A stretch of 64,000 bases of DNA, from the NCBI RefSeq assembly GCF_003061025.1, contig NZ_QAIL01000024.1:1-64000 (forward strand), written 5' to 3'. Source of the stretch: Pedobacter sp. HMWF019. Its GTDB lineage: Bacteria > Bacteroidota > Bacteroidia > Sphingobacteriales > Sphingobacteriaceae. Below the pieces are notes generated by a model, which searched no databases, was not told where the DNA came from, and saw nothing but the letters and a program-made list of their open reading frames with translations. The position numbers and the translations under genes are program-made. Shown in pieces: positions 1 to 64,000 of the stretch; position 1 is the stretch's first letter; each line of letters opens with the position of its first letter.

Positions 1-169
1 TCAATATATTCAGCGTATTAAGATAGAAAAATCAGCATATATTTTTTATTTGAAATAAACTTTGGCCTGAAGATATAAATAAATGAACTGTGATCTATTC
101 AAATACAACCTAAGCTTAGAATTCAGGCAACAACTTAACAGGCCTGAAAAACATTTCAACCCCTCCTCT

Positions 170-303
170 GCTCCATGCCTGGCCTCTCTCCCTCTGCAAT
201 TTGCTACGGAAAATTTCCGTACGCTGCGGAAAGGCCTCAGAGATCTGCAGCTTTTTCAGCCGCCTGATATCCTTAGCCTTGAAACAGTCGTATAAAATTT
301 TCC
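170..303 (+). repeat. Dispersed palindromic repeat, copy A
   Basis: This stretch matches 42762-42903 at roughly 85% by eye, with a few 1-2 base indels, in the same orientation. It holds a perfect 8-base inverted repeat around one base (205-221, TACGGAAA-A-TTTCCGTA). GGAAAATTT at 208-216 can also pair with AAATTTTCC at 295-303, so the element could fold end to end. It ends 141 bases before purN. Bases 1-169 and 304-360 show nothing else I recognise. Open frames of 60-70 codons cross it on both strands but look accidental. Confidence 0.75.
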
Positions 304-366
304 GACACAATCCCCCCTCATGTCCCTTTTGATAGCTCTTAATTTTAATCTAAACAGTTAAAATGC

Positions 367-374
367 TATTTTTG
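367..374 (+). promoter_or_regulatory. Possible -7 promoter box for purN
   Basis: TATTTTTG fits the Bacteroidota TAnnTTTG consensus and lies 70 bases before the purN start. No convincing -33 TTTG sits at the right distance, so this is tentative. Confidence 0.35.
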
Positions 375-444
375 GTTCAGAAAACACATACACAGTGATG
401 AAAACCTGCTCAGCCAGCTTGAACACCAGAACAAATACACACCT

Positions 445-1023
445 ATGAAAAAACGCGTTGCAATATTCGCCTCAGGCTCGGGCTCTAATGCTCAAAAATT
501 GATGGAACACTTCAAAAACAGTCCAGAAGTGGAAATTGCCCTTGTACTCACTAATAATCCAGATGCCTACGTATTACAACGCGCCGACAATTTTGAAATT
601 CCAAGTCATATTTTTGACAAGAATGAATTCTACAAAACAGATCATATAGTTGAACTGCTTAAAAACCTGGACATAGACCTCATCGTTCTTGCAGGATTCC
701 TATGGCTCATTCCTAAAAGCCTGATTCACGAATATCCGGGGAGAATTGTGAACATCCACCCCGCCATTCTGCCAAAATTTGGAGGAAAAGGCATGTATGG
801 AGATCATGTTCACCTGGCAGTAATGGAAGCCAAAGAACCAGAAGGTGGGATTACGATTCATTATGTGAATGAACATTATGACGAAGGTGAATACATTTAT
901 CAAGCTAAATACCGCATTGATAAAGATGACAATCTGGAGATGATTAAATTCAAAGGTCAGCAGCTAGAACACCTTCATTATCCCCGTGTTGTGGAGTCTA
1001 TTTTAAAAAAGATCAGAAAGTAA
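445..1023 (+). CDS. purN: Phosphoribosylglycinamide formyltransferase
   Basis: PurN transfers a formyl group from 10-formyltetrahydrofolate to GAR, the third step of de novo purine synthesis, in the cytosol. The 192-residue protein has the family length. It shows the N-terminal phosphate-binding loop (ASGSGSN, residues 9-15), the catalytic segment NIHPAILP (Asn103, His105) and GGITIHYV followed by Asp146 in the YDEGEYIYQ segment, matching the Asn/His/Asp catalytic set of GAR transformylases. purH follows 72 bases downstream on the same strand. The pair may be co-transcribed, although purH has its own possible -7 box. Confidence 0.95.
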   Translation: MKKRVAIFASGSGSNAQKLMEHFKNSPEVEIALVLTNNPDAYVLQRADNFEIPSHIFDKNEFYKTDHIVELLKNLDIDLIVLAGFLWLIPKSLIHEYPGRIVNIHPAILPKFGGKGMYGDHVHLAVMEAKEPEGGITIHYVNEHYDEGEYIYQAKYRIDKDDNLEMIKFKGQQLEHLHYPRVVESILKKIRK

Positions 1024-1067
1024 TTATTTTTATTAAATTCTCTTAAAAAATTATCGCTTAAAAATCC

Positions 1068-1075
1068 TAATTTTG
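1068..1075 (+). promoter_or_regulatory. Possible -7 promoter box for purH
   Basis: TAATTTTG matches TAnnTTTG and lies 20 bases before the purH start. A -33 TTTG is not evident at the expected spacing. Confidence 0.4.
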
Positions 1076-1095
1076 CGGCTCAAAATTTTTCTCTG

Positions 1096-2622
1096 ATGAG
1101 CCATTCAATAAAGATCAAAAACGCTTTAATTTCAGTTTATTACAAAGACGGTTTAGAACCTTTAGTTCGCCTGCTTGCGCAACAAGGTGTTCAATTATTC
1201 TCCACCGGAGGCACAGAACAGTTTATAAAAGACCTAAACCTGCCTGTTACCGCAGTAGAAGACCTTACAGGTTATCCTTCTATTCTGGGCGGTCGTGTAA
1301 AAACCCTGCACCCGAAAGTTTTTGGTGGTATCCTGAACAGGAGAAACCTGAATGACGATAAAGCACAGATTGAACAATATGAGATTCCTGAGATCGATCT
1401 GGTTATTGTAGATCTTTATCCCTTTGAAGAAACAGTAAAAGGCGGTGGTTCTGAAACAGACATCATTGAAAAAATTGATATTGGCGGTATTTCACTCATC
1501 AGGGCTGCAGCCAAAAACTTTAATGATGTTGTGATCTTAGCCTCTAAGGACGATTACGCAACCCTTCAAACACAATTGGAAGAGCAAAACGGAGAAACCA
1601 CTTTAGCGCAGCGTAAAGCTTATGCTAAGAAAGCTTTCCATACCTCTTCGCATTACGATACAGCCATCTTCAATTATTTTAATAACGAAGAACCCCTGAA
1701 TGTATTTAAACAAAGTATCAATACTGCGCAAACCCTGCGTTATGGAGAAAATCCGCATCAGCAAGGCGTATTCTATGGCAATCTGGATGAAATGTTCACC
1801 AAACTGAATGGTAAAGAACTTTCTTACAACAACCTGGTAGACGTAGACGCAGCTGTAGCTTTAATTGATGAATTCCAGGAGCCCACTGTAGCGATCCTGA
1901 AACACACCAATGCTTGCGGCCTCGCTTCAAGACCAACCATTTTAAATGCCTGGATAGATGCCCTGGCTTGCGACCCTGTTTCTGCCTTTGGAGGAGTACT
2001 GATTGCCAACCGCGAAATTGATTTGGCTACCGCTACAGAAATCAACAAGTTGTTCTTCGAAGTACTGATTGCCCCTTCTTATCAGCCTGAAGCTGTAGAA
2101 TTATTTAAAGCGAAAAAGAACCGCGTTATCCTGCAAAGAAATGACGTAGAACTTTCTAATAAACAATTTAAAACACTTTTAAACGGTGTCATTGAGCAAG
2201 ATAAAGATCTGGTGATCGAAGGTCCTGAACAAATGACTGCTGTAACAGAGAAAACAGCAACAGCACAGGAATTAAAAGACCTGTTCTTCGCCAATAAAAT
2301 TGTAAAACACACCAAGTCTAACACCATTGTTTTTGTAAAGAACGATTGCCTGATTGCCAGTGGTGTAGGACAAACCTCAAGAGTAGACGCCCTTAAGCAA
2401 GCTATTGTTAAAGCAGAAGCTTTCGGTTTCAGTTTACAAGGTGCAGTAATGGCCTCAGATGCATTCTTCCCATTCCCTGACTGTGTTGAAATTGCTGCAG
2501 ATGCAGGGATTACAGCCGTTTTACAGCCAGGTGGATCGATTAAAGATGCAGACTCCGTTAATAAAGCCAATGAGAAAGGTATTGCAATGGTTACTACGGG
2601 TGTAAGACATTTTAAACACTAA
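1096..2622 (+). CDS. purH: Bifunctional AICAR transformylase / IMP cyclohydrolase
   Basis: PurH catalyses the last two steps of IMP synthesis: formylation of AICAR, then ring closure of FAICAR. At 508 residues it is full length. The N-terminal MGS-like cyclohydrolase domain (about 1-195) shows FSTGGTEQF and GRVKTLHPKVFGGIL. The C-terminal transformylase domain shows TLRYGENPHQQG and the catalytic Lys269-His270 in LKHTNACG. It follows purN, so two purine-pathway genes sit together, and it precedes the rod-shape operon by 88 bases with no clear terminator between. Confidence 0.97.
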   Translation: MSHSIKIKNALISVYYKDGLEPLVRLLAQQGVQLFSTGGTEQFIKDLNLPVTAVEDLTGYPSILGGRVKTLHPKVFGGILNRRNLNDDKAQIEQYEIPEIDLVIVDLYPFEETVKGGGSETDIIEKIDIGGISLIRAAAKNFNDVVILASKDDYATLQTQLEEQNGETTLAQRKAYAKKAFHTSSHYDTAIFNYFNNEEPLNVFKQSINTAQTLRYGENPHQQGVFYGNLDEMFTKLNGKELSYNNLVDVDAAVALIDEFQEPTVAILKHTNACGLASRPTILNAWIDALACDPVSAFGGVLIANREIDLATATEINKLFFEVLIAPSYQPEAVELFKAKKNRVILQRNDVELSNKQFKTLLNGVIEQDKDLVIEGPEQMTAVTEKTATAQELKDLFFANKIVKHTKSNTIVFVKNDCLIASGVGQTSRVDALKQAIVKAEAFGFSLQGAVMASDAFFPFPDCVEIAADAGITAVLQPGGSIKDADSVNKANEKGIAMVTTGVRHFKH

Positions 2623-2710
2623 TTTTTTTATCCCCAAATACAATAAAAAGACGTAGTTTTACATTAGTATAATACACAGATTTTTTTTAAATTATAATTA
2701 TCACCTATAA

Positions 2711-3733
2711 ATGGGTTTATTTAACTGGTTTACACAAGAGGTTGCTATCGATTTGGGCACCGCTAATACCCTGATTATACATAACGATAAAGTGGTTGTT
2801 GATGAACCTTCTATCGTTGCATTTGACAGACAAACAAACAAAATTATAGCTATAGGAAGGCAAGCCATGCAGATGGAAGGTAAAACCCACGATAACATCC
2901 GTACGGTTAGACCTTTAAAAGATGGTGTTATTGCTGATTTTAATGCCGCAGAAGCCATGATCAAAGGTATGATCAGAATGTTGAACGGTGGTAAAGGCTG
3001 GATGTTCCCTTCGTTAAGAATGGTGATCTGTATTCCTTCAGGTATTACTGAAGTAGAGAAACGTGCCGTACGTGACTCTGCTGAAATTGCCGGAGCTAAA
3101 GAAGTATACCTGATCCATGAGCCTATGGCCGCTGCGGTAGGTATTGGAATCGATGTAGAGGAGCCTATGGGTAACATGATCATTGATATTGGTGGTGGAA
3201 CAACTGAGATCGCAGTAATTGCACTTTCGGGTATCGTTTGCGATCAGTCCATCCGTGTTGCCGGAGATAATTTTGACTCTGATATTGTGAATTACATTCG
3301 CCGTCAGCACAACATTATGATTGGTGACCGTACTGCAGAAAAGATCAAAATAGAAGTTGGTGCAGCTTTACCTGAATTACAGGACCCACCTGCAGATTTT
3401 GCAGTACAGGGAAGGGACCTGATGACAGGTGTACCTAAACAGATTACCGTTTCTTATACAGAAATTGCACACTGTTTAGACAAATCTATTTCTAAAATTG
3501 AAGAGGCGATCCTTAAAGCCCTGGAGATTACGCCTCCGGAACTTTCGGCCGATATTTACCAGACAGGTATTTACCTGACTGGTGGTGGTGCATTATTGCG
3601 CGGGCTGGATAAACGTGTTGCAGCAAAAACTAAACTGCCTGTTCACGTTGCTGAAGATCCGCTAAGAGCAGTAGTGCGTGGAACCGGTATCGCACTTAAA
3701 AACATCGGTGGATTTAAATTTTTAATGCAATAA
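2711..3733 (+). CDS. mreB: Rod shape-determining actin homologue MreB
   Basis: MreB is the bacterial actin that forms membrane-bound filaments and guides the elongasome. The 340-residue sequence has the actin-fold phosphate loops AIDLGTANTLI (12-22) and IDIGGGTTEIAV, and the C-terminal adenosine motif LTGGGALLRGLD. The N-terminus MGLFNWF is a plausible short amphipathic membrane-binding segment (inference). It leads a tight five-gene cluster in the classic order mreB, mreC, mreD, PBP2, rodA. Confidence 0.97.
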   Translation: MGLFNWFTQEVAIDLGTANTLIIHNDKVVVDEPSIVAFDRQTNKIIAIGRQAMQMEGKTHDNIRTVRPLKDGVIADFNAAEAMIKGMIRMLNGGKGWMFPSLRMVICIPSGITEVEKRAVRDSAEIAGAKEVYLIHEPMAAAVGIGIDVEEPMGNMIIDIGGGTTEIAVIALSGIVCDQSIRVAGDNFDSDIVNYIRRQHNIMIGDRTAEKIKIEVGAALPELQDPPADFAVQGRDLMTGVPKQITVSYTEIAHCLDKSISKIEEAILKALEITPPELSADIYQTGIYLTGGGALLRGLDKRVAAKTKLPVHVAEDPLRAVVRGTGIALKNIGGFKFLMQ

Positions 3734-3762
3734 AGATTGATGTAATCACATCGTAGAAAAAT

Positions 3763-4599
3763 ATGCGTAACCTTTGGATCTTTATAAACAGATATAACGC
3801 ATTTTTCTTATTTATCATCTTTTTTACCATAGGCATTGTTCTTACTGTTAAGAACAATGCTTACCAGCGAAGTGTAACCCTGAATTCTACAAATGAAGTG
3901 GTTGGACAGGCCTATGAGAAACTGAACGTATTCAAAAGATATATGAACCTGGGGCAGGTAAACGATAGTTTAGCAAATGAAAACGCCAAGCTATATAGCC
4001 AGCTCCTGAAGATGAAGAATATAGACAGTGCCAAAAACACCACGGTTAAAGATACTACTACACACCAGCAGTATACTTATCTTGCAGCAAGGGTCATTAA
4101 GAATTCGATAACGCTTAGAAATAACGTCATCACCATTAATAAAGGAAGCCTGGATGGCATTAAAAAGGACATGGCCGTTATTTCACCTCAAAAGGGTGTT
4201 GTTGGCTTTATCCGCGATGTGTCTGATCACCTGGCTACCATACAATCTTTACTTCACAAAGACACCAAGATCAGTGTTACAACTAAAAAGAACAATGCGC
4301 TGGGTTCCCTGGTTTGGGGAGAGAAAAACTTCAATTATCAGAAAGCCTATATCAAGGATATTCCTAACCATTTTAAGATAAATCTGGGTGATACGATTGT
4401 AACTTCAGGTTTCGGTTCTTTTCCTCCTGGCATTCCTGTTGGCCGGGTAAGCAATGCCGGCATTGCCACAGGAGATAATTTTTTAACAATTGAAATCAAT
4501 CTTTTTAACGATTTTAGTACCTTACAGTATGTTTACGTTATAAAAGATAAATTTGCCGAAGAGCAAAAAGCTTTAGAATCAAAATTACCAAATGAATAG
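3763..4599 (+). CDS. mreC: Rod shape-determining protein MreC
   Basis: MreC is a bitopic inner-membrane protein whose periplasmic domain binds and activates PBP2. The 278-residue protein has one N-terminal membrane helix (about 14-29), a predicted coiled coil (about 60-95), and the beta-rich MreC core containing the segments AARVIKNSITLRNNVITINKG and GDTIVTSGFGSFPPGIPVGRV (the former split over residues of about 105-130). It begins 29 bases after mreB and overlaps mreD by 8 bases, so translational coupling is likely. Confidence 0.93.
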   Translation: MRNLWIFINRYNAFFLFIIFFTIGIVLTVKNNAYQRSVTLNSTNEVVGQAYEKLNVFKRYMNLGQVNDSLANENAKLYSQLLKMKNIDSAKNTTVKDTTTHQQYTYLAARVIKNSITLRNNVITINKGSLDGIKKDMAVISPQKGVVGFIRDVSDHLATIQSLLHKDTKISVTTKKNNALGSLVWGEKNFNYQKAYIKDIPNHFKINLGDTIVTSGFGSFPPGIPVGRVSNAGIATGDNFLTIEINLFNDFSTLQYVYVIKDKFAEEQKALESKLPNE

Positions 4600-5107
4600 C
4601 AGATTAGTCCTGATCAACATACTGAGGTGGTTTATCCTCCTTTTCATCCAGATTCTTCTGTTAAGAAATTTGAGCTTTTACAACCTGGCTACACCTTTCG
4701 TTTACGTTTTATTCCTACTCCTGCTTCCCTTTGGCGTCCCGAATCTGATCTTATATCTGATTGCTCTTGGTACCGGGCTGACTCTGGATGCTTTTTACGA
4801 TACGCTAGGCGTTCATGCAGCAGCATGCGTAGCACTAACCTTTGTACGAATTACATTCATCTCAATCAGTGTTAACAGAGATGGCTTCGATGAACCCGAG
4901 CCTAGTTTAGGCAATATGGGATTTAAGTGGTTCTCCCTGTATGCCTTACTGTGTATATTTTCTCATCACCTGGTCCTTTTTGTACTGGAATCTTTCAAAC
5001 CTGCGGAGCTTTCTTATACCCTGCTGCGCTGTTTAATGAGCGGGGCTTTTACCTGGCTGCTGATCATACTCATCGAATTCTTATTCTATAACAGGAGGCA
5101 ACGCTAA
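4592..5107 (+). CDS. mreD: Rod shape-determining protein MreD
   Basis: MreD is a small polytopic membrane protein of the elongasome. The 171-residue sequence is very hydrophobic, with about five predicted membrane helices. MreD sequences diverge strongly, so the call rests on size, topology and exact position between mreC and the PBP2 gene. The start overlaps mreC by 8 bases. The stop codon shares one base with the next start (TAATG). Confidence 0.88.
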   Translation: MNSRLVLINILRWFILLFIQILLLRNLSFYNLATPFVYVLFLLLLPFGVPNLILYLIALGTGLTLDAFYDTLGVHAAACVALTFVRITFISISVNRDGFDEPEPSLGNMGFKWFSLYALLCIFSHHLVLFVLESFKPAELSYTLLRCLMSGAFTWLLIILIEFLFYNRRQR

Positions 5108-7056
5108 TGGATAACCTGTTTAGCCGTAAATACGTATTACAGGGGATTTTCATTGTCCTTGCCCTTGTCCTGATCGGCAAACTGTTTTATATGCAAGTGC
5201 TTAGCGATAAGTATTTCCTTTTATCCAATAACAATGTACTCAAGAAAATCTATACCTTCCCTGCCCGCGGAGTGATCTTTGACCGGAAAGGTAAAGTATT
5301 GGTACAAAATGAACCGGTATATGATTTACTCGTAATCCCTAACCAGGTTAAAGAATTTGATACACTGGAATTCTGTAATCTGATTGGCATTGATATGCCG
5401 GGCTTTAGAAAACGTTTTCATAAAGCGACCGTGCAATCCCGCTACCAGCCTTCAACCTTCGAAAAGCAATTGTCTGTTCAAACTTATGCAGCTCTGCAGG
5501 AAAAACTTTCCCGCTTTCCTGGCTTTTTTGTTCAGGGAAGAACGGTGAGACATTATCCCGATAGCGTTGCCGGACAATTTTTTGGCTATGTAAAAGAGGT
5601 AACCCAAAAGGACATAGACGACAACGATGGCTATTACCGCCCAGGTGATTATATTGGAAAAGCTGGCGTTGAAAAGCAATACAACGATGCACTGCGTGGA
5701 GAACGCGGGGTGATCAATATGTTGTATGATGCCAGGAACGTGCCCCAGGGCAGTTATCTTGAAGGCAAATTCGATACCCTGGCCAAATCCGGAGAAAAGG
5801 TCGTTTCATCCCTGGATATTGATATCCAGAAACTGGGTGAGCAACTGATGACCAATAAGGTTGGAAGTATTGTGGCCATAGAGCCTTCTACCGGTGAAGT
5901 TCTTGCTTTTGTGAGTAGCCCCGGGTATGACCCAAACCGCATGGTGGGTCGGCAGCAAGGCAACAACTATATGGATATTTTTGGACAGCCCAACCGTCCA
6001 TTCCTGGTCAGACCAATTTCAGGCTATTACTCACCAGGCTCTTCCTTTAAGCCTTTGGATGACTTGATTGCCCTGCAGGAAGGCGTAATTACCCCGGATA
6101 TGACTTTTAATTGCCCGGGAGTTTACTGGGCTGGTAACCATCCTGTAAAATGTGAACATGTAGATGGCAACATCAGTTTAAGAAGGGGTTTGGCCCGTTC
6201 CTGTAACGTGTATGCCTGCCATGTATTTCAGAAACTGATGACGCAAAGCCGTTTTAAAAATCAGAAACAGGCCTATGACGAATGGCAAGCCAAGGTGAGG
6301 AAATTCGGTTTAGGGCAGAAACTGGACATAGATATGCCTTTTGAACGTAAAGGGACCTTGTTTACTTCAGATCAATATACAAAAAGGTTTGGCAAGTACT
6401 GGCAATACACCACAGTGATCTCCCTGGCCATTGGACAGGGTGAAATGAGTGCAACACCTTTACAGATGGCAAATATTATGGCTATTATTGCCAACAAGGG
6501 CTATTATATCAAACCCCATCTGATCAAATCCATTGGCGACAGAAAGGTCATTAAAAAGGATTATGTTCAGAAGAACTATGTAGATGTGGATGCTGCCCAT
6601 TTTGAACCCGTTATTGATGGTATGCAGGATGCGGTAAATGCACCTTGGGGAACAGCCAACGCCTCAAGGATCCCTAATATCATGATGTGCGGAAAGACCG
6701 GAACAGTACAGAACCCGCATGGAAAGAACCACTCGGTATTTATTGGTTTCGCCCCGAGGGATAATCCAAAAATTGCCATTGCTGTTATTGTAGAAAATGC
6801 AGGTTACGGTGGTACTTATGCGGCCCCGATTGCCAGTTACTTAACAGAAAAATATCTGACAGGTACCATTTCTGCCGGAAGAGCAGAAAAAGCAGAGGCG
6901 ATGAAAAAAATAAGTGCCCTACCAGAACTGCCAAAGCCAAAGATCAAGGTTCTTCCAAAAAATGCCGACTCTGCCGGAAAACAGCCATCAGTTCCGGCCA
7001 CTGCACCCCAAAGTAATACGGCCCTTAACACTAAAAATACAGCAGCTACACCATGA
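5107..7056 (+). CDS. mrdA: Penicillin-binding protein 2, elongasome transpeptidase
   Basis: PBP2 cross-links peptidoglycan during cell elongation, working with the glycosyltransferase RodA. The 649-residue protein has an N-terminal membrane anchor (about 10-30), a pedestal/dimerisation region, and a transpeptidase domain with all three signatures: SSFK (Ser312-Lys315), SCN (365-367) and KTGT (530-533). The last 45 residues are rich in Pro, Lys and Ala and look disordered. The start overlaps the mreD stop by one base and the stop overlaps the rodA start (ATGA), so the genes are translationally coupled. Confidence 0.96.
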   Translation: MDNLFSRKYVLQGIFIVLALVLIGKLFYMQVLSDKYFLLSNNNVLKKIYTFPARGVIFDRKGKVLVQNEPVYDLLVIPNQVKEFDTLEFCNLIGIDMPGFRKRFHKATVQSRYQPSTFEKQLSVQTYAALQEKLSRFPGFFVQGRTVRHYPDSVAGQFFGYVKEVTQKDIDDNDGYYRPGDYIGKAGVEKQYNDALRGERGVINMLYDARNVPQGSYLEGKFDTLAKSGEKVVSSLDIDIQKLGEQLMTNKVGSIVAIEPSTGEVLAFVSSPGYDPNRMVGRQQGNNYMDIFGQPNRPFLVRPISGYYSPGSSFKPLDDLIALQEGVITPDMTFNCPGVYWAGNHPVKCEHVDGNISLRRGLARSCNVYACHVFQKLMTQSRFKNQKQAYDEWQAKVRKFGLGQKLDIDMPFERKGTLFTSDQYTKRFGKYWQYTTVISLAIGQGEMSATPLQMANIMAIIANKGYYIKPHLIKSIGDRKVIKKDYVQKNYVDVDAAHFEPVIDGMQDAVNAPWGTANASRIPNIMMCGKTGTVQNPHGKNHSVFIGFAPRDNPKIAIAVIVENAGYGGTYAAPIASYLTEKYLTGTISAGRAEKAEAMKKISALPELPKPKIKVLPKNADSAGKQPSVPATAPQSNTALNTKNTAATP

Positions 7057-8321
7057 TCAATCCGCAGCAAAGCAACAGATTCTTTTTTAATGTAGATTGG
7101 GTAACCATCCTGATTTATATTGCACTCTGTGCTGTGGGTTTTGTAAATATTTACGCTTCTAAATACAATCCTGAAATAAGTGATGTGTTCAATTTCAACA
7201 GTAACTATGGGAAACAGCTCATCTTTATTGGATCTGGTCTGATTCTGGGCTTCTCTATTTTATTGATGGATGCCAAATTCTTCAGCATATTTGCCCCGGT
7301 GATCTATGGAATCACCATGTTCCTGCTTCTGGTGGTACTGGTGGTTGGACGGAACGTTGGAGGGAACCAGGCCTGGATTCCACTGGGCTCCTTCCGTTTA
7401 CAACCATCTGAGTTTGCTAAATTTGGTACAGCACTCTTGCTGGCCAGATACATCAGCTCTTTTAATCCTAAGCTGACCAATTTAAAATCCATACTTATTG
7501 CAGCTGCCATTATTCTCTTGCCAATGGCATTGATCATGCTCCAGCCAGATGCAGGATCAACATTGGTTTTCCTTTCTTTTATGTTCCCTTTGTACAGAGA
7601 AGGTTTGCCAGGCTATTTACTCGTTATTTTCTGGGGTGCCGTGGTTTTATTTATCCTGAATCTTTATCTTCAGCCCGTTATCCTGATCTCTTCCATCCTG
7701 ATATTGGGAGGGCTTTTTGTGTATTTCAACAGAAAGAAAATGCAAAGGATGATCATGATTACGGTGATCACGATTTCTGCTATAGGCTATCTGTTTGTAG
7801 CTAAGATCTTGTTTGAAAAGGTGCTGCAGCCTCATCAGCGCACACGTATAGAATTGATCCTCGGACTTAAAACAGACCCTAAAGGTGCAGGTTATAATGT
7901 GAACCAGAGTAAAATTGCTATAGGTTCGGGTCAGGTACTGGGCAGAGGGTTTTTACTGGGTACACAGACCAAGTATGGTTATGTACCGGAACAGAGCACT
8001 GACTTTATTTTCTCCACTATTGGCGAGGAATGGGGTTTTGCCGGATGTTTTGTCGTGATTGGTTTGTATGTCTTCTTGCTGGTCAGGGTGGTCAATATTG
8101 CCGAACGACAGCGATCTGTGTTTTCCAGGGTATATGGGTACAGTATGGCCTGTATTATCTTTTTCCACGTATTTATAAACATCGGCATGGCTATAGGCTT
8201 AATGCCGGTTATAGGAATCCCCCTACCCCTCATTAGTTATGGAGGTTCTTCCCTGTGGAGTTTTACGGTATTGATTTTTATTTTTCTGAAACTGGATTCT
8301 AACCGGATGGGCTTTATTTAG
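7053..8321 (+). CDS. rodA: SEDS peptidoglycan glycosyltransferase RodA
   Basis: RodA polymerises lipid II into glycan strands during elongation. The 422-residue polytopic membrane protein has about ten helices and SEDS landmarks: Trp108 in NQAWIPLGSFRLQPSEFAK and Asp317 in VPEQSTDFIF, the positions matching the essential Trp and Asp known from other RodA proteins. The C-terminal PVIGIPLPLISYGGSS signature is present. It overlaps PBP2 by four bases, and its last eight bases overlap the end of the convergent gene that follows. Confidence 0.96.
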   Translation: MINPQQSNRFFFNVDWVTILIYIALCAVGFVNIYASKYNPEISDVFNFNSNYGKQLIFIGSGLILGFSILLMDAKFFSIFAPVIYGITMFLLLVVLVVGRNVGGNQAWIPLGSFRLQPSEFAKFGTALLLARYISSFNPKLTNLKSILIAAAIILLPMALIMLQPDAGSTLVFLSFMFPLYREGLPGYLLVIFWGAVVLFILNLYLQPVILISSILILGGLFVYFNRKKMQRMIMITVITISAIGYLFVAKILFEKVLQPHQRTRIELILGLKTDPKGAGYNVNQSKIAIGSGQVLGRGFLLGTQTKYGYVPEQSTDFIFSTIGEEWGFAGCFVVIGLYVFLLVRVVNIAERQRSVFSRVYGYSMACIIFFHVFINIGMAIGLMPVIGIPLPLISYGGSSLWSFTVLIFIFLKLDSNRMGFI

Positions 8322-9393
8322 CAGGGAAACGTCTGTTCAGTAACTCATAAAAACGATCTACGGTAGCCTGTTTCGACTTCCAGTCGTTCTTTACCGCATA
8401 GTTATTCTGCAGAAAGGCATCTGCTGTTTTAAAGTCGGGCATCTTATTGACCAGATCAATAACTTCAGCATAAGCCAGGTTATATCCGTTAAAAAGATCC
8501 TTAATATAAAGCAATTTATCGTTCAGACTAATGGCTTGCTTCAGATCTGCAACTTCTGCCTTGGCAGGCTCTGATTTCATACCGCCACCCAGTAGTTCGT
8601 TCAATGTAGGTTTCACCGGCGCATCAGGAATGGTGTTTTGCACCGGCTGTTGGTTCCGCTCCGCTATATCTTCTTTAAATAAGTCTTGCTGTTGTATACT
8701 TTCCTTCACTGGAGGTATTGGAGTCTCCACGATGTTCTGAACCGGAATTTCCTCAACAATTTTGTCTTCATTATCTACAAGAAAAGGTTCCGGCCCCACT
8801 TCATCCTCTTCTTCGGGAGCAGCAGCTTCTTCTTCTTTCTTCTCTCTGAGTTTTTGCTTCTGAGCAATGATGCGCTGCTCTTCTTCACTTAAAGGTCTGT
8901 CAAAAATATCACCAACCTCCCTCTCTTCGAATTCGAACTTATCAGATATCGGATGCTCGCTTAAAATAAATTCAAAAGTAGCAGGGTCTTTATCTAATTT
9001 AAATATCTCTTCGTTCAACACAGCCGTTGGAGGAGTTACTGCTACAGGCACTTCCTCCTGCAGATAAGGAACTTCAATCGAATCTTCTTCCTCTTTCCGA
9101 AGGGCAACAGGAATTTCTTCGGCTTCCTCTGCTTTTGCAGGAACAACTACTGGCTGCTCTGCGATAACTTCCTCATGTTGTACCTCAGGTTCCGGCTGTA
9201 TTTTAGCTGCTGCAGCATGATTTGCCTTTCTCACAATCTGTACATGGTCAGTTAAGAAATTAGCATTAGCCAGAAATAACTCCAACTCTAATTCGTTGAG
9301 ATTTTGAGGGTTTTGAGCTAAAAACTGGTATTGCTCCTGAAGTTCTGAAAGTATCAGTCCGATTTTTTTAAAAAGATCCTCTTGGTTCATCAT
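8314..9393 (-). CDS. Acidic low-complexity protein of unknown function
   Basis: I do not recognise a characterised family. The 359-residue protein has an N-terminal helical region (about 1-60), a long Glu/Pro/Val-rich, probably disordered middle (about 65-285), and a conserved-looking helical C-terminus (about 290-359, with KLLYIKDLFNGYNLAYAEV). No signal peptide or membrane segment is visible, so it is probably cytosolic. The C-terminal part has the feel of a domain seen in other Sphingobacteria. Its 3' end overlaps rodA by eight bases tail to tail. It diverges from thymidine kinase, with 101 bases between the starts. Confidence 0.75.
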   Translation of the reverse strand: MMNQEDLFKKIGLILSELQEQYQFLAQNPQNLNELELELFLANANFLTDHVQIVRKANHAAAAKIQPEPEVQHEEVIAEQPVVVPAKAEEAEEIPVALRKEEEDSIEVPYLQEEVPVAVTPPTAVLNEEIFKLDKDPATFEFILSEHPISDKFEFEEREVGDIFDRPLSEEEQRIIAQKQKLREKKEEEAAAPEEEDEVGPEPFLVDNEDKIVEEIPVQNIVETPIPPVKESIQQQDLFKEDIAERNQQPVQNTIPDAPVKPTLNELLGGGMKSEPAKAEVADLKQAISLNDKLLYIKDLFNGYNLAYAEVIDLVNKMPDFKTADAFLQNNYAVKNDWKSKQATVDRFYELLNRRFPAK

Positions 9394-9494
9394 AGATTAA
9401 TAACGGTAAAATGGCTGTTTTATGTTGGTAACTTGACATTCAAAAGTACTACAAAATTTCGATATTAGCCGGCTCTAAAGATTCAACAGACAAG

Positions 9495-10070
9495 ATGTTA
9501 TTCAGCGAACAAAATTACAGCAGGGGAGCATACCGTGGGAGCATTGAAGTAATTTGCGGCTCTATGTTTTCCGGAAAGACAGAAGAGCTCATCAGAAGGC
9601 TTAAAAGGGCAGAAATTGCAAAATTAAAGGTAGAGATCTTTAAACCTAAAACCGATATCCGTTATGATGAAACCGCCGTGGTTTCCCATGACCTGAATTC
9701 CGTACAGTCTACCCCTGTTGACAACTCTTCAGCTATTCTTTTCCTGAATGCCGATACCCAGGTGGTTGGGATTGACGAAGCACAGTTCTTTGATGAAGAT
9801 CTTCCTGAAGTCTGTAATAAATTAGCCGCCAAAGGCATCCGTGTAATTGTTGCTGGTCTGGATATGGACTTTTCGGGTAAGCCTTTCGGACCGATGCCAG
9901 CCTTAATGGCCATTGCTGAAATAGTGACCAAGGTACACGCAGTATGTGTATGCTGTGGTAGCCCGGCTATGTACTCTTACCGGAAAGTAGCCAGCGAGGC
10001 CAGGGTATTACTTGGAGAAAAGGAAAGCTACGAGCCAAGATGCCGTTACTGTTATAATACCAAAGATTAA
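9495..10070 (+). CDS. tdk: Thymidine kinase
   Basis: Phosphorylates thymidine to dTMP with ATP in the pyrimidine salvage pathway. The 191-residue type II enzyme shows Walker A GSMFSGKT (22-29), the catalytic Glu95 in GIDEAQFFD, and a structural zinc site from Cys151/Cys154 and Cys183/Cys186. The length is normal for the family. It ends two bases before the convergent LysR gene, with no separate terminator visible. Confidence 0.96.
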
Positions 10071-10072
10071 TT

Positions 10073-10948
10073 TCACCACAAGATTTTACCCAGTTCTTCC
10101 AGGAACAGCGTAGCTGCTTTTTTCTTGTATACCCCTTTTTGCCATAAGATAAAGGCTTGTTTATACCGTTCTTTACCGGCAATAGGAATAGCGATCAGGC
10201 TGTCCCAGGTTAAAATCGCTTTTTCGTTTAATATCGTGACCCAGGAAGTACTTTCAACCAGGGTGAGCAGGGAGTTAACCTCATTCATCTCTATCCTGAT
10301 TTTAGGCTCAATGTTTTTCTTATTAAACAATTCATTCACATAATCCCGGGAGCTGAAGCCCTTGCCGGGAAGGATCAGTTCCAATGTTGCCAGTTCATTT
10401 ACAGAGATTTTTTTAAGCGAGGCCAGGGGATTTTTCCTGGAGACCACCATCATGATCCTGGATGAAAAAAGGGGCTGCATTTCGAGCCCTTCATTATCAG
10501 ATTCTTCATGAAAGGTTAAAATAATATCCAATTCTGCAGCTTTGAGTTTTAACTCCAGTAACTCGGGTGTACCGTACTCAATAAAAATCTTAATTCCCGG
10601 ATACTTGGAAGAGAAGGGAGAAAGTGCTGGCAGGACCATAGAACTGAAAGCGTAGGTTACTCCGATCTTCAGATCACCCGCCTCCAGGTTATTGAGTTCA
10701 TTGATGGCTTGCTTTGATCGCTTTACATCCTGTAGTATCTTTTTGGCATGCAACAGAAAAACACCCCCTGCTTCCGTAAGCCGGACATGTTTTCCAATCC
10801 GGTCAAAGAGCAACATTCCCAACTCCTCTTCCAGCTGTTTGATCTGCTGTGATAAAGTAGACTGGGTTACAAAACAAGCTGCCGCAGCTTCCGTAAAATG
10901 AAGGTATTCTGCCGCTTTTACAAAATAATTCAGTTGTCTGATCTCCAT
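10073..10948 (-). CDS. LysR-family transcriptional regulator
   Basis: The 291-residue protein has the N-terminal winged helix-turn-helix of LysR regulators (about 1-60, including HFTEAAAACFVTQSTLSQQI) and a C-terminal substrate-binding domain (about 90-290) that senses a small effector. The effector is not predictable from sequence. It diverges from the MFS transporter at 11048. LysR proteins usually control the divergent gene, so that transporter is the likely target. A 7-base inverted repeat lies between the two. Confidence 0.9.
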   Translation of the reverse strand: MEIRQLNYFVKAAEYLHFTEAAAACFVTQSTLSQQIKQLEEELGMLLFDRIGKHVRLTEAGGVFLLHAKKILQDVKRSKQAINELNNLEAGDLKIGVTYAFSSMVLPALSPFSSKYPGIKIFIEYGTPELLELKLKAAELDIILTFHEESDNEGLEMQPLFSSRIMMVVSRKNPLASLKKISVNELATLELILPGKGFSSRDYVNELFNKKNIEPKIRIEMNEVNSLLTLVESTSWVTILNEKAILTWDSLIAIPIAGKERYKQAFILWQKGVYKKKAATLFLEELGKILW

Positions 10949-10980
10949 AATTAATCGTTAAAATTAATCAAAATCATTAA

Positions 10981-11007
10981 AACAATCAATTTTACAACTC
11001 GATTGTT
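10981..11007. promoter_or_regulatory. Inverted repeat, candidate LysR operator
   Basis: AACAATC (10981-10987) and GATTGTT (11001-11007) form a perfect 7-base inverted repeat separated by 13 bases, in the 99-base gap between the LysR gene and the MFS gene. Size and placement suit a LysR dimer site. The function is inferred. Confidence 0.45.
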
Positions 11008-11047
11008 TATGCCGAAATTTGTAATGTCTTTAAGACACCTGTGAAAC

Positions 11048-12286
11048 ATGAATATATTTAGATCTTTAAAGTACCGTAATTTCAAACTCTTTTTTTATGG
11101 CCAAAGCATTTCATTAATAGGAACATGGATGCAAAAAACAGCGGTAAGCTGGCTGGTATACCGCTTAACGGGATCCGCTCTTTTACTTGGTCTGGTGGCT
11201 TTTGCCAGTCTTATCCCCTCTCTTATCCTTTCCCCTTATGCAGGGAGTTTAATAGACAGACACAACCGTTATAAAATCCTGGTGATTACCCAGGTGATCT
11301 CCATGCTCCAGGCTGGTGCACTGGCTGCAATCATTTTCTTTAAGTTTTATAATATCCCATGTATTATCTTTCTAAGTTTGGTACAAGGAATTATCAATGC
11401 CTTTGATGTAACCTGCAGGCAATCTTTAATGGTTGAAATGGTAGATCAAAAAGAAGATCTTCCAAATGCCATAGCACTTAATTCGACCATGTCCAATATG
11501 GCCCGTATTGTAGGGCCTGCTTTTGCCGGGGTTATCCTCAGTACTTTCGGTGAAGACATTTGTTTTATTGGCAACTTCCTGAGCTACATCCCAGTACTGG
11601 CATGTATGTTTATGATGAAACTGAACCTTAGTGTGACCGAGAGGCCACAAAAAAGCATCTGGGTAGAGCTGGAAGAAGGTTTTAAATATGTATCGGGTGA
11701 CCGTCAACTGAGCAGCATGATCTTGATGATTGGGGTAAGCAGCTTGTTCGTCATCCCCTTCAATACCCTCATGCCGATCTTCGCTAAAGATCTGTTTCAT
11801 GGAAATGCAGGCACATTCAGCTGGTTCGAAAGTGCAGCAGGGCTGGGCTCCGTGATCAGCGCCATGTACCTGGCAAATTTAAGATCTGCGAAACCTTTAA
11901 TGCGGATCATGGTGATTGCCAGTACCGTATTTGGCCTCAGCCTGATTCTTTTGGCCTATTCAGGAATTTTATCGCTGGCCTTGGTTTTTATGACCTTTAG
12001 CGGCCTTGGAATGATGGCACAGACTTCAGCAATCAACACGTATATACAAACACATACCATCCCAGCTATGAGGGCACGGGCCATCAGCTATTATATTATG
12101 GCCTATCAAGGGATGATCCCGATTGGAAGTTTGATCATTGGATGGACAGCACAAGCCTTTGGACCAAGACTGGCAGTTTGTCTCGCGGGCTTAATTGGTC
12201 TTTGTGCAACCGGACTATTCGTGGTCTACAAAACCAAACGCTCCGGCCGTCAAATCTCTATGCAAAGCTTGCTTCACCTTAGATAA
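11048..12286 (+). CDS. MFS efflux transporter, EntS-like
   Basis: A 412-residue major facilitator protein with about twelve membrane helices and the cytoplasmic loop 2-3 motif (AGSLIDRHNRYKIL, residues about 65-78). The opening YRNFKLFFYGQSISLIGTWMQ is typical of the MFS_3/EntS group, which includes siderophore and drug exporters. The substrate is unknown. It is divergent from, and probably regulated by, the LysR gene. Its last eight bases overlap the convergent PepSY gene. Iron-linked export is possible given the family and that neighbour, but this is inference. Confidence 0.88.
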   Translation: MNIFRSLKYRNFKLFFYGQSISLIGTWMQKTAVSWLVYRLTGSALLLGLVAFASLIPSLILSPYAGSLIDRHNRYKILVITQVISMLQAGALAAIIFFKFYNIPCIIFLSLVQGIINAFDVTCRQSLMVEMVDQKEDLPNAIALNSTMSNMARIVGPAFAGVILSTFGEDICFIGNFLSYIPVLACMFMMKLNLSVTERPQKSIWVELEEGFKYVSGDRQLSSMILMIGVSSLFVIPFNTLMPIFAKDLFHGNAGTFSWFESAAGLGSVISAMYLANLRSAKPLMRIMVIASTVFGLSLILLAYSGILSLALVFMTFSGLGMMAQTSAINTYIQTHTIPAMRARAISYYIMAYQGMIPIGSLIIGWTAQAFGPRLAVCLAGLIGLCATGLFVVYKTKRSGRQISMQSLLHLR

Positions 12287-13571
12287 CTGCAGGCTCAAAA
12301 TGTTTACGTACAGGCACTGCTTTTTTAGATTTTGACTTCTTCATCTTGTTCACCCAGATCAGTGTGCCTGTAACAGGCAAACTGGTCGCAATCAGGCAGG
12401 CAAAGAAATAAATAATCTTCGTAAACATTCCGTACAGTTCCCCGGTGTGAATCGCTTTTATCGACCCGGAAACACGCTGGTTAAAAGGCAGATCAGCAAA
12501 GCGTTCTGTTTTTATCACTTTTGCTGTATATTGATCCATCACAATACGGTCGGCTGCTGCAGGCGCAAAGAAGCCAATCTTTGTTTTACTGATATTCAAT
12601 GCGGCACTGGAATCTGCAGGGAGATTCAGCAGGTAGTCTCCAGGATAATCCAATACCGTAGATGCGGCATGAAGGTAGTCTGCGATCAGGGGTTTTTCTG
12701 CCGCTCCAGCAGGAACCACCGATTGAGGTCCTCTTTTTTCTTTTTCCTTTTCCTGGGCATAGGTTCCAAGCATTTTCCTTAACCCGGTTCTGTACCAGTC
12801 AAAGCCCCATTGCGGACCTGTAGAGCCCATACAAAAAAGGAAAATACAAGCATAAAATCCAAGGGTATTGTGTAAGTCGTGGTTGGTTCTTTTCCAGCTT
12901 CCACTGGTTTTTACCTTAAAACCCTGTTTCCAGGATTTGATTTTCCTGGGTACCCAAAGTGCGATTCCCGAAAGCACACCTATGGTAAAGAGAATAGCCG
13001 AAACTCCAGTAATGTATCCCCCTAGTTTACGGTTATCCAATTCCCCAAAAATTGGCTTCTCAATTTTATCCAGCAACAACCATCTGTGCAAACTGAAAAT
13101 AGTCGTCATGAAATTAACCGTTACTGATCTAACTTCTTTTGAATTGCCCAGTATCTGGGCGGTATAGGGATTCACATAATAGACAACAGGTTTAGCTTTC
13201 CCCTTTTCTTTACCCTCAGGCTTATCTGCTCTTTTATGTTCCCCTTTTTTCTTATCCCCTTCTTTTTTTCTTACACCAAACTGCCAGGAGCGTCCGGCAT
13301 CAGCAGGTACCCTTAGGGAAACAACCTTTCCTTTACTTGCTGTTTCCACTGCAGCCAATAACTGTTCAGCAGACAGGACATGCTGACCTGCCTTTTGTTC
13401 AACCCTATACAATTCTGGTGTCGCAGCTTCCCGGATCTCATCGTTAAATACATAGATCGTTCCGCAGAAACAAACGACCAGCACAATCAACCCTATAGCG
13501 AGCCCAATCCATAAATGGACATCATTTAGAAATTTGCGCGTTTTTGCCCAGTTGGTATCCTTTTTCTTCAT
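12279..13571 (-). CDS. PepSY-associated membrane protein
   Basis: The 430-residue protein has PepSY-TM architecture: a first membrane helix (about 21-42), a periplasmic PepSY-like region, a helix pair with conserved histidines (His161 in LHRWL; His231 and His234 in NHDLHNTLGFY), and a last helix near the C-terminus. Members often accompany iron uptake or act as heme-bearing reductases. The role here is uncertain. An insert at 102-128 is unusually rich in Lys, Gly and Glu. I start at Met 13571 because the possible -7 box at 13604-13611 would lie inside a longer frame that starts at 13640. Confidence 0.86.
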   Translation of the reverse strand: MKKKDTNWAKTRKFLNDVHLWIGLAIGLIVLVVCFCGTIYVFNDEIREAATPELYRVEQKAGQHVLSAEQLLAAVETASKGKVVSLRVPADAGRSWQFGVRKKEGDKKKGEHKRADKPEGKEKGKAKPVVYYVNPYTAQILGNSKEVRSVTVNFMTTIFSLHRWLLLDKIEKPIFGELDNRKLGGYITGVSAILFTIGVLSGIALWVPRKIKSWKQGFKVKTSGSWKRTNHDLHNTLGFYACIFLFCMGSTGPQWGFDWYRTGLRKMLGTYAQEKEKEKRGPQSVVPAGAAEKPLIADYLHAASTVLDYPGDYLLNLPADSSAALNISKTKIGFFAPAAADRIVMDQYTAKVIKTERFADLPFNQRVSGSIKAIHTGELYGMFTKIIYFFACLIATSLPVTGTLIWVNKMKKSKSKKAVPVRKHFEPAVI

Positions 13572-13603
13572 TAGATTTAGCTGATGGGAATTATTTGTTT
13601 CCC

Positions 13604-13611
13604 CAAAAATA
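13604..13611 (-). promoter_or_regulatory. Possible -7 box of the PepSY gene
   Basis: On the minus strand this reads TATTTTTG, matching TAnnTTTG, 32 bases before the chosen start. It supports the shorter protein over the 453-residue alternative. Confidence 0.4.
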
Positions 13612-13710
13612 CTATTTGGAATTAAAATAAATAAGCCCAATCAAAAATAAAATTCAAAACAGCAGGCTTGGCACAGTTTTATACACTTTTTTAACGTAGA
13701 ATCTTTTGGT

Positions 13711-13911
13711 ATGCCCTCTTCTGTTGTTGCATCTATGAGTTATATCCCCGAAAGCGCTATTTTAAGGATTACTTATGTTTCGGGAAGGGTTTATGAATAC
13801 AAGGATGTCCCCAGACATGTGTATGAAGCGATGAAAGCTGCAGGATCCAAGGGTAGATATTTAAATGAGTTCATTAAAGGACACTACGCTTATAAGCAAG
13901 TACTTGATTAG
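13711..13911 (+). CDS. Small KTSC-domain protein
   Basis: This 66-residue protein is essentially one KTSC domain. It has the pattern of a beta strand with ILRITYVSGRVYEYKDVP, then VYEAMKAAGSKGRYLNEFIKGHYAY. The domain is found alone or attached to lysyl-tRNA synthetases, and its function is not established. It precedes the MFS gene at 13926 by 14 bases and probably shares its transcript. Confidence 0.8.
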   Translation: MPSSVVASMSYIPESAILRITYVSGRVYEYKDVPRHVYEAMKAAGSKGRYLNEFIKGHYAYKQVLD

Positions 13912-13925
13912 TTAATCCTTCCAAA

Positions 13926-15191
13926 ATGGACACTATAAAAACAGCCTCTCCCACAAAGTACTATGTTATTGCCTGGGTTTTCGGACTCTTATTTTATTTT
14001 CTGGATTATGTGGTACGTTCTTCTCCAGCTGTCATGATTCCACAGCTTTCAGGGGCTTTTGGCGTCTCCACTGTTGGACTGGTTAGTATTGTCGGCACCT
14101 ATTATTACACTTACTCTACCTGCAGTCTGATTGCAGGTATTGCTCTGGATAGATTTGGTGCTAAATATTCATTATTTGCCGGGGCCTTGATTCTTGGCCT
14201 GGGTTGCCTTCTTTTTGTAATTTCCAACTATTATACCGGGGTCACCGGCCGGTTACTGCAAGGGGCAGGCTGCGCCTTTGCTTTTCCTGGCTGTGTCTAT
14301 CTGGCAACCAAAGGCTTTTCCCCAAGGTCCCTGGCTACGGCTATAGGTTTTACGCAATGCCTGGGTATGCTGGGTGGCTCTGCGGGTCAGTTTGTGGTAG
14401 GCCCACTGATGGAGAGGGGAATGGATGAAACCTATTTCTGGACTGCCACTGGTCTGATCACCATACTTGTTGCTGTCGGATTACTTCTTATTACGCCGCA
14501 CAACAGACAGGAACATACGACATCGAAAGATCTCCATGCGCCGGGATTTTTAAGCCCTTACAAAGTAGTATTTTCCAACAAACAGTCCTGGCTTTGTGGC
14601 ATTATATCTGGATTGCTTTTTGCGCCAACAACTATTTTTGCCATGACATGGGGAGTTGCATTTTTTCAAAAAGACCGGAACATGGACTTCCATACCGCAA
14701 CTCTGGCCAGTGCAATGGTTGCTATGGGCTGGGTATTTGGTTGTCCGCTTTTAGGCTACCTGACCGACAAAATCGGCCGGCGTAAACCCGTTTTAATTGG
14801 GGGTGCCTTGCTAATGATCCTGAGTTTGATCCAATTGCTATTCCTTCCTGATCTTGTGCCTGCATTTGTGAGTACTTTTACTTTAGGTGTAGCTTCCGGA
14901 GCGGCGATGATCCCTTATTCTGTGATCAAAGAATCTAATCCTGACCACGTAAAAGGCAGTGCTACGGGTGCCATCAATTTCATCACGTTTGGAGTAACCA
15001 CATTGCTCAGCCCTTTGTTCAGCAGGTTCTTTGGAAAAACCCTCGAAGCTGCTACAGACAAGACAGGCCATTTTCAATCTGCCGGCTTATTCTGGATTGC
15101 CGGAATTGGACTGGCCATTGTGGTTAGCCTGTTCCTAAAAGAAACAGGGCAAGGCGCAAACAAAGCACCAGTTAATCCCGTTACAGTTTAA
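13926..15191 (+). CDS. MFS transporter, unknown substrate
   Basis: A 421-residue major facilitator protein with about twelve helices. It carries the loop motif ALDRFGAKYSLFAGALI and, in the second half, TDKIGRRKPVLIGGALL. The overall look is of the organic anion or sugar-phosphate porters. The ligand cannot be told from sequence. The gene is followed after 30 bases by the pyruvate dehydrogenase gene, so a carboxylate such as pyruvate or lactate is a reasonable guess from context only. Confidence 0.88.
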   Translation: MDTIKTASPTKYYVIAWVFGLLFYFLDYVVRSSPAVMIPQLSGAFGVSTVGLVSIVGTYYYTYSTCSLIAGIALDRFGAKYSLFAGALILGLGCLLFVISNYYTGVTGRLLQGAGCAFAFPGCVYLATKGFSPRSLATAIGFTQCLGMLGGSAGQFVVGPLMERGMDETYFWTATGLITILVAVGLLLITPHNRQEHTTSKDLHAPGFLSPYKVVFSNKQSWLCGIISGLLFAPTTIFAMTWGVAFFQKDRNMDFHTATLASAMVAMGWVFGCPLLGYLTDKIGRRKPVLIGGALLMILSLIQLLFLPDLVPAFVSTFTLGVASGAAMIPYSVIKESNPDHVKGSATGAINFITFGVTTLLSPLFSRFFGKTLEAATDKTGHFQSAGLFWIAGIGLAIVVSLFLKETGQGANKAPVNPVTV

Positions 15192-15221
15192 AACAAATCA
15201 TATTCACTTAAAAATACAGTC

Positions 15222-16958
15222 ATGAGTAAAAAGGTTGCAGATCAAATTGTAGACATGCTGGCTGGCAATGGCATTAAAAGAATATATGCAGTTACCGGTG
15301 ATAGTTTAAATGAACTGAATGATGCTGTCAGAAGAGACGGCCGCATTAAGTGGGTACACGTACGGAATGAAGAGGCCGGAGCTTTCGCAGCAGCGGCAGA
15401 GGCCGAGCTCAACGGCCTGGCCTGTTGTGCAGGAAGCAGCGGTCCCGGACATGTGCACCTGATTAACGGACTATACGATGCGCATCGTTCTGGTGTACCA
15501 GTTATTGCCATTGCTTCTACTTGTGCAACCCATGAATTTGGCACTGACTATTTCCAGGAGACAAATACCATCCGGCTATTTGATGACTGTAGTCATTACA
15601 ACCAAATTGCCAATACTCCTATGCAGGCTGCAAGAATGCTTCAGGCAGCCATACAGCACGCCATTCATAAAAAAGGTGTTGCAGTATTTGGACTTCCTGG
15701 TGATGTGGCTTCCCTTCCTGCAGAAGAAAGTGTTGCTTCCACTCAAAATTACCTGAATACGCCGGTGATCCGTCCATCTGACGGAGAACTAAGCCAACTG
15801 GCAGAAATCCTGAACGCGGCATCTAAAGTGACCATCTTCTGCGGAATTGGTGCAGAAGCGGCACATGATGACGTAGTCGAACTGGCCCGCATTCTGAAAG
15901 CACCCATTGGTTATTCTTTCAGAGGAAAAATGGGGATTCAGTATGACAACCCCTACGAAGTGGGCATGACCGGCTTGCTGGGACTTCCAGCAGCTTATCA
16001 CAGCATGCACGAAGCCGATGTATTACTCCTTTTGGGCACAGACTTTCCTTATGCACCCTTCATTCCTACAGACAAAAAGATCATACAGATTGATGATAAA
16101 CCAGAAAAACTTGGCCGCCGCGCGAAACTGGACATGGGTTTATGCGGTAAGATAGAAGATACCCTGAAAGCGCTCTTCCCTTTACTCCAGGTCAAAAGTG
16201 ATGATAGTTTCCTTAAAGCTCATCTTCATCTGTATGACAAGGTTAAGGAGAACCTGCTCACCTATGTAAATGACAATGGCAAAAAAGAAGCTATTCATCC
16301 TGAATTTGTAGCCTCTGTGATCAATGAACTAGCCAACAGGGATGCAATCTTCACGGTTGACACTGGAATGTGCTGTGTTTGGGGTGCGCGCTATATTGAT
16401 GCTACCGGACAGAGAAAGCTCTTGGGTTCATTTAATCACGGGTCCATGGCCAATGCCATGCCAATGGCAATAGGTGCCGCCTTATCCAATCCAGACAGAC
16501 AAGTGATTGCCCTATGTGGAGATGGAGGAATATCTATGCTTTTGGGAGATCTTGCCACCATAAAACAATACAACCTACCTGTTAAACTAGTTGTTTTTAA
16601 CAATCGGGCTTTGGGTATGGTGAAACTGGAAATGGAAGTTGCAGGCCTTCCAGATAATGAAACGGATATGATAAACCCTGATTTTGCATTAGTGGCACAA
16701 GCCATGGGGTTCAAAGGAATTACAGTTACTGAGCCAGATCAGGTAAAAATTGCATTAACAGAGGCTTTCCAGCACGATGGGCCAGTACTGGTCAATGTAT
16801 TTACAGATCCGGAAGCATTGGCTATGCCACCAAAAATAGAATTTGAACAAATGAAAGGATATGCAGTAACCATGGGAAAGATGATCCTGGGCGGAAAAAT
16901 GGATGAGGTCCTTGCAACCGTAAAATCAAACTATAAACATTTAAAAGAAATGTTTTAA
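15222..16958 (+). CDS. poxB: Pyruvate dehydrogenase (quinone), PoxB type
   Basis: A thiamine-diphosphate and FAD enzyme that oxidises pyruvate to acetate and CO2 and passes electrons to the quinone pool at the membrane. The 578-residue protein has the length and three-domain plan of E. coli PoxB: a pyrimidine-binding domain with catalytic Glu50 in VRNEEAGAFAA, a central FAD domain (about 185-330), and a cofactor domain with GDGG at 433-436. The segment LLGSFNHGSMANAMP matches PoxB closely, and the C-terminal tail is retained. It probably shares a transcript with the MFS gene upstream. A strong hairpin ends the unit. Confidence 0.92.
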   Translation: MSKKVADQIVDMLAGNGIKRIYAVTGDSLNELNDAVRRDGRIKWVHVRNEEAGAFAAAAEAELNGLACCAGSSGPGHVHLINGLYDAHRSGVPVIAIASTCATHEFGTDYFQETNTIRLFDDCSHYNQIANTPMQAARMLQAAIQHAIHKKGVAVFGLPGDVASLPAEESVASTQNYLNTPVIRPSDGELSQLAEILNAASKVTIFCGIGAEAAHDDVVELARILKAPIGYSFRGKMGIQYDNPYEVGMTGLLGLPAAYHSMHEADVLLLLGTDFPYAPFIPTDKKIIQIDDKPEKLGRRAKLDMGLCGKIEDTLKALFPLLQVKSDDSFLKAHLHLYDKVKENLLTYVNDNGKKEAIHPEFVASVINELANRDAIFTVDTGMCCVWGARYIDATGQRKLLGSFNHGSMANAMPMAIGAALSNPDRQVIALCGDGGISMLLGDLATIKQYNLPVKLVVFNNRALGMVKLEMEVAGLPDNETDMINPDFALVAQAMGFKGITVTEPDQVKIALTEAFQHDGPVLVNVFTDPEALAMPPKIEFEQMKGYAVTMGKMILGGKMDEVLATVKSNYKHLKEMF

Positions 16959-16961
16959 AAA

Positions 16962-16997
16962 TTAAAGAAGTGGGTATTTTTTCGCCCACTTCTTTAA
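16962..16997. terminator. Bidirectional terminator
   Basis: A perfect 13-base stem (16962-16974 with 16985-16997) closes a 10-base loop between the convergent poxB and AhpD-like genes. A/T-rich flanks on both sides suit termination in both directions. Confidence 0.85.
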
Positions 16998-17012
16998 GTA
17001 TTACCCTTCCTG

Positions 17013-17450
17013 CTATTCTGCATGAAGGCCGGTCGTAATTCCAAGACGGTTCCAGGAATTGATGGTGATGATGGCCATAATCACTTCTGTAAGATATTGC
17101 TGTCCGAGCAATTCCAGGGCATGGTCATAAACTGCATCAGACACCCCATGCTTAGACAACACAGTCATTTCTTCTGCCAAGGCCAGAATCGCACGCTCCT
17201 GCTTTGAATAAAAAGTAGCTTCTCTCCAGGCGTCCAGTAAATAGATTCTTTGTTCTGTTTCTCCAAGATTCCGGGCATCTTTGGTATGCATGTTTAAACA
17301 AAATGCACAACCATTTATTTGAGATACTCTGATCTTGATCAATTCTGCATGAATTTTATCTAAACTACTTTCGTTGAGGTATTTCTCTAGTCCAAGCATC
17401 GCTTTATAAGCTTTCGGATCCGATTCAGGTACTGATTTTCTTTTTGACAT
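17013..17450 (-). CDS. AhpD-like carboxymuconolactone decarboxylase family protein
   Basis: The 145-residue helical protein carries the redox motif CAFC within NGCAFCLNMHTKDA, the signature of AhpD-type alkylhydroperoxidases in the CMD family. Such proteins reduce peroxides or act as redox partners. I use Met at 17450 (MSKRKSVPE); an upstream Met at 17471 would add seven residues lacking family character. It diverges from a MocR-type regulator with a TGGACTA/TAGTCCA inverted repeat between them, so it is the likely target of that regulator. Confidence 0.88.
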   Translation of the reverse strand: MSKRKSVPESDPKAYKAMLGLEKYLNESSLDKIHAELIKIRVSQINGCAFCLNMHTKDARNLGETEQRIYLLDAWREATFYSKQERAILALAEEMTVLSKHGVSDAVYDHALELLGQQYLTEVIMAIITINSWNRLGITTGLHAE

Positions 17451-17485
17451 GATGTTAAATATTTTATTCAAATTTACCGCTGTTA

Positions 17486-17527
17486 TGGACTAAATTAGCA
17501 TCCAGTTTTTAAAAACCAAATAGTCCA
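17486..17527. promoter_or_regulatory. Candidate MocR operator
   Basis: TGGACTA (17486-17492) and TAGTCCA (17521-17527) form a 7-base inverted repeat across 28 bases in the divergent gap. The right half ends one base before the regulator's own ATG. A nested pair AGCATC (17497-17502) / GATGCT (17528-17533) overlaps it. The position suggests autoregulation plus control of the AhpD-like gene. Confidence 0.5.
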
Positions 17528-17528
17528 G

Positions 17529-18995
17529 ATGCTACCTTTTCCAACCTTTGTTTCACTCGACAGATCTTCAACGATTGCCTTGTATCTTCAAATATCAAAC
17601 GGTCTTGTAAACGCGATCAGCTCAGGGCTTCTGACGCCTGGAGCGAGGCTTCCCGGAACCAGAGAACTGGCTAAATTACTGGATGTTCACAGAAAAACCA
17701 TTATTGCCGCCTACGACGAACTTTATGCACAAAGCTGGATAGAGGTAGAACCTAAAAAGGGCGCCAGGGTGGCTCAAAACTTACCAGGACTTAAAGCCAG
17801 GTCCTGGAACAAGGAACCCAAAACCGGCTATGAAGGAAAAATGGCAGTTTCCTTTTACAGCTCTCCCCACAAAGTTCAGTTTCCGGTTTCCCCTGTCATT
17901 GCCCCCGATCTGGTGATCAATGAAGGACTCCCGGACACCAGACTAGCACCGCTAGACCTGCTTTTCAGAGAATACCGCAGCAGGCAAAAAAGTGCCTCTT
18001 CTAATAAGATGGTTCAGGGCCAGGCTACAGGTTCACTGTTTCTCAGAGAAAGCCTGGTTCCCTATCTGGCAGAAACCCGGGGGCTACATGTAGACAGTTC
18101 AAATATCATGATTACCCAGGGTGCACAAATGAGCATCTATCTGGCTGCGAACCTGCTTTTAAAAACAGGAGATAAAGTCATTGTTGCAGAACCAAGTTAT
18201 TTTCTGGCCAATGCTGTTTTTGCACAGGCTGGGGCACAGATTTTACGTGTTCCTGTAGATGGCCAGGGCATGGACATTCAGGCAGTGGAACAACTTTGTG
18301 CAAAAAACAAGATCAGAATGCTATACGTAATTCCTCACCACCACCACCCCACCACAGTTACGTTAAGCCCGGAACGTCGTATGCATTTGCTGGAACTCGC
18401 CGCCCGGTATAATTTTGCCATTGTGGAAGATGATTATGACTACGATTTTCACTACACTTCAGCCCCCTATCTTCCACTGGCAAGCAGCAAGCATGAAGGG
18501 AGGATCATCTATATCGGATCCTTTTCCAAAACCTTATCTGCCAATGTACGGATCGGATTTATGATTGCTCCTTCCGGCTTTATCGAAGAAGCAGGAGACA
18601 GAAGACGCCTTATAGACCTTAGAAGCGATCAGCTACTAGGGGATGCACTAGCCGTACTCATTAATAACGGTGATATTGGCCGCTATTTAAAAAAAACAAA
18701 TAAGACTTATCTGGAGCGCAGGGACCATTGCTGTAACTTGCTGGATCGGCATCTGAAAGATTTAGTAGAGTATCAGAAGCCTGATGGCGGCATGGCCATC
18801 TGGGTAAAATTTAAAGATTCATTACTTTTAAGAGACGTCGCTTTACGTGCTGCCATAAAAGGTTTACAGATTTCTGATGGCGAATTATACAATACGCATA
18901 AAATTTCCTACAATTCTTTAAGAATTGGCTTCGCCTCCCTAACCCCGGCAGAAATGGAAAAAGCAATATTGATCCTGAAAGAGGCAAGCAGATAA
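17529..18995 (+). CDS. MocR/PdxR-type regulator (GntR HTH fused to aminotransferase fold)
   Basis: The 488-residue protein combines an N-terminal GntR winged helix (about 10-80, with PGARLPGTRELAKLL) with a fold-type I aminotransferase domain. The PLP-binding lysine is Lys334 in GSFSKTLSANVRIGF, and the acidic partner lies in EDDYDYDF (300-307). Such proteins sense PLP or an amino compound and often regulate a divergent gene. The usual PSHQFPTG element is replaced by PHHHHPTT (269-276), a four-histidine run. The AhpD-like gene lies divergently. Confidence 0.93.
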   Translation: MLPFPTFVSLDRSSTIALYLQISNGLVNAISSGLLTPGARLPGTRELAKLLDVHRKTIIAAYDELYAQSWIEVEPKKGARVAQNLPGLKARSWNKEPKTGYEGKMAVSFYSSPHKVQFPVSPVIAPDLVINEGLPDTRLAPLDLLFREYRSRQKSASSNKMVQGQATGSLFLRESLVPYLAETRGLHVDSSNIMITQGAQMSIYLAANLLLKTGDKVIVAEPSYFLANAVFAQAGAQILRVPVDGQGMDIQAVEQLCAKNKIRMLYVIPHHHHPTTVTLSPERRMHLLELAARYNFAIVEDDYDYDFHYTSAPYLPLASSKHEGRIIYIGSFSKTLSANVRIGFMIAPSGFIEEAGDRRRLIDLRSDQLLGDALAVLINNGDIGRYLKKTNKTYLERRDHCCNLLDRHLKDLVEYQKPDGGMAIWVKFKDSLLLRDVALRAAIKGLQISDGELYNTHKISYNSLRIGFASLTPAEMEKAILILKEASR

Positions 18996-19143
18996 TTTTT
19001 TTTAAAAAAAAATTATTTTTTTTTCTCCAAAAAACTTTCATCTAAATAATTCACCTTTAGAAACTTAACCCTTTGTAATGTATATTCATTCTCAATTAAA
19101 ATCATTTCTTCAACTATTTATTTCAACTTTTTTTCAAATAAAA

Positions 19144-19174
19144 TTTGGAGTTAAAAAAAAAGAAACTACATTTG
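19144..19174 (+). promoter_or_regulatory. Promoter of tRNA-Phe
   Basis: TTTG (19144-19147) and TACATTTG (19167-19174), separated by 19 bases, match the Bacteroidota -33/-7 promoter. It lies 36 bases before the tRNA. The preceding stretch 18996-19143 is A/T-rich, with homopolymeric T and A runs right after the MocR gene that may serve as its terminator. Confidence 0.75.
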
Positions 19175-19210
19175 CACTCCCAACCGAAGGGAATTACACA
19201 AAAACAAAAT

Positions 19211-19283
19211 GGTGCGGTAGCTCAGTCGGTAGAGCAAAGGACTGAAAATCCTTGTGTCGCCGGTTCGATCCCGGCCCACACCA
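19211..19283 (+). tRNA. tRNA-Phe (GAA)
   Basis: A complete cloverleaf: acceptor GGTGCGG/CCACACC, D arm GCTC/GAGC, anticodon stem AAGGA/TCCTT with loop CTGAAAA (anticodon GAA), T arm GCCGG/CCGGC with loop TTCGATC, discriminator A at 19283. The 3' CCA is not encoded. The acceptor stem has a C-A mismatch at pair 5-68 (19215 with 19278). A promoter precedes it and a terminator follows. Confidence 0.96.
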
Positions 19284-19290
19284 CTTCAAA

Positions 19291-19318
19291 AGCCCCAGAG
19301 AAATCTGGGGCTTTTTTT
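19291..19318 (+). terminator. Intrinsic terminator of tRNA-Phe
   Basis: AGCCCCAGA (19291-19299), loop GAAA, TCTGGGGCT (19304-19312), then a run of T. It begins eight bases after the tRNA. Confidence 0.9.
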
Positions 19319-19446
19319 GTTTCCCCGACGTTCATGACCATTAACGGAATTAAAGCACCTGCAAGGACTTCTCTTGTTGGCTTTAATTTTGCTATATATA
19401 AATTATAAACTATTTAAATAACGTTTCTAGCTCTTAACAAAACAAT

Positions 19447-19602
19447 ATGGGTTACCAGGATCATAAATGCCGTAAGTGTGGAACAGATTTCCACTATCAG
19501 GTGCCACGCTCCTTTTTTTTAAAACATGTGCTGGGTTTTCTGCCGGTAAGAATCTATTGGTGTCCAAAGTGCACCACCAACCGGTATGTCTGGATCAAAT
19601 AG
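19447..19602 (+). CDS. 51-residue zinc-ribbon protein
   Basis: A short frame starting ATG at 19447 encodes 51 residues with two CxxC pairs: CRKC near residues 8-11 and CPKC near 39-42, with a hydrophobic/basic stretch between. This is a minimal zinc-ribbon layout, probably a Zn-binding structural or nucleic-acid-binding protein. The protein is basic and contains no signal peptide. It stands alone between the tRNA terminator and the Fe-S oxidoreductase genes. The paired cysteines in frame make it more likely real than a chance frame. Confidence 0.65.
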   Translation: MGYQDHKCRKCGTDFHYQVPRSFFLKHVLGFLPVRIYWCPKCTTNRYVWIK

Positions 19603-19608
19603 ATCCAG
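19590..19608 (+). terminator. Hairpin across the stop codon of the zinc-ribbon gene
   Basis: CTGGATC (19590-19596), loop AAATA, GATCCAG (19602-19608) overlaps the last codons and stop. It is followed by a T-containing but not uniform tail, so termination is possible but weak. Confidence 0.4.
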
Positions 19609-19750
19609 TCATTTCATACATCGGTTAATTGTAAATTTTAAGAATTTTTAAGCCTCCTGATTTTAACTATTTAATTGGGCAACAACAACTATAGGCCGAA
19701 TTTTATTTAAAACTCTTCTAAATTTCACATTTTATGCATGCATAATAATC

Positions 19751-19778
19751 TTGTTTTACGTGAATTAGCTTAACTTAG
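19751..19778 (+). promoter_or_regulatory. Weak promoter candidate for the Fe-S oxidoreductase genes
   Basis: TTG (19751-19753) and TAACTTAG (19771-19778) lie 17 bases apart and 21 bases before the start at 19800. The -7 element has one mismatch to TAnnTTTG. The rest of 19609-19750 shows only A/T-rich sequence and a short ATGCATGCAT palindrome. Confidence 0.3.
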
Positions 19779-19799
19779 CGTGACCAAAGATATTGAAGA

Positions 19800-21095
19800 A
19801 TGATAGCACAAATCCTGTTTATAGCCCTCTTTATTGCTGCTGTAGCCTTATTCAGCTATAATGCAAAAAAAGTGGTCCGCAACATTCGCCTCGGTAAGCC
19901 AGCGGACCGTTCAGATCAACCGCAAAAAAGATTGATGACCATGCTTAAGGTGGCCTTTGGTCAGACGAAAATGTTCTTCCGTCCTATTCCTGCTTTTCTC
20001 CACTTATTGGTATACGCAGGCTTTGTTATTGTAAACATAGAAGTGCTGGAAATCATGATCGATGGAGTAGCCGGTACCCATAGAATCTTTCATGGCCTCG
20101 GTGGCTTATACAATGTCCTTATTGGGGCATTTGAATTTCTCGCTTTAGGCGTTTGGATATCCTGTGCATTGTTTTTAATCCGCAGAAATGTACTTAAGCT
20201 AAAAAGATTCAGTGGTGTAGAGATGACCAGCTGGCCTAAATCAGATGCAAATTATATCCTGATCACAGAAATCCTGTTGATGACTGCTTTTTTGACGATG
20301 AATGCTGCCGATGCGAAATTACAAGCATTGGGCTACGGACATTACGTGACCGCAGGTGCTTTTCCCGTGAGCCAGTTCCTTCAAAATCTATTACCGGATA
20401 GTGCTTCTTCCCTGGTGACCATTGAACGCGGCTGCTGGTGGTTCCATATCATTGGTATTCTGGCCTTCCTGAATTATTTACCCTATTCAAAACATTTCCA
20501 TATTCTTTTTGCCTTTCCAAATACTTATTTCTCCAATCTGGAGCCAAAAGGCGAATTCAGCAATATGCAAAGTGTAACCAATGAGGTGAAAGCCATGCTG
20601 GATCCGTCTTTTACACCGGAGCCAGCAGAACCTGGACGTTTTGGCGCTAAGGATGTAAATGACCTGAGCTGGGTTAATCTGATGAATGCTTATACCTGCA
20701 CTGAATGTGGCCGCTGTACTTCGGTATGCCCGGCCAACATTACCGGCAAATTACTTTCACCAAGAAAGATCATGATGGATACCCGCGACAGGTTAACTGA
20801 AGTTGGAAAAAACATAGATAAGTCTGGAAATGGATTTGATGATGGTAAATCTTTATTAGATACTTATATTAGCCGGGAAGAAATTTGGGCTTGTACCAGT
20901 TGTAATGCCTGTACCAATGCCTGCCCGATCAATATCGATCCACTGGCCATTATCACCGAACTGAGAAGATATGCCGTAATGGAAGAATCTCAGTCTCCTG
21001 CAAGCTTAAATGCGATGATGGGTAATATTGAAAATAACGGTGCGCCCTGGAAATATTCTCCTGCAGATCGTTTGAACTGGGCTAAAGAAAACTAA
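19800..21095 (+). CDS. Membrane Fe-S oxidoreductase subunit (NarI-like helices plus 2[4Fe-4S])
   Basis: The 431-residue protein has about five to six N-terminal membrane helices (to about 235) with scattered histidines that could bind heme. A cytoplasmic ferredoxin domain follows with two clusters: Cys300/303/306/310 (CTECGRCTSVCP) and Cys365/368/371/375 (CTSCNACTNACP). With the next gene, 12 bases downstream, it reproduces the plan of HdrDE/DUF224-type enzymes, which pass electrons between soluble donors such as ETF and menaquinone. The exact donor is unknown. Confidence 0.85.
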   Translation: MIAQILFIALFIAAVALFSYNAKKVVRNIRLGKPADRSDQPQKRLMTMLKVAFGQTKMFFRPIPAFLHLLVYAGFVIVNIEVLEIMIDGVAGTHRIFHGLGGLYNVLIGAFEFLALGVWISCALFLIRRNVLKLKRFSGVEMTSWPKSDANYILITEILLMTAFLTMNAADAKLQALGYGHYVTAGAFPVSQFLQNLLPDSASSLVTIERGCWWFHIIGILAFLNYLPYSKHFHILFAFPNTYFSNLEPKGEFSNMQSVTNEVKAMLDPSFTPEPAEPGRFGAKDVNDLSWVNLMNAYTCTECGRCTSVCPANITGKLLSPRKIMMDTRDRLTEVGKNIDKSGNGFDDGKSLLDTYISREEIWACTSCNACTNACPINIDPLAIITELRRYAVMEESQSPASLNAMMGNIENNGAPWKYSPADRLNWAKEN

Positions 21096-21106
21096 AAGAG
21101 CTGAAG

Positions 21107-21907
21107 ATGAGCGAGCAATTAAACTTTGAAGTGCCAACAATGGCAGAACTAATAGCCAAAGGCGAAGAACCAGAGATTTTATTTTGGGTAGGCTGTGCCG
21201 GCAGCTATGATGAACGCGCACAGAAAACTACCCGTGATATCTGTAAGATCCTACATCATGTTGGTTTAAAATATGCCGTATTAGGTACGGAAGAAAGTTG
21301 CACAGGAGACCCTGCTAAACGCGCAGGCAATGAATTCCTGTTCCAGATGCAAGCAATGACCAATATTGAGGTATTGAACGGCTACAACATCAAAAAAATT
21401 GTAACCGGCTGCCCGCATTGCTTTAACACGATAAAAAATGAATATCCGGGATTGGGCGGCAGCTATGAAGTAATCCATCATACCCAGCTTATACAGCAAT
21501 TGATAGACGAAGGAAAGCTGAAAGCTGAAGGTGGCGAAAGTTTCAAGGGCAAAAAGATCACTTATCATGACCCTTGTTATCTGGGCCGTGGAAATGATGT
21601 ATATGAAGCACCCCGCAAGGCCCTGGAGGTCTTGGATGCCCAGCTTGTCGAAATGAAACGCTGTAAATCTAATGGTCTTTGTTGCGGTGCAGGTGGCGCC
21701 CAGATGTTTAAAGAACCCGAAAAAGGCAATAAGGACATCAATATCGAACGCATTGAGGAAGCATTGGAAACCAATCCACAAATCGTCGCTGCATCCTGCC
21801 CTTTCTGTATGACGATGCTGAGTGATGGTGTGAAATTGAAGGACCAGTCAGAAAATGTAAAGGTCCTGGACATCGCAGAAATAACAGCCAGAGCAAATGG
21901 ATTGTAA
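21107..21907 (+). CDS. CCG-domain Fe-S oxidoreductase subunit (HdrB/LutA-like)
   Basis: The 266-residue protein contains two cysteine-rich CCG domains. The first has GCAGS near the N-terminus and TGCPHCFNTIKNEYP. The second has HDPCYLGRGN, GLCCGAGGAQMF and ASCPFCMTML. Such domains bind a non-cubane or [4Fe-4S] cluster and form the catalytic half of heterodisulfide-reductase-like and lactate-oxidising complexes. It lies directly behind the membrane subunit and probably forms one complex with it. Its end overlaps the next gene by 11 bases. Confidence 0.88.
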   Translation: MSEQLNFEVPTMAELIAKGEEPEILFWVGCAGSYDERAQKTTRDICKILHHVGLKYAVLGTEESCTGDPAKRAGNEFLFQMQAMTNIEVLNGYNIKKIVTGCPHCFNTIKNEYPGLGGSYEVIHHTQLIQQLIDEGKLKAEGGESFKGKKITYHDPCYLGRGNDVYEAPRKALEVLDAQLVEMKRCKSNGLCCGAGGAQMFKEPEKGNKDINIERIEEALETNPQIVAASCPFCMTMLSDGVKLKDQSENVKVLDIAEITARANGL

Positions 21908-22748
21908 TACGCTCTTTATAACTTCCCTGAATTCCGGAAGTAACGGAAACTGCTACTATGTGGGAAATCATGAAGAGGCCGTTTTAATCGATGCCGGTAT
22001 TTCCTGCAAGGAAACAGAGATCAGAATGAACCGGCTGGGATTATCCATGCATAGCATTAAGGCTATTTTCATCTCCCATGAACACTCCGATCACATCAGA
22101 GGACTGACTGTTCTGGCAAAAAAATACCAGCTTCCGGTTTATATTACCGCAGGAACCTTATTAAATTGTAAACTAAAACTAAAAGATGACCTGATCAGGC
22201 CGCTAAGTGGAGCACAAACTATTCATATTGGCAACCTGAGCATCAGCTCTTTTCCAAAAATTCATGATGCAGCAGAACCACATAGTTTTATGGTGGCTTG
22301 CGGCGAAACCAGAGTTGGGATATTCACTGATCTCGGTGTTGTTTGTGAACAGTTGATACACCACTTTAGGCAATGCCATGCAGCCTTTCTGGAGGCCAAC
22401 TACGACGAAGATATGCTTCATCAGGGAAGTTATCCCTACTATCTAAAAAGACGCATTAGCGGCGGACAGGGCCACTTATCCAATAGACAGGCACTGGCAC
22501 TTTTCCTGGAACATAAGCCTGCCCATATGTCTCATTTACTGCTGGCTCACCTTTCCCGGGACAATAACGCCCCCGAGCTGGTTCAGGAGCTATTCAACCT
22601 TCATGCCCATGGCACCCAGGTTGTGGTAGCATCCAGATATGAAGAGAGCCCTGTTTTTACTATCGGGCAGCCAGTTGGACATTCATCCGGTGAAAACGCG
22701 CCGACACTTCTGCAAGATCTTCAGGTTCCATATCCTTCAGCGGGATAG
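21897..22748 (+). CDS. Metallo-beta-lactamase-fold hydrolase, WalJ/YycJ-like
   Basis: The 283-residue protein shows the metal-binding motif SHEHSDH (His61, His63, Asp65, His66) and the opening LNSGSNGNCYYV typical of the YycJ/WalJ group, proposed 5'-3' exonucleases or nucleases of the beta-CASP relatives. The function in this organism is inferred. It overlaps the upstream gene by 11 bases, so it is likely co-transcribed. Its last 89 bases overlap the 3' end of the convergent gene 22660-23136, unusually much. Confidence 0.88.
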   Translation: MDCNTLFITSLNSGSNGNCYYVGNHEEAVLIDAGISCKETEIRMNRLGLSMHSIKAIFISHEHSDHIRGLTVLAKKYQLPVYITAGTLLNCKLKLKDDLIRPLSGAQTIHIGNLSISSFPKIHDAAEPHSFMVACGETRVGIFTDLGVVCEQLIHHFRQCHAAFLEANYDEDMLHQGSYPYYLKRRISGGQGHLSNRQALALFLEHKPAHMSHLLLAHLSRDNNAPELVQELFNLHAHGTQVVVASRYEESPVFTIGQPVGHSSGENAPTLLQDLQVPYPSAG

Positions 22749-23136
22749 AGAGAAAGGAAGCCATACTGTCGATATCTCCTTTTTTGTCATTATAGGTTTG
22801 TACAATAACATCTTCACCGCTGGTCCGCATAAATAAACGTCCGTTTTTTACAGTGCCATAATAATCCAGGTCTTTAAATTTACTGAAGTTGAAAGAAAAA
22901 TATTCTATCTTTCCATTGTTGAAATGTCGCTTATACCTGCAAAACCCATTGTTGGTAACATAGAGCTCATATTGCTTAACATCTGCACCCTGATGGCTGA
23001 TGTCATAATGATCTGTTAATTTCTTCTGAACATACAGCGCCTCTTCATCGATCAGGTTTGATGCACAAAAGGCACACAAAACCAGCCCTGAACAAGCTAA
23101 TACCACTGATTTTAAGTTTATTGTAAACTTTTTCAT
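22660..23136 (-). CDS. Exported protein of unknown function
   Basis: A 158-residue protein starting MKKFTINLK with a hydrophobic N-terminus (about 10-28), probably a signal peptide. The mature part is polar, with a beta-rich look (YVTNNGFCRYKRHF, YFSFNFSKFKDLDYYG). I recognise no family. A Met 12 bases upstream (23148) would add MPDA and seems less likely. Its 3' end overlaps the metallo-beta-lactamase gene by 89 bases on the opposite strand. It diverges from the gene at 23188. Confidence 0.65.
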   Translation of the reverse strand: MKKFTINLKSVVLACSGLVLCAFCASNLIDEEALYVQKKLTDHYDISHQGADVKQYELYVTNNGFCRYKRHFNNGKIEYFSFNFSKFKDLDYYGTVKNGRLFMRTSGEDVIVQTYNDKKGDIDSMASFLSIPLKDMEPEDLAEVSARFHRMNVQLAAR

Positions 23137-23175
23137 TGCGTCAGGCATTTACTTATCCTAATTTAAATAAAATGT

Positions 23176-23183
23176 TAAATTTG
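23176..23183 (+). promoter_or_regulatory. -7-like box close to the start of the 23188 gene
   Basis: TAAATTTG matches TAnnTTTG only four bases before the ATG. If used, the transcript would start at or near the start codon, giving a leaderless mRNA. Confidence 0.4.
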
Positions 23184-23187
23184 TAGT

Positions 23188-23667
23188 ATGAGTTTTTCTC
23201 CACAATCTAAAGTTTGGGTTTACCAAAGCGACCGTGAATTTAGCAGCACAGAGGTTGCCGCAATTCAACAACAACTGAATGCCTTTACTGAGCAATGGAA
23301 GGCACATGGCCATCAGCTAAAAGCAAAAGCAGAGGTTATTTACAATTTTTTTATTGTTATCACTGTAGATGAAGCCTCAGCCGGGGTAACCGGGTGCTCT
23401 ATTGATGCTTCTGTACGCGTATTGAAAGACATCGAGCAAACCTATAAGGTTGATCTGTTCAACCGGTTCAATATGGCTTTCAAAATTGACGGAAGAGTAG
23501 CAGTCAACAATAAAGAAGATTTCGAAACACTGGTCAATATCAAAAAGATCGGACCCAAAACCATTGTATTCAATAACCTGGTTCAAACCCTGGAAGAATT
23601 TGAGACCAAATGGGAGGTACCTTTTGAAAAAAGCTGGCACAACACGCTGTTTGCACATCTGTTGTAA
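23188..23667 (+). CDS. Conserved protein of unknown function
   Basis: A 159-residue soluble protein with no signal peptide or membrane helix. Segments such as KVWVYQSDREFS and IDASVRVLKDIEQTYKVDLFNRF look like a conserved cytosolic Bacteroidota family. Relatives are, as I recall, sometimes labelled ABC transporter ATPase, but no Walker A or B motif is visible here and I do not support that name. It ends 13 bases before the convergent cyanophycinase gene. Confidence 0.75.
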   Translation: MSFSPQSKVWVYQSDREFSSTEVAAIQQQLNAFTEQWKAHGHQLKAKAEVIYNFFIVITVDEASAGVTGCSIDASVRVLKDIEQTYKVDLFNRFNMAFKIDGRVAVNNKEDFETLVNIKKIGPKTIVFNNLVQTLEEFETKWEVPFEKSWHNTLFAHLL

Positions 23668-23680
23668 CCAGCAATTTTGA

Positions 23681-24541
23681 TTATTTGAGTTTAAACTGAT
23701 CTCCTTGTGTATAAATGGAAAATTTGAGGCCATCCATTTTAATCAGGTGATTTTTGTCTGCCTTTAAGTTAACCGGGTCTGCTATCCTTAAGACCTGGCT
23801 GGTGCCGGCAATTTTAACTGTTTTCCCATGGATGATGATGGCAGTATCTTCATCTATACCAATACAGTCGAAATCCGGATGAGCGTTTAAGGCCGATAAT
23901 AATCTATTGTAGCGGCTCCGTTTCATAAAGTGCTGGTCAATAATCACTGTTTCAACCAGCCCCATACCTTCTTCGAATTCTACATTTCCATCCCATAACT
24001 TATCAAACGTCGCATGATAAGTGGTATCGCCAAGCAATTGCTCACCGGTAATCATATACTTACTCATCACAGCCGCCCCTGCACTTGTACCCGCAACGGT
24101 AGCGCCGTTTTGATAAGCCTGGTGGATGGCTTTATACACCGGGGTATGCAGAACAACCTTCATAAAACGATTCTGGTCGCCTCCAGTAATAAAAATCAGC
24201 TTTGCTCCTTTTAAAGAATCCAGCCATTGCTGGTTATTGACTGTAGATGCATCAAAATTCAGGCAGCCAATAGCATTAACGGAAGCTGCCGACAGCTGTT
24301 TGGAAATAGATTTGAAAGAAGCTTCCGGTTCCCCACTCGACATAGGAAGTACGATCATGTAATCTTTCTCTTTTAACCCGGCTGTTTTAATCAGCGTTTG
24401 AACCAGTTCTGCCGAACGAAGCCCCCCACCAACAATAAAAAGGTTGCCTTTAGCCGCAGTACCGGATTGTGCCCAGCCTTTTGCTCCAATGAATAACAAT
24501 AGGACAGCCAGAATAAGTGGCCTGAAAATTCTATAATTCAT
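23681..24541 (-). CDS. cphB: Exported cyanophycinase (peptidase S51)
   Basis: Cyanophycinase cleaves multi-arginyl-poly-aspartate into beta-Asp-Arg dipeptides. The 286-residue protein has a signal peptide (about 1-24, ending in GWAQ), the nucleophile Ser153 in AGTSAGAAVMS, FITGGDQNR (117-125) and IDQHFMKRSRYNRL (201-214), all S51/cyanophycinase landmarks. Export points to an extracellular or periplasmic substrate rather than the cell's own granules. It is the last gene of the sigma/FecR/SusCD locus, 8 bases after the isoaspartyl peptidase gene. The specificity is inferred from family and partner gene; a broader beta-aspartyl peptidase role is possible. Confidence 0.85.
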   Translation of the reverse strand: MNYRIFRPLILAVLLLFIGAKGWAQSGTAAKGNLFIVGGGLRSAELVQTLIKTAGLKEKDYMIVLPMSSGEPEASFKSISKQLSAASVNAIGCLNFDASTVNNQQWLDSLKGAKLIFITGGDQNRFMKVVLHTPVYKAIHQAYQNGATVAGTSAGAAVMSKYMITGEQLLGDTTYHATFDKLWDGNVEFEEGMGLVETVIIDQHFMKRSRYNRLLSALNAHPDFDCIGIDEDTAIIIHGKTVKIAGTSQVLRIADPVNLKADKNHLIKMDGLKFSIYTQGDQFKLK

Positions 24542-24549
24542 CTGTCTGT

Positions 24550-25575
24550 TTATTTATAGATTTGAATTTCTATTTTACCCTCTGCAGTAACTGTTCCCCT
24601 GTACATTCCTTCGGTATTGAATGGCATAGCTACATTTCCCTTTCTGTCCATAGCAATTAGTCCACCATCACCTCCCATTTTCCCTACTTTGTCCAGCACA
24701 GCCTTTGATGCGTCTGATACAGACATTTTCTTATACTCCATCATCGCTGAGATATCATGCGCTACAACATTACGGATATAGAATTCTCCCCAACCGGTAC
24801 AGGAAATCCCTGCGGTTTCGTTATTGGCATAGGTCCCTGCGCCAATGATGGGAGAATCACCAACCCTTCCATATTTCTTATTGGTCATCCCTCCTGTAGA
24901 GGTACCTGCGGCCAGATTCCCCATATGGTCTAGTGCCACAGCGCCTACTGTTCCAAATTTATAATCTCTGTTGATGGTCCCCAGTTTCATAGATTTTTTA
25001 CTTCCATGATCGAGCACCGCTTTTACAGAATCCTCTTTAATAGCTTCCTGCAATCCTTTCCAGCGCTCTTCAGTAAAGAAATATTTAGGATCAACAATCG
25101 TCAATCCCGCCTGTTTCGCAAAAGCTTCCGCTCCGGGACCAACCATCATCACATGTTCAGATTTCTCCATCACTGCCCTTGCTGCACTAATTGGATTACG
25201 GATCACGGTCACTCCTGCCACTGCACCAGCCATCAACGTTTTACCATCCATGATCGCTGCATCCATTTCATTCCTGCCATCGTGTGTAAAAACTGCACCT
25301 TTGCCTGCATTAAACAAAGGAGAATCTTCCAACACATGAATTGCAGCTTCTACCGCATCTAAACTGGTCTTACCGGCTTTGATCAGTTCATAGCCTTTTT
25401 GAAGCGCCAGGGTCAAAGCAGCTGTATAAGCAGCTTCTTTTTCAGGCGTCATGTTCTTTTTAAGGATCGTCCCTGCGCCGCCGTGGATCACCATTACATA
25501 TTTTTGCTGCGCATAAGTGGTCAGGCAAGTACATAATAAGAGTACCACAAAACAATAACTGAATTTCAATTTCAT
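24550..25575 (-). CDS. iaaA: Exported isoaspartyl peptidase / L-asparaginase (Ntn hydrolase)
   Basis: This 341-residue plant-type asparaginase is a self-cleaving N-terminal nucleophile enzyme that hydrolyses beta-aspartyl dipeptides and L-asparagine. It has a signal peptide (about 1-22, ending TYAQ), the N-terminal HGGAGT motif (31-36), the autocleavage site Gly208-Thr209 in KFGTVGAVALD, and the GTSTGGMTNKKYGRVGDSP segment that binds substrate. It would release Asp and Arg from the dipeptide that cyanophycinase makes. It is 10 bases after susD and 8 before the cyanophycinase gene, so it is in the same operon. Confidence 0.93.
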   Translation of the reverse strand: MKLKFSYCFVVLLLCTCLTTYAQQKYVMVIHGGAGTILKKNMTPEKEAAYTAALTLALQKGYELIKAGKTSLDAVEAAIHVLEDSPLFNAGKGAVFTHDGRNEMDAAIMDGKTLMAGAVAGVTVIRNPISAARAVMEKSEHVMMVGPGAEAFAKQAGLTIVDPKYFFTEERWKGLQEAIKEDSVKAVLDHGSKKSMKLGTINRDYKFGTVGAVALDHMGNLAAGTSTGGMTNKKYGRVGDSPIIGAGTYANNETAGISCTGWGEFYIRNVVAHDISAMMEYKKMSVSDASKAVLDKVGKMGGDGGLIAMDRKGNVAMPFNTEGMYRGTVTAEGKIEIQIYK

Positions 25576-25585
25576 ATTCTTTAGT

Positions 25586-26986
25586 TTAATACAATGGGTT
25601 CTGGATCATATTGGAATTGGCTCTGATTTCTGCATTAGGGATTGGATAAACGTATTCTTTAGTCCCAGGCGATAAAGTAACTGCACCAAGTGCATTGGTC
25701 GCATCGGCAGGCTCTCTGGTAATCGGTAAATTGTTACGCCTCAAATCAAAAAAGCGATGCCCTTCAAAAGGCAGTTCTTTATATCTTTCCAACAGAATAG
25801 TATTGAGCAACGTTGCTTTATCTGCAAAATTAACGGAGGCATAACCATCAATACGAGCTGAACGTAAAGCATTTAAATCTGCCGCGCCAAGATCCAGACT
25901 GTTTTTCTGTGCATAAGCTTCCGCCCGGATCAGGTACATCTCTCCTGTTCTGTACAATTTAATATCTGTTAGGTTTGGCAGACCGGAACTTCCAGAAAGA
26001 TATTTATTGACCATGTAATTAGATTTACCAATCCCACGGGTATTGTCAAATTTAATATAGGCTCTGTACCGTACATCATTAACTTTGTCATAGGTATTGA
26101 TCAGTTCAAAAGCAGGCGCATATAATACAATGTTTTTGATGTCATAATAAAAATCGCCCAGACGTTCCGAATCACTTTCTACCCTTTTAAGTTTCCAGAT
26201 CACTTCGTCATTGCTCGCATCCGTCCAAATGCCAGTAAATGTATTGCTGCTGGCAAGCGGAGTCGCATTAATAACCTCTGTACTGTATTTTACAGCATCA
26301 TCCCAGTTTTTCTCATATATGGCTACACGTGCCTGAATGGCGGAAACAGCTTGTAATGTAATTCTTGTATTGTCGGTAAACGAAGACGGAATCAGTGATT
26401 TTGCAGCAAGCAAGTCAGCCTTAATCTTGGCCACCGTTTCACTAAAACTCAGTCTGGAAGGCTTAGAAACCACCGAAGTTTCCATATAGGGAACACCCAT
26501 TGCCGAAGCTTCATATTTAGAGGCAAAATTCCTAAGCAATTCAAAATGGCTATAGGCGCGTAAAGCCAAAAGTTCTCCTTTGTATTGGTTCTTGATCCCC
26601 GCATCTGCCGGTTTAGAACTCACTTTATCCACATAGTTCAAAACGCGGTTAACCCGGTCTATGGTCACATATCCATAGGCCCATCCCGCAGTGATCGTTC
26701 CGCTGCTGCCATCGTATTGCCAGCGGTAAGTGGCCACACCACGGCCAGTACTGTTTTCTCCAGGCAAGGTACATTCGTCAGAAGTTAGAGATACATTGGT
26801 TATGGTTGTTCCGCTAAGTGAGGCATATGCACCTAACAAGCCACTGTTCAAATCAGCTACAGTCTGATAAGCTTTGGCATCATCAATGGTATCAGTGGGC
26901 TGGATATCCAGTTCCTTACTGCAGGAAGACACCACAATACCAATCAAGATTACAGTGTAAAGAAAGAATTTATTGTTGTTTAACAT
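25586..26986 (-). CDS. susD: SusD-like outer-membrane lipoprotein
   Basis: SusD-family proteins cap the SusC channel and bind the ligand at the cell surface. The 466-residue protein starts MLNNNKFFLYT and has a lipobox ending in Cys (IVVSSC), then a RagB/SusD helical fold, with the C-terminal LLERYKELPFEGHRFFDLRR and ending NPLY typical of the family. I choose Met 26986, ten bases after the susC stop; an earlier Met at 27010 would overlap susC and push the signal peptide inward. The ligand is predicted from the downstream peptidases, not from this sequence. Confidence 0.92.
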   Translation of the reverse strand: MLNNNKFFLYTVILIGIVVSSCSKELDIQPTDTIDDAKAYQTVADLNSGLLGAYASLSGTTITNVSLTSDECTLPGENSTGRGVATYRWQYDGSSGTITAGWAYGYVTIDRVNRVLNYVDKVSSKPADAGIKNQYKGELLALRAYSHFELLRNFASKYEASAMGVPYMETSVVSKPSRLSFSETVAKIKADLLAAKSLIPSSFTDNTRITLQAVSAIQARVAIYEKNWDDAVKYSTEVINATPLASSNTFTGIWTDASNDEVIWKLKRVESDSERLGDFYYDIKNIVLYAPAFELINTYDKVNDVRYRAYIKFDNTRGIGKSNYMVNKYLSGSSGLPNLTDIKLYRTGEMYLIRAEAYAQKNSLDLGAADLNALRSARIDGYASVNFADKATLLNTILLERYKELPFEGHRFFDLRRNNLPITREPADATNALGAVTLSPGTKEYVYPIPNAEIRANSNMIQNPLY

Positions 26987-26996
26987 GATCGCAGGA

Positions 26997-29900
26997 TTAG
27001 AAATTAACATTTAAACCAAGGGTGTAGGTTCTGGAATTCGGATAATCAAACATGGCCTCGCCATTACTGTCTTCCGGATCAAAACCCTTCCATTTTGTCC
27101 AGGTCAGTAAGTTACTACCTTGAACGAATACGCTCACCCCACTGATAAATTTAGTGCGGGAAAGCAAAGACTTCGGAAACGCATAACTTAAGTTTACATT
27201 TCTGAGCCTGATGTATGAAGCATCCTGAATATCTTTTGAAGAGTAGCTCCTTTTGGCATCAAACCTTGGCAGCAGAGCCTGATCACCAGGTTTTTCCCAT
27301 CTGTCGTACAACATTCTAACCGATTGGTTACTGGTTGCAAAACTTGGGTTTTCATTGTAATAATCTTCATTATTATAACGGTACACATGATTTGCAAAAC
27401 TGAACAAGGCCGTTAATGATAGTCCTTTATAATTTAACATGGTATTAAAGCCTCCTGTAAACGGGGGATAAAGCGAGCCAAACTGAGCCACGCTCATGGT
27501 GGTCGCGTTATAATCGGTTGTTTTAACACCCTCTTTGGTATAATATAAAGGATCTCCCGTCTGAGGATCCACACCTGCCCATTTGGGTGCATATTGCGAA
27601 CCGAATGGCAGGCCTACCTGTACAAATTCGGAGTCGTGCAGCTCAAAGCCCTCCGACCCGCCCAAAGAAGTTACCCGGTTTTGGTTGTAGGCAAAATTAA
27701 AACCAACATTCCATTTCAGGTCTGTGTTGCGGATCACATCTACTTTAAAGTCAACTTCAACCCCTCTGTTACGCATCGAACCAGCATTCAGATTTAATAC
27801 ATCAACACCCGAAGTCAGGGATACCGGAAGATCCAGGAAAAGGTTTTTGGTCACCTTACTGTATACATCTGTGGTTAAATGGATACGGTTGTTCCAGATG
27901 TCGAGATCAAACCCGGCATTAAAATCCTTGGCATATTCCCAGTCGTAGTTTGCATTTCCATAGGCATAAGGATAAATCCCGCTGTTCCCTCCATAAGTAG
28001 TGGTAGAATAGGTAGACAAATACGTGAAATTACCGGGAAAAGGACTGGCTGTAGTACCGTAACTTACCCTGAACCGCAGGTCATTGATCAACTCATTTGA
28101 AGCCAGGAAGTTTTCTTTCTTCATATTCCAGGCTGCACCCAGCGAATAAAATCCATGCCATCTGTTTTTGGCAGGTAAAGTAGAAGAACCGTCATAACGG
28201 TAACTGGCATTTAAGGTATACCGGTCATCAAAGGTATATCTTCCCAAAGCAATATAGGAGATCAATGCATTTCTGGTACGTCCTCCACTAAATTCGGGAA
28301 TAAAATTATTGTCAGACGTCCCTGGAGTGGCACCTGCCGGTGTTCCCTGTAAGCGGGGGTCTATACCATAAGCCTTGTAGCCGAAATTACGGTAATGTTG
28401 TTTTGTAATTTCATAGAGCGCTGTCAGTTCAAAATTGTGTTTGTCTATCGTTTTCTGGTAAGTTAATCCAGATGTAGAGATCATGGAGAAATTACGTTTT
28501 AAGCCTTCACCAAAACTTCCCTTTTCCCCATTTTCGTTCGATCCGGAATAAGAATCCGGATTAACTGAATTCTCTGTGGTCGTTTCTCTGAAATCTATCC
28601 CCAGTCTGGTCTTCGCTGTCAGTTCAGGTGTGATCTTATAGTTTAAAGAAGCGCTCAGCAAGGTTTTGTACTGGTTGTCCTTACTTGTGGTATTCAACAT
28701 CCTTTCCAGTGCATTGCTTCCCTCTCTCTGATCGTAGATTTCGTACTGATCTTCATTGCCATAATGTACCAGAGTTCCGTCTGAAGCATATGGATTTTCA
28801 TAAGGCAAAGCATAGAAAAGGGCCGCCAAAGGATTGACACCCCTGCTTGAACCTTCCCGTTCTATATAACTAGACTCAGAATAACCCAGGCTGGTATTGA
28901 TACTTCCAGAAAACTTACCTGCATTAAAATCCACATTGTTTCTCAAAGAGTAGCGCTGAAGCCCTGACCTCACCGCTATTCCATCTTGTTTATAATAATT
29001 CAGGGAACTGTAAAAACGTACATTTTCATTTCCACCACTGGCATCTACCTGCTGTTCCATAAATTTACCTGTGCGAAAAAAGATATCTTTCCAATTGGTA
29101 TTGATCTTTCCAATGCTATCCAGGATAAAATCTGCGCGCTGTTTTTCAGCCGTTGTCTTTGTGGCATAATCCGGATTGTTCTTAGAGAATGTCCAGCCTG
29201 GCCCAATATCGGATCCGGTTTCCCGGCCAACCTCTTCTTCAAACTGCAGGCGTTGCGTGGTGTTCATCATGTCAAATTTTGGTGAGGTCAGCTTTGAAAT
29301 TCCATACTGGGATTTATAATTGAACTGAACTTTGCCAGATTTCCCCTTTTTAGTGGTGATGACAATCACCCCATTTGCGCCTTTAGAACCATACTGCGCT
29401 TTGGAGGTCGCATCTTTCAAAACCGTCACCGATTCAAAATCAGAAGGATTTAAGGTTTGAAAATAATCGGCTTCTATAGGCACGCCATCTACAATATACA
29501 GTGGGGAGGTGGTTCCGTTAATGGTACCTACACCCCTTAAAATCACTGTAGCACTCGTACCCGGTTGTCCGGAACCAGAAGACACCTGTAATCCAGGTAC
29601 CCTGCCCTGTAAAATCTGATCAAAGGTAGATAACGGCACCTGGCTCATTTCTTTTCCCGTAACCAGAGAAGAAGAAGAAGCCGATTGTTCTTTCTTGTAA
29701 TTGGTGTATCCTGTCACCGTTACTTCCTGCAGACTCTGACTGTCGGTTTTAAGGACAACATCAATCACCTTCCTTGCACCAATTTGCTGGACCTGCCGGG
29801 TATAACCTATAAAAGAAAACTCAAGGCTGGCCGCCGCATCAGCTATCCGTATCGAATACTGACCATTTACATCTGTGGCAACGGCCACAGTGGAACCTGA

Positions 29901-30350
29901 AACCTTTACCGAAACCCCAGGCAGAGGAAGACCGGTTTCGTCCACGACTTTCCCGGTGATCACTACATCTTTTCTCTCCTGAGGCAAGGTTGGATAAATG
30001 ACGACAAGGTTACTCTCCTTTAGGCTATAGGTAAGCCGTGTGTCCTTAAGGATCTGACCCAGTGCCTCCTCCAGGGAAACCTCTCTCACGTCCAATGAGG
30101 TCTTGTTATTGATGGCCTCGGTATTGTTACTGTACACAAAACGATACTCCGTTTGTTTTTCTATCGCTTTCAGCAAGACTTTAACACTTGTTCCGCTTGC
30201 TTTTAAAGTGATTTTCTGCTGGGCAAATCCGGCAGCAGAAACCTGCATGCCTAAGAAGAGCAGCATACAGCCTGTGATTTTGATACTTAGCCATATCCTG
30301 CTGGTTAAGGAATATTGACCAAATTGTTCTAAAAGTAGGTGTTTTCTCAT
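26997..30350 (-). CDS. susC: SusC-like TonB-dependent transporter with STN signalling domain
   Basis: The 1117-residue outer-membrane transporter has a long-n-region signal peptide (about 1-44), an STN domain (about 48-118, VLLKAIEKQTEYRFVYS), a carboxypeptidase-regulatory-like domain (about 128-205), the plug, and a 22-strand barrel. STN domains contact FecR anti-sigma factors, and a FecR gene lies 31 bases upstream. That means substrate binding outside can be signalled to the sigma factor. It is followed by susD and the two beta-aspartyl peptidases, so the cargo is probably cyanophycin fragments or beta-aspartyl peptides. Confidence 0.94.
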   Translation of the reverse strand: MRKHLLLEQFGQYSLTSRIWLSIKITGCMLLFLGMQVSAAGFAQQKITLKASGTSVKVLLKAIEKQTEYRFVYSNNTEAINNKTSLDVREVSLEEALGQILKDTRLTYSLKESNLVVIYPTLPQERKDVVITGKVVDETGLPLPGVSVKVSGSTVAVATDVNGQYSIRIADAAASLEFSFIGYTRQVQQIGARKVIDVVLKTDSQSLQEVTVTGYTNYKKEQSASSSSLVTGKEMSQVPLSTFDQILQGRVPGLQVSSGSGQPGTSATVILRGVGTINGTTSPLYIVDGVPIEADYFQTLNPSDFESVTVLKDATSKAQYGSKGANGVIVITTKKGKSGKVQFNYKSQYGISKLTSPKFDMMNTTQRLQFEEEVGRETGSDIGPGWTFSKNNPDYATKTTAEKQRADFILDSIGKINTNWKDIFFRTGKFMEQQVDASGGNENVRFYSSLNYYKQDGIAVRSGLQRYSLRNNVDFNAGKFSGSINTSLGYSESSYIEREGSSRGVNPLAALFYALPYENPYASDGTLVHYGNEDQYEIYDQREGSNALERMLNTTSKDNQYKTLLSASLNYKITPELTAKTRLGIDFRETTTENSVNPDSYSGSNENGEKGSFGEGLKRNFSMISTSGLTYQKTIDKHNFELTALYEITKQHYRNFGYKAYGIDPRLQGTPAGATPGTSDNNFIPEFSGGRTRNALISYIALGRYTFDDRYTLNASYRYDGSSTLPAKNRWHGFYSLGAAWNMKKENFLASNELINDLRFRVSYGTTASPFPGNFTYLSTYSTTTYGGNSGIYPYAYGNANYDWEYAKDFNAGFDLDIWNNRIHLTTDVYSKVTKNLFLDLPVSLTSGVDVLNLNAGSMRNRGVEVDFKVDVIRNTDLKWNVGFNFAYNQNRVTSLGGSEGFELHDSEFVQVGLPFGSQYAPKWAGVDPQTGDPLYYTKEGVKTTDYNATTMSVAQFGSLYPPFTGGFNTMLNYKGLSLTALFSFANHVYRYNNEDYYNENPSFATSNQSVRMLYDRWEKPGDQALLPRFDAKRSYSSKDIQDASYIRLRNVNLSYAFPKSLLSRTKFISGVSVFVQGSNLLTWTKWKGFDPEDSNGEAMFDYPNSRTYTLGLNVNF

Positions 30351-30381
30351 AGTTGTTTGGTTTGGTTGTGGTTAGTTTGGG

Positions 30382-31491
30382 TTATTTTGTCAACACAATA
30401 CGGTTGCTTTCTGTTCTGAAATGGAAAGGATAAGATAGTTGCAGGGCCTCCAGTGTTTTCAAAATAGTTTCGTTTTCAAAAACACCTGAGTAATGGTAGT
30501 TTCCGACCTCCTCATCTGCAATAACGATTTGAATTCCATACCAATCCTGAAGTTTTCTGGCAATAACAGAAAGTGGAAGGTTATCGATATCAAGTCGTTT
30601 CTTAATCCATTGGATCTCTTCCGGCTCCTTTGACAAGCCTTTAGTTTGTAGTTCTGATATTTTATACGCCTTCTTAACCGCTGCCTCCGAATGCTGCTCC
30701 GGCAAATACCTGGTCAGCAGCTTCTGATTAGGCTTTAGCACCACAAAATAGCCCGGAAGTTGCCTGGAATCTATACGTACACTTCCGCGGATCAGTGCAG
30801 TTTCCATAGATTTTGACCCCTGGTAAGCTTTTACATTAAAAGAAGTCCCGAGGACTTTGATGTCGTTAAAAGCAGTATGTACAATAAAAGGGTGTGCGGA
30901 GTCGTGCTTAACGTCAAAGAAAGCTTCACCATTTAACCAAAGTTCTCGGTTTTCCTGATCAAAATCTTTCAAAAGACTGATAGCACTTTCCCTGGCCAGG
31001 GTAATGACAGTGCCATCTTTAAGTACAATCGTTTTCCGTAATGCTTTTCCAGAAGAAAAGCGTTCTCCTCCCTGATAAATATTGCTGATCTGATTTTCAA
31101 AGGGATGACGGAAAAGATAAACTAATATAAAGGCCATCAGGATGGCGGCAGCGATACCAGAATACCAATAAAAAGAACCGCTTCTGATGCGTGTTGTTAC
31201 TAAAGCAGCTGGTTCCGATTCACCTTCGGTCATAAAATGCTCTTTAAAAATCCCATTTTGAGTTAAACCTTCCTTTAATTGTTCCAGTTGCGCTGCCCGA
31301 TTGCCCTGCTCTGCATTCAACAGATGAACCAGACGTCTGGCTTCTGCTACTTCAGGAAGCTTATGTGGCAAACGGATAAGCCACTCTTTCCAGAACAATT
31401 CATCTTTCAAGTCCGTCCCGAGGCAATAACGCTGGAAAGATTCGCTACAAACAAGGTCTTCTACATTAAAATTATCTTCTGGAATTTGCAT
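30382..31491 (-). CDS. fecR: FecR-type anti-sigma factor
   Basis: The 369-residue inner-membrane protein has a cytoplasmic N-terminal part (about 1-105) that should hold the sigma factor, one membrane helix (about 107-127), a periplasmic FecR domain (about 140-250, including VLKDGTVITLARESAI and GTSFNVKAYQGS) and a C-terminal DUF4974-like region (about 285-369). It lies between its sigma factor and an STN-containing SusC, the standard three-part surface-signalling arrangement. Base 31492 onward to the sigma stop is a 74-base A/T-rich gap. Confidence 0.93.
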   Translation of the reverse strand: MQIPEDNFNVEDLVCSESFQRYCLGTDLKDELFWKEWLIRLPHKLPEVAEARRLVHLLNAEQGNRAAQLEQLKEGLTQNGIFKEHFMTEGESEPAALVTTRIRSGSFYWYSGIAAAILMAFILVYLFRHPFENQISNIYQGGERFSSGKALRKTIVLKDGTVITLARESAISLLKDFDQENRELWLNGEAFFDVKHDSAHPFIVHTAFNDIKVLGTSFNVKAYQGSKSMETALIRGSVRIDSRQLPGYFVVLKPNQKLLTRYLPEQHSEAAVKKAYKISELQTKGLSKEPEEIQWIKKRLDIDNLPLSVIARKLQDWYGIQIVIADEEVGNYHYSGVFENETILKTLEALQLSYPFHFRTESNRIVLTK

Positions 31492-31565
31492 AGCAAGAGG
31501 CTTTACTATACAGACGGAGAAATCCTATATTTTTCCTAAGGAATTTTTTGTTTTTTTTATGGCAC

Positions 31566-32111
31566 TTACTTCAGCAGCCTTCTAAGCACTTTAATGGCAT
31601 CATAAATGGTATTATAAGAAGTTTTTATAGTTTGAGAAGTCCGCTCTGCGATTTGCTCATAGCTCAATCCCTCGAAAAATTTCAGCCGGACCAATTCCAT
31701 CTGCCTTGGGCTGAGCTGCTGAATAGCCAGGCCTAGTTTCTTTTTCAGATCATCATCCTGCTGCACACGAATCAGAATCTCCTCATAAGGCAGTTCTTCT
31801 TCCTCCGCAATCATTTTACTCAGGGCATTATTGGTACGATCCTGGTAAAAGATCTGGTCGAGGATACACCTTTTTAGCGTGGTCATCAAATAAGATCTAA
31901 CATGGTCTACCTGTGGAAGACGGGAGCGTTTTTCCCATATGTTCAAAAATATCTGATTGACCGCATCTTTAACCAGTTCGTGGTCGGGATGTATTTTCAA
32001 GCCATAACGGATCAAATGAAAGTACATGAGGTTGTACAATTCAAATAGCGCCTGCTTGTCGCCCAGTCGCATTTGTTCCCAGAACTTACGGTCATCTTCT
32101 TCAAAAAGCAT
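31566..32111 (-). CDS. ECF-type RNA polymerase sigma factor
   Basis: The 181-residue protein has sigma-70 region 2 (about 20-90, with FELYNLMYFHLIRYG and DAVNQIFLNIWEKR) and region 4 (about 125-178, LSPRQMELVRLKFFEGLSYEQIAE). It is expected to drive the downstream fecR/susCD/peptidase genes when released by FecR. I start at Met 32111 (MLFEEDDRKFW). The frame stays open to 32486, but the added 125 residues overlap the upstream barrel gene and have no sigma character. The gap to that gene is 28 bases. Confidence 0.92.
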   Translation of the reverse strand: MLFEEDDRKFWEQMRLGDKQALFELYNLMYFHLIRYGLKIHPDHELVKDAVNQIFLNIWEKRSRLPQVDHVRSYLMTTLKRCILDQIFYQDRTNNALSKMIAEEEELPYEEILIRVQQDDDLKKKLGLAIQQLSPRQMELVRLKFFEGLSYEQIAERTSQTIKTSYNTIYDAIKVLRRLLK

Positions 32112-32139
32112 ATTTGCTTCTGAAGATAGGAAAACCGAA

Positions 32140-34737
32140 TCAGAAATCCACATGTATCCTGGCCCTAATTCCCCATTTGGGTACATCCGGGTGATCCAGG
32201 TAGGTAAATCTCCGCACATAGTCAACACGAAGAATTTTAAAGATGTTTGAAATACCAATGCTGCCTTCCATATAAGGTGTCCGATCCAGTGCAAAAGAAG
32301 TTTGCCTGTTTTCGCGATCGCGCTGAAAACGAAAAAGATCAGGATCATTTTGTGGCAGGTTCTTGGCTGAAATACCACCATACAAAATTTTGAACGAGGC
32401 AACTTCACGAAGCTGCAGCTTTTTAACCAGAGGGATTTTGTTAAAAAAGAATCCGTTAAAGGCATGATCAATATGCAAACTGGCATAACGATCGCTCATA
32501 AACTCCATAAAATTCATCAGATTATAGGATTGCGGCTGATAGGCGTAGGTCTGATTCGCCCGGTGAATCACCAGCAAGGGAAAAGGTACCTTACCAAAAA
32601 CAGCTCCCCCTTCCAGCATCAGGTCGGAATGTCCAAATGGAGCCACATATAACCTCTTAAAAATATTCAGAGAAAGGTTCTGGTAGTTGTAATCACCGCC
32701 AAGGAGACCTTTGAAACCCGCGCCTGCTCGTAATGTAAATATGGGGAACTCATTTCTTATAGGCCTGCGAAAACGCTTGCCCTGGTAAAACTGCTCATGA
32801 GGTGCCCATCGCAACTCTGTCACAAATTCAGAAAGCTGGATACTTTTGACAATCCTGTCTTCCTCATTCGCTGTCCTGAAAACCAATCCGCCCGCAGGAT
32901 CAAGTTCCTGGTTCCTGTAGCCGGCGCGCAGAGAGAAGTGATCTTTAGTTTCCTGAAAATATTCTGCAGACCATTTTCGGTTATACAGCCATTTATCATT
33001 TAAACCTCTTTTAAACGACAGCAAAAAGTTGTCATCCTCTATAAAATTCAGATCCTGCCCCGGAATTTGAGTCTCATAGCTATGCCTAAGTGTAAAAGTA
33101 CTTACGGGAAATTGGTAAACGCCTGAAGGTTTAAAAGAATAGGTGGCACCCAAAGCATATTTCCATTGCTCGTCACGAAGGCCATAAGCAAGATGCCCTT
33201 CCAGTACCACTTTCTGACTAAAGTCATCATTTGTCCGCCCACTAATCCTGAACCGCCGACCCTCTACATGGTTAAAGCTATAAAATGACCCAACAGGGCC
33301 GATATCAATAAAGCCTACCTTCTGATATCCCGACAAGACAAAGGCGGTAAATCCCATCATGGTCTTGAACCTGGAAGATTGCTTTAAGCTGTCGATATTC
33401 TTATAAGCATTTTTTTCCAGCGGAGACAATTCTTCAGGCCGGCTAAAAGGAAGGTTTTGAGCACTTGTTCCGGAACCTGGGAAATCTTCCAAATCTTGCA
33501 CGGCCAAACCAATCCGGTAGTCGTCGTTTAAAATAGTCTTTTCTCCAAAAATACTGTACTTCCCTTTAAATAGACCGAGATCCATGGCCATTACACTTTT
33601 AGAGATATGGTATTTACCATCCAGGGCAGATGCATAACTGACCTTAATCTGAAGATCCTTAACCCAATTGAGATTGATCTCCTTGTTGATAGACAGACTG
33701 GCGTGCTGAACCGCATAACGACCATCCAGGCTAATATAAAGTTCTCCCATAAACAGGATGTCCTGCTTATTTCTGGGGCTAAACATCAGGTGTACTACAG
33801 GCACTCCATCACGCTTCAGGCTATCTATAATGAAATATTTATAAAACTCAGGCGCCAGTGGAGCCACCGGGCTCAGAAATTTCTGCCCTCCAAGGCCGAT
33901 ATCGTGTTCATAAATATCTATAGGCTGATAAATCCTTTCCAGGTATTGATCAATACCATCTTCATCAAAATATTGATCAATCCTGGATTCCTTACGGTCT
34001 AAAAACTTCACTTTATCCTTATCCGCTTGTTCCTTCCGGATATGCTGGCTTAACTTTTCCTGCATAAAAACAGGAACCAGCGTTTTTCCAGGCTGAAGAA
34101 TAGTATCTGCCGTTTTCGCTAAAAAAGGAAATTTGCTTAAAAGGGAAGATTTTGATCTCAATTCATTTGGTATACTGATCGACAGATTCAATTTTTCATA
34201 CTGCCTGAAACTTATTTCCTGGTTTGAAGGACCAATATTCTGTTCTTTATGTGCAATCACTTTCCGAATCAACTCCACAGCTTCATTGCCCCGGTTTTTA
34301 TAGCGGGGCCGTTGACTGGCCTGAATATTTACCCCTTCCAGCTGCTGGGCATTTTCTTCAAGTTCGATCAGTAGATTTTCCGTTAAAGAATGCCCCAGAG
34401 AATGTTCCTGGGTTTTAAATCCTATTGCAGAAAACCTGATAACTTTTACTGCCTTCCCCGTGCTGATTTTGAAACGCCCATCAGGATCAGAGACCACGCC
34501 ACCAGGAACGCCTGCGAGAACTACACTTACCGAAGGGATGGCTTGCTTGGTTACCTTATCTTTAATGGTACCTGTCACCGTAATGATTTGCCCTGTAACC
34601 TTCAGGGTAGAAAAAAAGAATAATAGCAGAAGGACGAGTCGGCAATCTATAACAGGACTTGGATAAAAGCTCCAACGACAAGAGGAAGAGGCCTTAAAAA
34701 AAGGGGATACACGCAACAATCTTAACAACAAGGGCAT
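32140..34737 (-). CDS. DUF5686-type outer-membrane protein with CarboxypepD-reg domain
   Basis: An 865-residue protein: a hydrophobic segment (about 34-48) that may be a signal peptide, a carboxypeptidase-regulatory-like beta domain (about 50-130, with GTIKDKVTKQAIPSVSVVL), then a long region of DUF5686 type that looks like an outer-membrane barrel (ending RIRARIHVDF). The function is unknown; the family is widespread in Bacteroidota. The 33 residues ahead of the hydrophobic stretch are unusual for a signal peptide, so the true start may differ, but no other Met is available. It lies 28 bases before the sigma gene on the same strand and may read into it. Confidence 0.8.
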   Translation of the reverse strand: MPLLLRLLRVSPFFKASSSCRWSFYPSPVIDCRLVLLLLFFFSTLKVTGQIITVTGTIKDKVTKQAIPSVSVVLAGVPGGVVSDPDGRFKISTGKAVKVIRFSAIGFKTQEHSLGHSLTENLLIELEENAQQLEGVNIQASQRPRYKNRGNEAVELIRKVIAHKEQNIGPSNQEISFRQYEKLNLSISIPNELRSKSSLLSKFPFLAKTADTILQPGKTLVPVFMQEKLSQHIRKEQADKDKVKFLDRKESRIDQYFDEDGIDQYLERIYQPIDIYEHDIGLGGQKFLSPVAPLAPEFYKYFIIDSLKRDGVPVVHLMFSPRNKQDILFMGELYISLDGRYAVQHASLSINKEINLNWVKDLQIKVSYASALDGKYHISKSVMAMDLGLFKGKYSIFGEKTILNDDYRIGLAVQDLEDFPGSGTSAQNLPFSRPEELSPLEKNAYKNIDSLKQSSRFKTMMGFTAFVLSGYQKVGFIDIGPVGSFYSFNHVEGRRFRISGRTNDDFSQKVVLEGHLAYGLRDEQWKYALGATYSFKPSGVYQFPVSTFTLRHSYETQIPGQDLNFIEDDNFLLSFKRGLNDKWLYNRKWSAEYFQETKDHFSLRAGYRNQELDPAGGLVFRTANEEDRIVKSIQLSEFVTELRWAPHEQFYQGKRFRRPIRNEFPIFTLRAGAGFKGLLGGDYNYQNLSLNIFKRLYVAPFGHSDLMLEGGAVFGKVPFPLLVIHRANQTYAYQPQSYNLMNFMEFMSDRYASLHIDHAFNGFFFNKIPLVKKLQLREVASFKILYGGISAKNLPQNDPDLFRFQRDRENRQTSFALDRTPYMEGSIGISNIFKILRVDYVRRFTYLDHPDVPKWGIRARIHVDF

Positions 34738-34913
34738 AAAAGAAATTTAATATAAATGCATTTACAATAGGACAACTTGCCTCCATTTTACCCTTACTCC
34801 TTAAAGAAAGAAATACGAAAAGACACCATGAATCCGAAGAGGTATATCTTCATATACAACCACCAGAGTGTGCAGGACTAGTTCAAAAAATTGTAAATAT
34901 TTATATTAATGAA
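34738..34913. other. Gene-free gap between mtgA and the DUF5686 gene
   Basis: The gap is A/T-rich. It must hold the promoter of the DUF5686 gene, but no clear TAnnTTTG box is visible. GTATAT-CTTC-ATATAC (34842-34857) could form a short hairpin downstream of mtgA. Nothing else is recognised. Confidence 0.4.
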
Positions 34914-35636
34914 TTAGAAGTCAAGAGGCCCCAATCTTCGCATGTTTCGCATGATCAGATATTGACGGTGCTGAATATAGCGGGTTGGGTGTGCCGGTGT
35001 CCAGCGTAAAGGATTTGGAAAACAAGCGGCAATCAATGCGGCCTCGGCACGGCTTAACGAGCTGCAGGATTTACCATAGTAAGCCTGGGAAGCGGCCTCA
35101 GCACCATAGATCCCATCACCCATTTCTATTACGTTCAAGTAAACTTCCAATATCCGTTCTTTGCTCCACAGCACCTCAATCAGCAAGGTAAAATAGGCTT
35201 CAAATCCCTTACGGATCCAGGAACGTCCGGGCCAAAGGAATACATTTTTAGCGGTTTGTTGAGAAATGGTACTTCCTCCTTTTACTTTTTTCCCTTTTTC
35301 ATTGCTTTCGTAGGCTTTTTCAATTGCTTTAATATCAAAACCCATATGCTTCAGAAAAAGCTGGTCTTCGGCAGATACAGCTGCCCTTTTCATATTGTCT
35401 GAAATATCATCAAAACGCATCCACTTTTTATCGGTCTTAAAGGTCTTTCCTGCGGTTTTCCGTTCAATATTACGTTCAATCATCAGCAAGGTAATTGGTG
35501 GATTGATAAAACGGTAAGCCAATACCCATAAGATACTCACACTTAAAAACCAGATCAGGATCCGGCTCAGTATTGAAGTTATTTTTTTTACAAGAGGTGA
35601 TTTAGTCTTTGCCGCCGAACGTTTTTTTTGTGCCAT
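34914..35636 (-). CDS. mtgA: Monofunctional peptidoglycan glycosyltransferase
   Basis: MtgA polymerises lipid II without a transpeptidase domain. The 240-residue protein has a Lys-rich N-terminus, one membrane helix (about 25-45) and the GT51 domain, with the catalytic Glu in AAVSAEDQLFLKHMGFD and the motifs KGGSTISQQTAKN and ILEVYLNVIEMGDGIYG. It stands alone on the minus strand and diverges from the gene at 35770. Confidence 0.95.
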   Translation of the reverse strand: MAQKKRSAAKTKSPLVKKITSILSRILIWFLSVSILWVLAYRFINPPITLLMIERNIERKTAGKTFKTDKKWMRFDDISDNMKRAAVSAEDQLFLKHMGFDIKAIEKAYESNEKGKKVKGGSTISQQTAKNVFLWPGRSWIRKGFEAYFTLLIEVLWSKERILEVYLNVIEMGDGIYGAEAASQAYYGKSCSSLSRAEAALIAACFPNPLRWTPAHPTRYIQHRQYLIMRNMRRLGPLDF

Positions 35637-35769
35637 TGCCCAAAGGTAAGAAAAACATCAATTCGCTTTATAAATCCTTCTTTGCTGCGCTCAAAGTTCT
35701 TAAATAATTCTCTAAATTTGCGCTTACACAGGCCCCTATTAACCAGGTCTTAACTGACAACAAATTGAT

Positions 35770-36060
35770 ATGAAGTTTACAGCATCCCGTCTTTCAGAAG
35801 GCAACAAGGTTTTTCCGACTGAGATTTATTTAGAAGAAAACAGTATTGAGATTAAATCACCGGGATTATTCAGCGGAGATTCAAAATATCTTAACTACGA
35901 AGACATTACTTCCATTGAAGTAGACACGCCTATGATCGGTTTTTCTACGCTAAGGCTTTTCCTGAACGGAAATAAGGTAGAAGTGAGCGGCTTTTCTAAG
36001 AGCGACATCAAGAAGATCAGACAAATGATCGATGAAGCCAGAAGCAAAAGACGAAGATAA
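35770..36060 (+). CDS. Small PH-like domain protein of unknown function
   Basis: The 96-residue protein is mostly predicted beta strands followed by a C-terminal helix (SKSDIKKIRQMIDEARSKRRR split across the last 21 residues). Segments like NSIEIKSPGLFSGDSKYLNYEDITSI resemble small bacterial PH-like folds. It has no signal peptide. The function is unknown. A strong bidirectional terminator follows. Confidence 0.75.
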   Translation: MKFTASRLSEGNKVFPTEIYLEENSIEIKSPGLFSGDSKYLNYEDITSIEVDTPMIGFSTLRLFLNGNKVEVSGFSKSDIKKIRQMIDEARSKRRR

Positions 36061-36077
36061 ATTCAAAAATAAGACAT

Positions 36078-36114
36078 AAAAAAAAGCTTCCTGAAAATCA
36101 GGAAGCTTTTTTTT
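36078..36114. terminator. Bidirectional terminator
   Basis: AGCTTCCTGA (36085-36094), loop AAA, TCAGGAAGCT (36098-36107), flanked by A7 and T7. It serves the plus-strand 35770 gene and the minus-strand ribosomal operon, whose last gene ends 15 bases away. Confidence 0.92.
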
Positions 36115-36128
36115 ATGTTGTATTAAGA

Positions 36129-36572
36129 TTACTCAGCTACAACTTCGAAAGGAACTTTAACTTTCACTTCTTTGTGCAAGTTTAAGTTGGCAACATATTC
36201 ACCAACAAATTTAGGCTCAGTTTCGAAAGTGATACGGCGACGATCAACATCAAAACCTTGTTGTTTCAATGCATCAGCAATCATAATCGTGTTTACAGCA
36301 CCAAAAATCTTACCTGTCTCACCAGCTTTAGCACCGATTGTCAATTTAACCTCAGTTAAACGCTCAGCAATGCCTTCAGCATCTTTCTTAATTTTATCTT
36401 GTTTAAAAGCAGCTTGCTTCAGGTTTTCAGCCAATACTTTTTTAGCTGAAGGTGTAGCCAACTGACCAAATCCTTGAGGAATCAGGTAGTTACGACCATA
36501 ACCTGGCTTTACTGTAACGATATCATCTTTCTCCCCTAGGGATTTGATATCTTGTTTTAAAATAATTTCCAT
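36129..36572 (-). CDS. rplI: 50S ribosomal protein L9
   Basis: The 147-residue protein has the L9 N-terminal domain (MEIILKQDIKSLGEKDDIV, GYGRNYLIPQGFG), a connecting helix, and the C-terminal RNA-binding domain. It is the third gene of the conserved rpsF-rpsR-rplI operon, 10 bases after rpsR. Confidence 0.98.
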   Translation of the reverse strand: MEIILKQDIKSLGEKDDIVTVKPGYGRNYLIPQGFGQLATPSAKKVLAENLKQAAFKQDKIKKDAEGIAERLTEVKLTIGAKAGETGKIFGAVNTIMIADALKQQGFDVDRRRITFETEPKFVGEYVANLNLHKEVKVKVPFEVVAE

Positions 36573-36582
36573 CTCTCAGTTC

Positions 36583-36846
36583 CTATTTTAATTGGTCAGC
36601 AACAAAAGGTAATAAACCGATGTGACGAGCACGTTTTACAGCCTGAGCTACTTTACGTTGAAATTTCAATGAAGTACCGGTTAAACGGCGAGGTAAAATT
36701 TTACCTTGATCATTGATGAATTTTAACAAAAAGTTTGCGTCTTTGTAATCGATATATTTAATACCATTTTTTCTGAAACGGCAATATTTTTTTCTGTTAT
36801 CGTCCACTTTTGGAGCGGTAACATATTGTATTTGATCCTTTGCCAT
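36583..36846 (-). CDS. rpsR: 30S ribosomal protein S18
   Basis: The 87-residue protein has the S18 core [17 protein letters not shown] and [20 protein letters not shown]. It forms a heterodimer with S6 on the platform of the small subunit. Its start codon shares one base with the rpsF stop codon (TAATG), so translation is coupled. Confidence 0.98.
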
Positions 36847-37205
36847 TATACTGCAGCCTCCGTTTTAGGTTTTTTGTTAAAAGCTCCGCTACGTTTTTTC
36901 TCGTTGTAAGCAACCGCGTGACGGTCTAATCTTACAGTTAAGAAACGTAAAACACGCTCATCGCGTTTAAGCTCCAACTCTAACTTGTTAATTAATTCAC
37001 CTGAAGATTTGTATTCTGTAAGGTGGAAAAATCCGCTTGCTTTCTTTTCAATCGGATATGCTAATTTTCTCAAACCCCAATTGTCCTCTTGAACAATTTC
37101 GGCTCCGCTATCAGAAATGATTTTGCTAAATTTTGCGATGGTTTCTTTAGCTACTTCTTCTGATAACAACGGGGTTAGAACGATAACAGTTTCGTACTGA
37201 TTCAT
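36846..37205 (-). CDS. rpsF: 30S ribosomal protein S6
   Basis: The 119-residue protein has the S6 ferredoxin-like fold ([50 protein letters not shown]) and a charged C-terminal tail. It leads the operon with S18 and L9, behind a strong promoter. The 44-base leader contains a short hairpin. Confidence 0.98.
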
Positions 37206-37230
37206 TGTTATTTGTTTTTTTAATTTAATT

Positions 37231-37246
37231 CCCGCTACGAACGGGG
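37231..37246 (-). promoter_or_regulatory. Hairpin in the rpsF leader
   Basis: On the minus strand CCCG and CGGG pair around a 7-base loop, in the 5' leader just after the promoter. S6:S18 autoregulates this operon in other bacteria through a CCG-containing leader element. Whether this small hairpin plays that part is unproven. Confidence 0.3.
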
Positions 37247-37249
37247 CTG

Positions 37250-37281
37250 CAAATGTATTAATTATTTTCTATTAATGCAAA
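37250..37281 (-). promoter_or_regulatory. Promoter of rpsF-rpsR-rplI
   Basis: Read on the minus strand: TTTG (37278-37281), 20 bases, TACATTTG (37250-37257). It matches the Bacteroidota -33/-7 consensus exactly and lies 44 bases before the rpsF start. Confidence 0.8.
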
Positions 37282-37295
37282 GAGTATCAAAAGAT

Positions 37296-38543
37296 TTAGT
37301 GTTTCCCGAACAGGTAATTAACCCCAAACTTCCATCTCTGCATAGAGGCACTGAACATCGTATAGGTTGTAATGGACGTAGGAAGACTATACATCACAGA
37401 AAGTTCTATCTTTTTATTCAAAACTATCCCGGTAGAGACCGGAAAGGAAAAATTAAATTTCTCTGGCTTGAATGTGTCCTCTTGTATTTCTTGCTCTTTC
37501 CTGAATGAATTGTATCTGGAGGTAATCACATTGGAATATTTGGAGAAATTACACCCCAGTCCCCCACCCAGAAAGATCTTTAAAGCGCTTGCATTATAAA
37601 AATTGTAAATGAACTGCGGAGTCAGAGTGAAAGACAACTGGTCAAAGGCCTGGCTTTGATCAGAAATATATTCAGTAACCGGCTCATGAACTGACACCTT
37701 ATTCTTACTGCTAAAAAAGGAAAGATCTGTTCTGAAAATAAATTTTCCAATAGCCGGATTGAGAAACATATCAATCCCTGCCTGGAATGCGGGCATTACT
37801 GAACTTTTACCAATTGCTGTTTTTAAAGCCAGAGGGTGTTCTCCCTGAAAGGAAACCTTGCTGACGCTCAAACCAGCCCCGGCATAGAGCCTAACCAGTT
37901 TATACTTATTTTTAACCTCCGTTTCGCCATTGATCCGGAAAGACAGCTTCACCAACTCAGGTCCTGAATACCGCAGTGACTTTAGTTTGTCTTCAGAAAT
38001 ATCAACTTTGAATTTTTCTGTAACTTCCCTGAGCTGCCTTGCATATTTGTTATCGGTCACAAAAACGCTTTCCTGATTTGGTACCAGAAAGAGATTCTGA
38101 ATCAGTTCGTAAGGTACAGGCGCAGCGCTTTCTTTGATAAAAAATCTCTTTTTAATCTTATCCTCATATGAAAACAAGGTTATATTTTTCCCGGACTGAA
38201 GAACCTTCAGGAATACGGTCTCTGTTTTCGAACTGGTATCAAGGCCGTTGGAAAGATCGCTGAAATTCACTTTGCTCTGACTGATTTTGACTAAATAACG
38301 TTCACTGGATTCCATTCCGTCAATGCCATAGGCTGAGCATTCTTTAAGGCTATAGACCTTTGTTTTGCCATTTAAATTTGTCTTGAAGTTAAAAGAAGAT
38401 GGATTTGCACTTCTCTCTTTATAATCAATAAATCCTTTGATGGTATCCTGGTTATTGATGACGATATAGCCTTTTTGAAAATTAGATTGTGCAAAAGAAA
38501 GCACAGGAATAGCCATAAGCAGGCCAATAAGAAAGCGTTTCAT
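37296..38543 (-). CDS. Secreted/outer-membrane protein of unknown function
   Basis: The 415-residue protein has a signal peptide (MKRFLIGLLMAIPVLSFAQS). The N-terminal part contains GYIVINNQDTIKGFIDY, a motif seen in uncharacterised Bacteroidota envelope proteins. The C-terminal half (about 210-415) has alternating beta segments ending in WKFGVNYLFGKH, typical of a small outer-membrane barrel. The role is unknown. The gene sits alone upstream of the rpsF promoter and diverges from dnaX. Confidence 0.78.
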   Translation of the reverse strand: MKRFLIGLLMAIPVLSFAQSNFQKGYIVINNQDTIKGFIDYKERSANPSSFNFKTNLNGKTKVYSLKECSAYGIDGMESSERYLVKISQSKVNFSDLSNGLDTSSKTETVFLKVLQSGKNITLFSYEDKIKKRFFIKESAAPVPYELIQNLFLVPNQESVFVTDNKYARQLREVTEKFKVDISEDKLKSLRYSGPELVKLSFRINGETEVKNKYKLVRLYAGAGLSVSKVSFQGEHPLALKTAIGKSSVMPAFQAGIDMFLNPAIGKFIFRTDLSFFSSKNKVSVHEPVTEYISDQSQAFDQLSFTLTPQFIYNFYNASALKIFLGGGLGCNFSKYSNVITSRYNSFRKEQEIQEDTFKPEKFNFSFPVSTGIVLNKKIELSVMYSLPTSITTYTMFSASMQRWKFGVNYLFGKH

Positions 38544-38636
38544 AGTTGTTTTTTGGGCAAAAATACTTTTTCTCTTAAAATTTCCTAATCAGAATTTCGT
38601 TTTGCACAGGATCGCGTTTATTTTCCACAAAAATCT

Positions 38637-38664
38637 TTTGCTCGGTAAAAATTTTATAATTTCG
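38637..38664 (+). promoter_or_regulatory. Possible dnaX promoter
   Basis: TTTG (38637-38640), 16 bases, TAATTTCG (38657-38664, one mismatch to TAnnTTTG). The box ends seven bases before the dnaX ATG, so transcription would begin at or next to the start codon. Confidence 0.4.
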
Positions 38665-38671
38665 TTGGCGA

Positions 38672-40459
38672 ATGGAGAATTTTATAGTATCGGCCCGTAA
38701 ATATCGCCCGGCAACGTTTGAAACCGTTGTAGGACAGCACCACATCACCGGAACTTTAAAGAACGCCATTAAAAATAACCAGCTGGCCCAGGCCTTTTTA
38801 TTCTGTGGGCCAAGGGGCGTAGGAAAAACGACCTGTGCCCGTATCCTGGCAAAAACCATCAATTGTACCAATTTAACTCCGGAGCAGGAGGCCTGCGGTA
38901 CCTGTGAATCCTGTATTTCTTTCCAAACCGGACATTCCTTTAATTTTCATGAGCTCGATGCTGCTTCCAATAATTCGGTTGATGACATCAGAAGCCTGAT
39001 TGACCAGGTAAGAATTCCGCCACAGGCCGGAAAATACAAAATCTATATTATAGATGAGGTTCACATGCTTTCTGCAAATGCCTTTAACGCATTCTTAAAA
39101 ACGCTGGAAGAACCGCCATCTTATGCCATATTCATTCTTGCAACAACAGAAAAGCACAAGATCCTGCCTACCATATTGTCCCGCTGCCAGATCTTCGATT
39201 TCAATCGCATTCAGGTAGAAGATATTGCCAGCCACCTGAATAAAATCGCTCAGCGTGAAAATATTGCAGTAGAAGCAGATGGCCTTCATATTATTGCGCA
39301 GAAAGCAGATGGTGGATTAAGGGATGCCTTATCTATGTTCGATCAGATTGTGAGTTATACCAATAAAAACCTCACCTACAAATCTGTTATCGATAATTTA
39401 AACATCCTGGATTACGATTACTATTTTAAACTTACAGAATACCTGACCTCTGCGAATGTAAGTCAGTCTTTAGTGTTGTTTGATGAGATCTTAAACAATG
39501 GTTTTGATGGCAATAATTTCATCAACGGGCTGGCCAGCCATCTCAGAAACCTATTGGTGGGCAAAGATCCACAGACGGTTAAGCTTCTTGAAGTCAGCGA
39601 GAACATCAAACAAAAATACATCAGCCAAAGCCAGCAAACCTCAGTCTCTTTTATTCTAACGGCACTGAATCTGGCCAATCAATGTGATCTCTCTTATAAG
39701 AACAGCAAGAATCAACGACTACAAGTCGAATTGGCGCTGATCAAAATGTGTCACATCCCCTCAGTATTGCAATTGGCTCAATTACCGGCATCCAATTCTT
39801 TAACTGACGATCAGATTAAAAAAAAAACTGATGTAAAAACTGAACTACCTGTCGCTGTTCCATCTGCAGGCAGCGTTCCAAAAGCACTTGAAAAACCTGT
39901 CCCGGTACCGCAAGTACCAATCAGTACACCCGCTCAGCCGGCCAGACCAGTAACGCAAACAGATAAAATTGTTTTAAAGCCTCAGCCTTTGGTCAATAAG
40001 ACAGGTGGCACGCTAATTCCATCTTTAACCTCGCTGGAAAGCCTGGCCTCGGAAGCAGAAAACAAGGAGCCAAAATATATAGATGGTCATGAAAAAGATC
40101 CTTTCACCTTTGAGCAGCTGATGTCTTTATGGAACAGTTATGCCCATAAAGCTAAGGATGAAGGCAAGATCAATATATTTACATTATTGACAAGCAACGA
40201 ACCGATACTGGAGCATCATGAGATCACTGTATTAATAGAAAACAAAATACAGGAAGGCCTGCTCCATGAAGAAATGGTCTATTTTCTAAATTTTCTAAGG
40301 TCACAGCTTAAAAACTTCAGCATACAAATCAAAACCAAAAAAATAGAGGTCCAACTCAAAAACAGGCTTTATACCAGTATTGAAAAATATCAATATCTGG
40401 CACAAAAGAATCCTCAGCTGGAAGAAATGCGTAAACGTTTTAATCTCGATATTATCTAG
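38672..40459 (+). CDS. dnaX: DNA polymerase III subunit gamma/tau
   Basis: DnaX is the clamp-loader ATPase and, as tau, ties polymerase cores to the helicase. The 595-residue protein has Walker A GPRGVGKT (46-53), zinc-binding cysteines 65, 75, 78 and 81, Walker B IIDEVH (126-131) and an SRC motif near 167. A Pro/Val-rich linker (about 390-450) and a tau-like C-terminal domain follow. An A9 run at 39829-39837, in the linker, is a possible slippage site. It ends two bases before the convergent 40462 gene. Confidence 0.97.
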   Translation: MENFIVSARKYRPATFETVVGQHHITGTLKNAIKNNQLAQAFLFCGPRGVGKTTCARILAKTINCTNLTPEQEACGTCESCISFQTGHSFNFHELDAASNNSVDDIRSLIDQVRIPPQAGKYKIYIIDEVHMLSANAFNAFLKTLEEPPSYAIFILATTEKHKILPTILSRCQIFDFNRIQVEDIASHLNKIAQRENIAVEADGLHIIAQKADGGLRDALSMFDQIVSYTNKNLTYKSVIDNLNILDYDYYFKLTEYLTSANVSQSLVLFDEILNNGFDGNNFINGLASHLRNLLVGKDPQTVKLLEVSENIKQKYISQSQQTSVSFILTALNLANQCDLSYKNSKNQRLQVELALIKMCHIPSVLQLAQLPASNSLTDDQIKKKTDVKTELPVAVPSAGSVPKALEKPVPVPQVPISTPAQPARPVTQTDKIVLKPQPLVNKTGGTLIPSLTSLESLASEAENKEPKYIDGHEKDPFTFEQLMSLWNSYAHKAKDEGKINIFTLLTSNEPILEHHEITVLIENKIQEGLLHEEMVYFLNFLRSQLKNFSIQIKTKKIEVQLKNRLYTSIEKYQYLAQKNPQLEEMRKRFNLDII

Positions 40460-40461
40460 CT

Positions 40462-40887
40462 TTATTTTTTCGGGGCTGCATCATTGATTGGATAGCCCTC
40501 TTCATCCAGATCCGGGCGATCATCTTCTGGCGTTCTGGCCAGGAATTCATCTTCCGGTTCCACCTCTACAATACTGCCATTATCCACATGCATTCCCAGG
40601 TCGACTAAACCTTGTTCTGCTTTATCTACAGGTTTAGCGTATTCATCCCCTATATAGGGATTGGCTTCATCGTAATCTGAATTTTCATCTCCCCCATTTG
40701 CAGCCGCTGTATCATAAGGTAAAGGATGATCGTATTCTTTATCATTCCCTTTTACATCGTACTCAAAACTGTTCTTCTCTTCATCATAGGAGAGGTTCTT
40801 TAAATCTTTAGTCTCCCCCAATTCAAAACCATGTAACCTGCCATTCGACTTTTGATTTCCGCCGGTGTTGTTGCTGTTTGTACTCAT
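40462..40887 (-). CDS. Acidic protein of unknown function
   Basis: A 141-residue, strongly acidic, hydrophilic protein with Asn/Gly-rich ends and many Asp/Glu/Pro residues (EVEPEDEFLARTPEDDRPD). It has no signal peptide, membrane segment or recognisable domain, and is likely largely disordered. It lies between convergent dnaX and divergent icd. A perfect 14-base palindrome sits 20 bases upstream of its start. Confidence 0.65.
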   Translation of the reverse strand: MSTNSNNTGGNQKSNGRLHGFELGETKDLKNLSYDEEKNSFEYDVKGNDKEYDHPLPYDTAAANGGDENSDYDEANPYIGDEYAKPVDKAEQGLVDLGMHVDNGSIVEVEPEDEFLARTPEDDRPDLDEEGYPINDAAPKK

Positions 40888-40906
40888 GACGCTTAATTTT
40901 ATATCA

Positions 40907-40920
40907 TAATAACGTTATTA
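40907..40920. promoter_or_regulatory. 14-base perfect palindrome
   Basis: TAATAACGTTATTA is a perfect palindrome in the 131-base gap between the acidic-protein gene and icd. It is a candidate operator. A/T-rich palindromes can also arise by chance. Confidence 0.35.
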
Positions 40921-40976
40921 AATCTTTAATTGTTTTCGGAATTTGCCGGAAACCGAGGCTATAAACTCAAAATTTA

Positions 40977-40984
40977 TATCTTTG
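40977..40984 (+). promoter_or_regulatory. Possible -7 box of icd
   Basis: TATCTTTG matches TAnnTTTG and lies 34 bases before the icd start. No well-spaced -33 TTTG is seen. Confidence 0.4.
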
Positions 40985-41018
40985 TTTTTTTATAATCAAT
41001 TAAAATTGAATCCATAAT

Positions 41019-42254
41019 ATGTCTGTACAAAAAATTAAAGTAGCCCAGCCCGTTGTAGAGTTAGATGGTGACGAGATGACCCGCATCATTTGGAAATTCA
41101 TCAAAGACAAACTGATCCTTCCTTATTTAGATCTTGATATTAAATATTATGACCTGGGTATTGAGTATCGTGATGAAACTGATGATCAGGTAACTATAGA
41201 CGCCGCTGAAGCCATTAAAAAATATGGTGTAGGGATTAAATGTGCAACCATCACTCCTGATGAGCAACGTGTTAAAGAATTTAATTTGAAACAAATGTGG
41301 AAATCACCTAACGGAACCATCCGTAATATCCTTGATGGTACTGTTTTCCGTGAACCAATTGTAATGAGCAATGTTCCGCGTTTAGTTCCAAACTGGACCG
41401 CTCCGATCTGCATTGGCCGTCATGCTTTTGGTGATCAGTACCGTGCTACAGATTTGGTAACCAAAGGAAAAGGTAAACTGACTTTAACTTTCACTCCTGA
41501 AGATGGTGGCGAGGTTCAGTCTTTTGATGTTTACAATTTTAAAGGTGATGGTGTTGCTTTGGCCATGTACAATACAGATGAGAGTATCCGTGGTTTTGCT
41601 AATGCTTGTTTTAACCAGGCTTTAAGCAAAAAATGGCCTCTATATTTATCTACAAAAAACACCATTCTTAAAAAATATGATGGCCGTTTCAAAGATATCT
41701 TTGAAGAGATCTATGAAAACGACTTTAAAGCTAAATTTGCTGAGGCTGGCATTACTTATGAGCACCGTTTGATCGATGACATGGTGGCTTCTGCCTTGAA
41801 GTGGAATGGTAACTTTGTTTGGGCTTGTAAAAACTATGATGGTGATGTTCAATCGGACACTGTTGCCCAGGGTTTCGGTTCATTAGGCTTGATGACTTCT
41901 GTACTGGTTACTCCAGATGGCAAAACAATGGAAGCTGAAGCGGCTCATGGTACGGTGACTCGTCACTACCGTGATCACCAGGCTGGCAAACCAACCTCTA
42001 CCAACCCTATTGCTTCTATCTTTGCATGGACCAGAGGTTTGGAATTCCGTGGTGTATTAGACAACAACCAGGAATTGATCAAATTCTGCCATACTTTAGA
42101 GCAGGTTTGTATCGAAACTGTAGAAAGCGGCAAAATGACTAAAGATTTAGCTGTTTGTATCCATGGTAACAAAGTAGAACATGGTAAAGATTACTTATAT
42201 ACAGAAGAATTCCTTGCTGCAATTGATGAGAATTTGCAAAGCAGATTAGGATAA
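41019..42254 (+). CDS. icd: NADP-dependent isocitrate dehydrogenase, eukaryote-like type
   Basis: Oxidises isocitrate to 2-oxoglutarate with NADP in the TCA cycle. The 411-residue protein resembles the dimeric eukaryotic/subfamily II enzymes rather than E. coli Icd: [14 protein letters not shown] at the N-terminus, [20 protein letters not shown] for substrate binding, [13 protein letters not shown] and [12 protein letters not shown] for cofactor binding. A clear terminator follows. Confidence 0.97.
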
Positions 42255-42276
42255 TTTCCTGTTAACTTTTATTTGG

Positions 42277-42309
42277 AAAAGGATGTCTCGTTTGGGACAT
42301 CCTTTTTTT
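42277..42309 (+). terminator. Intrinsic terminator of icd
   Basis: AAAAGGATGTC (42277-42287) pairs with GACATCCTTTT (42296-42306) around an 8-base loop and runs into T. Confidence 0.9.
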
Positions 42310-42357
42310 GTTTAAACCAGATGCCAAATTTATCTGAAAGGCAGGGGGATTAATTTA

Positions 42358-42454
42358 AAAAAAAGAAGGGTAAGTTCGAAGGCTGCTTAAGCTTAGGCGG
42401 GCAGAAAAAGCCCGCAAACCTTAAAAGGCCTTCTCCCTTACACCTTCTTTTTTT
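42358..42454. repeat. Nested inverted-repeat element, about 97 bases
   Basis: Five stems stack in order: 42358-42369 with 42443-42454 (12 pairs); GTAAG 42370-42374 with CTTAC 42437-42441; GAAGGC 42378-42383 with GCCTTC 42428-42433; TTAAG 42387-42391 with CTTAA 42420-42424; GCGGGC 42397-42402 with GCCCGC 42410-42415. It lies after the icd terminator in a gene-free region. It could be a structured RNA, a MITE-like remnant or a cruciform. No open frame of note crosses it. Confidence 0.8.
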
Positions 42455-42494
42455 CTGGATTTCGAGCATAGCCTGATTTCCCGTATAAATCCAG
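42455..42494. repeat. Inverted repeat abutting the nested hairpin
   Basis: CTGGATTT (42455-42462) and AAATCCAG (42487-42494) are a perfect 8-base inverted repeat starting directly where the larger structure ends. AGCATAGCC near 42465 and AGCATATAGCC near 42513 are imperfect direct repeats. Confidence 0.5.
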
Positions 42495-42580
42495 CGGTTA
42501 TTCCATCCGCCAGCATATAGCCAGGCCTAAAAAACTACAAGGAAAATTAAAAAACAAAAAGCTTAGATCTCCACACATAG

Positions 42581-42658
42581 AGGTCCGGTCAAGGTCCAGT
42601 CCAAATAAACAATTGGCTTATTCTAAACAGGGACCAAACAGGGATAAACTACCTGTTT
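42581..42658. repeat. 11-base-phased direct repeats
   Basis: AGGTCC occurs at 42581 and 42592, and AAACAGGGA at 42625 and 42636. Both pairs have an 11-base pitch, and the pairs are 44 bases apart, so all four are in phase. CCTGTTT (42652-42658) is the inverted form of AAACAGG. This is about one repeat per helical turn, as expected for regulator binding on one face, roughly 320-400 bases before the TonB receptor gene. Confidence 0.5.
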
Positions 42659-42761
42659 AACCCTTATTTATTCCTTATATTTTTATTGTTTAATTTTTAT
42701 TTACTACTAACCACTATGACATCAATAATCAACCAGGCACAAACCAAAACTAATAGAAAAA

Positions 42762-42903
42762 GCTCCACTATGCCTGGTCTCCTCCCTACCTCTGCAATTT
42801 GCTAAGGAAAATTCTCGTACGCTGCAGAAAGGCCTCAGAGATCTGCGGGCTTCTTCAGCCCCCCTGATATCGTTAGCCTTGAAGCAGCTGTACAGAATTT
42901 TCC
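42762..42903 (+). repeat. Dispersed palindromic repeat, copy B
   Basis: Second copy of the element at 170-303, in the same orientation, ending 77 bases before the TonB receptor gene. Its ends pair strongly: 42806-42825 with 42884-42903, twenty positions with two single-base bulges. An inner stem GGGCT/AGCCC (near 42847-42861) and GCAGA/TCTGC (near 42824-42846) are present. A reading frame shared with copy A contains a stop here, so it is unlikely to encode protein. Confidence 0.78.
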
Positions 42904-42980
42904 AAAAAATTCATCTCCACCATAGCATTTTGCTCAAATCGTACACTGATTTTTGAATTAACTTTACTAATATTGAAGCT

Positions 42981-45050
42981 ATGAAGAAGTGCCTGACTTT
43001 GTTCTTTCTATTTCTGTTTTTTTCCGGTTATACACAAACTATTCAGGATTCAACAAAAAGATTAAAAGAAGTCATTATCCGCCCCTATTTTTCCCCGCAA
43101 CCGCTACTCAGGGCTACGGGATCTATAGCTGTGCTCGACTCAACTATAATCAACCGGCAACAAGGCACCAGTTTGGTCCCCTCCATGAATACCCTACCAG
43201 GAATCCGAATGGAAGAACGCTCTCCTGGCAGCTACCGCCTATCTATCAGAGGTAGTTTACTCCGCTCTCCTTTCGGAATCAGGAATATAAAAATCTATCT
43301 GGATGATTTCCCTTTAACAGACGCTGGTGGAAATACCTATCTGAATGCACTCGACGTGAATGCTATTGGCCAGATACAGATCCTCAAAGGCCCACAAAGC
43401 AGTCTTTACGGCGCAAACTCCGGAGGAGTGGTATTGATCAGCCCTGCAGAATTGACAAGCGGAAAAACAGCCCTGGATTTTAAACTTCAGGGTGGATCTT
43501 TTGGGCTTTTTCAGGAGAACCTGGGATTTGGAAAAAATCTGGGGAAATATCAGTTTAACCTGGTTCAGGCTTATCAGCATAGTGATGGTTACCGCGACCA
43601 CAGTGCGATGGACCGTAAGTATGTACAATTATTCCAGAAGCTGGATTACTCGGCTGTTGCTAGTGCAAAGGCATTATTCTTTTACTCAGACCTGCATTAC
43701 GATACCCCAGGAGGGTTAACCGAGGCTCAGAATGACCAGAATCCGCAGCAATCCAGGCCTGCAGCGGGCGCAATTAAAAGTGCGGCGGATCAGCAGGCAG
43801 CAATCTATAGTAAAACACTTTATGGAGGGCTATCCAACAACTGGCAAATCAGCAAAGGATTTAAGCACGTAGCTTCCGTATTTAGTTCCTATACCGATTT
43901 TAAAAACCCCTTTATTACCAATTATGAGCACAGAAAAGAATTTACACTGGGCCTGCGTACCTATGTACAATATGAAAGAAAATTAAAAGACCTGAACTGG
44001 AAGTTTGACCTTGGACTGGAAAGCATGGAAACCTCCACAGATTACCACAACTCCGACAACAATTTCGGAACTGCAGGTAAATTACAGGCTGCTGATCATC
44101 TAAAGGCTATATCCAACGTCGCGTTTCTACATATGGACTTCGATTTCCTAAACAAATGGCTCTTGGAACTATCAGGAAGTGGAAATCTCTATAAATACCG
44201 CTATCGAAGCAGCTTCCCCATAGAAATCAGTCAAAAAACGAATCAGTTTAACACACAGTTCATGCCCCGGGCTGCACTCTCCTATCTCTTAGACCAGCAT
44301 TTATCTCTGCGTAGTTCCATTAGCAAAGGCTATTCTCCACCAACTCTTGCAGAAGTAAGATCTTCAAACAATAGCATTAATGTGGACCTGCAACCAGAGT
44401 ACGGATGGAATTATGAAAGTGGTTTCAGGTACGAGGGCTGGAATAAAAGATTCTTTGCCGACGTGACCGGCTTCTTTTATAACCTGAGAAATGCGATTGT
44501 AAGAAGATTAGACAACAACGATACAGAATATTTCATTAATGCCGGAGGGACCAGACAATGGGGATTAGAAACCAGTATATCCTGCTGGATCATTTCTCCA
44601 GAATCTGATGGATGGGTTAAGGGACTGCAACTTAAGACAGCTTATACATGGAGCAAATTTAAGTTTAAAGATTATCAGGATAAGACAACCAGTTATTCTG
44701 GAAACGACTTGACGGGTGTGCCTAAGAATATATTGGTGAGCAGTGCGGACCTGCAACTGCCAAAAGATATTTATGTGTTTATAGCGCACAACTATACGTC
44801 AACGATCCCACTCAATGATGCCAATACAGTCTACGCTAAAAACTATCACTTACTTCAAGCTAAAGTTGGTTATAAAAATCTTCGCATCTCTGGTGTACCG
44901 GTTGAGATTTTCCTAGGAGCAGATAATATACTGAACCAGAAATATAGTTTAGGCAACGATCTGAATGCTGCAAACGGCAGATATTTTAATACAGCCGCAA
45001 CAAGAAATTTTTATGGGGGTATTGCTTTAAAACTGAACACTATTCATTAA
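42981..45050 (+). CDS. TonB-dependent outer-membrane receptor
   Basis: A 689-residue receptor with a signal peptide (about 1-19, ending GYTQ), a plug domain (about 28-155, with SIRGSLLRSPFGIRNIKIYLDDFP and ILKGPQSSLYGANSGGVVLI each partly conserved), and a barrel ending ATRNFYGGIALKL. It lacks STN and carboxypeptidase-like domains, so it is a FecA/siderophore or small-ligand type receptor, not SusC. The ligand is unknown. It is followed by a ThuA-like gene after 29 bases, and the long repeat-rich upstream region suggests regulated expression. Confidence 0.9.
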   Translation: MKKCLTLFFLFLFFSGYTQTIQDSTKRLKEVIIRPYFSPQPLLRATGSIAVLDSTIINRQQGTSLVPSMNTLPGIRMEERSPGSYRLSIRGSLLRSPFGIRNIKIYLDDFPLTDAGGNTYLNALDVNAIGQIQILKGPQSSLYGANSGGVVLISPAELTSGKTALDFKLQGGSFGLFQENLGFGKNLGKYQFNLVQAYQHSDGYRDHSAMDRKYVQLFQKLDYSAVASAKALFFYSDLHYDTPGGLTEAQNDQNPQQSRPAAGAIKSAADQQAAIYSKTLYGGLSNNWQISKGFKHVASVFSSYTDFKNPFITNYEHRKEFTLGLRTYVQYERKLKDLNWKFDLGLESMETSTDYHNSDNNFGTAGKLQAADHLKAISNVAFLHMDFDFLNKWLLELSGSGNLYKYRYRSSFPIEISQKTNQFNTQFMPRAALSYLLDQHLSLRSSISKGYSPPTLAEVRSSNNSINVDLQPEYGWNYESGFRYEGWNKRFFADVTGFFYNLRNAIVRRLDNNDTEYFINAGGTRQWGLETSISCWIISPESDGWVKGLQLKTAYTWSKFKFKDYQDKTTSYSGNDLTGVPKNILVSSADLQLPKDIYVFIAHNYTSTIPLNDANTVYAKNYHLLQAKVGYKNLRISGVPVEIFLGADNILNQKYSLGNDLNAANGRYFNTAATRNFYGGIALKLNTIH

Positions 45051-45079
45051 GTTTTGTAATTATTTATGCATCTTTAATT

Positions 45080-45802
45080 ATGAGAATCTTAATCCTACTT
45101 CTGTTTTTTCACTGCACGGCTTCTTTTGCTCAAAAACGTTTGCTCATTTTTGCAAAAACGGCGGGTTACCATCATCAATCCATTGCCAATGGTTTTCCTG
45201 CGTTGCAGAAACTGTCTGCTGAGCATAAATTTTTGGCAGATACCACTACCGATGCCAGCCAGTTTACACTGAAAAACTTAAAAAGATATGCCGCTGTTGT
45301 CTTCCTGAGCACCACTGGCGATGTTCTGGATGAACAGCAGCAAAAAGCCTTTGAGGATTATATACATCAGGGAGGTGGCTTTGTTGGCATACATGCCGCT
45401 TCAGATACTGAGTATGGCTGGCCCTGGTATGGAAAGCTCGTTGGTGCTTATTTCGTTAGTCACCCGGCGCAACAAGAGGCCGTCCTTCACGTCGTTGACC
45501 CAAATACAATTGCCACCAGACATTTTCCCCTTGAATGGAAAAGAAAGGACGAATGGTATAATTTCAAAGAGATACAAACTGACCTTCATATCTTGATGAC
45601 CCTGGATGAAAAGACTTATACAGGCGGCATCAATGGTGATCCGCATCCCTTTGCCTGGTACCATGATTTTGATGGCGGCAGAGCCTTTTATACAGGATTA
45701 GGTCATATGGAAGATTCTTATACAGATCCTCTGTTCCTTAAACATGTACTTGGCGGTATATTATACGCGACTGGCACAAAGAAAATGGAATTAAAAAAAT
45801 AA
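45080..45802 (+). CDS. Exported ThuA-domain protein
   Basis: The 240-residue protein has a signal peptide (MRILILLLFFHCTASFAQ) and a ThuA-like glutamine-amidotransferase-fold domain: GGGFVGIHAASDTEYGWPWY, HPFAWYHDFDGGRAFYTGLGH. Family members are linked to sugar metabolism (trehalose utilisation) and occur in polysaccharide-degrading Bacteroidota, but the activity is not well defined. It lies between the TonB receptor and DUF2071 genes, 3 bases before the latter, so the three probably form an operon. Confidence 0.9.
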   Translation: MRILILLLFFHCTASFAQKRLLIFAKTAGYHHQSIANGFPALQKLSAEHKFLADTTTDASQFTLKNLKRYAAVVFLSTTGDVLDEQQQKAFEDYIHQGGGFVGIHAASDTEYGWPWYGKLVGAYFVSHPAQQEAVLHVVDPNTIATRHFPLEWKRKDEWYNFKEIQTDLHILMTLDEKTYTGGINGDPHPFAWYHDFDGGRAFYTGLGHMEDSYTDPLFLKHVLGGILYATGTKKMELKK

Positions 45803-45805
45803 CCA

Positions 45806-46522
45806 ATGGGAAGCTTTCTTACTGCCGAATGGAGAAGGCTGGCCATTGCAAACTACAGCATAGAACCTCACATTCTATCCAAATATCTCCCCTATGGAAC
45901 CGAGCTGGATCTTTGGGAAGGCAAATGTTATGTGAGCTTGATTGGATTTTTATTTAAAAATACCCGCTTAAAAGGGATTCAGGTTCCCTTTCACGCTCAT
46001 TTTGAAGAGGTCAATCTACGCTTCTATGTACGTCGTAAAGAAGGTGATGTCTGGAAGCGCGGGGTCGTATTCATTAAAGAAATCGTTCCAAAATATGCAC
46101 TGGCTTTTATTGCGAATCTCTTTTACAGGGAGAATTATCAGTGCATGCCGATGAAACATGCTTGGACGGAAGATCAAGGGGAGTTAAAAGTTGCTTATCA
46201 CTGGAAAAACAAAGACTCCTGGCAAAGCTTTGAACTTTGCAGCAGCCAAGTCCTCCTGGCAATAGCGCCAGGAAGCAAAGTAGAATTTATTACAGAGCAT
46301 TATTGGGGTTACGCGCTTTTTAATAAAGCAAAGACTTACGAGTATGAAGTCAAACATCCAAGATGGATGCATTATACGGTAACAAATTACAAGATTAATG
46401 TCGATTTTGAGCTGAATTACGGCGCTGATTTCGCCTTTTTAAATGAAAGAAAACCGGATTCAGTCATGCTCGCCGAAGGTTCACTTGTTTCGGTAGAAAA
46501 CAAGAGGATTCTAAAAAAATAA
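45806..46522 (+). CDS. DUF2071 (YqjF-like) protein
   Basis: A 238-residue cytosolic protein of the DUF2071/YqjF family: TAEWRRLAIANYSIEPHILSKYLP at the N-terminus, GKCYVSLIGFLFKNTRL, FEEVNLRFYVRR, and a C-terminal HYWGYALFNKAKTYEYEVKHP. The function is not established. It is the last gene of the unit, and its stop codon lies inside an inverted repeat shared with the convergent receptor gene. Confidence 0.88.
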   Translation: MGSFLTAEWRRLAIANYSIEPHILSKYLPYGTELDLWEGKCYVSLIGFLFKNTRLKGIQVPFHAHFEEVNLRFYVRRKEGDVWKRGVVFIKEIVPKYALAFIANLFYRENYQCMPMKHAWTEDQGELKVAYHWKNKDSWQSFELCSSQVLLAIAPGSKVEFITEHYWGYALFNKAKTYEYEVKHPRWMHYTVTNYKINVDFELNYGADFAFLNERKPDSVMLAEGSLVSVENKRILKK

Positions 46523-46547
46523 AAGCAGGAATTAAATTCCTGCTTTT
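46521..46547. terminator. Bidirectional terminator overlapping two coding ends
   Basis: AAAAGCAGGAATT (46521-46533) and AATTCCTGCTTTT (46535-46547) form a 13-base perfect inverted repeat around one base; in practice the AATT parts would form the loop. It covers the DUF2071 stop codon and the last codons and stop of the convergent receptor gene. Confidence 0.8.
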
Positions 46548-48427
46548 ATGCCTAAAGTAAACCAGGAACCTGGCATAGGTACAGCTCCGGCTTCTATATA
46601 CTGCACATTAAAGAGATTCGCCCCATCGGCATAAATACTATAATGCTTTTGTTTAAAAGTTATCCTGGTGTCCATAACGGTATAATCTTTATAATTGATC
46701 CGTTGGTTGTAACGCGCGGTAAGCGTTACCGCAACCAGGTTATAGAACTCTGCATTTAGGGTTCCACTAAGCTGGTTCCTTAAACTTTCCAACGCATAGC
46801 GGGAGAAATTAGCTGTTGCAAGCGTCGTTTTAAAACTAGGATCGAGGTTTGTATAGGAAACACCCAGTCTAAAACTGCTTAACACATCTGTTGTCATCGT
46901 TTTAAGGGTATAATCAGCACTCAGGGTAAAGCCTTTGGTATTGACCTGACTAAAGTTCTGCGGCTGCCATGGATCCGTTTGTTGTGCTTTGACCCAGTCA
47001 ATAAAATTATCTATCCTTCTTATAAAATAACTGGCATTTAGGGCCAGCTTTTCATTATTAAATTTTACACCTCCTTCTGCGTATTTCGATTTTTCAGGCT
47101 GAAGTTGGTCGTTACCAATATTGGTAGGTCCTTTATAGTACAGATCGGTGTAAGTAGGTAAGCGCTGACCGGTCCCCAGATTCGCAAAAAGCCTCCAGTT
47201 ACCGTAAAAATTATAGCCGGCGTCTAAGCCAGGAAAGGCCTGCCAGCCATAATCAGAATTGTAATTGACATATGCCCCGGCGTTGATCAGCAACCGTTTT
47301 AAAGGCTCAAATTTGTATTCTCCAAAGATGCCTGCATTACGGCGGTCCCTTTTACCCAGATTCGTACTATTGATGTTCTCCGTACGGGCTTCCAGTCCGA
47401 GTCCAAAGGTACCGATATGGGTTTGAATGGTATTGTTCAGTTCTGCATCAAAAACATTCGTCTGGTGATGGTTATGGAACTTATCGGGAGTTTGTTTAAT
47501 GTACAAATAGTCATCTACATTGTTCCGGTAACTGATCCTGGGCACCATAGTCCAGTTGTCACTCAGCTTTGTGGTATAAGAAACAGAAGCCAGGGCTGTT
47601 TTTACCGTCTCTTCAGATTCTTTGTCGCCAGGAGCGGAATAATATCCGTTTGCGCCAAAGTTATTATGTGTGTAGCCGGCCAGCAGGTCCAGGACGTCTG
47701 TCTTTCCAACTGGCAATTTCCCCTGATAGTATACTTTTTGATTATTAAAGGCTGTATTGTAACGGTAACCATTCCCGGCTTCCTGAGCAAGGGACAATAA
47801 ATGACTCGCCCCATTTTGCACCAGTGTTCCACTGGCATGAATGCCATAATTGGCATAGGTATTCCCGGAAACTTCGTCCTTCTTGAAACTGCTTCCTGAA
47901 AACAGATTGGCTGACACCCCTGTTTTTTGAGGGTTGCGGGTAACGATATTGATGGCCCCGGTGAGGGCATTGATGCCATAGATTCGGGAGGCCGAACCAC
48001 GCAAAACTTCAATATGATCAATATCCTCCATGGTAATGGGCAGATTCATCATATTATGTCCGGTTTGCGGATCCGAAACTTTAATGCCATTAATCAGAAC
48101 CAGTGTCTCGTCAAAGGTTCCTCCATCCATGCTGATGTCCGCTTGTGTACCACCAGGACCCCGCTGGCGGACGTCCACCCCAGAAACATAACTCAGCAGC
48201 TCGCTAACAGATCTGGCAGGCAAGCTTTTGATCTTCTCGCTATCGATGATCCAAATGTTCCGGTTTTGTTTGGAGAAAGGCAGTTTAAGCCTGTTTTCTT
48301 TAACCATCACCTCATTTAGGTTATTGATGGTATCCTTATTAGACTGTATTTTATTTTCCTGTTGTGCAAGCACTGGTATGCTGAGGCTCGCTAAAACTGC
48401 AGAAAAAATCAGATCACGTAAACGCAT
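46532..48427 (-). CDS. TonB-dependent receptor, BtuB-like
   Basis: The 631-residue receptor has a signal peptide (about 1-21, ending LAQQ), a plug (about 40-165, with PARSVSELLSYVSGVDVRQRG and DHIEVLRGSASRIYGINAL) and a barrel. Size and plug sequence resemble BtuB-type vitamin B12 receptors, but no cobalamin riboswitch is visible upstream, so the ligand stays open. It follows the M28 peptidase gene by 33 bases, and a -7-like box in that gap suggests its own promoter. Its 3' end encodes half of the shared terminator. Confidence 0.88.
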   Translation of the reverse strand: MRLRDLIFSAVLASLSIPVLAQQENKIQSNKDTINNLNEVMVKENRLKLPFSKQNRNIWIIDSEKIKSLPARSVSELLSYVSGVDVRQRGPGGTQADISMDGGTFDETLVLINGIKVSDPQTGHNMMNLPITMEDIDHIEVLRGSASRIYGINALTGAINIVTRNPQKTGVSANLFSGSSFKKDEVSGNTYANYGIHASGTLVQNGASHLLSLAQEAGNGYRYNTAFNNQKVYYQGKLPVGKTDVLDLLAGYTHNNFGANGYYSAPGDKESEETVKTALASVSYTTKLSDNWTMVPRISYRNNVDDYLYIKQTPDKFHNHHQTNVFDAELNNTIQTHIGTFGLGLEARTENINSTNLGKRDRRNAGIFGEYKFEPLKRLLINAGAYVNYNSDYGWQAFPGLDAGYNFYGNWRLFANLGTGQRLPTYTDLYYKGPTNIGNDQLQPEKSKYAEGGVKFNNEKLALNASYFIRRIDNFIDWVKAQQTDPWQPQNFSQVNTKGFTLSADYTLKTMTTDVLSSFRLGVSYTNLDPSFKTTLATANFSRYALESLRNQLSGTLNAEFYNLVAVTLTARYNQRINYKDYTVMDTRITFKQKHYSIYADGANLFNVQYIEAGAVPMPGSWFTLGIKAGI

Positions 48428-48450
48428 GATAGTGGTTTGGTTTTGAGCGG

Positions 48451-48458
48451 CAAAGATA
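48451..48458 (-). promoter_or_regulatory. Possible -7 box of the BtuB-like gene
   Basis: Reads TATCTTTG on the minus strand, 23 bases before the start. A TTTG lies upstream but only about 13 bases away, shorter than usual. Confidence 0.35.
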
Positions 48459-48460
48459 GT

Positions 48461-49750
48461 TTAAAAACCTGCAAAAAATCTTTGCATCAACTGGAAATAA
48501 TGCGAGAATTCTGTTAACGGCAAAGTTTCCGGCCGATCGTAGATGTCGTGGTAGGCTTTAATCCCGCCTTGGGTATAAATGAAGAATGATGGAACGCCTT
48601 TTTCGTAGAACCGGCAATGGTCACTGATGCAGGCAGCGCCTCTGATCTCTACTTTAGGCAGCAGATGATCCAGCTGATTGAGTTTCGTCAAACGGTCAAA
48701 CTGAGCCTTGAAAATACTACCATTTACAACTTTAATGCCCTCCTCTCCTGTTCCGGCCAGGTCAAAATTCACCAGGAATTTAATTTTCTTCAGATCGGTA
48801 AGCGGGTGTTCAACAAATGCTTTTGAACCCAGAAGTCCAATTTCCTCTCCGGAGAAGGCCAAAAATACGGTATTGTATTTCGGAGGCTGCCGGGCATACT
48901 CCTTTACGAAACTCAGCAACATAGCTGTTCCGCTCGCATTATCGTTAGCCCCGGGAAAATAGACCTTGTTACCCATTAGCCCCAGGTGGTCAAAATGTGC
49001 CGAGATCACCAATGTGGAATCAGATCCGGATGTTCCTTTAAGCATTCCGACTACATTTCTGGTGGTGTATTTCGGGATAAAACGGCTATCAATGTTGAGC
49101 GTTATATTCTGGATACTTTTTGGATCAAGACCTTTCTTATTCACCACAATGACTGGACGGATGGTTTGGAAAGATAAAGTAGTCCAGGTCAATTTATCGG
49201 ATGTACAAACGATAAGTCCTTTAAATTTTAAATTCTCATCGTATTTCAAGGCTTCTATGGCCTGAGAGATCATTTTTTTTTCTTCGGGTCCTTCTTCTGA
49301 AGGATTAGCCTGATCGTTCAGCAGTATAAAGGCGTCTTTTGCTTTTTCTACTAAATCAAGTACTTTTTCTACACTGTTCAGCAAAGCCCGGTCTACTGTG
49401 ATCACCTGAAAACGCCCCTGAACAGGGGGACTGGAGGCTTCTACCAGATAGTCGGCTCCCGCCCTTAATTTTTTTCCGTTAAGCTCAACCTCCACTTCGC
49501 CGGGAAAAGTATTTACAGAAAGATCAAAATCCTGAAAATAGGAGTTTCCGTTCAAGGGGAGCAGACCTGATTTTTTAAATTCTCCGGCTATAAATGCTGA
49601 GGCGATCTGGTCGCCCTTTTCCGCATATCCCCGACCTTTAAAAGCTGGGGAGGCCAGGGTCTTTACAACCTTTCTGGCATAGTCTATATCCTGAGCAAAT
49701 ACGCCCAAGGAACAACTCACAAGAAGTATGCTTAAAATCAGTTTCTTCAT
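48461..49750 (-). CDS. Secreted M28-family metallopeptidase
   Basis: The 429-residue protein starts MKKLILSILL with a signal peptide ending FAQ (residue 20). The M28 zinc ligands are visible: His252 in SAHFDHLG, Asp270 in GANDNASGT, Glu302/Glu303 in SGEEIGLLGS, Asp330 in VNFDLAG, and a late His in AYHDIYD. An insertion (about 105-210) is PA-domain-like. It is probably an aminopeptidase acting in the periplasm or outside. Met 49750 is chosen because the longer frame to 49786 prefixes a 12-residue charged tail before the signal. The HPP gene lies 10 bases upstream. Confidence 0.93.
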   Translation of the reverse strand: MKKLILSILLVSCSLGVFAQDIDYARKVVKTLASPAFKGRGYAEKGDQIASAFIAGEFKKSGLLPLNGNSYFQDFDLSVNTFPGEVEVELNGKKLRAGADYLVEASSPPVQGRFQVITVDRALLNSVEKVLDLVEKAKDAFILLNDQANPSEEGPEEKKMISQAIEALKYDENLKFKGLIVCTSDKLTWTTLSFQTIRPVIVVNKKGLDPKSIQNITLNIDSRFIPKYTTRNVVGMLKGTSGSDSTLVISAHFDHLGLMGNKVYFPGANDNASGTAMLLSFVKEYARQPPKYNTVFLAFSGEEIGLLGSKAFVEHPLTDLKKIKFLVNFDLAGTGEEGIKVVNGSIFKAQFDRLTKLNQLDHLLPKVEIRGAACISDHCRFYEKGVPSFFIYTQGGIKAYHDIYDRPETLPLTEFSHYFQLMQRFFAGF

Positions 49751-49760
49751 TGGAATATAT

Positions 49761-50327
49761 TTATCTTTTTTTACTGAACCAGCCATGATTAGGATACCTC
49801 CGGTGGCGAAGATTATTAAAGACCAGCGCCACAGCCAAAAGGATCAAAACACCACTGAGTACGGGCGTAAGTACAAAAAGATAACCCATATCCAGGATCT
49901 TTTTCCCGCCAACATTGGCCAGTAAGGCCGTTGCTCCTCCCGGTGGATGCAGAGTTTTAGTTACCTGCATCAATACGATAGAAATGGATACAGATAAGGC
50001 ACAGGCCAGCCAGATTTCGCCTGGGATCAGTTTATGCACAGTGACCCCAACCAAGGCACACACCACATGGCCCCCAATTAAATTCCTGGGTTGTGCAAGA
50101 GGGCTGTTGATAATACCATAAATCAATACAGAAGAGGCACCGAAAGAGGCCAGCAGAAACAGGTTATCGCTGGCCACAAAATACTTACTGTTCAGCAAAC
50201 AGATCAAGGCAATTCCTGTAAATGACCCCAGGAAAGTTAAAATATGCTCCTTGGTATCAATCAGGGTTTCCCGGTATAGAACATATCGGGCGCGGCGGTA
50301 ATGTTTTCTGAATCTCTTTGCTGGCAT
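49761..50327 (-). CDS. HPP-family membrane protein
   Basis: The 188-residue protein has an Arg/Lys-rich N-terminus, about four to five membrane helices, and the signature HPPGGATALLA. Some HPP proteins transport nitrite in plastids and cyanobacteria; the substrate here is unknown. It lies 23 bases after the prephenate dehydrogenase gene and 10 before the M28 peptidase gene, but I see no functional link. Confidence 0.9.
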   Translation of the reverse strand: MPAKRFRKHYRRARYVLYRETLIDTKEHILTFLGSFTGIALICLLNSKYFVASDNLFLLASFGASSVLIYGIINSPLAQPRNLIGGHVVCALVGVTVHKLIPGEIWLACALSVSISIVLMQVTKTLHPPGGATALLANVGGKKILDMGYLFVLTPVLSGVLILLAVALVFNNLRHRRYPNHGWFSKKR

Positions 50328-50350
50328 AAAAATAAAAGTCTTATATAAAA

Positions 50351-51610
50351 TTAGTCCATATTCAGCCTTCTGATCATTTCTGTGCTCTGCTGCCGGCCTT
50401 GTTCAAGCCTGTCACCGAAAAACTGCTTGGTCTGCTCAAAATGTTGTTTATACCCTTCCATATCGCCATAGCCAATAATAGAGGACCATTCCCTTACTGC
50501 CGAATGAAATTCCAGATCGTCTGCACGGATTTTCTTATCATACAGTGCAGCAGTAATGGATTCTTCCAGCAATTCTTCATTTCTGAAAAGGTATTCTACA
50601 ATGCCTAATCTCAATTTGAACGGAGGTGTTTGACAGATCAGGTTATCATAGGGGTTTACGCCCAGGCTGTACCAGGCGTCGGCCATACTGAGCAGACTCA
50701 GGTGGGAATTGGGTTTTCTTGTACCTGGGCTACCGGCCAGCGAAAATTCTTTCATGACTTTGTCGTCTAGTAACAGGGGCTTTTGATCTTCATGGAAAAT
50801 AAAATCTCTGGCTTTATACAGGCGCGTCCTGAATTGGGCTTCTTCTTCCATAATCATGAGCTTGAACAGCTCTGATTCGGACTGCGCATAACGTTTAACT
50901 TGCTGGCGGGCATAGGGATTGAGAATGGCTAAACCACCATAGATATGCGCTTTATAACTGAAGATCCTTAAGGTGGTCAGAATCTTTACATTATCAATGC
51001 CTCCAATATAAGAGTCATTTTCCCAAGGGAAGAAACCGGCCTCTTTCCAGGCGGTGCCCATACTTTCAAAACCGACATGCGTTGCTGCCTGTGTATCGGC
51101 TACAATCTGGTCGTGAACATGAAAATCCGGGATTTCTACCATATCGGATCCTAGGGAAGACAGTAGGTCTGTCATTCGCTGGTAGGCTTCTTTAGTGGTA
51201 CGGTGAGGAATAATGATCAAAGTTTGACCTACCGGATCAAAGGCGGGGCCATGGAGAGAATGACAGGTAACGATATTTACATCTGCGGGCAGGTACCGTT
51301 CAAACGCAGCTATTTCCGGATGTTTGATGGAGGTCTGTCCACCAACAATGGCACCGAACTTAGTCGAAGATCCATATTGACTGAGGACCTCTGCTATTTT
51401 TTCTGCTTCTACAGCATAAATAATGACATCACATCTGCGGGATACCGCATGACCATCTTCCAAAACGGCAATGCCAAAAGGCTCAAGCTCTTCTTTTAAC
51501 CTCTCTCTGAACTGTGGTAAATCAGAACCATATACGTGATATCCTGCCTTTGCAAAACACTTCGCATACAATTTACCCATGTCTCCTAATCCAATAATTC
51601 CTACATCCAT
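50351..51610 (-). CDS. Prephenate dehydrogenase, fungal TYR1-like
   Basis: Oxidatively decarboxylates prephenate to 4-hydroxyphenylpyruvate in tyrosine synthesis. The 419-residue protein starts MDVGIIGLGDMGKLYAK, a Rossmann fold, and continues with VTCHSLHGPAFDPVGQTLIIIPHR and a large helical C-terminal part. The length and the C-terminal domain resemble fungal TYR1 rather than the usual 280-370-residue bacterial TyrA, and no chorismate mutase or ACT domain is seen. A longer frame to 51649 begins before the Rossmann strand and is less likely. No aromatic-pathway neighbours are present. Confidence 0.8.
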   Translation of the reverse strand: MDVGIIGLGDMGKLYAKCFAKAGYHVYGSDLPQFRERLKEELEPFGIAVLEDGHAVSRRCDVIIYAVEAEKIAEVLSQYGSSTKFGAIVGGQTSIKHPEIAAFERYLPADVNIVTCHSLHGPAFDPVGQTLIIIPHRTTKEAYQRMTDLLSSLGSDMVEIPDFHVHDQIVADTQAATHVGFESMGTAWKEAGFFPWENDSYIGGIDNVKILTTLRIFSYKAHIYGGLAILNPYARQQVKRYAQSESELFKLMIMEEEAQFRTRLYKARDFIFHEDQKPLLLDDKVMKEFSLAGSPGTRKPNSHLSLLSMADAWYSLGVNPYDNLICQTPPFKLRLGIVEYLFRNEELLEESITAALYDKKIRADDLEFHSAVREWSSIIGYGDMEGYKQHFEQTKQFFGDRLEQGRQQSTEMIRRLNMD

Positions 51611-51662
51611 TTTACCTGAAAATATAAAATATGTACCAAGTAAGGACAATTATTTGAATTAT

Positions 51663-51696
51663 GAAAAGATATCGGTGATAAAACCGATATCTTTTC
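51663..51696 (-). terminator. Terminator of the GH5/GH30 locus
   Basis: A 13-base perfect stem (51663-51675 with 51684-51696) around an 8-base loop, 3 bases after the GH5 stop codon at 51699. It separates the glycan locus from prephenate dehydrogenase. Confidence 0.85.
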
Positions 51697-51698
51697 AA

Positions 51699-53414
51699 TT
51701 AAAATGCAGATAAAGTAATTTTCTTCAAATCTATACCGCCTTGTTCGATGAGAATTCTTAATTGATGTGTTCCTTTGCTCAGTTTAACTTTGGATGGAAT
51801 ATCTGTTTGTTTCCGGCCATCAACTGTCAGAACAGCTTTACCTTTAGAAGAGGTCTCTAATGCAATCGTGTAAAGCCCGGTTTTCTCTGCTGTAAAAGTA
51901 TACTGAAGCCACTCTCCTTCTTCCGTGTCGCTTACATAAAACTGGTTTCCGGATTCCCTTTTGATGTCTACCCCATCGTTTCTATATACTCTTCCCCGAT
52001 TGCCTGCAGTGGTCACGCCTGTCGAACTGTGGTAATCGGCTGTGTCTTTATCAAAATAGGCATAGCCGTTTCTTCCAAAGTCATAATCTACTGCCGGGAT
52101 CTCCAGGTTTCCCTTTTCTTTTAACACCCAGTTTTTGAATGGCCTTGTAGAAGTGGTGTTTACCTGTCTGAACATGGCATCAATCACATCAGGATGTTGG
52201 AGATTATGGCCAAACTTCAGATCGTTTTTCAATTGCGTTAAGCCTTTAAGAGCGGTTTCTTTGGAGGTCTCAGGGCCCTTTTTGTTCCAGTAAGCCAATA
52301 CCTGCTGATAGTCGGGATTAGACGGAACTTCCAACGGGTTATTAAAACCTAATTTTTTTAAAGGCCACCAGCACCAGCCGATGTCATTTTTTTCCAGCAG
52401 CGAGATGGACTCTGTAAACCAAACGTTGGAGTTCTCCCCTGTCTCACCAACCCAAACTGGTATCTTGTATTGATCACGCTTTTCAAGAATACCTTTAATG
52501 GATTCTGCATTGTTAAAATTCCAATAGCGGTGAAAGCTCAATACCATATTGTTGTCCGATAGAGGGAGCATGCCATTGTAATTGTTTCCCCAGCCATTCC
52601 CTTCAATAATGATCAGGTGTTTTTGATCCACTCCCCGGATGCCTTTCGTAATGTCTATGAGTACATCTTTTAAAAGCGTATTCTTTTGTTCCTTTGTGCC
52701 ATGAGCATCATTTTTTTGATCCTCGAATCCCCAGTTGGGCTCGTTGAGAATATCGTAACCGCCAATCCATGGTTCTGAAACGTACCTTTCTGCAAGTTTC
52801 TTCCAGAGGGCTACGGTTTTACGTTGATTCTCCTTGCTGTCCCATAAAGAAGGATGATCCGGGTTCCGATCGGCGATATTCAGGTCATTTCCCTGCCCGC
52901 CAGGAGCCGCATGAAGGTCCAGGATCAGGTACATCTGGTTTTCCCTGCACCAGTTCAGAAGGCTGTCTGTTAAGGCAAAGCCTTTCTCCAGCCAGGTGTC
53001 TTTTCCAGATACAGGTTCCTTTTCTATAGGCAAAGTATACAGGTCATAATGCATGGGCAAACGGACAGAATTGAAACCCCAGGACTTCATGGCCTTGATG
53101 TCTTGCCTTGTGGTATGGTTACTGAGCCAGCCTTCATAAAATCTTGCTGTTTCTGTCTCGCCGATTAAGGATTGGATCCTTTCTCTGATCTTATATTGCT
53201 GCCCTTCCTGTTGAAGGCCCAGCATATAGCCTTCCTGTACCATCCAGCCTCCAAGACCAACGCCCCGGAGCAAAACTTCTTTCCCCTTCTCATCCACTAT
53301 TTTTTTCCCATCCGCCTTTAAGAAACCTTGTGCATTTGTATACAAAGGAAGAGCGCATAGGAGCGTATAAAAGGAAAGGGCCAGCGCAACTTTCCTGATC
53401 TGGTTCATGTTCAT
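51699..53414 (-). CDS. Glycoside hydrolase family 5 enzyme with C-terminal CBM-like domain
   Basis: The 571-residue protein has a signal peptide (about 1-29, ending TNAQG) and a GH5 barrel (about 35-385). Catalytic Glu225 lies in DILNEPNWG and nucleophile Glu324 in WVGETGENSN. The early VLLRGVGLGGWMVQEGY is typical of exo-beta-1,3-glucanase-like GH5. A C-terminal beta-sandwich (about 440-571, with EGEWLQYTF and HQLRILIEQGGIDLKKI) looks like a CBM6/35-type carbohydrate-binding domain. It starts directly at the end of the GH30 gene. The substrate is inferred as beta-glucan. Confidence 0.9.
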   Translation of the reverse strand: MNMNQIRKVALALSFYTLLCALPLYTNAQGFLKADGKKIVDEKGKEVLLRGVGLGGWMVQEGYMLGLQQEGQQYKIRERIQSLIGETETARFYEGWLSNHTTRQDIKAMKSWGFNSVRLPMHYDLYTLPIEKEPVSGKDTWLEKGFALTDSLLNWCRENQMYLILDLHAAPGGQGNDLNIADRNPDHPSLWDSKENQRKTVALWKKLAERYVSEPWIGGYDILNEPNWGFEDQKNDAHGTKEQKNTLLKDVLIDITKGIRGVDQKHLIIIEGNGWGNNYNGMLPLSDNNMVLSFHRYWNFNNAESIKGILEKRDQYKIPVWVGETGENSNVWFTESISLLEKNDIGWCWWPLKKLGFNNPLEVPSNPDYQQVLAYWNKKGPETSKETALKGLTQLKNDLKFGHNLQHPDVIDAMFRQVNTTSTRPFKNWVLKEKGNLEIPAVDYDFGRNGYAYFDKDTADYHSSTGVTTAGNRGRVYRNDGVDIKRESGNQFYVSDTEEGEWLQYTFTAEKTGLYTIALETSSKGKAVLTVDGRKQTDIPSKVKLSKGTHQLRILIEQGGIDLKKITLSAF

Positions 53415-54848
53415 TTATTTAATAATTAAGGTACTGATGGAATGCGGCATGCTGGTCGTTTCAGCAGCTTCGCCTTTCATCCAAATGTAATAAGGTACTG
53501 CCTTGTCTGAGTGGTTCATCACTACGACAACTACTGACCCGTCGGGGTTTAGGAAAGAAGTGGTTAACAGATTGTCGCGGCTTGAAGAGCTGGAAATTCT
53601 TTTTGCTCCGTTTTGAATGAACTTTGAAAACTGACCGATGTAATAATAGGCATTGGTATAGACCAGCTTTCCTGTTTTTGTGTCGGCATGTATAGGTGCG
53701 AAACAAAAATTCCCCACATGGTTGGGGCCACCGTTTTCATCTAATAATACATTCCAATCTGTCCAGGCTACTGTACCAGCGTTAAAGTCATTGATCATGG
53801 AATAGCCATACCGCTCGCCCAGCGCCCAGTCTTTTAACCTGCTAGGGTCAAATTTTTCTTCACAGCCTTCGGTAAAGATCAGGTGTTTATCCGGAAAAGC
53901 TTCTGCAACCCGCTTCAGGTTTTCAAACTGCATTCCGGCCCCGGTCCAGGTTTCATACCAGTGATAACCTATACCCCAAACATATTTAGCTGCGTCTGCA
54001 TCTTCCAGCAAGGTACTGGCACGTTGAAAAATCAAGTCACGGTTGTGGTCCCAGGCAATCAGTTTCTTATCTGCCAAACCTTCTTTGTGAAGCGTCGGCC
54101 CTAAGAAATTTTTGATGAAATCCCTTTCTTCCTCTGCTGTATAGATACAGGATTCCCATTTTTGTTTGGCCATAGGTTCATTTTGTACCGTTAAACCCCA
54201 AACCGGAATTCCCAATGCTTCATAGGTTTTGATAAATTTGACATAGTGGTTGGCCCAGCTTTGTCTGAATTCCGGTTTCAGTTTTCCTCCCTGTAGTACA
54301 TTGTTGTTGTCCTTCATCCAGGCAGGTGGACTCCACGGGCTTACATATAAAGGCAGTTTTCCACCGGCAGCTTCAATAGCCTGTTTAATAAAAGGAATAC
54401 GGTATTTCTTATCGTGACTGACATTGAATGATTTTAAACTTGCATCATTTTCTGCCAGATATCCATAGCTTTCTGTAGAAAAGTCACTACTTGCAATAGA
54501 GGTCCTGGCTAAGGTATAACCGATTCCTTTATCCTTGCTGTAATAAGCCGTTAAAAATTCTTTCTGCGCTGCCTTAGGTAGTTTAGCAAAAGTCTCTGCA
54601 GATGCGTCTGTTAAAGCTCCTCCAATTCCCATAAAGGTCTGAAAGGTTTTTGAAGGATCGACAAAGACACTGATCTGTGTCTCCATTGGCTGTTTAAAGG
54701 TTTTAAAATGTAGTTTTTCTGTTTCTGAAATCCGGAGTTCTGTTTGGTCTGCCGTAGTGTAAACGGTTACGGACTTTTCTCCTTCTCCCCGGCTTTGTGC
54801 CATTAAAAGTGAGGGTACCAGGACAAGGGCTAAAAAAAATTGCTTCAT
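53415..54848 (-). CDS. Glycoside hydrolase family 30 enzyme
   Basis: The 477-residue secreted enzyme has a signal peptide (MKQFFLALVLVPSLLMAQ), a split barrel plus beta-sandwich typical of GH30, acid/base Glu224 in LTVQNEPMA and nucleophile Glu327 in IFTEGCEE. Also typical are GIGGALTDASAE (74-85) and YVSPWSPPAWMKD. GH30 includes beta-1,6-glucanases (subfamily 3) and glucosylceramidases. Next to SusCD and GH5 a beta-1,6-glucanase role is most likely. It is separated from susD by a hairpin and a possible internal promoter. Confidence 0.92.
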   Translation of the reverse strand: MKQFFLALVLVPSLLMAQSRGEGEKSVTVYTTADQTELRISETEKLHFKTFKQPMETQISVFVDPSKTFQTFMGIGGALTDASAETFAKLPKAAQKEFLTAYYSKDKGIGYTLARTSIASSDFSTESYGYLAENDASLKSFNVSHDKKYRIPFIKQAIEAAGGKLPLYVSPWSPPAWMKDNNNVLQGGKLKPEFRQSWANHYVKFIKTYEALGIPVWGLTVQNEPMAKQKWESCIYTAEEERDFIKNFLGPTLHKEGLADKKLIAWDHNRDLIFQRASTLLEDADAAKYVWGIGYHWYETWTGAGMQFENLKRVAEAFPDKHLIFTEGCEEKFDPSRLKDWALGERYGYSMINDFNAGTVAWTDWNVLLDENGGPNHVGNFCFAPIHADTKTGKLVYTNAYYYIGQFSKFIQNGAKRISSSSSRDNLLTTSFLNPDGSVVVVVMNHSDKAVPYYIWMKGEAAETTSMPHSISTLIIK

Positions 54849-54879
54849 GTATCTAAGTATAATAAATAATAATTCTGGG

Positions 54880-54887
54880 CAAATGTA
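54880..54887 (-). promoter_or_regulatory. Possible internal -7 box before GH30
   Basis: Reads TACATTTG on the minus strand, 32 bases before the GH30 start and just after a strong hairpin. No matching -33 TTTG is evident. Confidence 0.4.
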
Positions 54888-54890
54888 AGG

Positions 54891-54916
54891 CGGAGGGCAT
54901 TAAAAAATGCCCTCCG
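54891..54916 (-). terminator. Intercistronic hairpin between susD and GH30
   Basis: CGGAGGGCAT (54891-54900) and ATGCCCTCCG (54907-54916) around a 6-base loop: a GC-rich perfect 10-pair stem six bases after the susD stop codon. No U-run follows on the minus strand, so it may be an mRNA-stabilising or attenuating structure rather than a full terminator. Confidence 0.7.
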
Positions 54917-54922
54917 GCCTGA

Positions 54923-56446
54923 TTAATATCCTGGATTTTGTGTCAATTTACCTGTCGTTACGTCGTTTGCAGGAATAGGAAGCAGTTCGTGTTTGTTCTT
55001 TGTAAAGCCCAATGGTCCTAGTTCCTGCTCGGCCAGTCCCCACCGTACCAGGTCAAGGAAACGAAAGCCTTCAAAGGCCAGTTCCAATTGTCTTTCGGTA
55101 ACAATAGCCTGGAACAAGGCTGTACCACTAGCTGTTACCTCCGGCATTCCAGAACGGTCACGGACCTTTTTAAGTTCCCTTCTCGAGCCAGGTTCATCTC
55201 CTGCCCGGTAATCTGCTTCTGCAGCCATCAGCAATACATCAGCATAGCGCATAAACCGCCAGTTGGTTCCGTAATTTAATTCAGCAACCGTACCTCCGGA
55301 CTGGCTGGCATAAGAACCATATTTCCTTTGAAAACAACCATCAAAATCATAAATTCCGGTTGAAGGGAAATTTCCTCCTGCCGCTTTAAGTTCTTCGATA
55401 GACATAATGGTATTCTTTCTTCTGGTCACGTCACCCGCAGCAACAAAGGCATTATACAATTTTCGTTTGGCCAGGTTCATACCCCATCCACCTAATAAAG
55501 AATCTCCTGGTGCCATTACATAAGGCGCATCTGCTCTTGGACCCCAAAGCTGAATATGAATATTACTCTCCGGTGTCTTGCTCCAGGGGAAATTTCCGTA
55601 ATCATAGGCAGATACATTTGAATAAGAGATCTCAAACAAGGATTCTTTCCCAAACTCTCCTTTTTTGGAGAAAGCAAAGGCCGTACTGGATTCCAGGTCA
55701 TACTCTTTAGAATTGATCACGTCATTCAGGTACTTCACGGCTTCTGTCCAGTTTTGCTGATACAAATAAGCTTTCCCAAGCAAGGCTTGTGCTGCACCTT
55801 TTGAAGCCCGGAATTTATCTGCAGCACCGTATGCGCTTTTTAAAGGCAGCGCATCTATGGCTTGTTTCAAATCCGCTTCAATGAGTTTGTAAATCTCTGC
55901 TTTTGCTTTACGGCCTGTAGTGGAGTATTGAGCTGGGTCTATATCGCCAGTAACCAAGGGTACATCTCCCCATAAGGTAACAAGATCGAAATAATTATAC
56001 GCCCGTAAAAATTTGGCCTCCGCAATAACCCTTTTTCTAATGTCGGATTCTGGCTGAACTTTATTGATGATTTTATTTGCCCGGTAAACTGCCATATAAC
56101 ATTTTTGCCAGGTTTTAGAAACCTTGTCATTTTGAGGGGTTGCTCTGTATTTGTCCAGATCCTGATAGCCTGGCTGATCGCCATCATTAGCTCCTCCAGC
56201 ATTGCTTTCATCTGAAGGCATTATTTTTAACATCAGCATGCTATTCCATCCGCCGTTCCAATAATCAGACTGCATAATATCATATACGGCAATAATGGCC
56301 AGATTGGCATCAGCATCTGTTTTATAGAATTCATCTTCTGATAGTTTTCCTGGAATTTCCTGATCTAGAAAACTTTTTTTGCAGCCGCTGAAGATCAAGG
56401 TAGCAGCTGTACAAAACAGGATCATTTTTATAATTGTTCTGTTCAT
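54923..56446 (-). CDS. susD: SusD-like outer-membrane lipoprotein
   Basis: The 507-residue protein has a lipoprotein signal with lipobox FSGC (residues about 18-21) and the RagB/SusD fold. Conserved features include EAKFLRAYNYFDLVTLWGDVP and LELAFEGFRFLDLVRWG. It pairs with the SusC encoded 16 bases upstream and should bind the glycan at the surface. Ligand prediction rests on the GH30 and GH5 genes downstream. Confidence 0.95.
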   Translation of the reverse strand: MNRTIIKMILFCTAATLIFSGCKKSFLDQEIPGKLSEDEFYKTDADANLAIIAVYDIMQSDYWNGGWNSMLMLKIMPSDESNAGGANDGDQPGYQDLDKYRATPQNDKVSKTWQKCYMAVYRANKIINKVQPESDIRKRVIAEAKFLRAYNYFDLVTLWGDVPLVTGDIDPAQYSTTGRKAKAEIYKLIEADLKQAIDALPLKSAYGAADKFRASKGAAQALLGKAYLYQQNWTEAVKYLNDVINSKEYDLESSTAFAFSKKGEFGKESLFEISYSNVSAYDYGNFPWSKTPESNIHIQLWGPRADAPYVMAPGDSLLGGWGMNLAKRKLYNAFVAAGDVTRRKNTIMSIEELKAAGGNFPSTGIYDFDGCFQRKYGSYASQSGGTVAELNYGTNWRFMRYADVLLMAAEADYRAGDEPGSRRELKKVRDRSGMPEVTASGTALFQAIVTERQLELAFEGFRFLDLVRWGLAEQELGPLGFTKNKHELLPIPANDVTTGKLTQNPGY

Positions 56447-56462
56447 GATTCGATTATCTTAG

Positions 56463-59400
56463 TTAAAAAGTAAATGAGATGCCTGCCAATGCTTTTCTCG
56501 CAGTTGGATAAGTACCTCTGTCAATTCCAAGACTGTTACCGCCTGCGTTTCCTCCTTCCGGATCTAAGCCTTTGTATTTGGTGAAAGTGAAAAAGTCATC
56601 GAGTGAAACATAGATCCTCGCATTTTTAATCTTTAATTTGCTGGAGATAGAATTTGGAAGGGTATAACCGAGTTGTAACTGGCGAATCCGGGCAAAAGAC
56701 CCATCGAAAACCATTTTATCACTGTTATAAGCTTTAGCATCGGCATTTGCACTAAAGAAATTATTGGTACTGCCATCTCCGGTCCAGCGGTCTGTATAGA
56801 AAAATTCTGGTTTATTGGATGTCCTGCGGTCATTCCTTACAAATCCCATTAACACCTGATTTCCTTTGGATCCTTGAATAAAGGTTAAAAAATCAAATCC
56901 TTTATAGCTGAAGTTTAACCGAAGCCCGTAAGTAAAGTCTGGAACTGCATCACCGATATAGGTTTGATCAGTATCCGAAATCTGTCCGTCCTTATTCGTG
57001 TCTAAAATAACAGGATCTCCTGGTTTAGGTTTATAACCAGTCAGCTTATTTTGGGCAATGTATTGGTCTATTTGTGCCTGGTTCTGGAAAATTCCATCCG
57101 TTTTATATCCCCTGAAATACCAGATTGGAAGTCCTGCTTCAAAACGGGTAGCCGTCCATCCTGTACCAACGCCCGCGCCGTCAATAACCGGGTAGAGCGG
57201 GTTGGTTCTGGTTACCTTATTTTTGTAAGTACTTAAATTAGCGCCAATTTCATATTTAAAGGCATGATCATTTCCATTATTATAACTGAATTCAAATTCC
57301 CAACCCTTGTTTTCTACATCACCACTGTTTACTGTATTTAAAACATTTCCAACAAAATAGGGGTTCGCACCAAACGTCAGTAGATCTTTTGTTGTCTTTT
57401 TGTACCAATCTACGGATAGTGTAAAACGGTTGTTCATAAAATTAAAATCTGCCCCAAAGTCAAGTTGCTCACTTTTTTCCCAGGTCAGATCAAAATTGGG
57501 TAAATTGGTTGGTGAGGCTCCAAGCACAAAGTTTCCGTTGGCATCTGTATATTTAGAATCCTGCGATATCGAGTTTAAATACTCTCCAATTGCCACATTG
57601 GATAAACTTCCGTTTTGACCCCAGCTTGCTCTTAATTTGGCATAATTTATAACACTGGAAACATTTTCAGCAAAAAAGTCCTCTTTGGACAGGATCCAGC
57701 CTGCTGATACCGACGGATAAGTACCCCATTTGTGACCAGCTGCAAATAGAGAAGATCCATCTTTTCTAACCGTAGCCGAAATTAAATACCGGTCTTTATA
57801 ATCATAGTTTAGCCTTCCATAATAAGATACAAGTGTAGAATTATTGTACTGTCCATATATTTTTGCCAATTTATCTGGCGTATCCTGTACAAAATCCGGA
57901 TAAGCCCACTTATCCTGGTCTTTAAAGATTCCAGAATAGCTTCCGCCAAGATTATTGTACATTTTTTTTAGCGCAGATGTACCGGCCATTACACTAAAAT
58001 TATGCTCATTAATTCTTTTTGAATAGGTCACAAAGTTTTCCCATTGCCAATTGAAATAATTATTCTGATAGTCTGAACCGTTGGTTATGTTGTTCAATTT
58101 TTCACTGGAATACCATGTTTTTGGATTCCATGCATGGTTTCTTACAAAGGCAGCATCAATACCAAAACGGGTAGTGAAAGTTAAACCTTCCAGAGGGGTA
58201 ACATCGGCAAACATATTCCCAACTACCTTATTTTGTGTAGTTTGAGTATGGGTGGTTTCTATCTGTGCCAGTGGATTTCCATATTCTCCCTGGATAAATC
58301 TGGAAATGCCATAGTAATTGCCATTAGCATCCTTTACCAGTGGATTACCTGCATTAATTGCGTTTTGAACATGAGCAGGTAATGCTCCTGTATAGGTAAC
58401 CGGCGTAATGGGATCAAATGCCATCATACTTCCAATTACAGATCCATATTCGGTATTCTCAGGAATGCCGCGGCTCGTAAAGTTGGAGTAGGACAAGCGT
58501 TCCCCCACTTTAAGCCAGGATTTCATTTTATGATCTGAATTTATCCTGAATGTATAACGGTCAAATTTGGCTTTGTCGCCCCCAACAATACCTTGTTGCG
58601 TAAAATAGGTTGCTCCAAGTAAATAGGTTGACTTCTCATTTCCGCCGCTAAAGTTTAAAGTATGGTGTTGCTGAGGGGCATTTTTCAAAACCTCTTTCGT
58701 CCAGTCTGTCCCTAAGCCTACCGCAGCAACTTCGGCATCAGTAGGTGCATTTTGGCCTGCCTCTTTCATGTATTGCTGGTATTCAGGTGCATTCATCATT
58801 TTGGTAAAATTCCTGGCAGACTGCTGGCCCAACTGGAAGGTATAATTTACATCCATGGTGTTTGGCTTCCCCGATTTAGTGGTGATGATCACCACCCCAT
58901 TGGCGCCTTCTGCACCATATATTGCCGCAGATGCTGCATCTTTTAAAATCTCTAATGAACTGACCTCTGAAGGATCCAAATATTCTATTCCTCCTGCACG
59001 TACGCCGTCTACGATATAAAGTGGCTCAGAACTTTTATTGGATCCAGTTCCTCTTACACGAATGCTAAGGGCAGAACCTGGTGCTCCTGAATTGGGAGAT
59101 ACCGTAACTCCTGCCGTTCTGCCTTGTAAGGCCTGGTCAATCCTGCTGGAGGAAACTGTTTTCAATTCTTCTGCTTTAATGGAAGATATAGCTCCGGTAA
59201 CCAGGCTCCTCTTTTGGGTGCCATAGCCAACCACAACTACCTCGTTAAGTTTGTTGTCTTCTTCTTCCAATACGATTTGTACCGGGCCGCTACCTGTTAC
59301 AGTAAATGTTTTGGCCTTCATTCCAATCTGGGAAAAGACCAATACTGAATTGTTTCCGGGAACTGTGATTACAAAACCTCCGGTTGCATTAGTACTAACC

Positions 59401-59558
59401 CCTTTTTGTGTACCCTGTATCTTCACAGAAACCCCGGGAAGCGGATTTCCATCTGAAGCGGTAACTTTTCCCGTCACATTTATTCCCTGGGCATTGGTCA
59501 GAAAGGGAACAAGGAGTAAACAGGAAATGAAGAAAATGAGTGTAATTCTTCTTTTCAT
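56463..59558 (-). CDS. susC: SusC-like TonB-dependent transporter
   Basis: The 1031-residue transporter starts MKRRITLIFF with a signal peptide ending TNAQ. It has a carboxypeptidase-regulatory-like domain (about 24-100), the plug (about 105-230, with EPLYIVDGVRAGGIEYLDP), and a barrel ending GISFTF. Unlike the SusC at 26997 it has no STN domain, so it should not signal through FecR, and its regulator is encoded next door. I start at 59558; a longer frame to 59594 adds twelve residues ahead of the signal. Promoter and operator candidates lie in 59595-59776. Confidence 0.94.
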   Translation of the reverse strand: MKRRITLIFFISCLLLVPFLTNAQGINVTGKVTASDGNPLPGVSVKIQGTQKGVSTNATGGFVITVPGNNSVLVFSQIGMKAKTFTVTGSGPVQIVLEEEDNKLNEVVVVGYGTQKRSLVTGAISSIKAEELKTVSSSRIDQALQGRTAGVTVSPNSGAPGSALSIRVRGTGSNKSSEPLYIVDGVRAGGIEYLDPSEVSSLEILKDAASAAIYGAEGANGVVIITTKSGKPNTMDVNYTFQLGQQSARNFTKMMNAPEYQQYMKEAGQNAPTDAEVAAVGLGTDWTKEVLKNAPQQHHTLNFSGGNEKSTYLLGATYFTQQGIVGGDKAKFDRYTFRINSDHKMKSWLKVGERLSYSNFTSRGIPENTEYGSVIGSMMAFDPITPVTYTGALPAHVQNAINAGNPLVKDANGNYYGISRFIQGEYGNPLAQIETTHTQTTQNKVVGNMFADVTPLEGLTFTTRFGIDAAFVRNHAWNPKTWYSSEKLNNITNGSDYQNNYFNWQWENFVTYSKRINEHNFSVMAGTSALKKMYNNLGGSYSGIFKDQDKWAYPDFVQDTPDKLAKIYGQYNNSTLVSYYGRLNYDYKDRYLISATVRKDGSSLFAAGHKWGTYPSVSAGWILSKEDFFAENVSSVINYAKLRASWGQNGSLSNVAIGEYLNSISQDSKYTDANGNFVLGASPTNLPNFDLTWEKSEQLDFGADFNFMNNRFTLSVDWYKKTTKDLLTFGANPYFVGNVLNTVNSGDVENKGWEFEFSYNNGNDHAFKYEIGANLSTYKNKVTRTNPLYPVIDGAGVGTGWTATRFEAGLPIWYFRGYKTDGIFQNQAQIDQYIAQNKLTGYKPKPGDPVILDTNKDGQISDTDQTYIGDAVPDFTYGLRLNFSYKGFDFLTFIQGSKGNQVLMGFVRNDRRTSNKPEFFYTDRWTGDGSTNNFFSANADAKAYNSDKMVFDGSFARIRQLQLGYTLPNSISSKLKIKNARIYVSLDDFFTFTKYKGLDPEGGNAGGNSLGIDRGTYPTARKALAGISFTF

Positions 59559-59621
59559 ACGAATTTGATTTAGGTTTATAATTTGGTTTGGCATTCACCA
59601 GATTTGGGGATCTGGCTTGAT

Positions 59622-59629
59622 CAAATGTA
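59622..59629 (-). promoter_or_regulatory. Possible -7 box of the beta-glucan susC operon
   Basis: Reads TACATTTG on the minus strand, 63 bases before the chosen susC start. A weak -33 fits an activator-dependent promoter. Confidence 0.45.
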
Positions 59630-59662
59630 TCATGTACGGAAGGTGAATTGATTTTTTAACCA

Positions 59663-59734
59663 CACTACACCAACCCTACAGTGGGTTCAGAAACCCATTT
59701 CTAAAGACATTGTAAGCACTACATGAGCACTACA
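59663..59734. promoter_or_regulatory. Repeated CACTACA sites upstream of susC
   Basis: GCACTACA occurs at 59716-59723 and 59727-59734 (11-base pitch) and CACTACA again at 59663-59669, 54 bases from the nearer one. On the minus strand these read TGTAGTG. TGGGTT/AACCCA (near 59683-59698) forms a small hairpin between them. They lie upstream of the susC -7 box and could bind the HTH regulator encoded just upstream. Confidence 0.5.
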
Positions 59735-59776
59735 AACAAAAAACAACCAACTGATTAACAACAGATTAAATCAGAA

Positions 59777-62689
59777 TCATTTTTGATTCGCAATATCCAT
59801 CAAAAAATCGAAAAGGTTAACTTCGGTTGCCAGTTGTAATTTTTTCCTCAAACGGTACCGGCCCACTTCTACCGCTTTTGGAGTAATGTTCATCAGTTGA
59901 GCAATCTCTTTGGTGGAGAGGTTCATCTTGAGGTATGCGCAAAGTTTGAGTTCATTTGGGGTAAGATCGGGAAAAAGGTCTTTCAGCTTCCCGAAAAAAT
60001 CATCATTCACATTATTAAAATGAAGCGTAAACTGTTCCCTGTCCTGATCGCCCTTCTCTACATCCCTGATGAGCCGCAACAGGTGCCGGAAGCTTTGTGA
60101 ATTGTCTGGAACATCATGCTTTTTAACCAGCATAGAAATTACATCTTTGATTCTGGACAGGACTTTACCCCGCTCGACCAGGTGCATGGTCATCGCAGCA
60201 AGTTCTCTGTTCTTAAAATTCATGTCAGCTTCTAGTTTTTCATTTTTCAGATCAGCAATTTGCTTCTCATTACGATCCGTTTCCAACTGGTGTAGATAAC
60301 TGAGTTTTTCCTGAGCTTTTTTATGTTTTATTTTCTGCCATTTGAACAAGAGATATATCCCTACAATTGCAACCATCAAATAAAGGAGATAGGCCCAAAT
60401 GCTCCTGTACCAGGCTGGTTGTATCACAAACCGATAGGCTGATGCCTCAGATTCACTGCCCAGGTTATTTCTGGATTTAATCTTAAAAGTATAATTTCCA
60501 GGAGGAAGATTGGTATAGTCCTTTTCACTTTTTGCGTTCCATTCTGACCAGGATTTGTCGAATCCTGCCAATTGATAACTGAATTCAATATTGTTCTGTT
60601 GCTCAAATAATGTAGAGGAATATTCAAAATGCAGGGAATTGTGTTCATGAGAAAGTTGCAGTACGTGCTTACTGTTCTGCTGTCGGGTAACCTGATCTCC
60701 ATTCATAAAATAACCGCCAAAAAGGATACTGTCTTTCTTTCCAAAAAGCTTTACTACTCCAAGAAGAATGTTTGGTTTGAATGTATTTTCTTTATACTTT
60801 TTATAATTGATATGAAATGCGCCTTTGCTTGCCCCTATAAATATGTTCTCTTCATTTAAAGGATAAATGGACTCAAAACCACCCACTACTTTTTCATTAA
60901 GCTCTGGCAGATAAATAATATTAAAAGGCTTGGATGCTGAAGCCTGACTAAAGTCAACAATCCCAACCCGTTTGTTGGAAACAAACCATACATTTCCTTG
61001 ATTATCTTCTTTAAGGTATTGAATCTGAATATTTTTCAAAGCGCCATTAAATAAGGGAGAGGGTTTAAAGGAGTCATTTTTTGGATCATATTCATAGAGT
61101 CCCTTTTCAGTGGAAATTATCCTTCGGTTTTTGATCCGGTACAAATAATTATGTAAAGTAGAAGGCAAGCCATCCTGCTTCCCGTAAATACGGCTGTTCA
61201 GGATCCGGCTGTAATCTGGGGCTATTTTTAGTTTATAAATCCCCCTGTTGGGATGAGATACCCATGCGGTGTTTTCTTCGGCATCAAAATCCAGAAACCT
61301 GAAGGAATCTGTATAACCGGGCAGCTGTCCTTTATTCTCAAATTTTCCTTCGTTAAAACTTAAATGCAGCAATCCAAAATAATTTCCTGCAAGTATATCC
61401 TTAGCTGGATAAACCCAGGAAACCGGTTGAAACAACCAGGTTCCGGCGGAGGTGATCTTCCTGGCTTTGACCCCTTCTATAAGAAAAATACCATCCTCAT
61501 GTCCCATCAATAACTGACCATTAATTTCCTGAAGTCCCCACACCTGGCCTTTAGCATTTGTTACTTCATAAAATGCTCGTTTTGACAAACTGATGTCTTT
61601 CTGATCAGGATCAACTTTTGATGCATAGAGACCATTAGAGGTTCCAACATATAATACGTCTTTGAATAGGTTAATCGCATAGCCGGTTGCTTGTTTATTT
61701 TTATCCGGGAATACCGTTTTAATTGCACTATTGATACCAATAAGATCTATACCATCATCAAGTGCAACCCAAAGGCTTTTGTTTTGATCGATCAGTAATC
61801 CCCTGATGTTGTCCTTCTGAAGTCCTTCTTCATAGGAGTATTTCTGGATCATCTTTCCGTTCTTGTTAATGATCAAAATCCCGGTAGAAGTACTTCCAAA
61901 GGCATACCATTCGGAATTGACCTGGGTAGCACAATAAATCCGGTCATTATGGAACAGATGGTCTACTTCTGTTACAAATGGAGTAAGTGCCTTCGAAGAC
62001 ATTTTAAATAACCCTGTTTTCAATGTGGTAACCAGTAAAGTATCCCTGCGAAAAGGGAGAATCGAGGTGATCTCCGCATGGTCCAATTCGGGAGGGTTAT
62101 ATAAGGGCTGCCAGATGCCGTTCTTATAGATCATCAGTCCTTTCCCTTTTACTTGTGCATAGACTTCCTTATTTCCGGTTCCTAAGAATTCCCATTGTGT
62201 TTCTGGTTTGTAAATGCGGATGCGGTTATCTTTAAAATGCAGGATCTTACTCAATGAGCGAAAGAATACTTCGTCTCCCCGGATAACAATATTCCAGATG
62301 TCTGCAAATTTCCGCTCCTTTTCCGGGATCAAATGCATTAAAGAATGGTACGTGAGCACACCATTTTCGTTCGGAAAAAAATAGCCGGCTTCATCTTGTC
62401 CTCCAACAAAAATTCTGTTTTTCGCATCGATCTTTACCGAGCGGACCACGGTAAAGTTTGGCAAATGGTAAATATTCCAGAAACGTCCATTGAAGGTAAG
62501 CAGACCATCATTATTACCGAAATAAAGAATTCCATTTTGATCCTGGGCTACATCCCAGTTCTGAATTCCTCCTTTGTATTGTCCATAGCTATAGTTTACA
62601 ATTTGCGGGAGTGCCAGTGGTGCCTGTGCCAGGGCTAAAGAACTTATAAATAAGAGTATAAGAAACAGAAGGTTCTTCTTTTGATTCAT
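59777..62689 (-). CDS. Membrane sensor-regulator: beta-propeller, Y_Y_Y domain, LuxR-type HTH
   Basis: The 970-residue protein starts MNQKKNLLFL with a signal peptide. Repeated beta-propeller sensor blades (about 30-690) and a Y_Y_Y immunoglobulin-like domain (about 690-760, YTNLPPGNYTFKIKSRN) follow. One membrane helix (about 763-784), a coiled coil, and a C-terminal LuxR-like HTH (about 909-959, LTPNELKLCAYLKMNLSTKEIA) complete it. There is no histidine kinase or receiver, so it is a one-component relative of the hybrid PUL sensors. It lies upstream of susC and is the likely activator. The longer frame to 62737 lacks signal character. Confidence 0.92.
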   Translation of the reverse strand: MNQKKNLLFLILLFISSLALAQAPLALPQIVNYSYGQYKGGIQNWDVAQDQNGILYFGNNDGLLTFNGRFWNIYHLPNFTVVRSVKIDAKNRIFVGGQDEAGYFFPNENGVLTYHSLMHLIPEKERKFADIWNIVIRGDEVFFRSLSKILHFKDNRIRIYKPETQWEFLGTGNKEVYAQVKGKGLMIYKNGIWQPLYNPPELDHAEITSILPFRRDTLLVTTLKTGLFKMSSKALTPFVTEVDHLFHNDRIYCATQVNSEWYAFGSTSTGILIINKNGKMIQKYSYEEGLQKDNIRGLLIDQNKSLWVALDDGIDLIGINSAIKTVFPDKNKQATGYAINLFKDVLYVGTSNGLYASKVDPDQKDISLSKRAFYEVTNAKGQVWGLQEINGQLLMGHEDGIFLIEGVKARKITSAGTWLFQPVSWVYPAKDILAGNYFGLLHLSFNEGKFENKGQLPGYTDSFRFLDFDAEENTAWVSHPNRGIYKLKIAPDYSRILNSRIYGKQDGLPSTLHNYLYRIKNRRIISTEKGLYEYDPKNDSFKPSPLFNGALKNIQIQYLKEDNQGNVWFVSNKRVGIVDFSQASASKPFNIIYLPELNEKVVGGFESIYPLNEENIFIGASKGAFHINYKKYKENTFKPNILLGVVKLFGKKDSILFGGYFMNGDQVTRQQNSKHVLQLSHEHNSLHFEYSSTLFEQQNNIEFSYQLAGFDKSWSEWNAKSEKDYTNLPPGNYTFKIKSRNNLGSESEASAYRFVIQPAWYRSIWAYLLYLMVAIVGIYLLFKWQKIKHKKAQEKLSYLHQLETDRNEKQIADLKNEKLEADMNFKNRELAAMTMHLVERGKVLSRIKDVISMLVKKHDVPDNSQSFRHLLRLIRDVEKGDQDREQFTLHFNNVNDDFFGKLKDLFPDLTPNELKLCAYLKMNLSTKEIAQLMNITPKAVEVGRYRLRKKLQLATEVNLFDFLMDIANQK

Positions 62690-62804
62690 AACGAGCATGG
62701 ATAAGCGTTGTCTTAAAATTCCAAGACGGAGGGTCAAGTTAATACTTTCTAAAAGAATAACCCCATCTCTGAAAACTAAAATTTCTGCTTTATGTTATTT
62801 CATC

Positions 62805-63290
62805 ATGAACGAGGAACAAAAGAAGTCATTACTGATAAAAGAGCTTTATGATTTGCTTTCCAAAGGGAATGCTCACGTCACATTTGAAGAGGCGGTTAAA
62901 GATATTTCTTTAGATAAGCTGAGGTTAACCCCTGAAAACCTGCCTTACAATATCTTTCAGCTGGCCGAACATATTCGAATAGCACAATGGGATATTGTTG
63001 AATTTTGTATCAACCCGCATCATGTCTCTCCAAAATGGCCAGAGGGCTACTGGATAAGCGGTGATTATACAATTTCCAGACAGGCCTGGGATCATATTTT
63101 ACAGCAAATTAAGCAAGACCGGGAAAGATTCATTCAGTTTCTGAAAGCAACAGACAATGATCTTTTCGAACCTCTCTCACATGGTACCGGGCAGAGTCTT
63201 TTTAGAGAAGCTTTATTGATTGCAGACCATACAGCGTACCACACCGGGGAAATCATCCTCATCAGGAGATTGTTGAAGATCTGGAATTGA
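62805..63290 (+). CDS. DinB-like four-helix protein
   Basis: A 161-residue soluble protein of the DinB superfamily: about four helices, an early metal-type His in FQLAEHIRIAQWDIVEF, and a late HTAYHTGEIILIRRLL segment with two His residues. These positions fit the three-His metal site of DinB/YfiT proteins. The activity is unknown; relatives include thiol-dependent transferases. I use Met 62805 (MNEEQKKSLL) because the longer frame from 62697 adds a basic segment of no family character. It diverges from the sensor-regulator gene. Confidence 0.87.
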   Translation: MNEEQKKSLLIKELYDLLSKGNAHVTFEEAVKDISLDKLRLTPENLPYNIFQLAEHIRIAQWDIVEFCINPHHVSPKWPEGYWISGDYTISRQAWDHILQQIKQDRERFIQFLKATDNDLFEPLSHGTGQSLFREALLIADHTAYHTGEIILIRRLLKIWN

Positions 63291-63311
63291 ACTGTAAGTA
63301 CCTCTAAAAAA

Positions 63312-63339
63312 ATCAGGAGGCCTTTTTGGGCCTCCTGAT
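63312..63339. terminator. Terminator after the DinB-like gene
   Basis: ATCAGGAGGCC (63312-63322) pairs with GGCCTCCTGAT (63329-63339) around a 6-base loop. A-rich sequence precedes and moderately T-poor sequence follows, so it may act mainly for the minus-strand GH92 gene. The remaining bases, 63340-63465, show nothing recognisable. Confidence 0.8.
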
Positions 63340-63465
63340 ACAATTCAAACATAAACACTACACTAAAATTCTGATTACTTGGCTGCAATTAGTTGAAAAA
63401 TTGCTCCAGTTTATTGGTCCATTTTAGCGAATTCATCAGCTCAATTGGCATTAAGCGTTTGAATT

Positions 63466-64000
63466 TTATTTTTTAGCCTTTTCAGTGGAAAAGGAATAAG
63501 GGAAATCTGCAGGGTCTGATCCTCTTTGTTTATTTGGAACAGCAGACATATTAAAGTTCAGCACGCCTCCATTTTGCAAACCGGAATGGCTGATCCAGTT
63601 TTTTGAATAGGGTTTTCCATTAATCTGCAGAGACTGTACGTACCGGTTTTCCTCACTGTTACCTGGCGCATTAATGGTTACTGTTTTACCATTTTCAAGC
63701 TTTAGGGTTATCTTCTTAAACAGAGGCGCACCAAGTGCATACTGATCTACTGCAGGCGTAACCGGGTAAAATCCTAAGGCAGAAAAAACGTACCAGGCAG
63801 AAGTCTGGCCATTGTCTTCATCGCCACAATAACCGTCTGGGGTTGCTTTATACATTCTGTTCATGGTTTCTCTCGCCCAATATTGTGTTTTCCAGGGAGC
63901 TCCACCATAATTGTACAGATAGATCATATGTTGGATCGGTTGGTTTCCATGTGCATATTGCCCCATATTTGCGATCTGCATCTCTCTGATCTCATGAATA
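63466..64000 (-). CDS. Glycoside hydrolase family 92 alpha-mannosidase, 3' end only
   Basis: Only the C-terminal 178 codons are in the window; the frame runs off the right edge. It shows IREMQIANMGQYAHGNQP, YCGDEDNGQTSAWYVFSALGFYPVTP and a C-terminal beta domain (ITLKLENGKTVTINAPGNS), all characteristic of GH92 exo-alpha-mannosidases, including the acidic DEDNGQ catalytic segment. These enzymes trim N-glycans or fungal mannans. Next to a beta-glucan locus this suggests fungal or yeast cell-wall feeding (inference). Confidence 0.9.
   Translation of the reverse strand, partial: IHEIREMQIANMGQYAHGNQPIQHMIYLYNYGGAPWKTQYWARETMNRMYKATPDGYCGDEDNGQTSAWYVFSALGFYPVTPAVDQYALGAPLFKKITLKLENGKTVTINAPGNSEENRYVQSLQINGKPYSKNWISHSGLQNGGVLNFNMSAVPNKQRGSDPADFPYSFSTEKAKK

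Follow-up and report, generated by a model that had tools for sequence, protein, structure and literature searches.

Two pairs of direct heptamers upstream of susC as a predicted operator of a kinase-free propeller–LuxR-type regulator in Pedobacter

Direct repeats have been predicted as operators of two kinds of regulator that control susC genes. In the excerpt of Ravcheev et al. 2013 (PMC3878776), SusR-like regulators of Bacteroides are assigned predicted direct repeats whose centres lie 67 or 77 bp from each other, and HTCS are assigned predicted direct repeats next to susC, 21 bp apart on average. BT3309 of the 1,6-beta-glucan locus is called a SusR-type regulator in a passage of PMC5481569, and LuxR-annotated genes head many of the laminarin clusters compared in a passage of PMC13188888. 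Additionally, a passage of PMC10269533 describes transmembrane transcription regulators, in which an extracytoplasmic sensor and a DNA-binding domain share one polypeptide, and lists Y_Y_Y among their common domains. For the propeller–Y_Y_Y–LuxR class, no published operator was found in open-access PMC text, supplements excluded. Here, we describe a repeat array beside a regulator of this class.

The window, that is, the whole stretch of 64,000 nucleotides that was analysed, encodes this regulator and a SusC protein on the minus strand, with a gap of 182 bp between the regulator stop codon and the start of the susC ORF. Based on Pfam, the sequence, and a model of the C-terminus, the regulator (59777–62737) comprises a Reg_prop propeller, Y_Y_Y, one presumed membrane helix, a long helix, and a GerE/LuxR-type HTH. 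Its ORF runs over these positions from a TTG, and the shorter extent given in the earlier note (59777–62689, from a later ATG) is retained as an alternative. The membership of a kinase-free propeller-HTH class proposed there agrees with Pfam, by which Reg_prop, Y_Y_Y, and a GerE-type HTH are assigned to the regulator and no kinase, receiver, or AraC domain is detected in it at E 0.1. The GerE domain scores 24.4 bits against a cut-off of 23.5, and the single membrane helix was read off the sequence. The C-terminal 202 residues, modelled from three sequences, have a mean pLDDT of 76 and end in four helices. The nearest Foldseek matches of this model are FixJ, StyR, DosR, and NarL (1je8), at E 0.005 and weaker; with no match at E 0.001 or better, the similarity to the NarL-type fold is weak. 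Beside the regulator lie a gene for a DinB-like protein (62697–63290, plus strand) and a GH92 gene that is cut by the window, which includes its end (63466–63999).

On the other side of the gap, SusC (56463–59594, minus strand), recognized from its ORF and profile matches, is followed on the same strand by SusD (54923–56446; ORF and profile match) and by a GH30 enzyme (53415–54848) and a GH5 enzyme (51699–53414), both assigned by profile matches. The longest reading of SusC begins MPNQ, probably too early, and homologues begin MKRR or similar; the true start is probably the inner ATG at 59558, which would give MKRRITLIFF, as in homologues. The best NCBIfam model for the GH30 enzyme is the endo-1,6-beta-glucanase BT3312, with 246.5 bits against a 700-bit cut-off, so a beta-glucan substrate can only be suggested.

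The repeat array sits inside the gap, and in the window the repeats come shortly after the regulator stop codon. On the plus strand, CACTACA occurs at 59663–59669, 59717–59723, and 59728–59734, exactly where the earlier note had placed its three copies. The last two copies form GCACTACA at a pitch of 11 bp, and the second of the three lies 54 bp from the first. The array is, however, larger than the three copies noted; a fourth half-site, CCCTACA (family D1) at 59674–59680, had been overlooked, and it completes a second pair whose pitch is also 11 bp. Read on the susC (minus) strand and compared with orthologues, the array therefore consists of four heptamers, TGTAG(T/G)G, arranged as two pairs, each with an 11-bp pitch, at a spacing of 54 bp. 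The distal pair is TGTAGTG (59728–59734) followed, after 4 bp, by TGTAGTG (59717–59723); 54 bp on, the proximal pair is TGTAGGG (59674–59680) followed, again after 4 bp, by TGTAGTG (59663–59669). The repeats are also upstream of a box, as previously noted: TACATTTG, the -7 box of the predicted susC promoter (59622–59629, minus strand, assigned by sequence position), begins 33 bp past the proximal pair. A palindrome with 6-bp arms, TGGGTTCAGAAACCCA, was spotted by eye between the two pairs (59682–59697). A sigma-70 promoter scan is meaningless in the phylum of the window; in the excerpt of PMC9723704, the sigma-A box of Flavobacterium is at -12 to -5. With the box so placed, the predicted susC start would be near 59617, which would put the proximal pair at roughly -46 to -63 and the distal pair at roughly -100 to -117.

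Compared with the SusR family (homologues of BT3705), as SusR-like regulators appear in the excerpt of PMC3878776, the locus shares a kinase-free, single-polypeptide regulator by susC/susD and co-oriented direct-repeat boxes many turns apart. The sensor and the boxes differ. SusR-like proteins (L152 and L164), of the kind that occurs by sus and 1,6-glucan loci, carry DUF6377 and TPR-like parts in place of Reg_prop/Y_Y_Y, and their HTHs are 24% identical to the window type (mean over five SusR-like proteins). Between the cytoplasmic modules, hhalign indicates homology, at a distant level only (probability 88%, E 2.8e-6, 102 columns). Their box, TCCACTTTT, occurs once per site by eye, whereas the window has an 11-bp heptamer pair, and their spacing of 67 or 77 bp contrasts with 54 bp in the window and 43–44 or 53–55 bp in relatives (42–56 scanned). 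The SusD model NF033071 at E 1e-200 found nothing in 295 class genomes, and the SusR-like loci were located by way of NF053856 and a second centre. Upstream of susC in L152 and L153, both SusR-like, TCCACT boxes recur at a distance of exactly 77 bp, with TAnnTTTG 44 bp after the proximal one. Of the four SusR-like regions scanned, the other two, L155 and the gap by susA in L164, showed no tandem TCCACT, and none of the four contains TGTAG. We regard the array as following SusR-type logic, with long-spaced in-register direct repeats and a one-piece regulator; its sensor and boxes are different, its heptamers are paired, and its spacing amounts to 4 or 5 turns.

The regulator resembles HTCS in its propeller/Y_Y_Y periplasmic sensor, with the periplasmic part matching the HTCS sensors PDB 4a2l and 3v9f in sequence, and in direct-repeat operators by susC, as far as the excerpt of PMC3878776 describes them. 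In contrast, Pfam detects neither a kinase nor a receiver in it at E 0.1, a GerE-type HTH replaces AraC, and an 11-bp pitch, present twice, stands against the average of 21 bp in that excerpt. Like the transmembrane transcription regulators, it appears to join an extracytoplasmic sensor to a DNA-binding domain in one polypeptide; the passage of PMC10269533, however, mentions no operator and ties Y_Y_Y to two-component domains. The likeness to NarL/LuxR (GerE) domains lies in the Pfam score slightly above its cut-off and in the weak Foldseek matches to FixJ, DosR, and NarL; the difference is that the window regulator is apparently membrane-tethered and is found with 11-bp tandem direct repeats, twice. 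NarL/LuxR-type HTHs are known mostly for inverted sites.

To examine conservation, we searched 151 family genomes with the regulator at E 1e-150, which gave matches in at least 82, with no more than five candidates per genome scored; a search of genome contigs for orthologues gave two only. From the 92 loci examined, 61, the window included, had a regulator at least 34.5% identical and susC within 1200 bp. Fourteen were left out for want of a full regulator match or of susC within 1200 bp of the regulator (L024, L026, L042, L046, L047, L052, L060, L062, L065, L066, L067, L072, L094, and L095), of which nine still carry a TGTA[GT]-TGTAG pair somewhere; L112 was omitted as a duplicate of L050. 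Each locus was scored with a matrix built solely from the four half-sites of the window, against 500 dinucleotide shuffles and with pair spacings of 30–79 allowed. The earlier note would have been contradicted by orthologous susC promoters lacking the repeats; they are present, beating all 500 shuffles, in 34 of the 35 other loci whose regulator shows 45% identity or more. Among the 25 more distant loci, 12 beat all shuffles, namely 8 of 17 at 40–45% identity and 4 of 8 at 34.5–40%, so that by falling identity 1, 9, and 4 loci did not pass at 0/500. On the reverse strand, none of the 60 loci beat all 500 shuffles with this matrix. Since orthologues are related, these counts of loci are not independent. 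The spacing is canonical (42–44 or 51–55) in 29 of the 34 close orthologues that passed. A score below 24 was obtained in 16 of the 61 loci; in five of these, susC is about 1 kb away, and the wrong promoter was possibly read.

Pairwise identity is 77% for half-sites and 31% for spacers among 28 loci that were chosen because they score well and have a spacing of 53–55, a selection that inflates the half-site value and leaves the spacer value unaffected. Across the 61 regions, the susC strand has 156 copies of TGTAG and the opposite strand 15, where dinucleotide shuffles give 19.6 (sd 4.4), and the commonest TGTAG–TGTAG distances are 11 (50), 53–54 (36), 42–44 (21), and 64–65 (20). The strand preference is found whether regulator and susC are in tandem (71 versus 1 in 19 loci) or divergent (85 versus 14 in 42 loci), which indicates that the elements most likely serve susC. 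In the Dyadobacter locus L052, where the regulator lies beyond susD, we also saw TGTAGTAGTAATGTAGTG, 54 bp on (by eye) TGAGGTAGTAATGTAGTA, and then TACCTTTG and susC.

Furthermore, a strict pattern, TGTAG-N6-TGTAG-N26..40-TGTA-N7-TGTAG, was sought without reference to genes. It was found in 64 of 399 family genomes, once in each, and the reversed control gave none; in 395 class genomes it was found in three, all of the genus of the window, and the control gave one match. The pattern was composed after the first loci had been seen, so the scan is not independent evidence of the motif as such; it did not constrain the pair spacing between 42 and 56, the distance to the box, or the neighbouring genes. 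In 63 distinct contexts, the pair spacing is 43 (3), 44 (3), 53 (24), 54 (32), or 55 (1), and no other allowed value from 42 to 56 occurs among them. There are thus two spacing classes, 43–44 and 53–55 bp, approximately one helical turn apart. TAnnTTTG starts 32 bp (36 contexts) or 33 bp (20) past the proximal pair in 56 of the 63; of the remaining seven, one has the box at 44 bp and six lack it within 60 bp. Among 45 good loci from the ortholog set, an exact TAnnTTTG at 28–37 bp is absent in 11.

A regulator match adjoins the strict operator in 59 of the 63 contexts, one of them (L228) by its cytoplasmic part only, and susC is downstream in 60. These data support the earlier tie between the repeats and the adjacent regulator. 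Where one gene separates regulator and susC (L208 and L217), the sites are kept at susC, and where the regulator (51% and 50% identical) is on another contig (L225 and L226), the operator remains with susC. Of the 151 genomes, 21 are strict-positive, and every one of these is among the at least 82 with a regulator match; in one of them, G001, the match is a paralogue (33%) located elsewhere, and a 7TM protein stands at the operator. In the 6.9-Mb genome of the window, there are five copies of the exact pair TGTAGNNNNNNTGTAGNG and one of its reversed control; two of the five belong to the window array, one precedes another susC, which follows a further HTH of this kind (contig C616), and two are elsewhere. 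At C616 (L094), a second operator was seen by eye upstream of susC at 423–480, with TGTAG at 0, 11, and 33 bp, after the C-terminus of a regulator truncated at the contig edge.

The protein at the operator of G001 (L228, 2389–4110) has 574 residues and carries a 7TMR-DISM sensor in place of the propeller, with a similar cytoplasmic HTH, whose closest counterpart among 73 group-A HTHs is 79% identical and whose mean identity over the 73 is 59%. The operator, with a pair spacing of 44, lies between susC and this protein. This single natural swap suggests that the motif goes with the HTH rather than with the sensor class. In addition, the share of A at half-site position 7 is 0.16 for the recognition helix KAVEVG, 0.17 for KAVEVS, and 0.48 for RAVEVS; K versus R in the recognition helix may be a clue to specificity, but the pattern follows the tree. 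Paralogues of approximately 32% identity (L093, which is G000:C624, and L098–L111) show other elements in the regulator–susC gap. An inverted ACTACATCATTACCTCTCAT occurs in 13 of 16 paralogue loci (at most 3 mismatches), with its start 4–5 bp inside the gap, counted from the regulator, in 12 of the 13, and GATGTAGTAATGTnGAGGT occurs in 14 of 16 (at most 4 mismatches). From start to start, the two are 163–165 bp apart in 8 of 13 loci, 152–155 in three, 148 in one, and 136 in one, distances that perhaps reflect helical register or a loop.

Several other readings of the repeats were weighed against these results. CACTACA by itself is not rare, its 7 copies in the window (4.35 expected) being equalled in 12 of 100 shuffles, which counts for a chance origin. 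However, three copies in the gap were reached in none of 20,000 dinucleotide shuffles and the four-site score of the gap in none of 3000; together with the 64 strict matches against no reversed-control match in 399 genomes, these counts refute a chance origin, whose probability is negligible. The position of the repeats right after the regulator stop would fit the end of the regulator transcript or an RNA element conserved as such. This is very improbable: the gap holds neither a terminator-like site nor an Rfam match, on which grounds both readings were dropped, and the repeats are kept upstream of susC where the regulator is divergent or unlinked, are separated by poorly conserved spacers (31%), and are upstream of the predicted start point of the susC mRNA.

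The heptamers might instead bind another, perhaps global, transcription factor of many susC promoters, with the adjacent regulator binding elsewhere. susC promoters are generally under multiple regulation, which counts for this reading. Nevertheless, we consider it quite unlikely, as the exact pair lies upstream of only 2 of the 150 Plug genes scored (209 candidates), both adjoining an HTH of the regulator's kind, and the motif persists where the sensor is replaced (L228). The adjacency in 59 of 63 contexts and the confinement of the 21 strict-positive genomes to those with a regulator match, the 33% paralogue of G001 included, likewise speak against it. A further unlikely reading, though a marginally more probable one, is that the regulator does bind the repeats and thereby silences the operon, by repression or by autoregulation of the regulator. 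The sign of regulation is not readable from sequence, and in divergent loci the region also precedes the regulator gene; against this, the strand of the sites is tied to susC in both gene arrangements, and where a -7 box is found, the sites end 32–33 bp upstream of it without overlap. Such a position relative to the -7 box is a usual one for an activator.

Collectively, the repeats are very probably the operator of the adjacent regulator, through which it would activate the susC operon. A periplasmic oligosaccharide, perhaps from beta-glucan, may be sensed by the propeller/Y_Y_Y part, and the NarL/LuxR-type HTHs, which would remain anchored to the inner membrane on its cytoplasmic side, would read the four TGTAGKG heptamers, all in one orientation along a single DNA face, presumably with two HTHs per pair. 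The proximal pair would place the regulator in contact with RNA polymerase at the TAnnTTTG -7 box promoter, while the distal pair, 4 or 5 turns upstream in helical register, would bind a second dimer cooperatively. The expected outcome is activation of susC-susD-GH30-GH5.

Kinase-free propeller regulators adjoin susC in many genomes of the family, and an operator at a fixed distance from the -7 box makes the regulons of these regulators predictable; with the operator defined, binding and activation are directly testable. Moreover, the one sensor swap suggests that sensors are exchangeable on a common DNA-reading module. We tentatively extend this to the possibility that a coil with a LuxR-type HTH is a portable module across sensors (propeller/Y_Y_Y, 7TMR-DISM, and, distantly, the SusR-kind DUF6377), which would read co-oriented half-sites on an 11-bp grid as two tethered dimers on one face, whole turns apart. 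If so, membrane-bound PUL activators would follow a helical-register code, from which their operators and regulons could be predicted.
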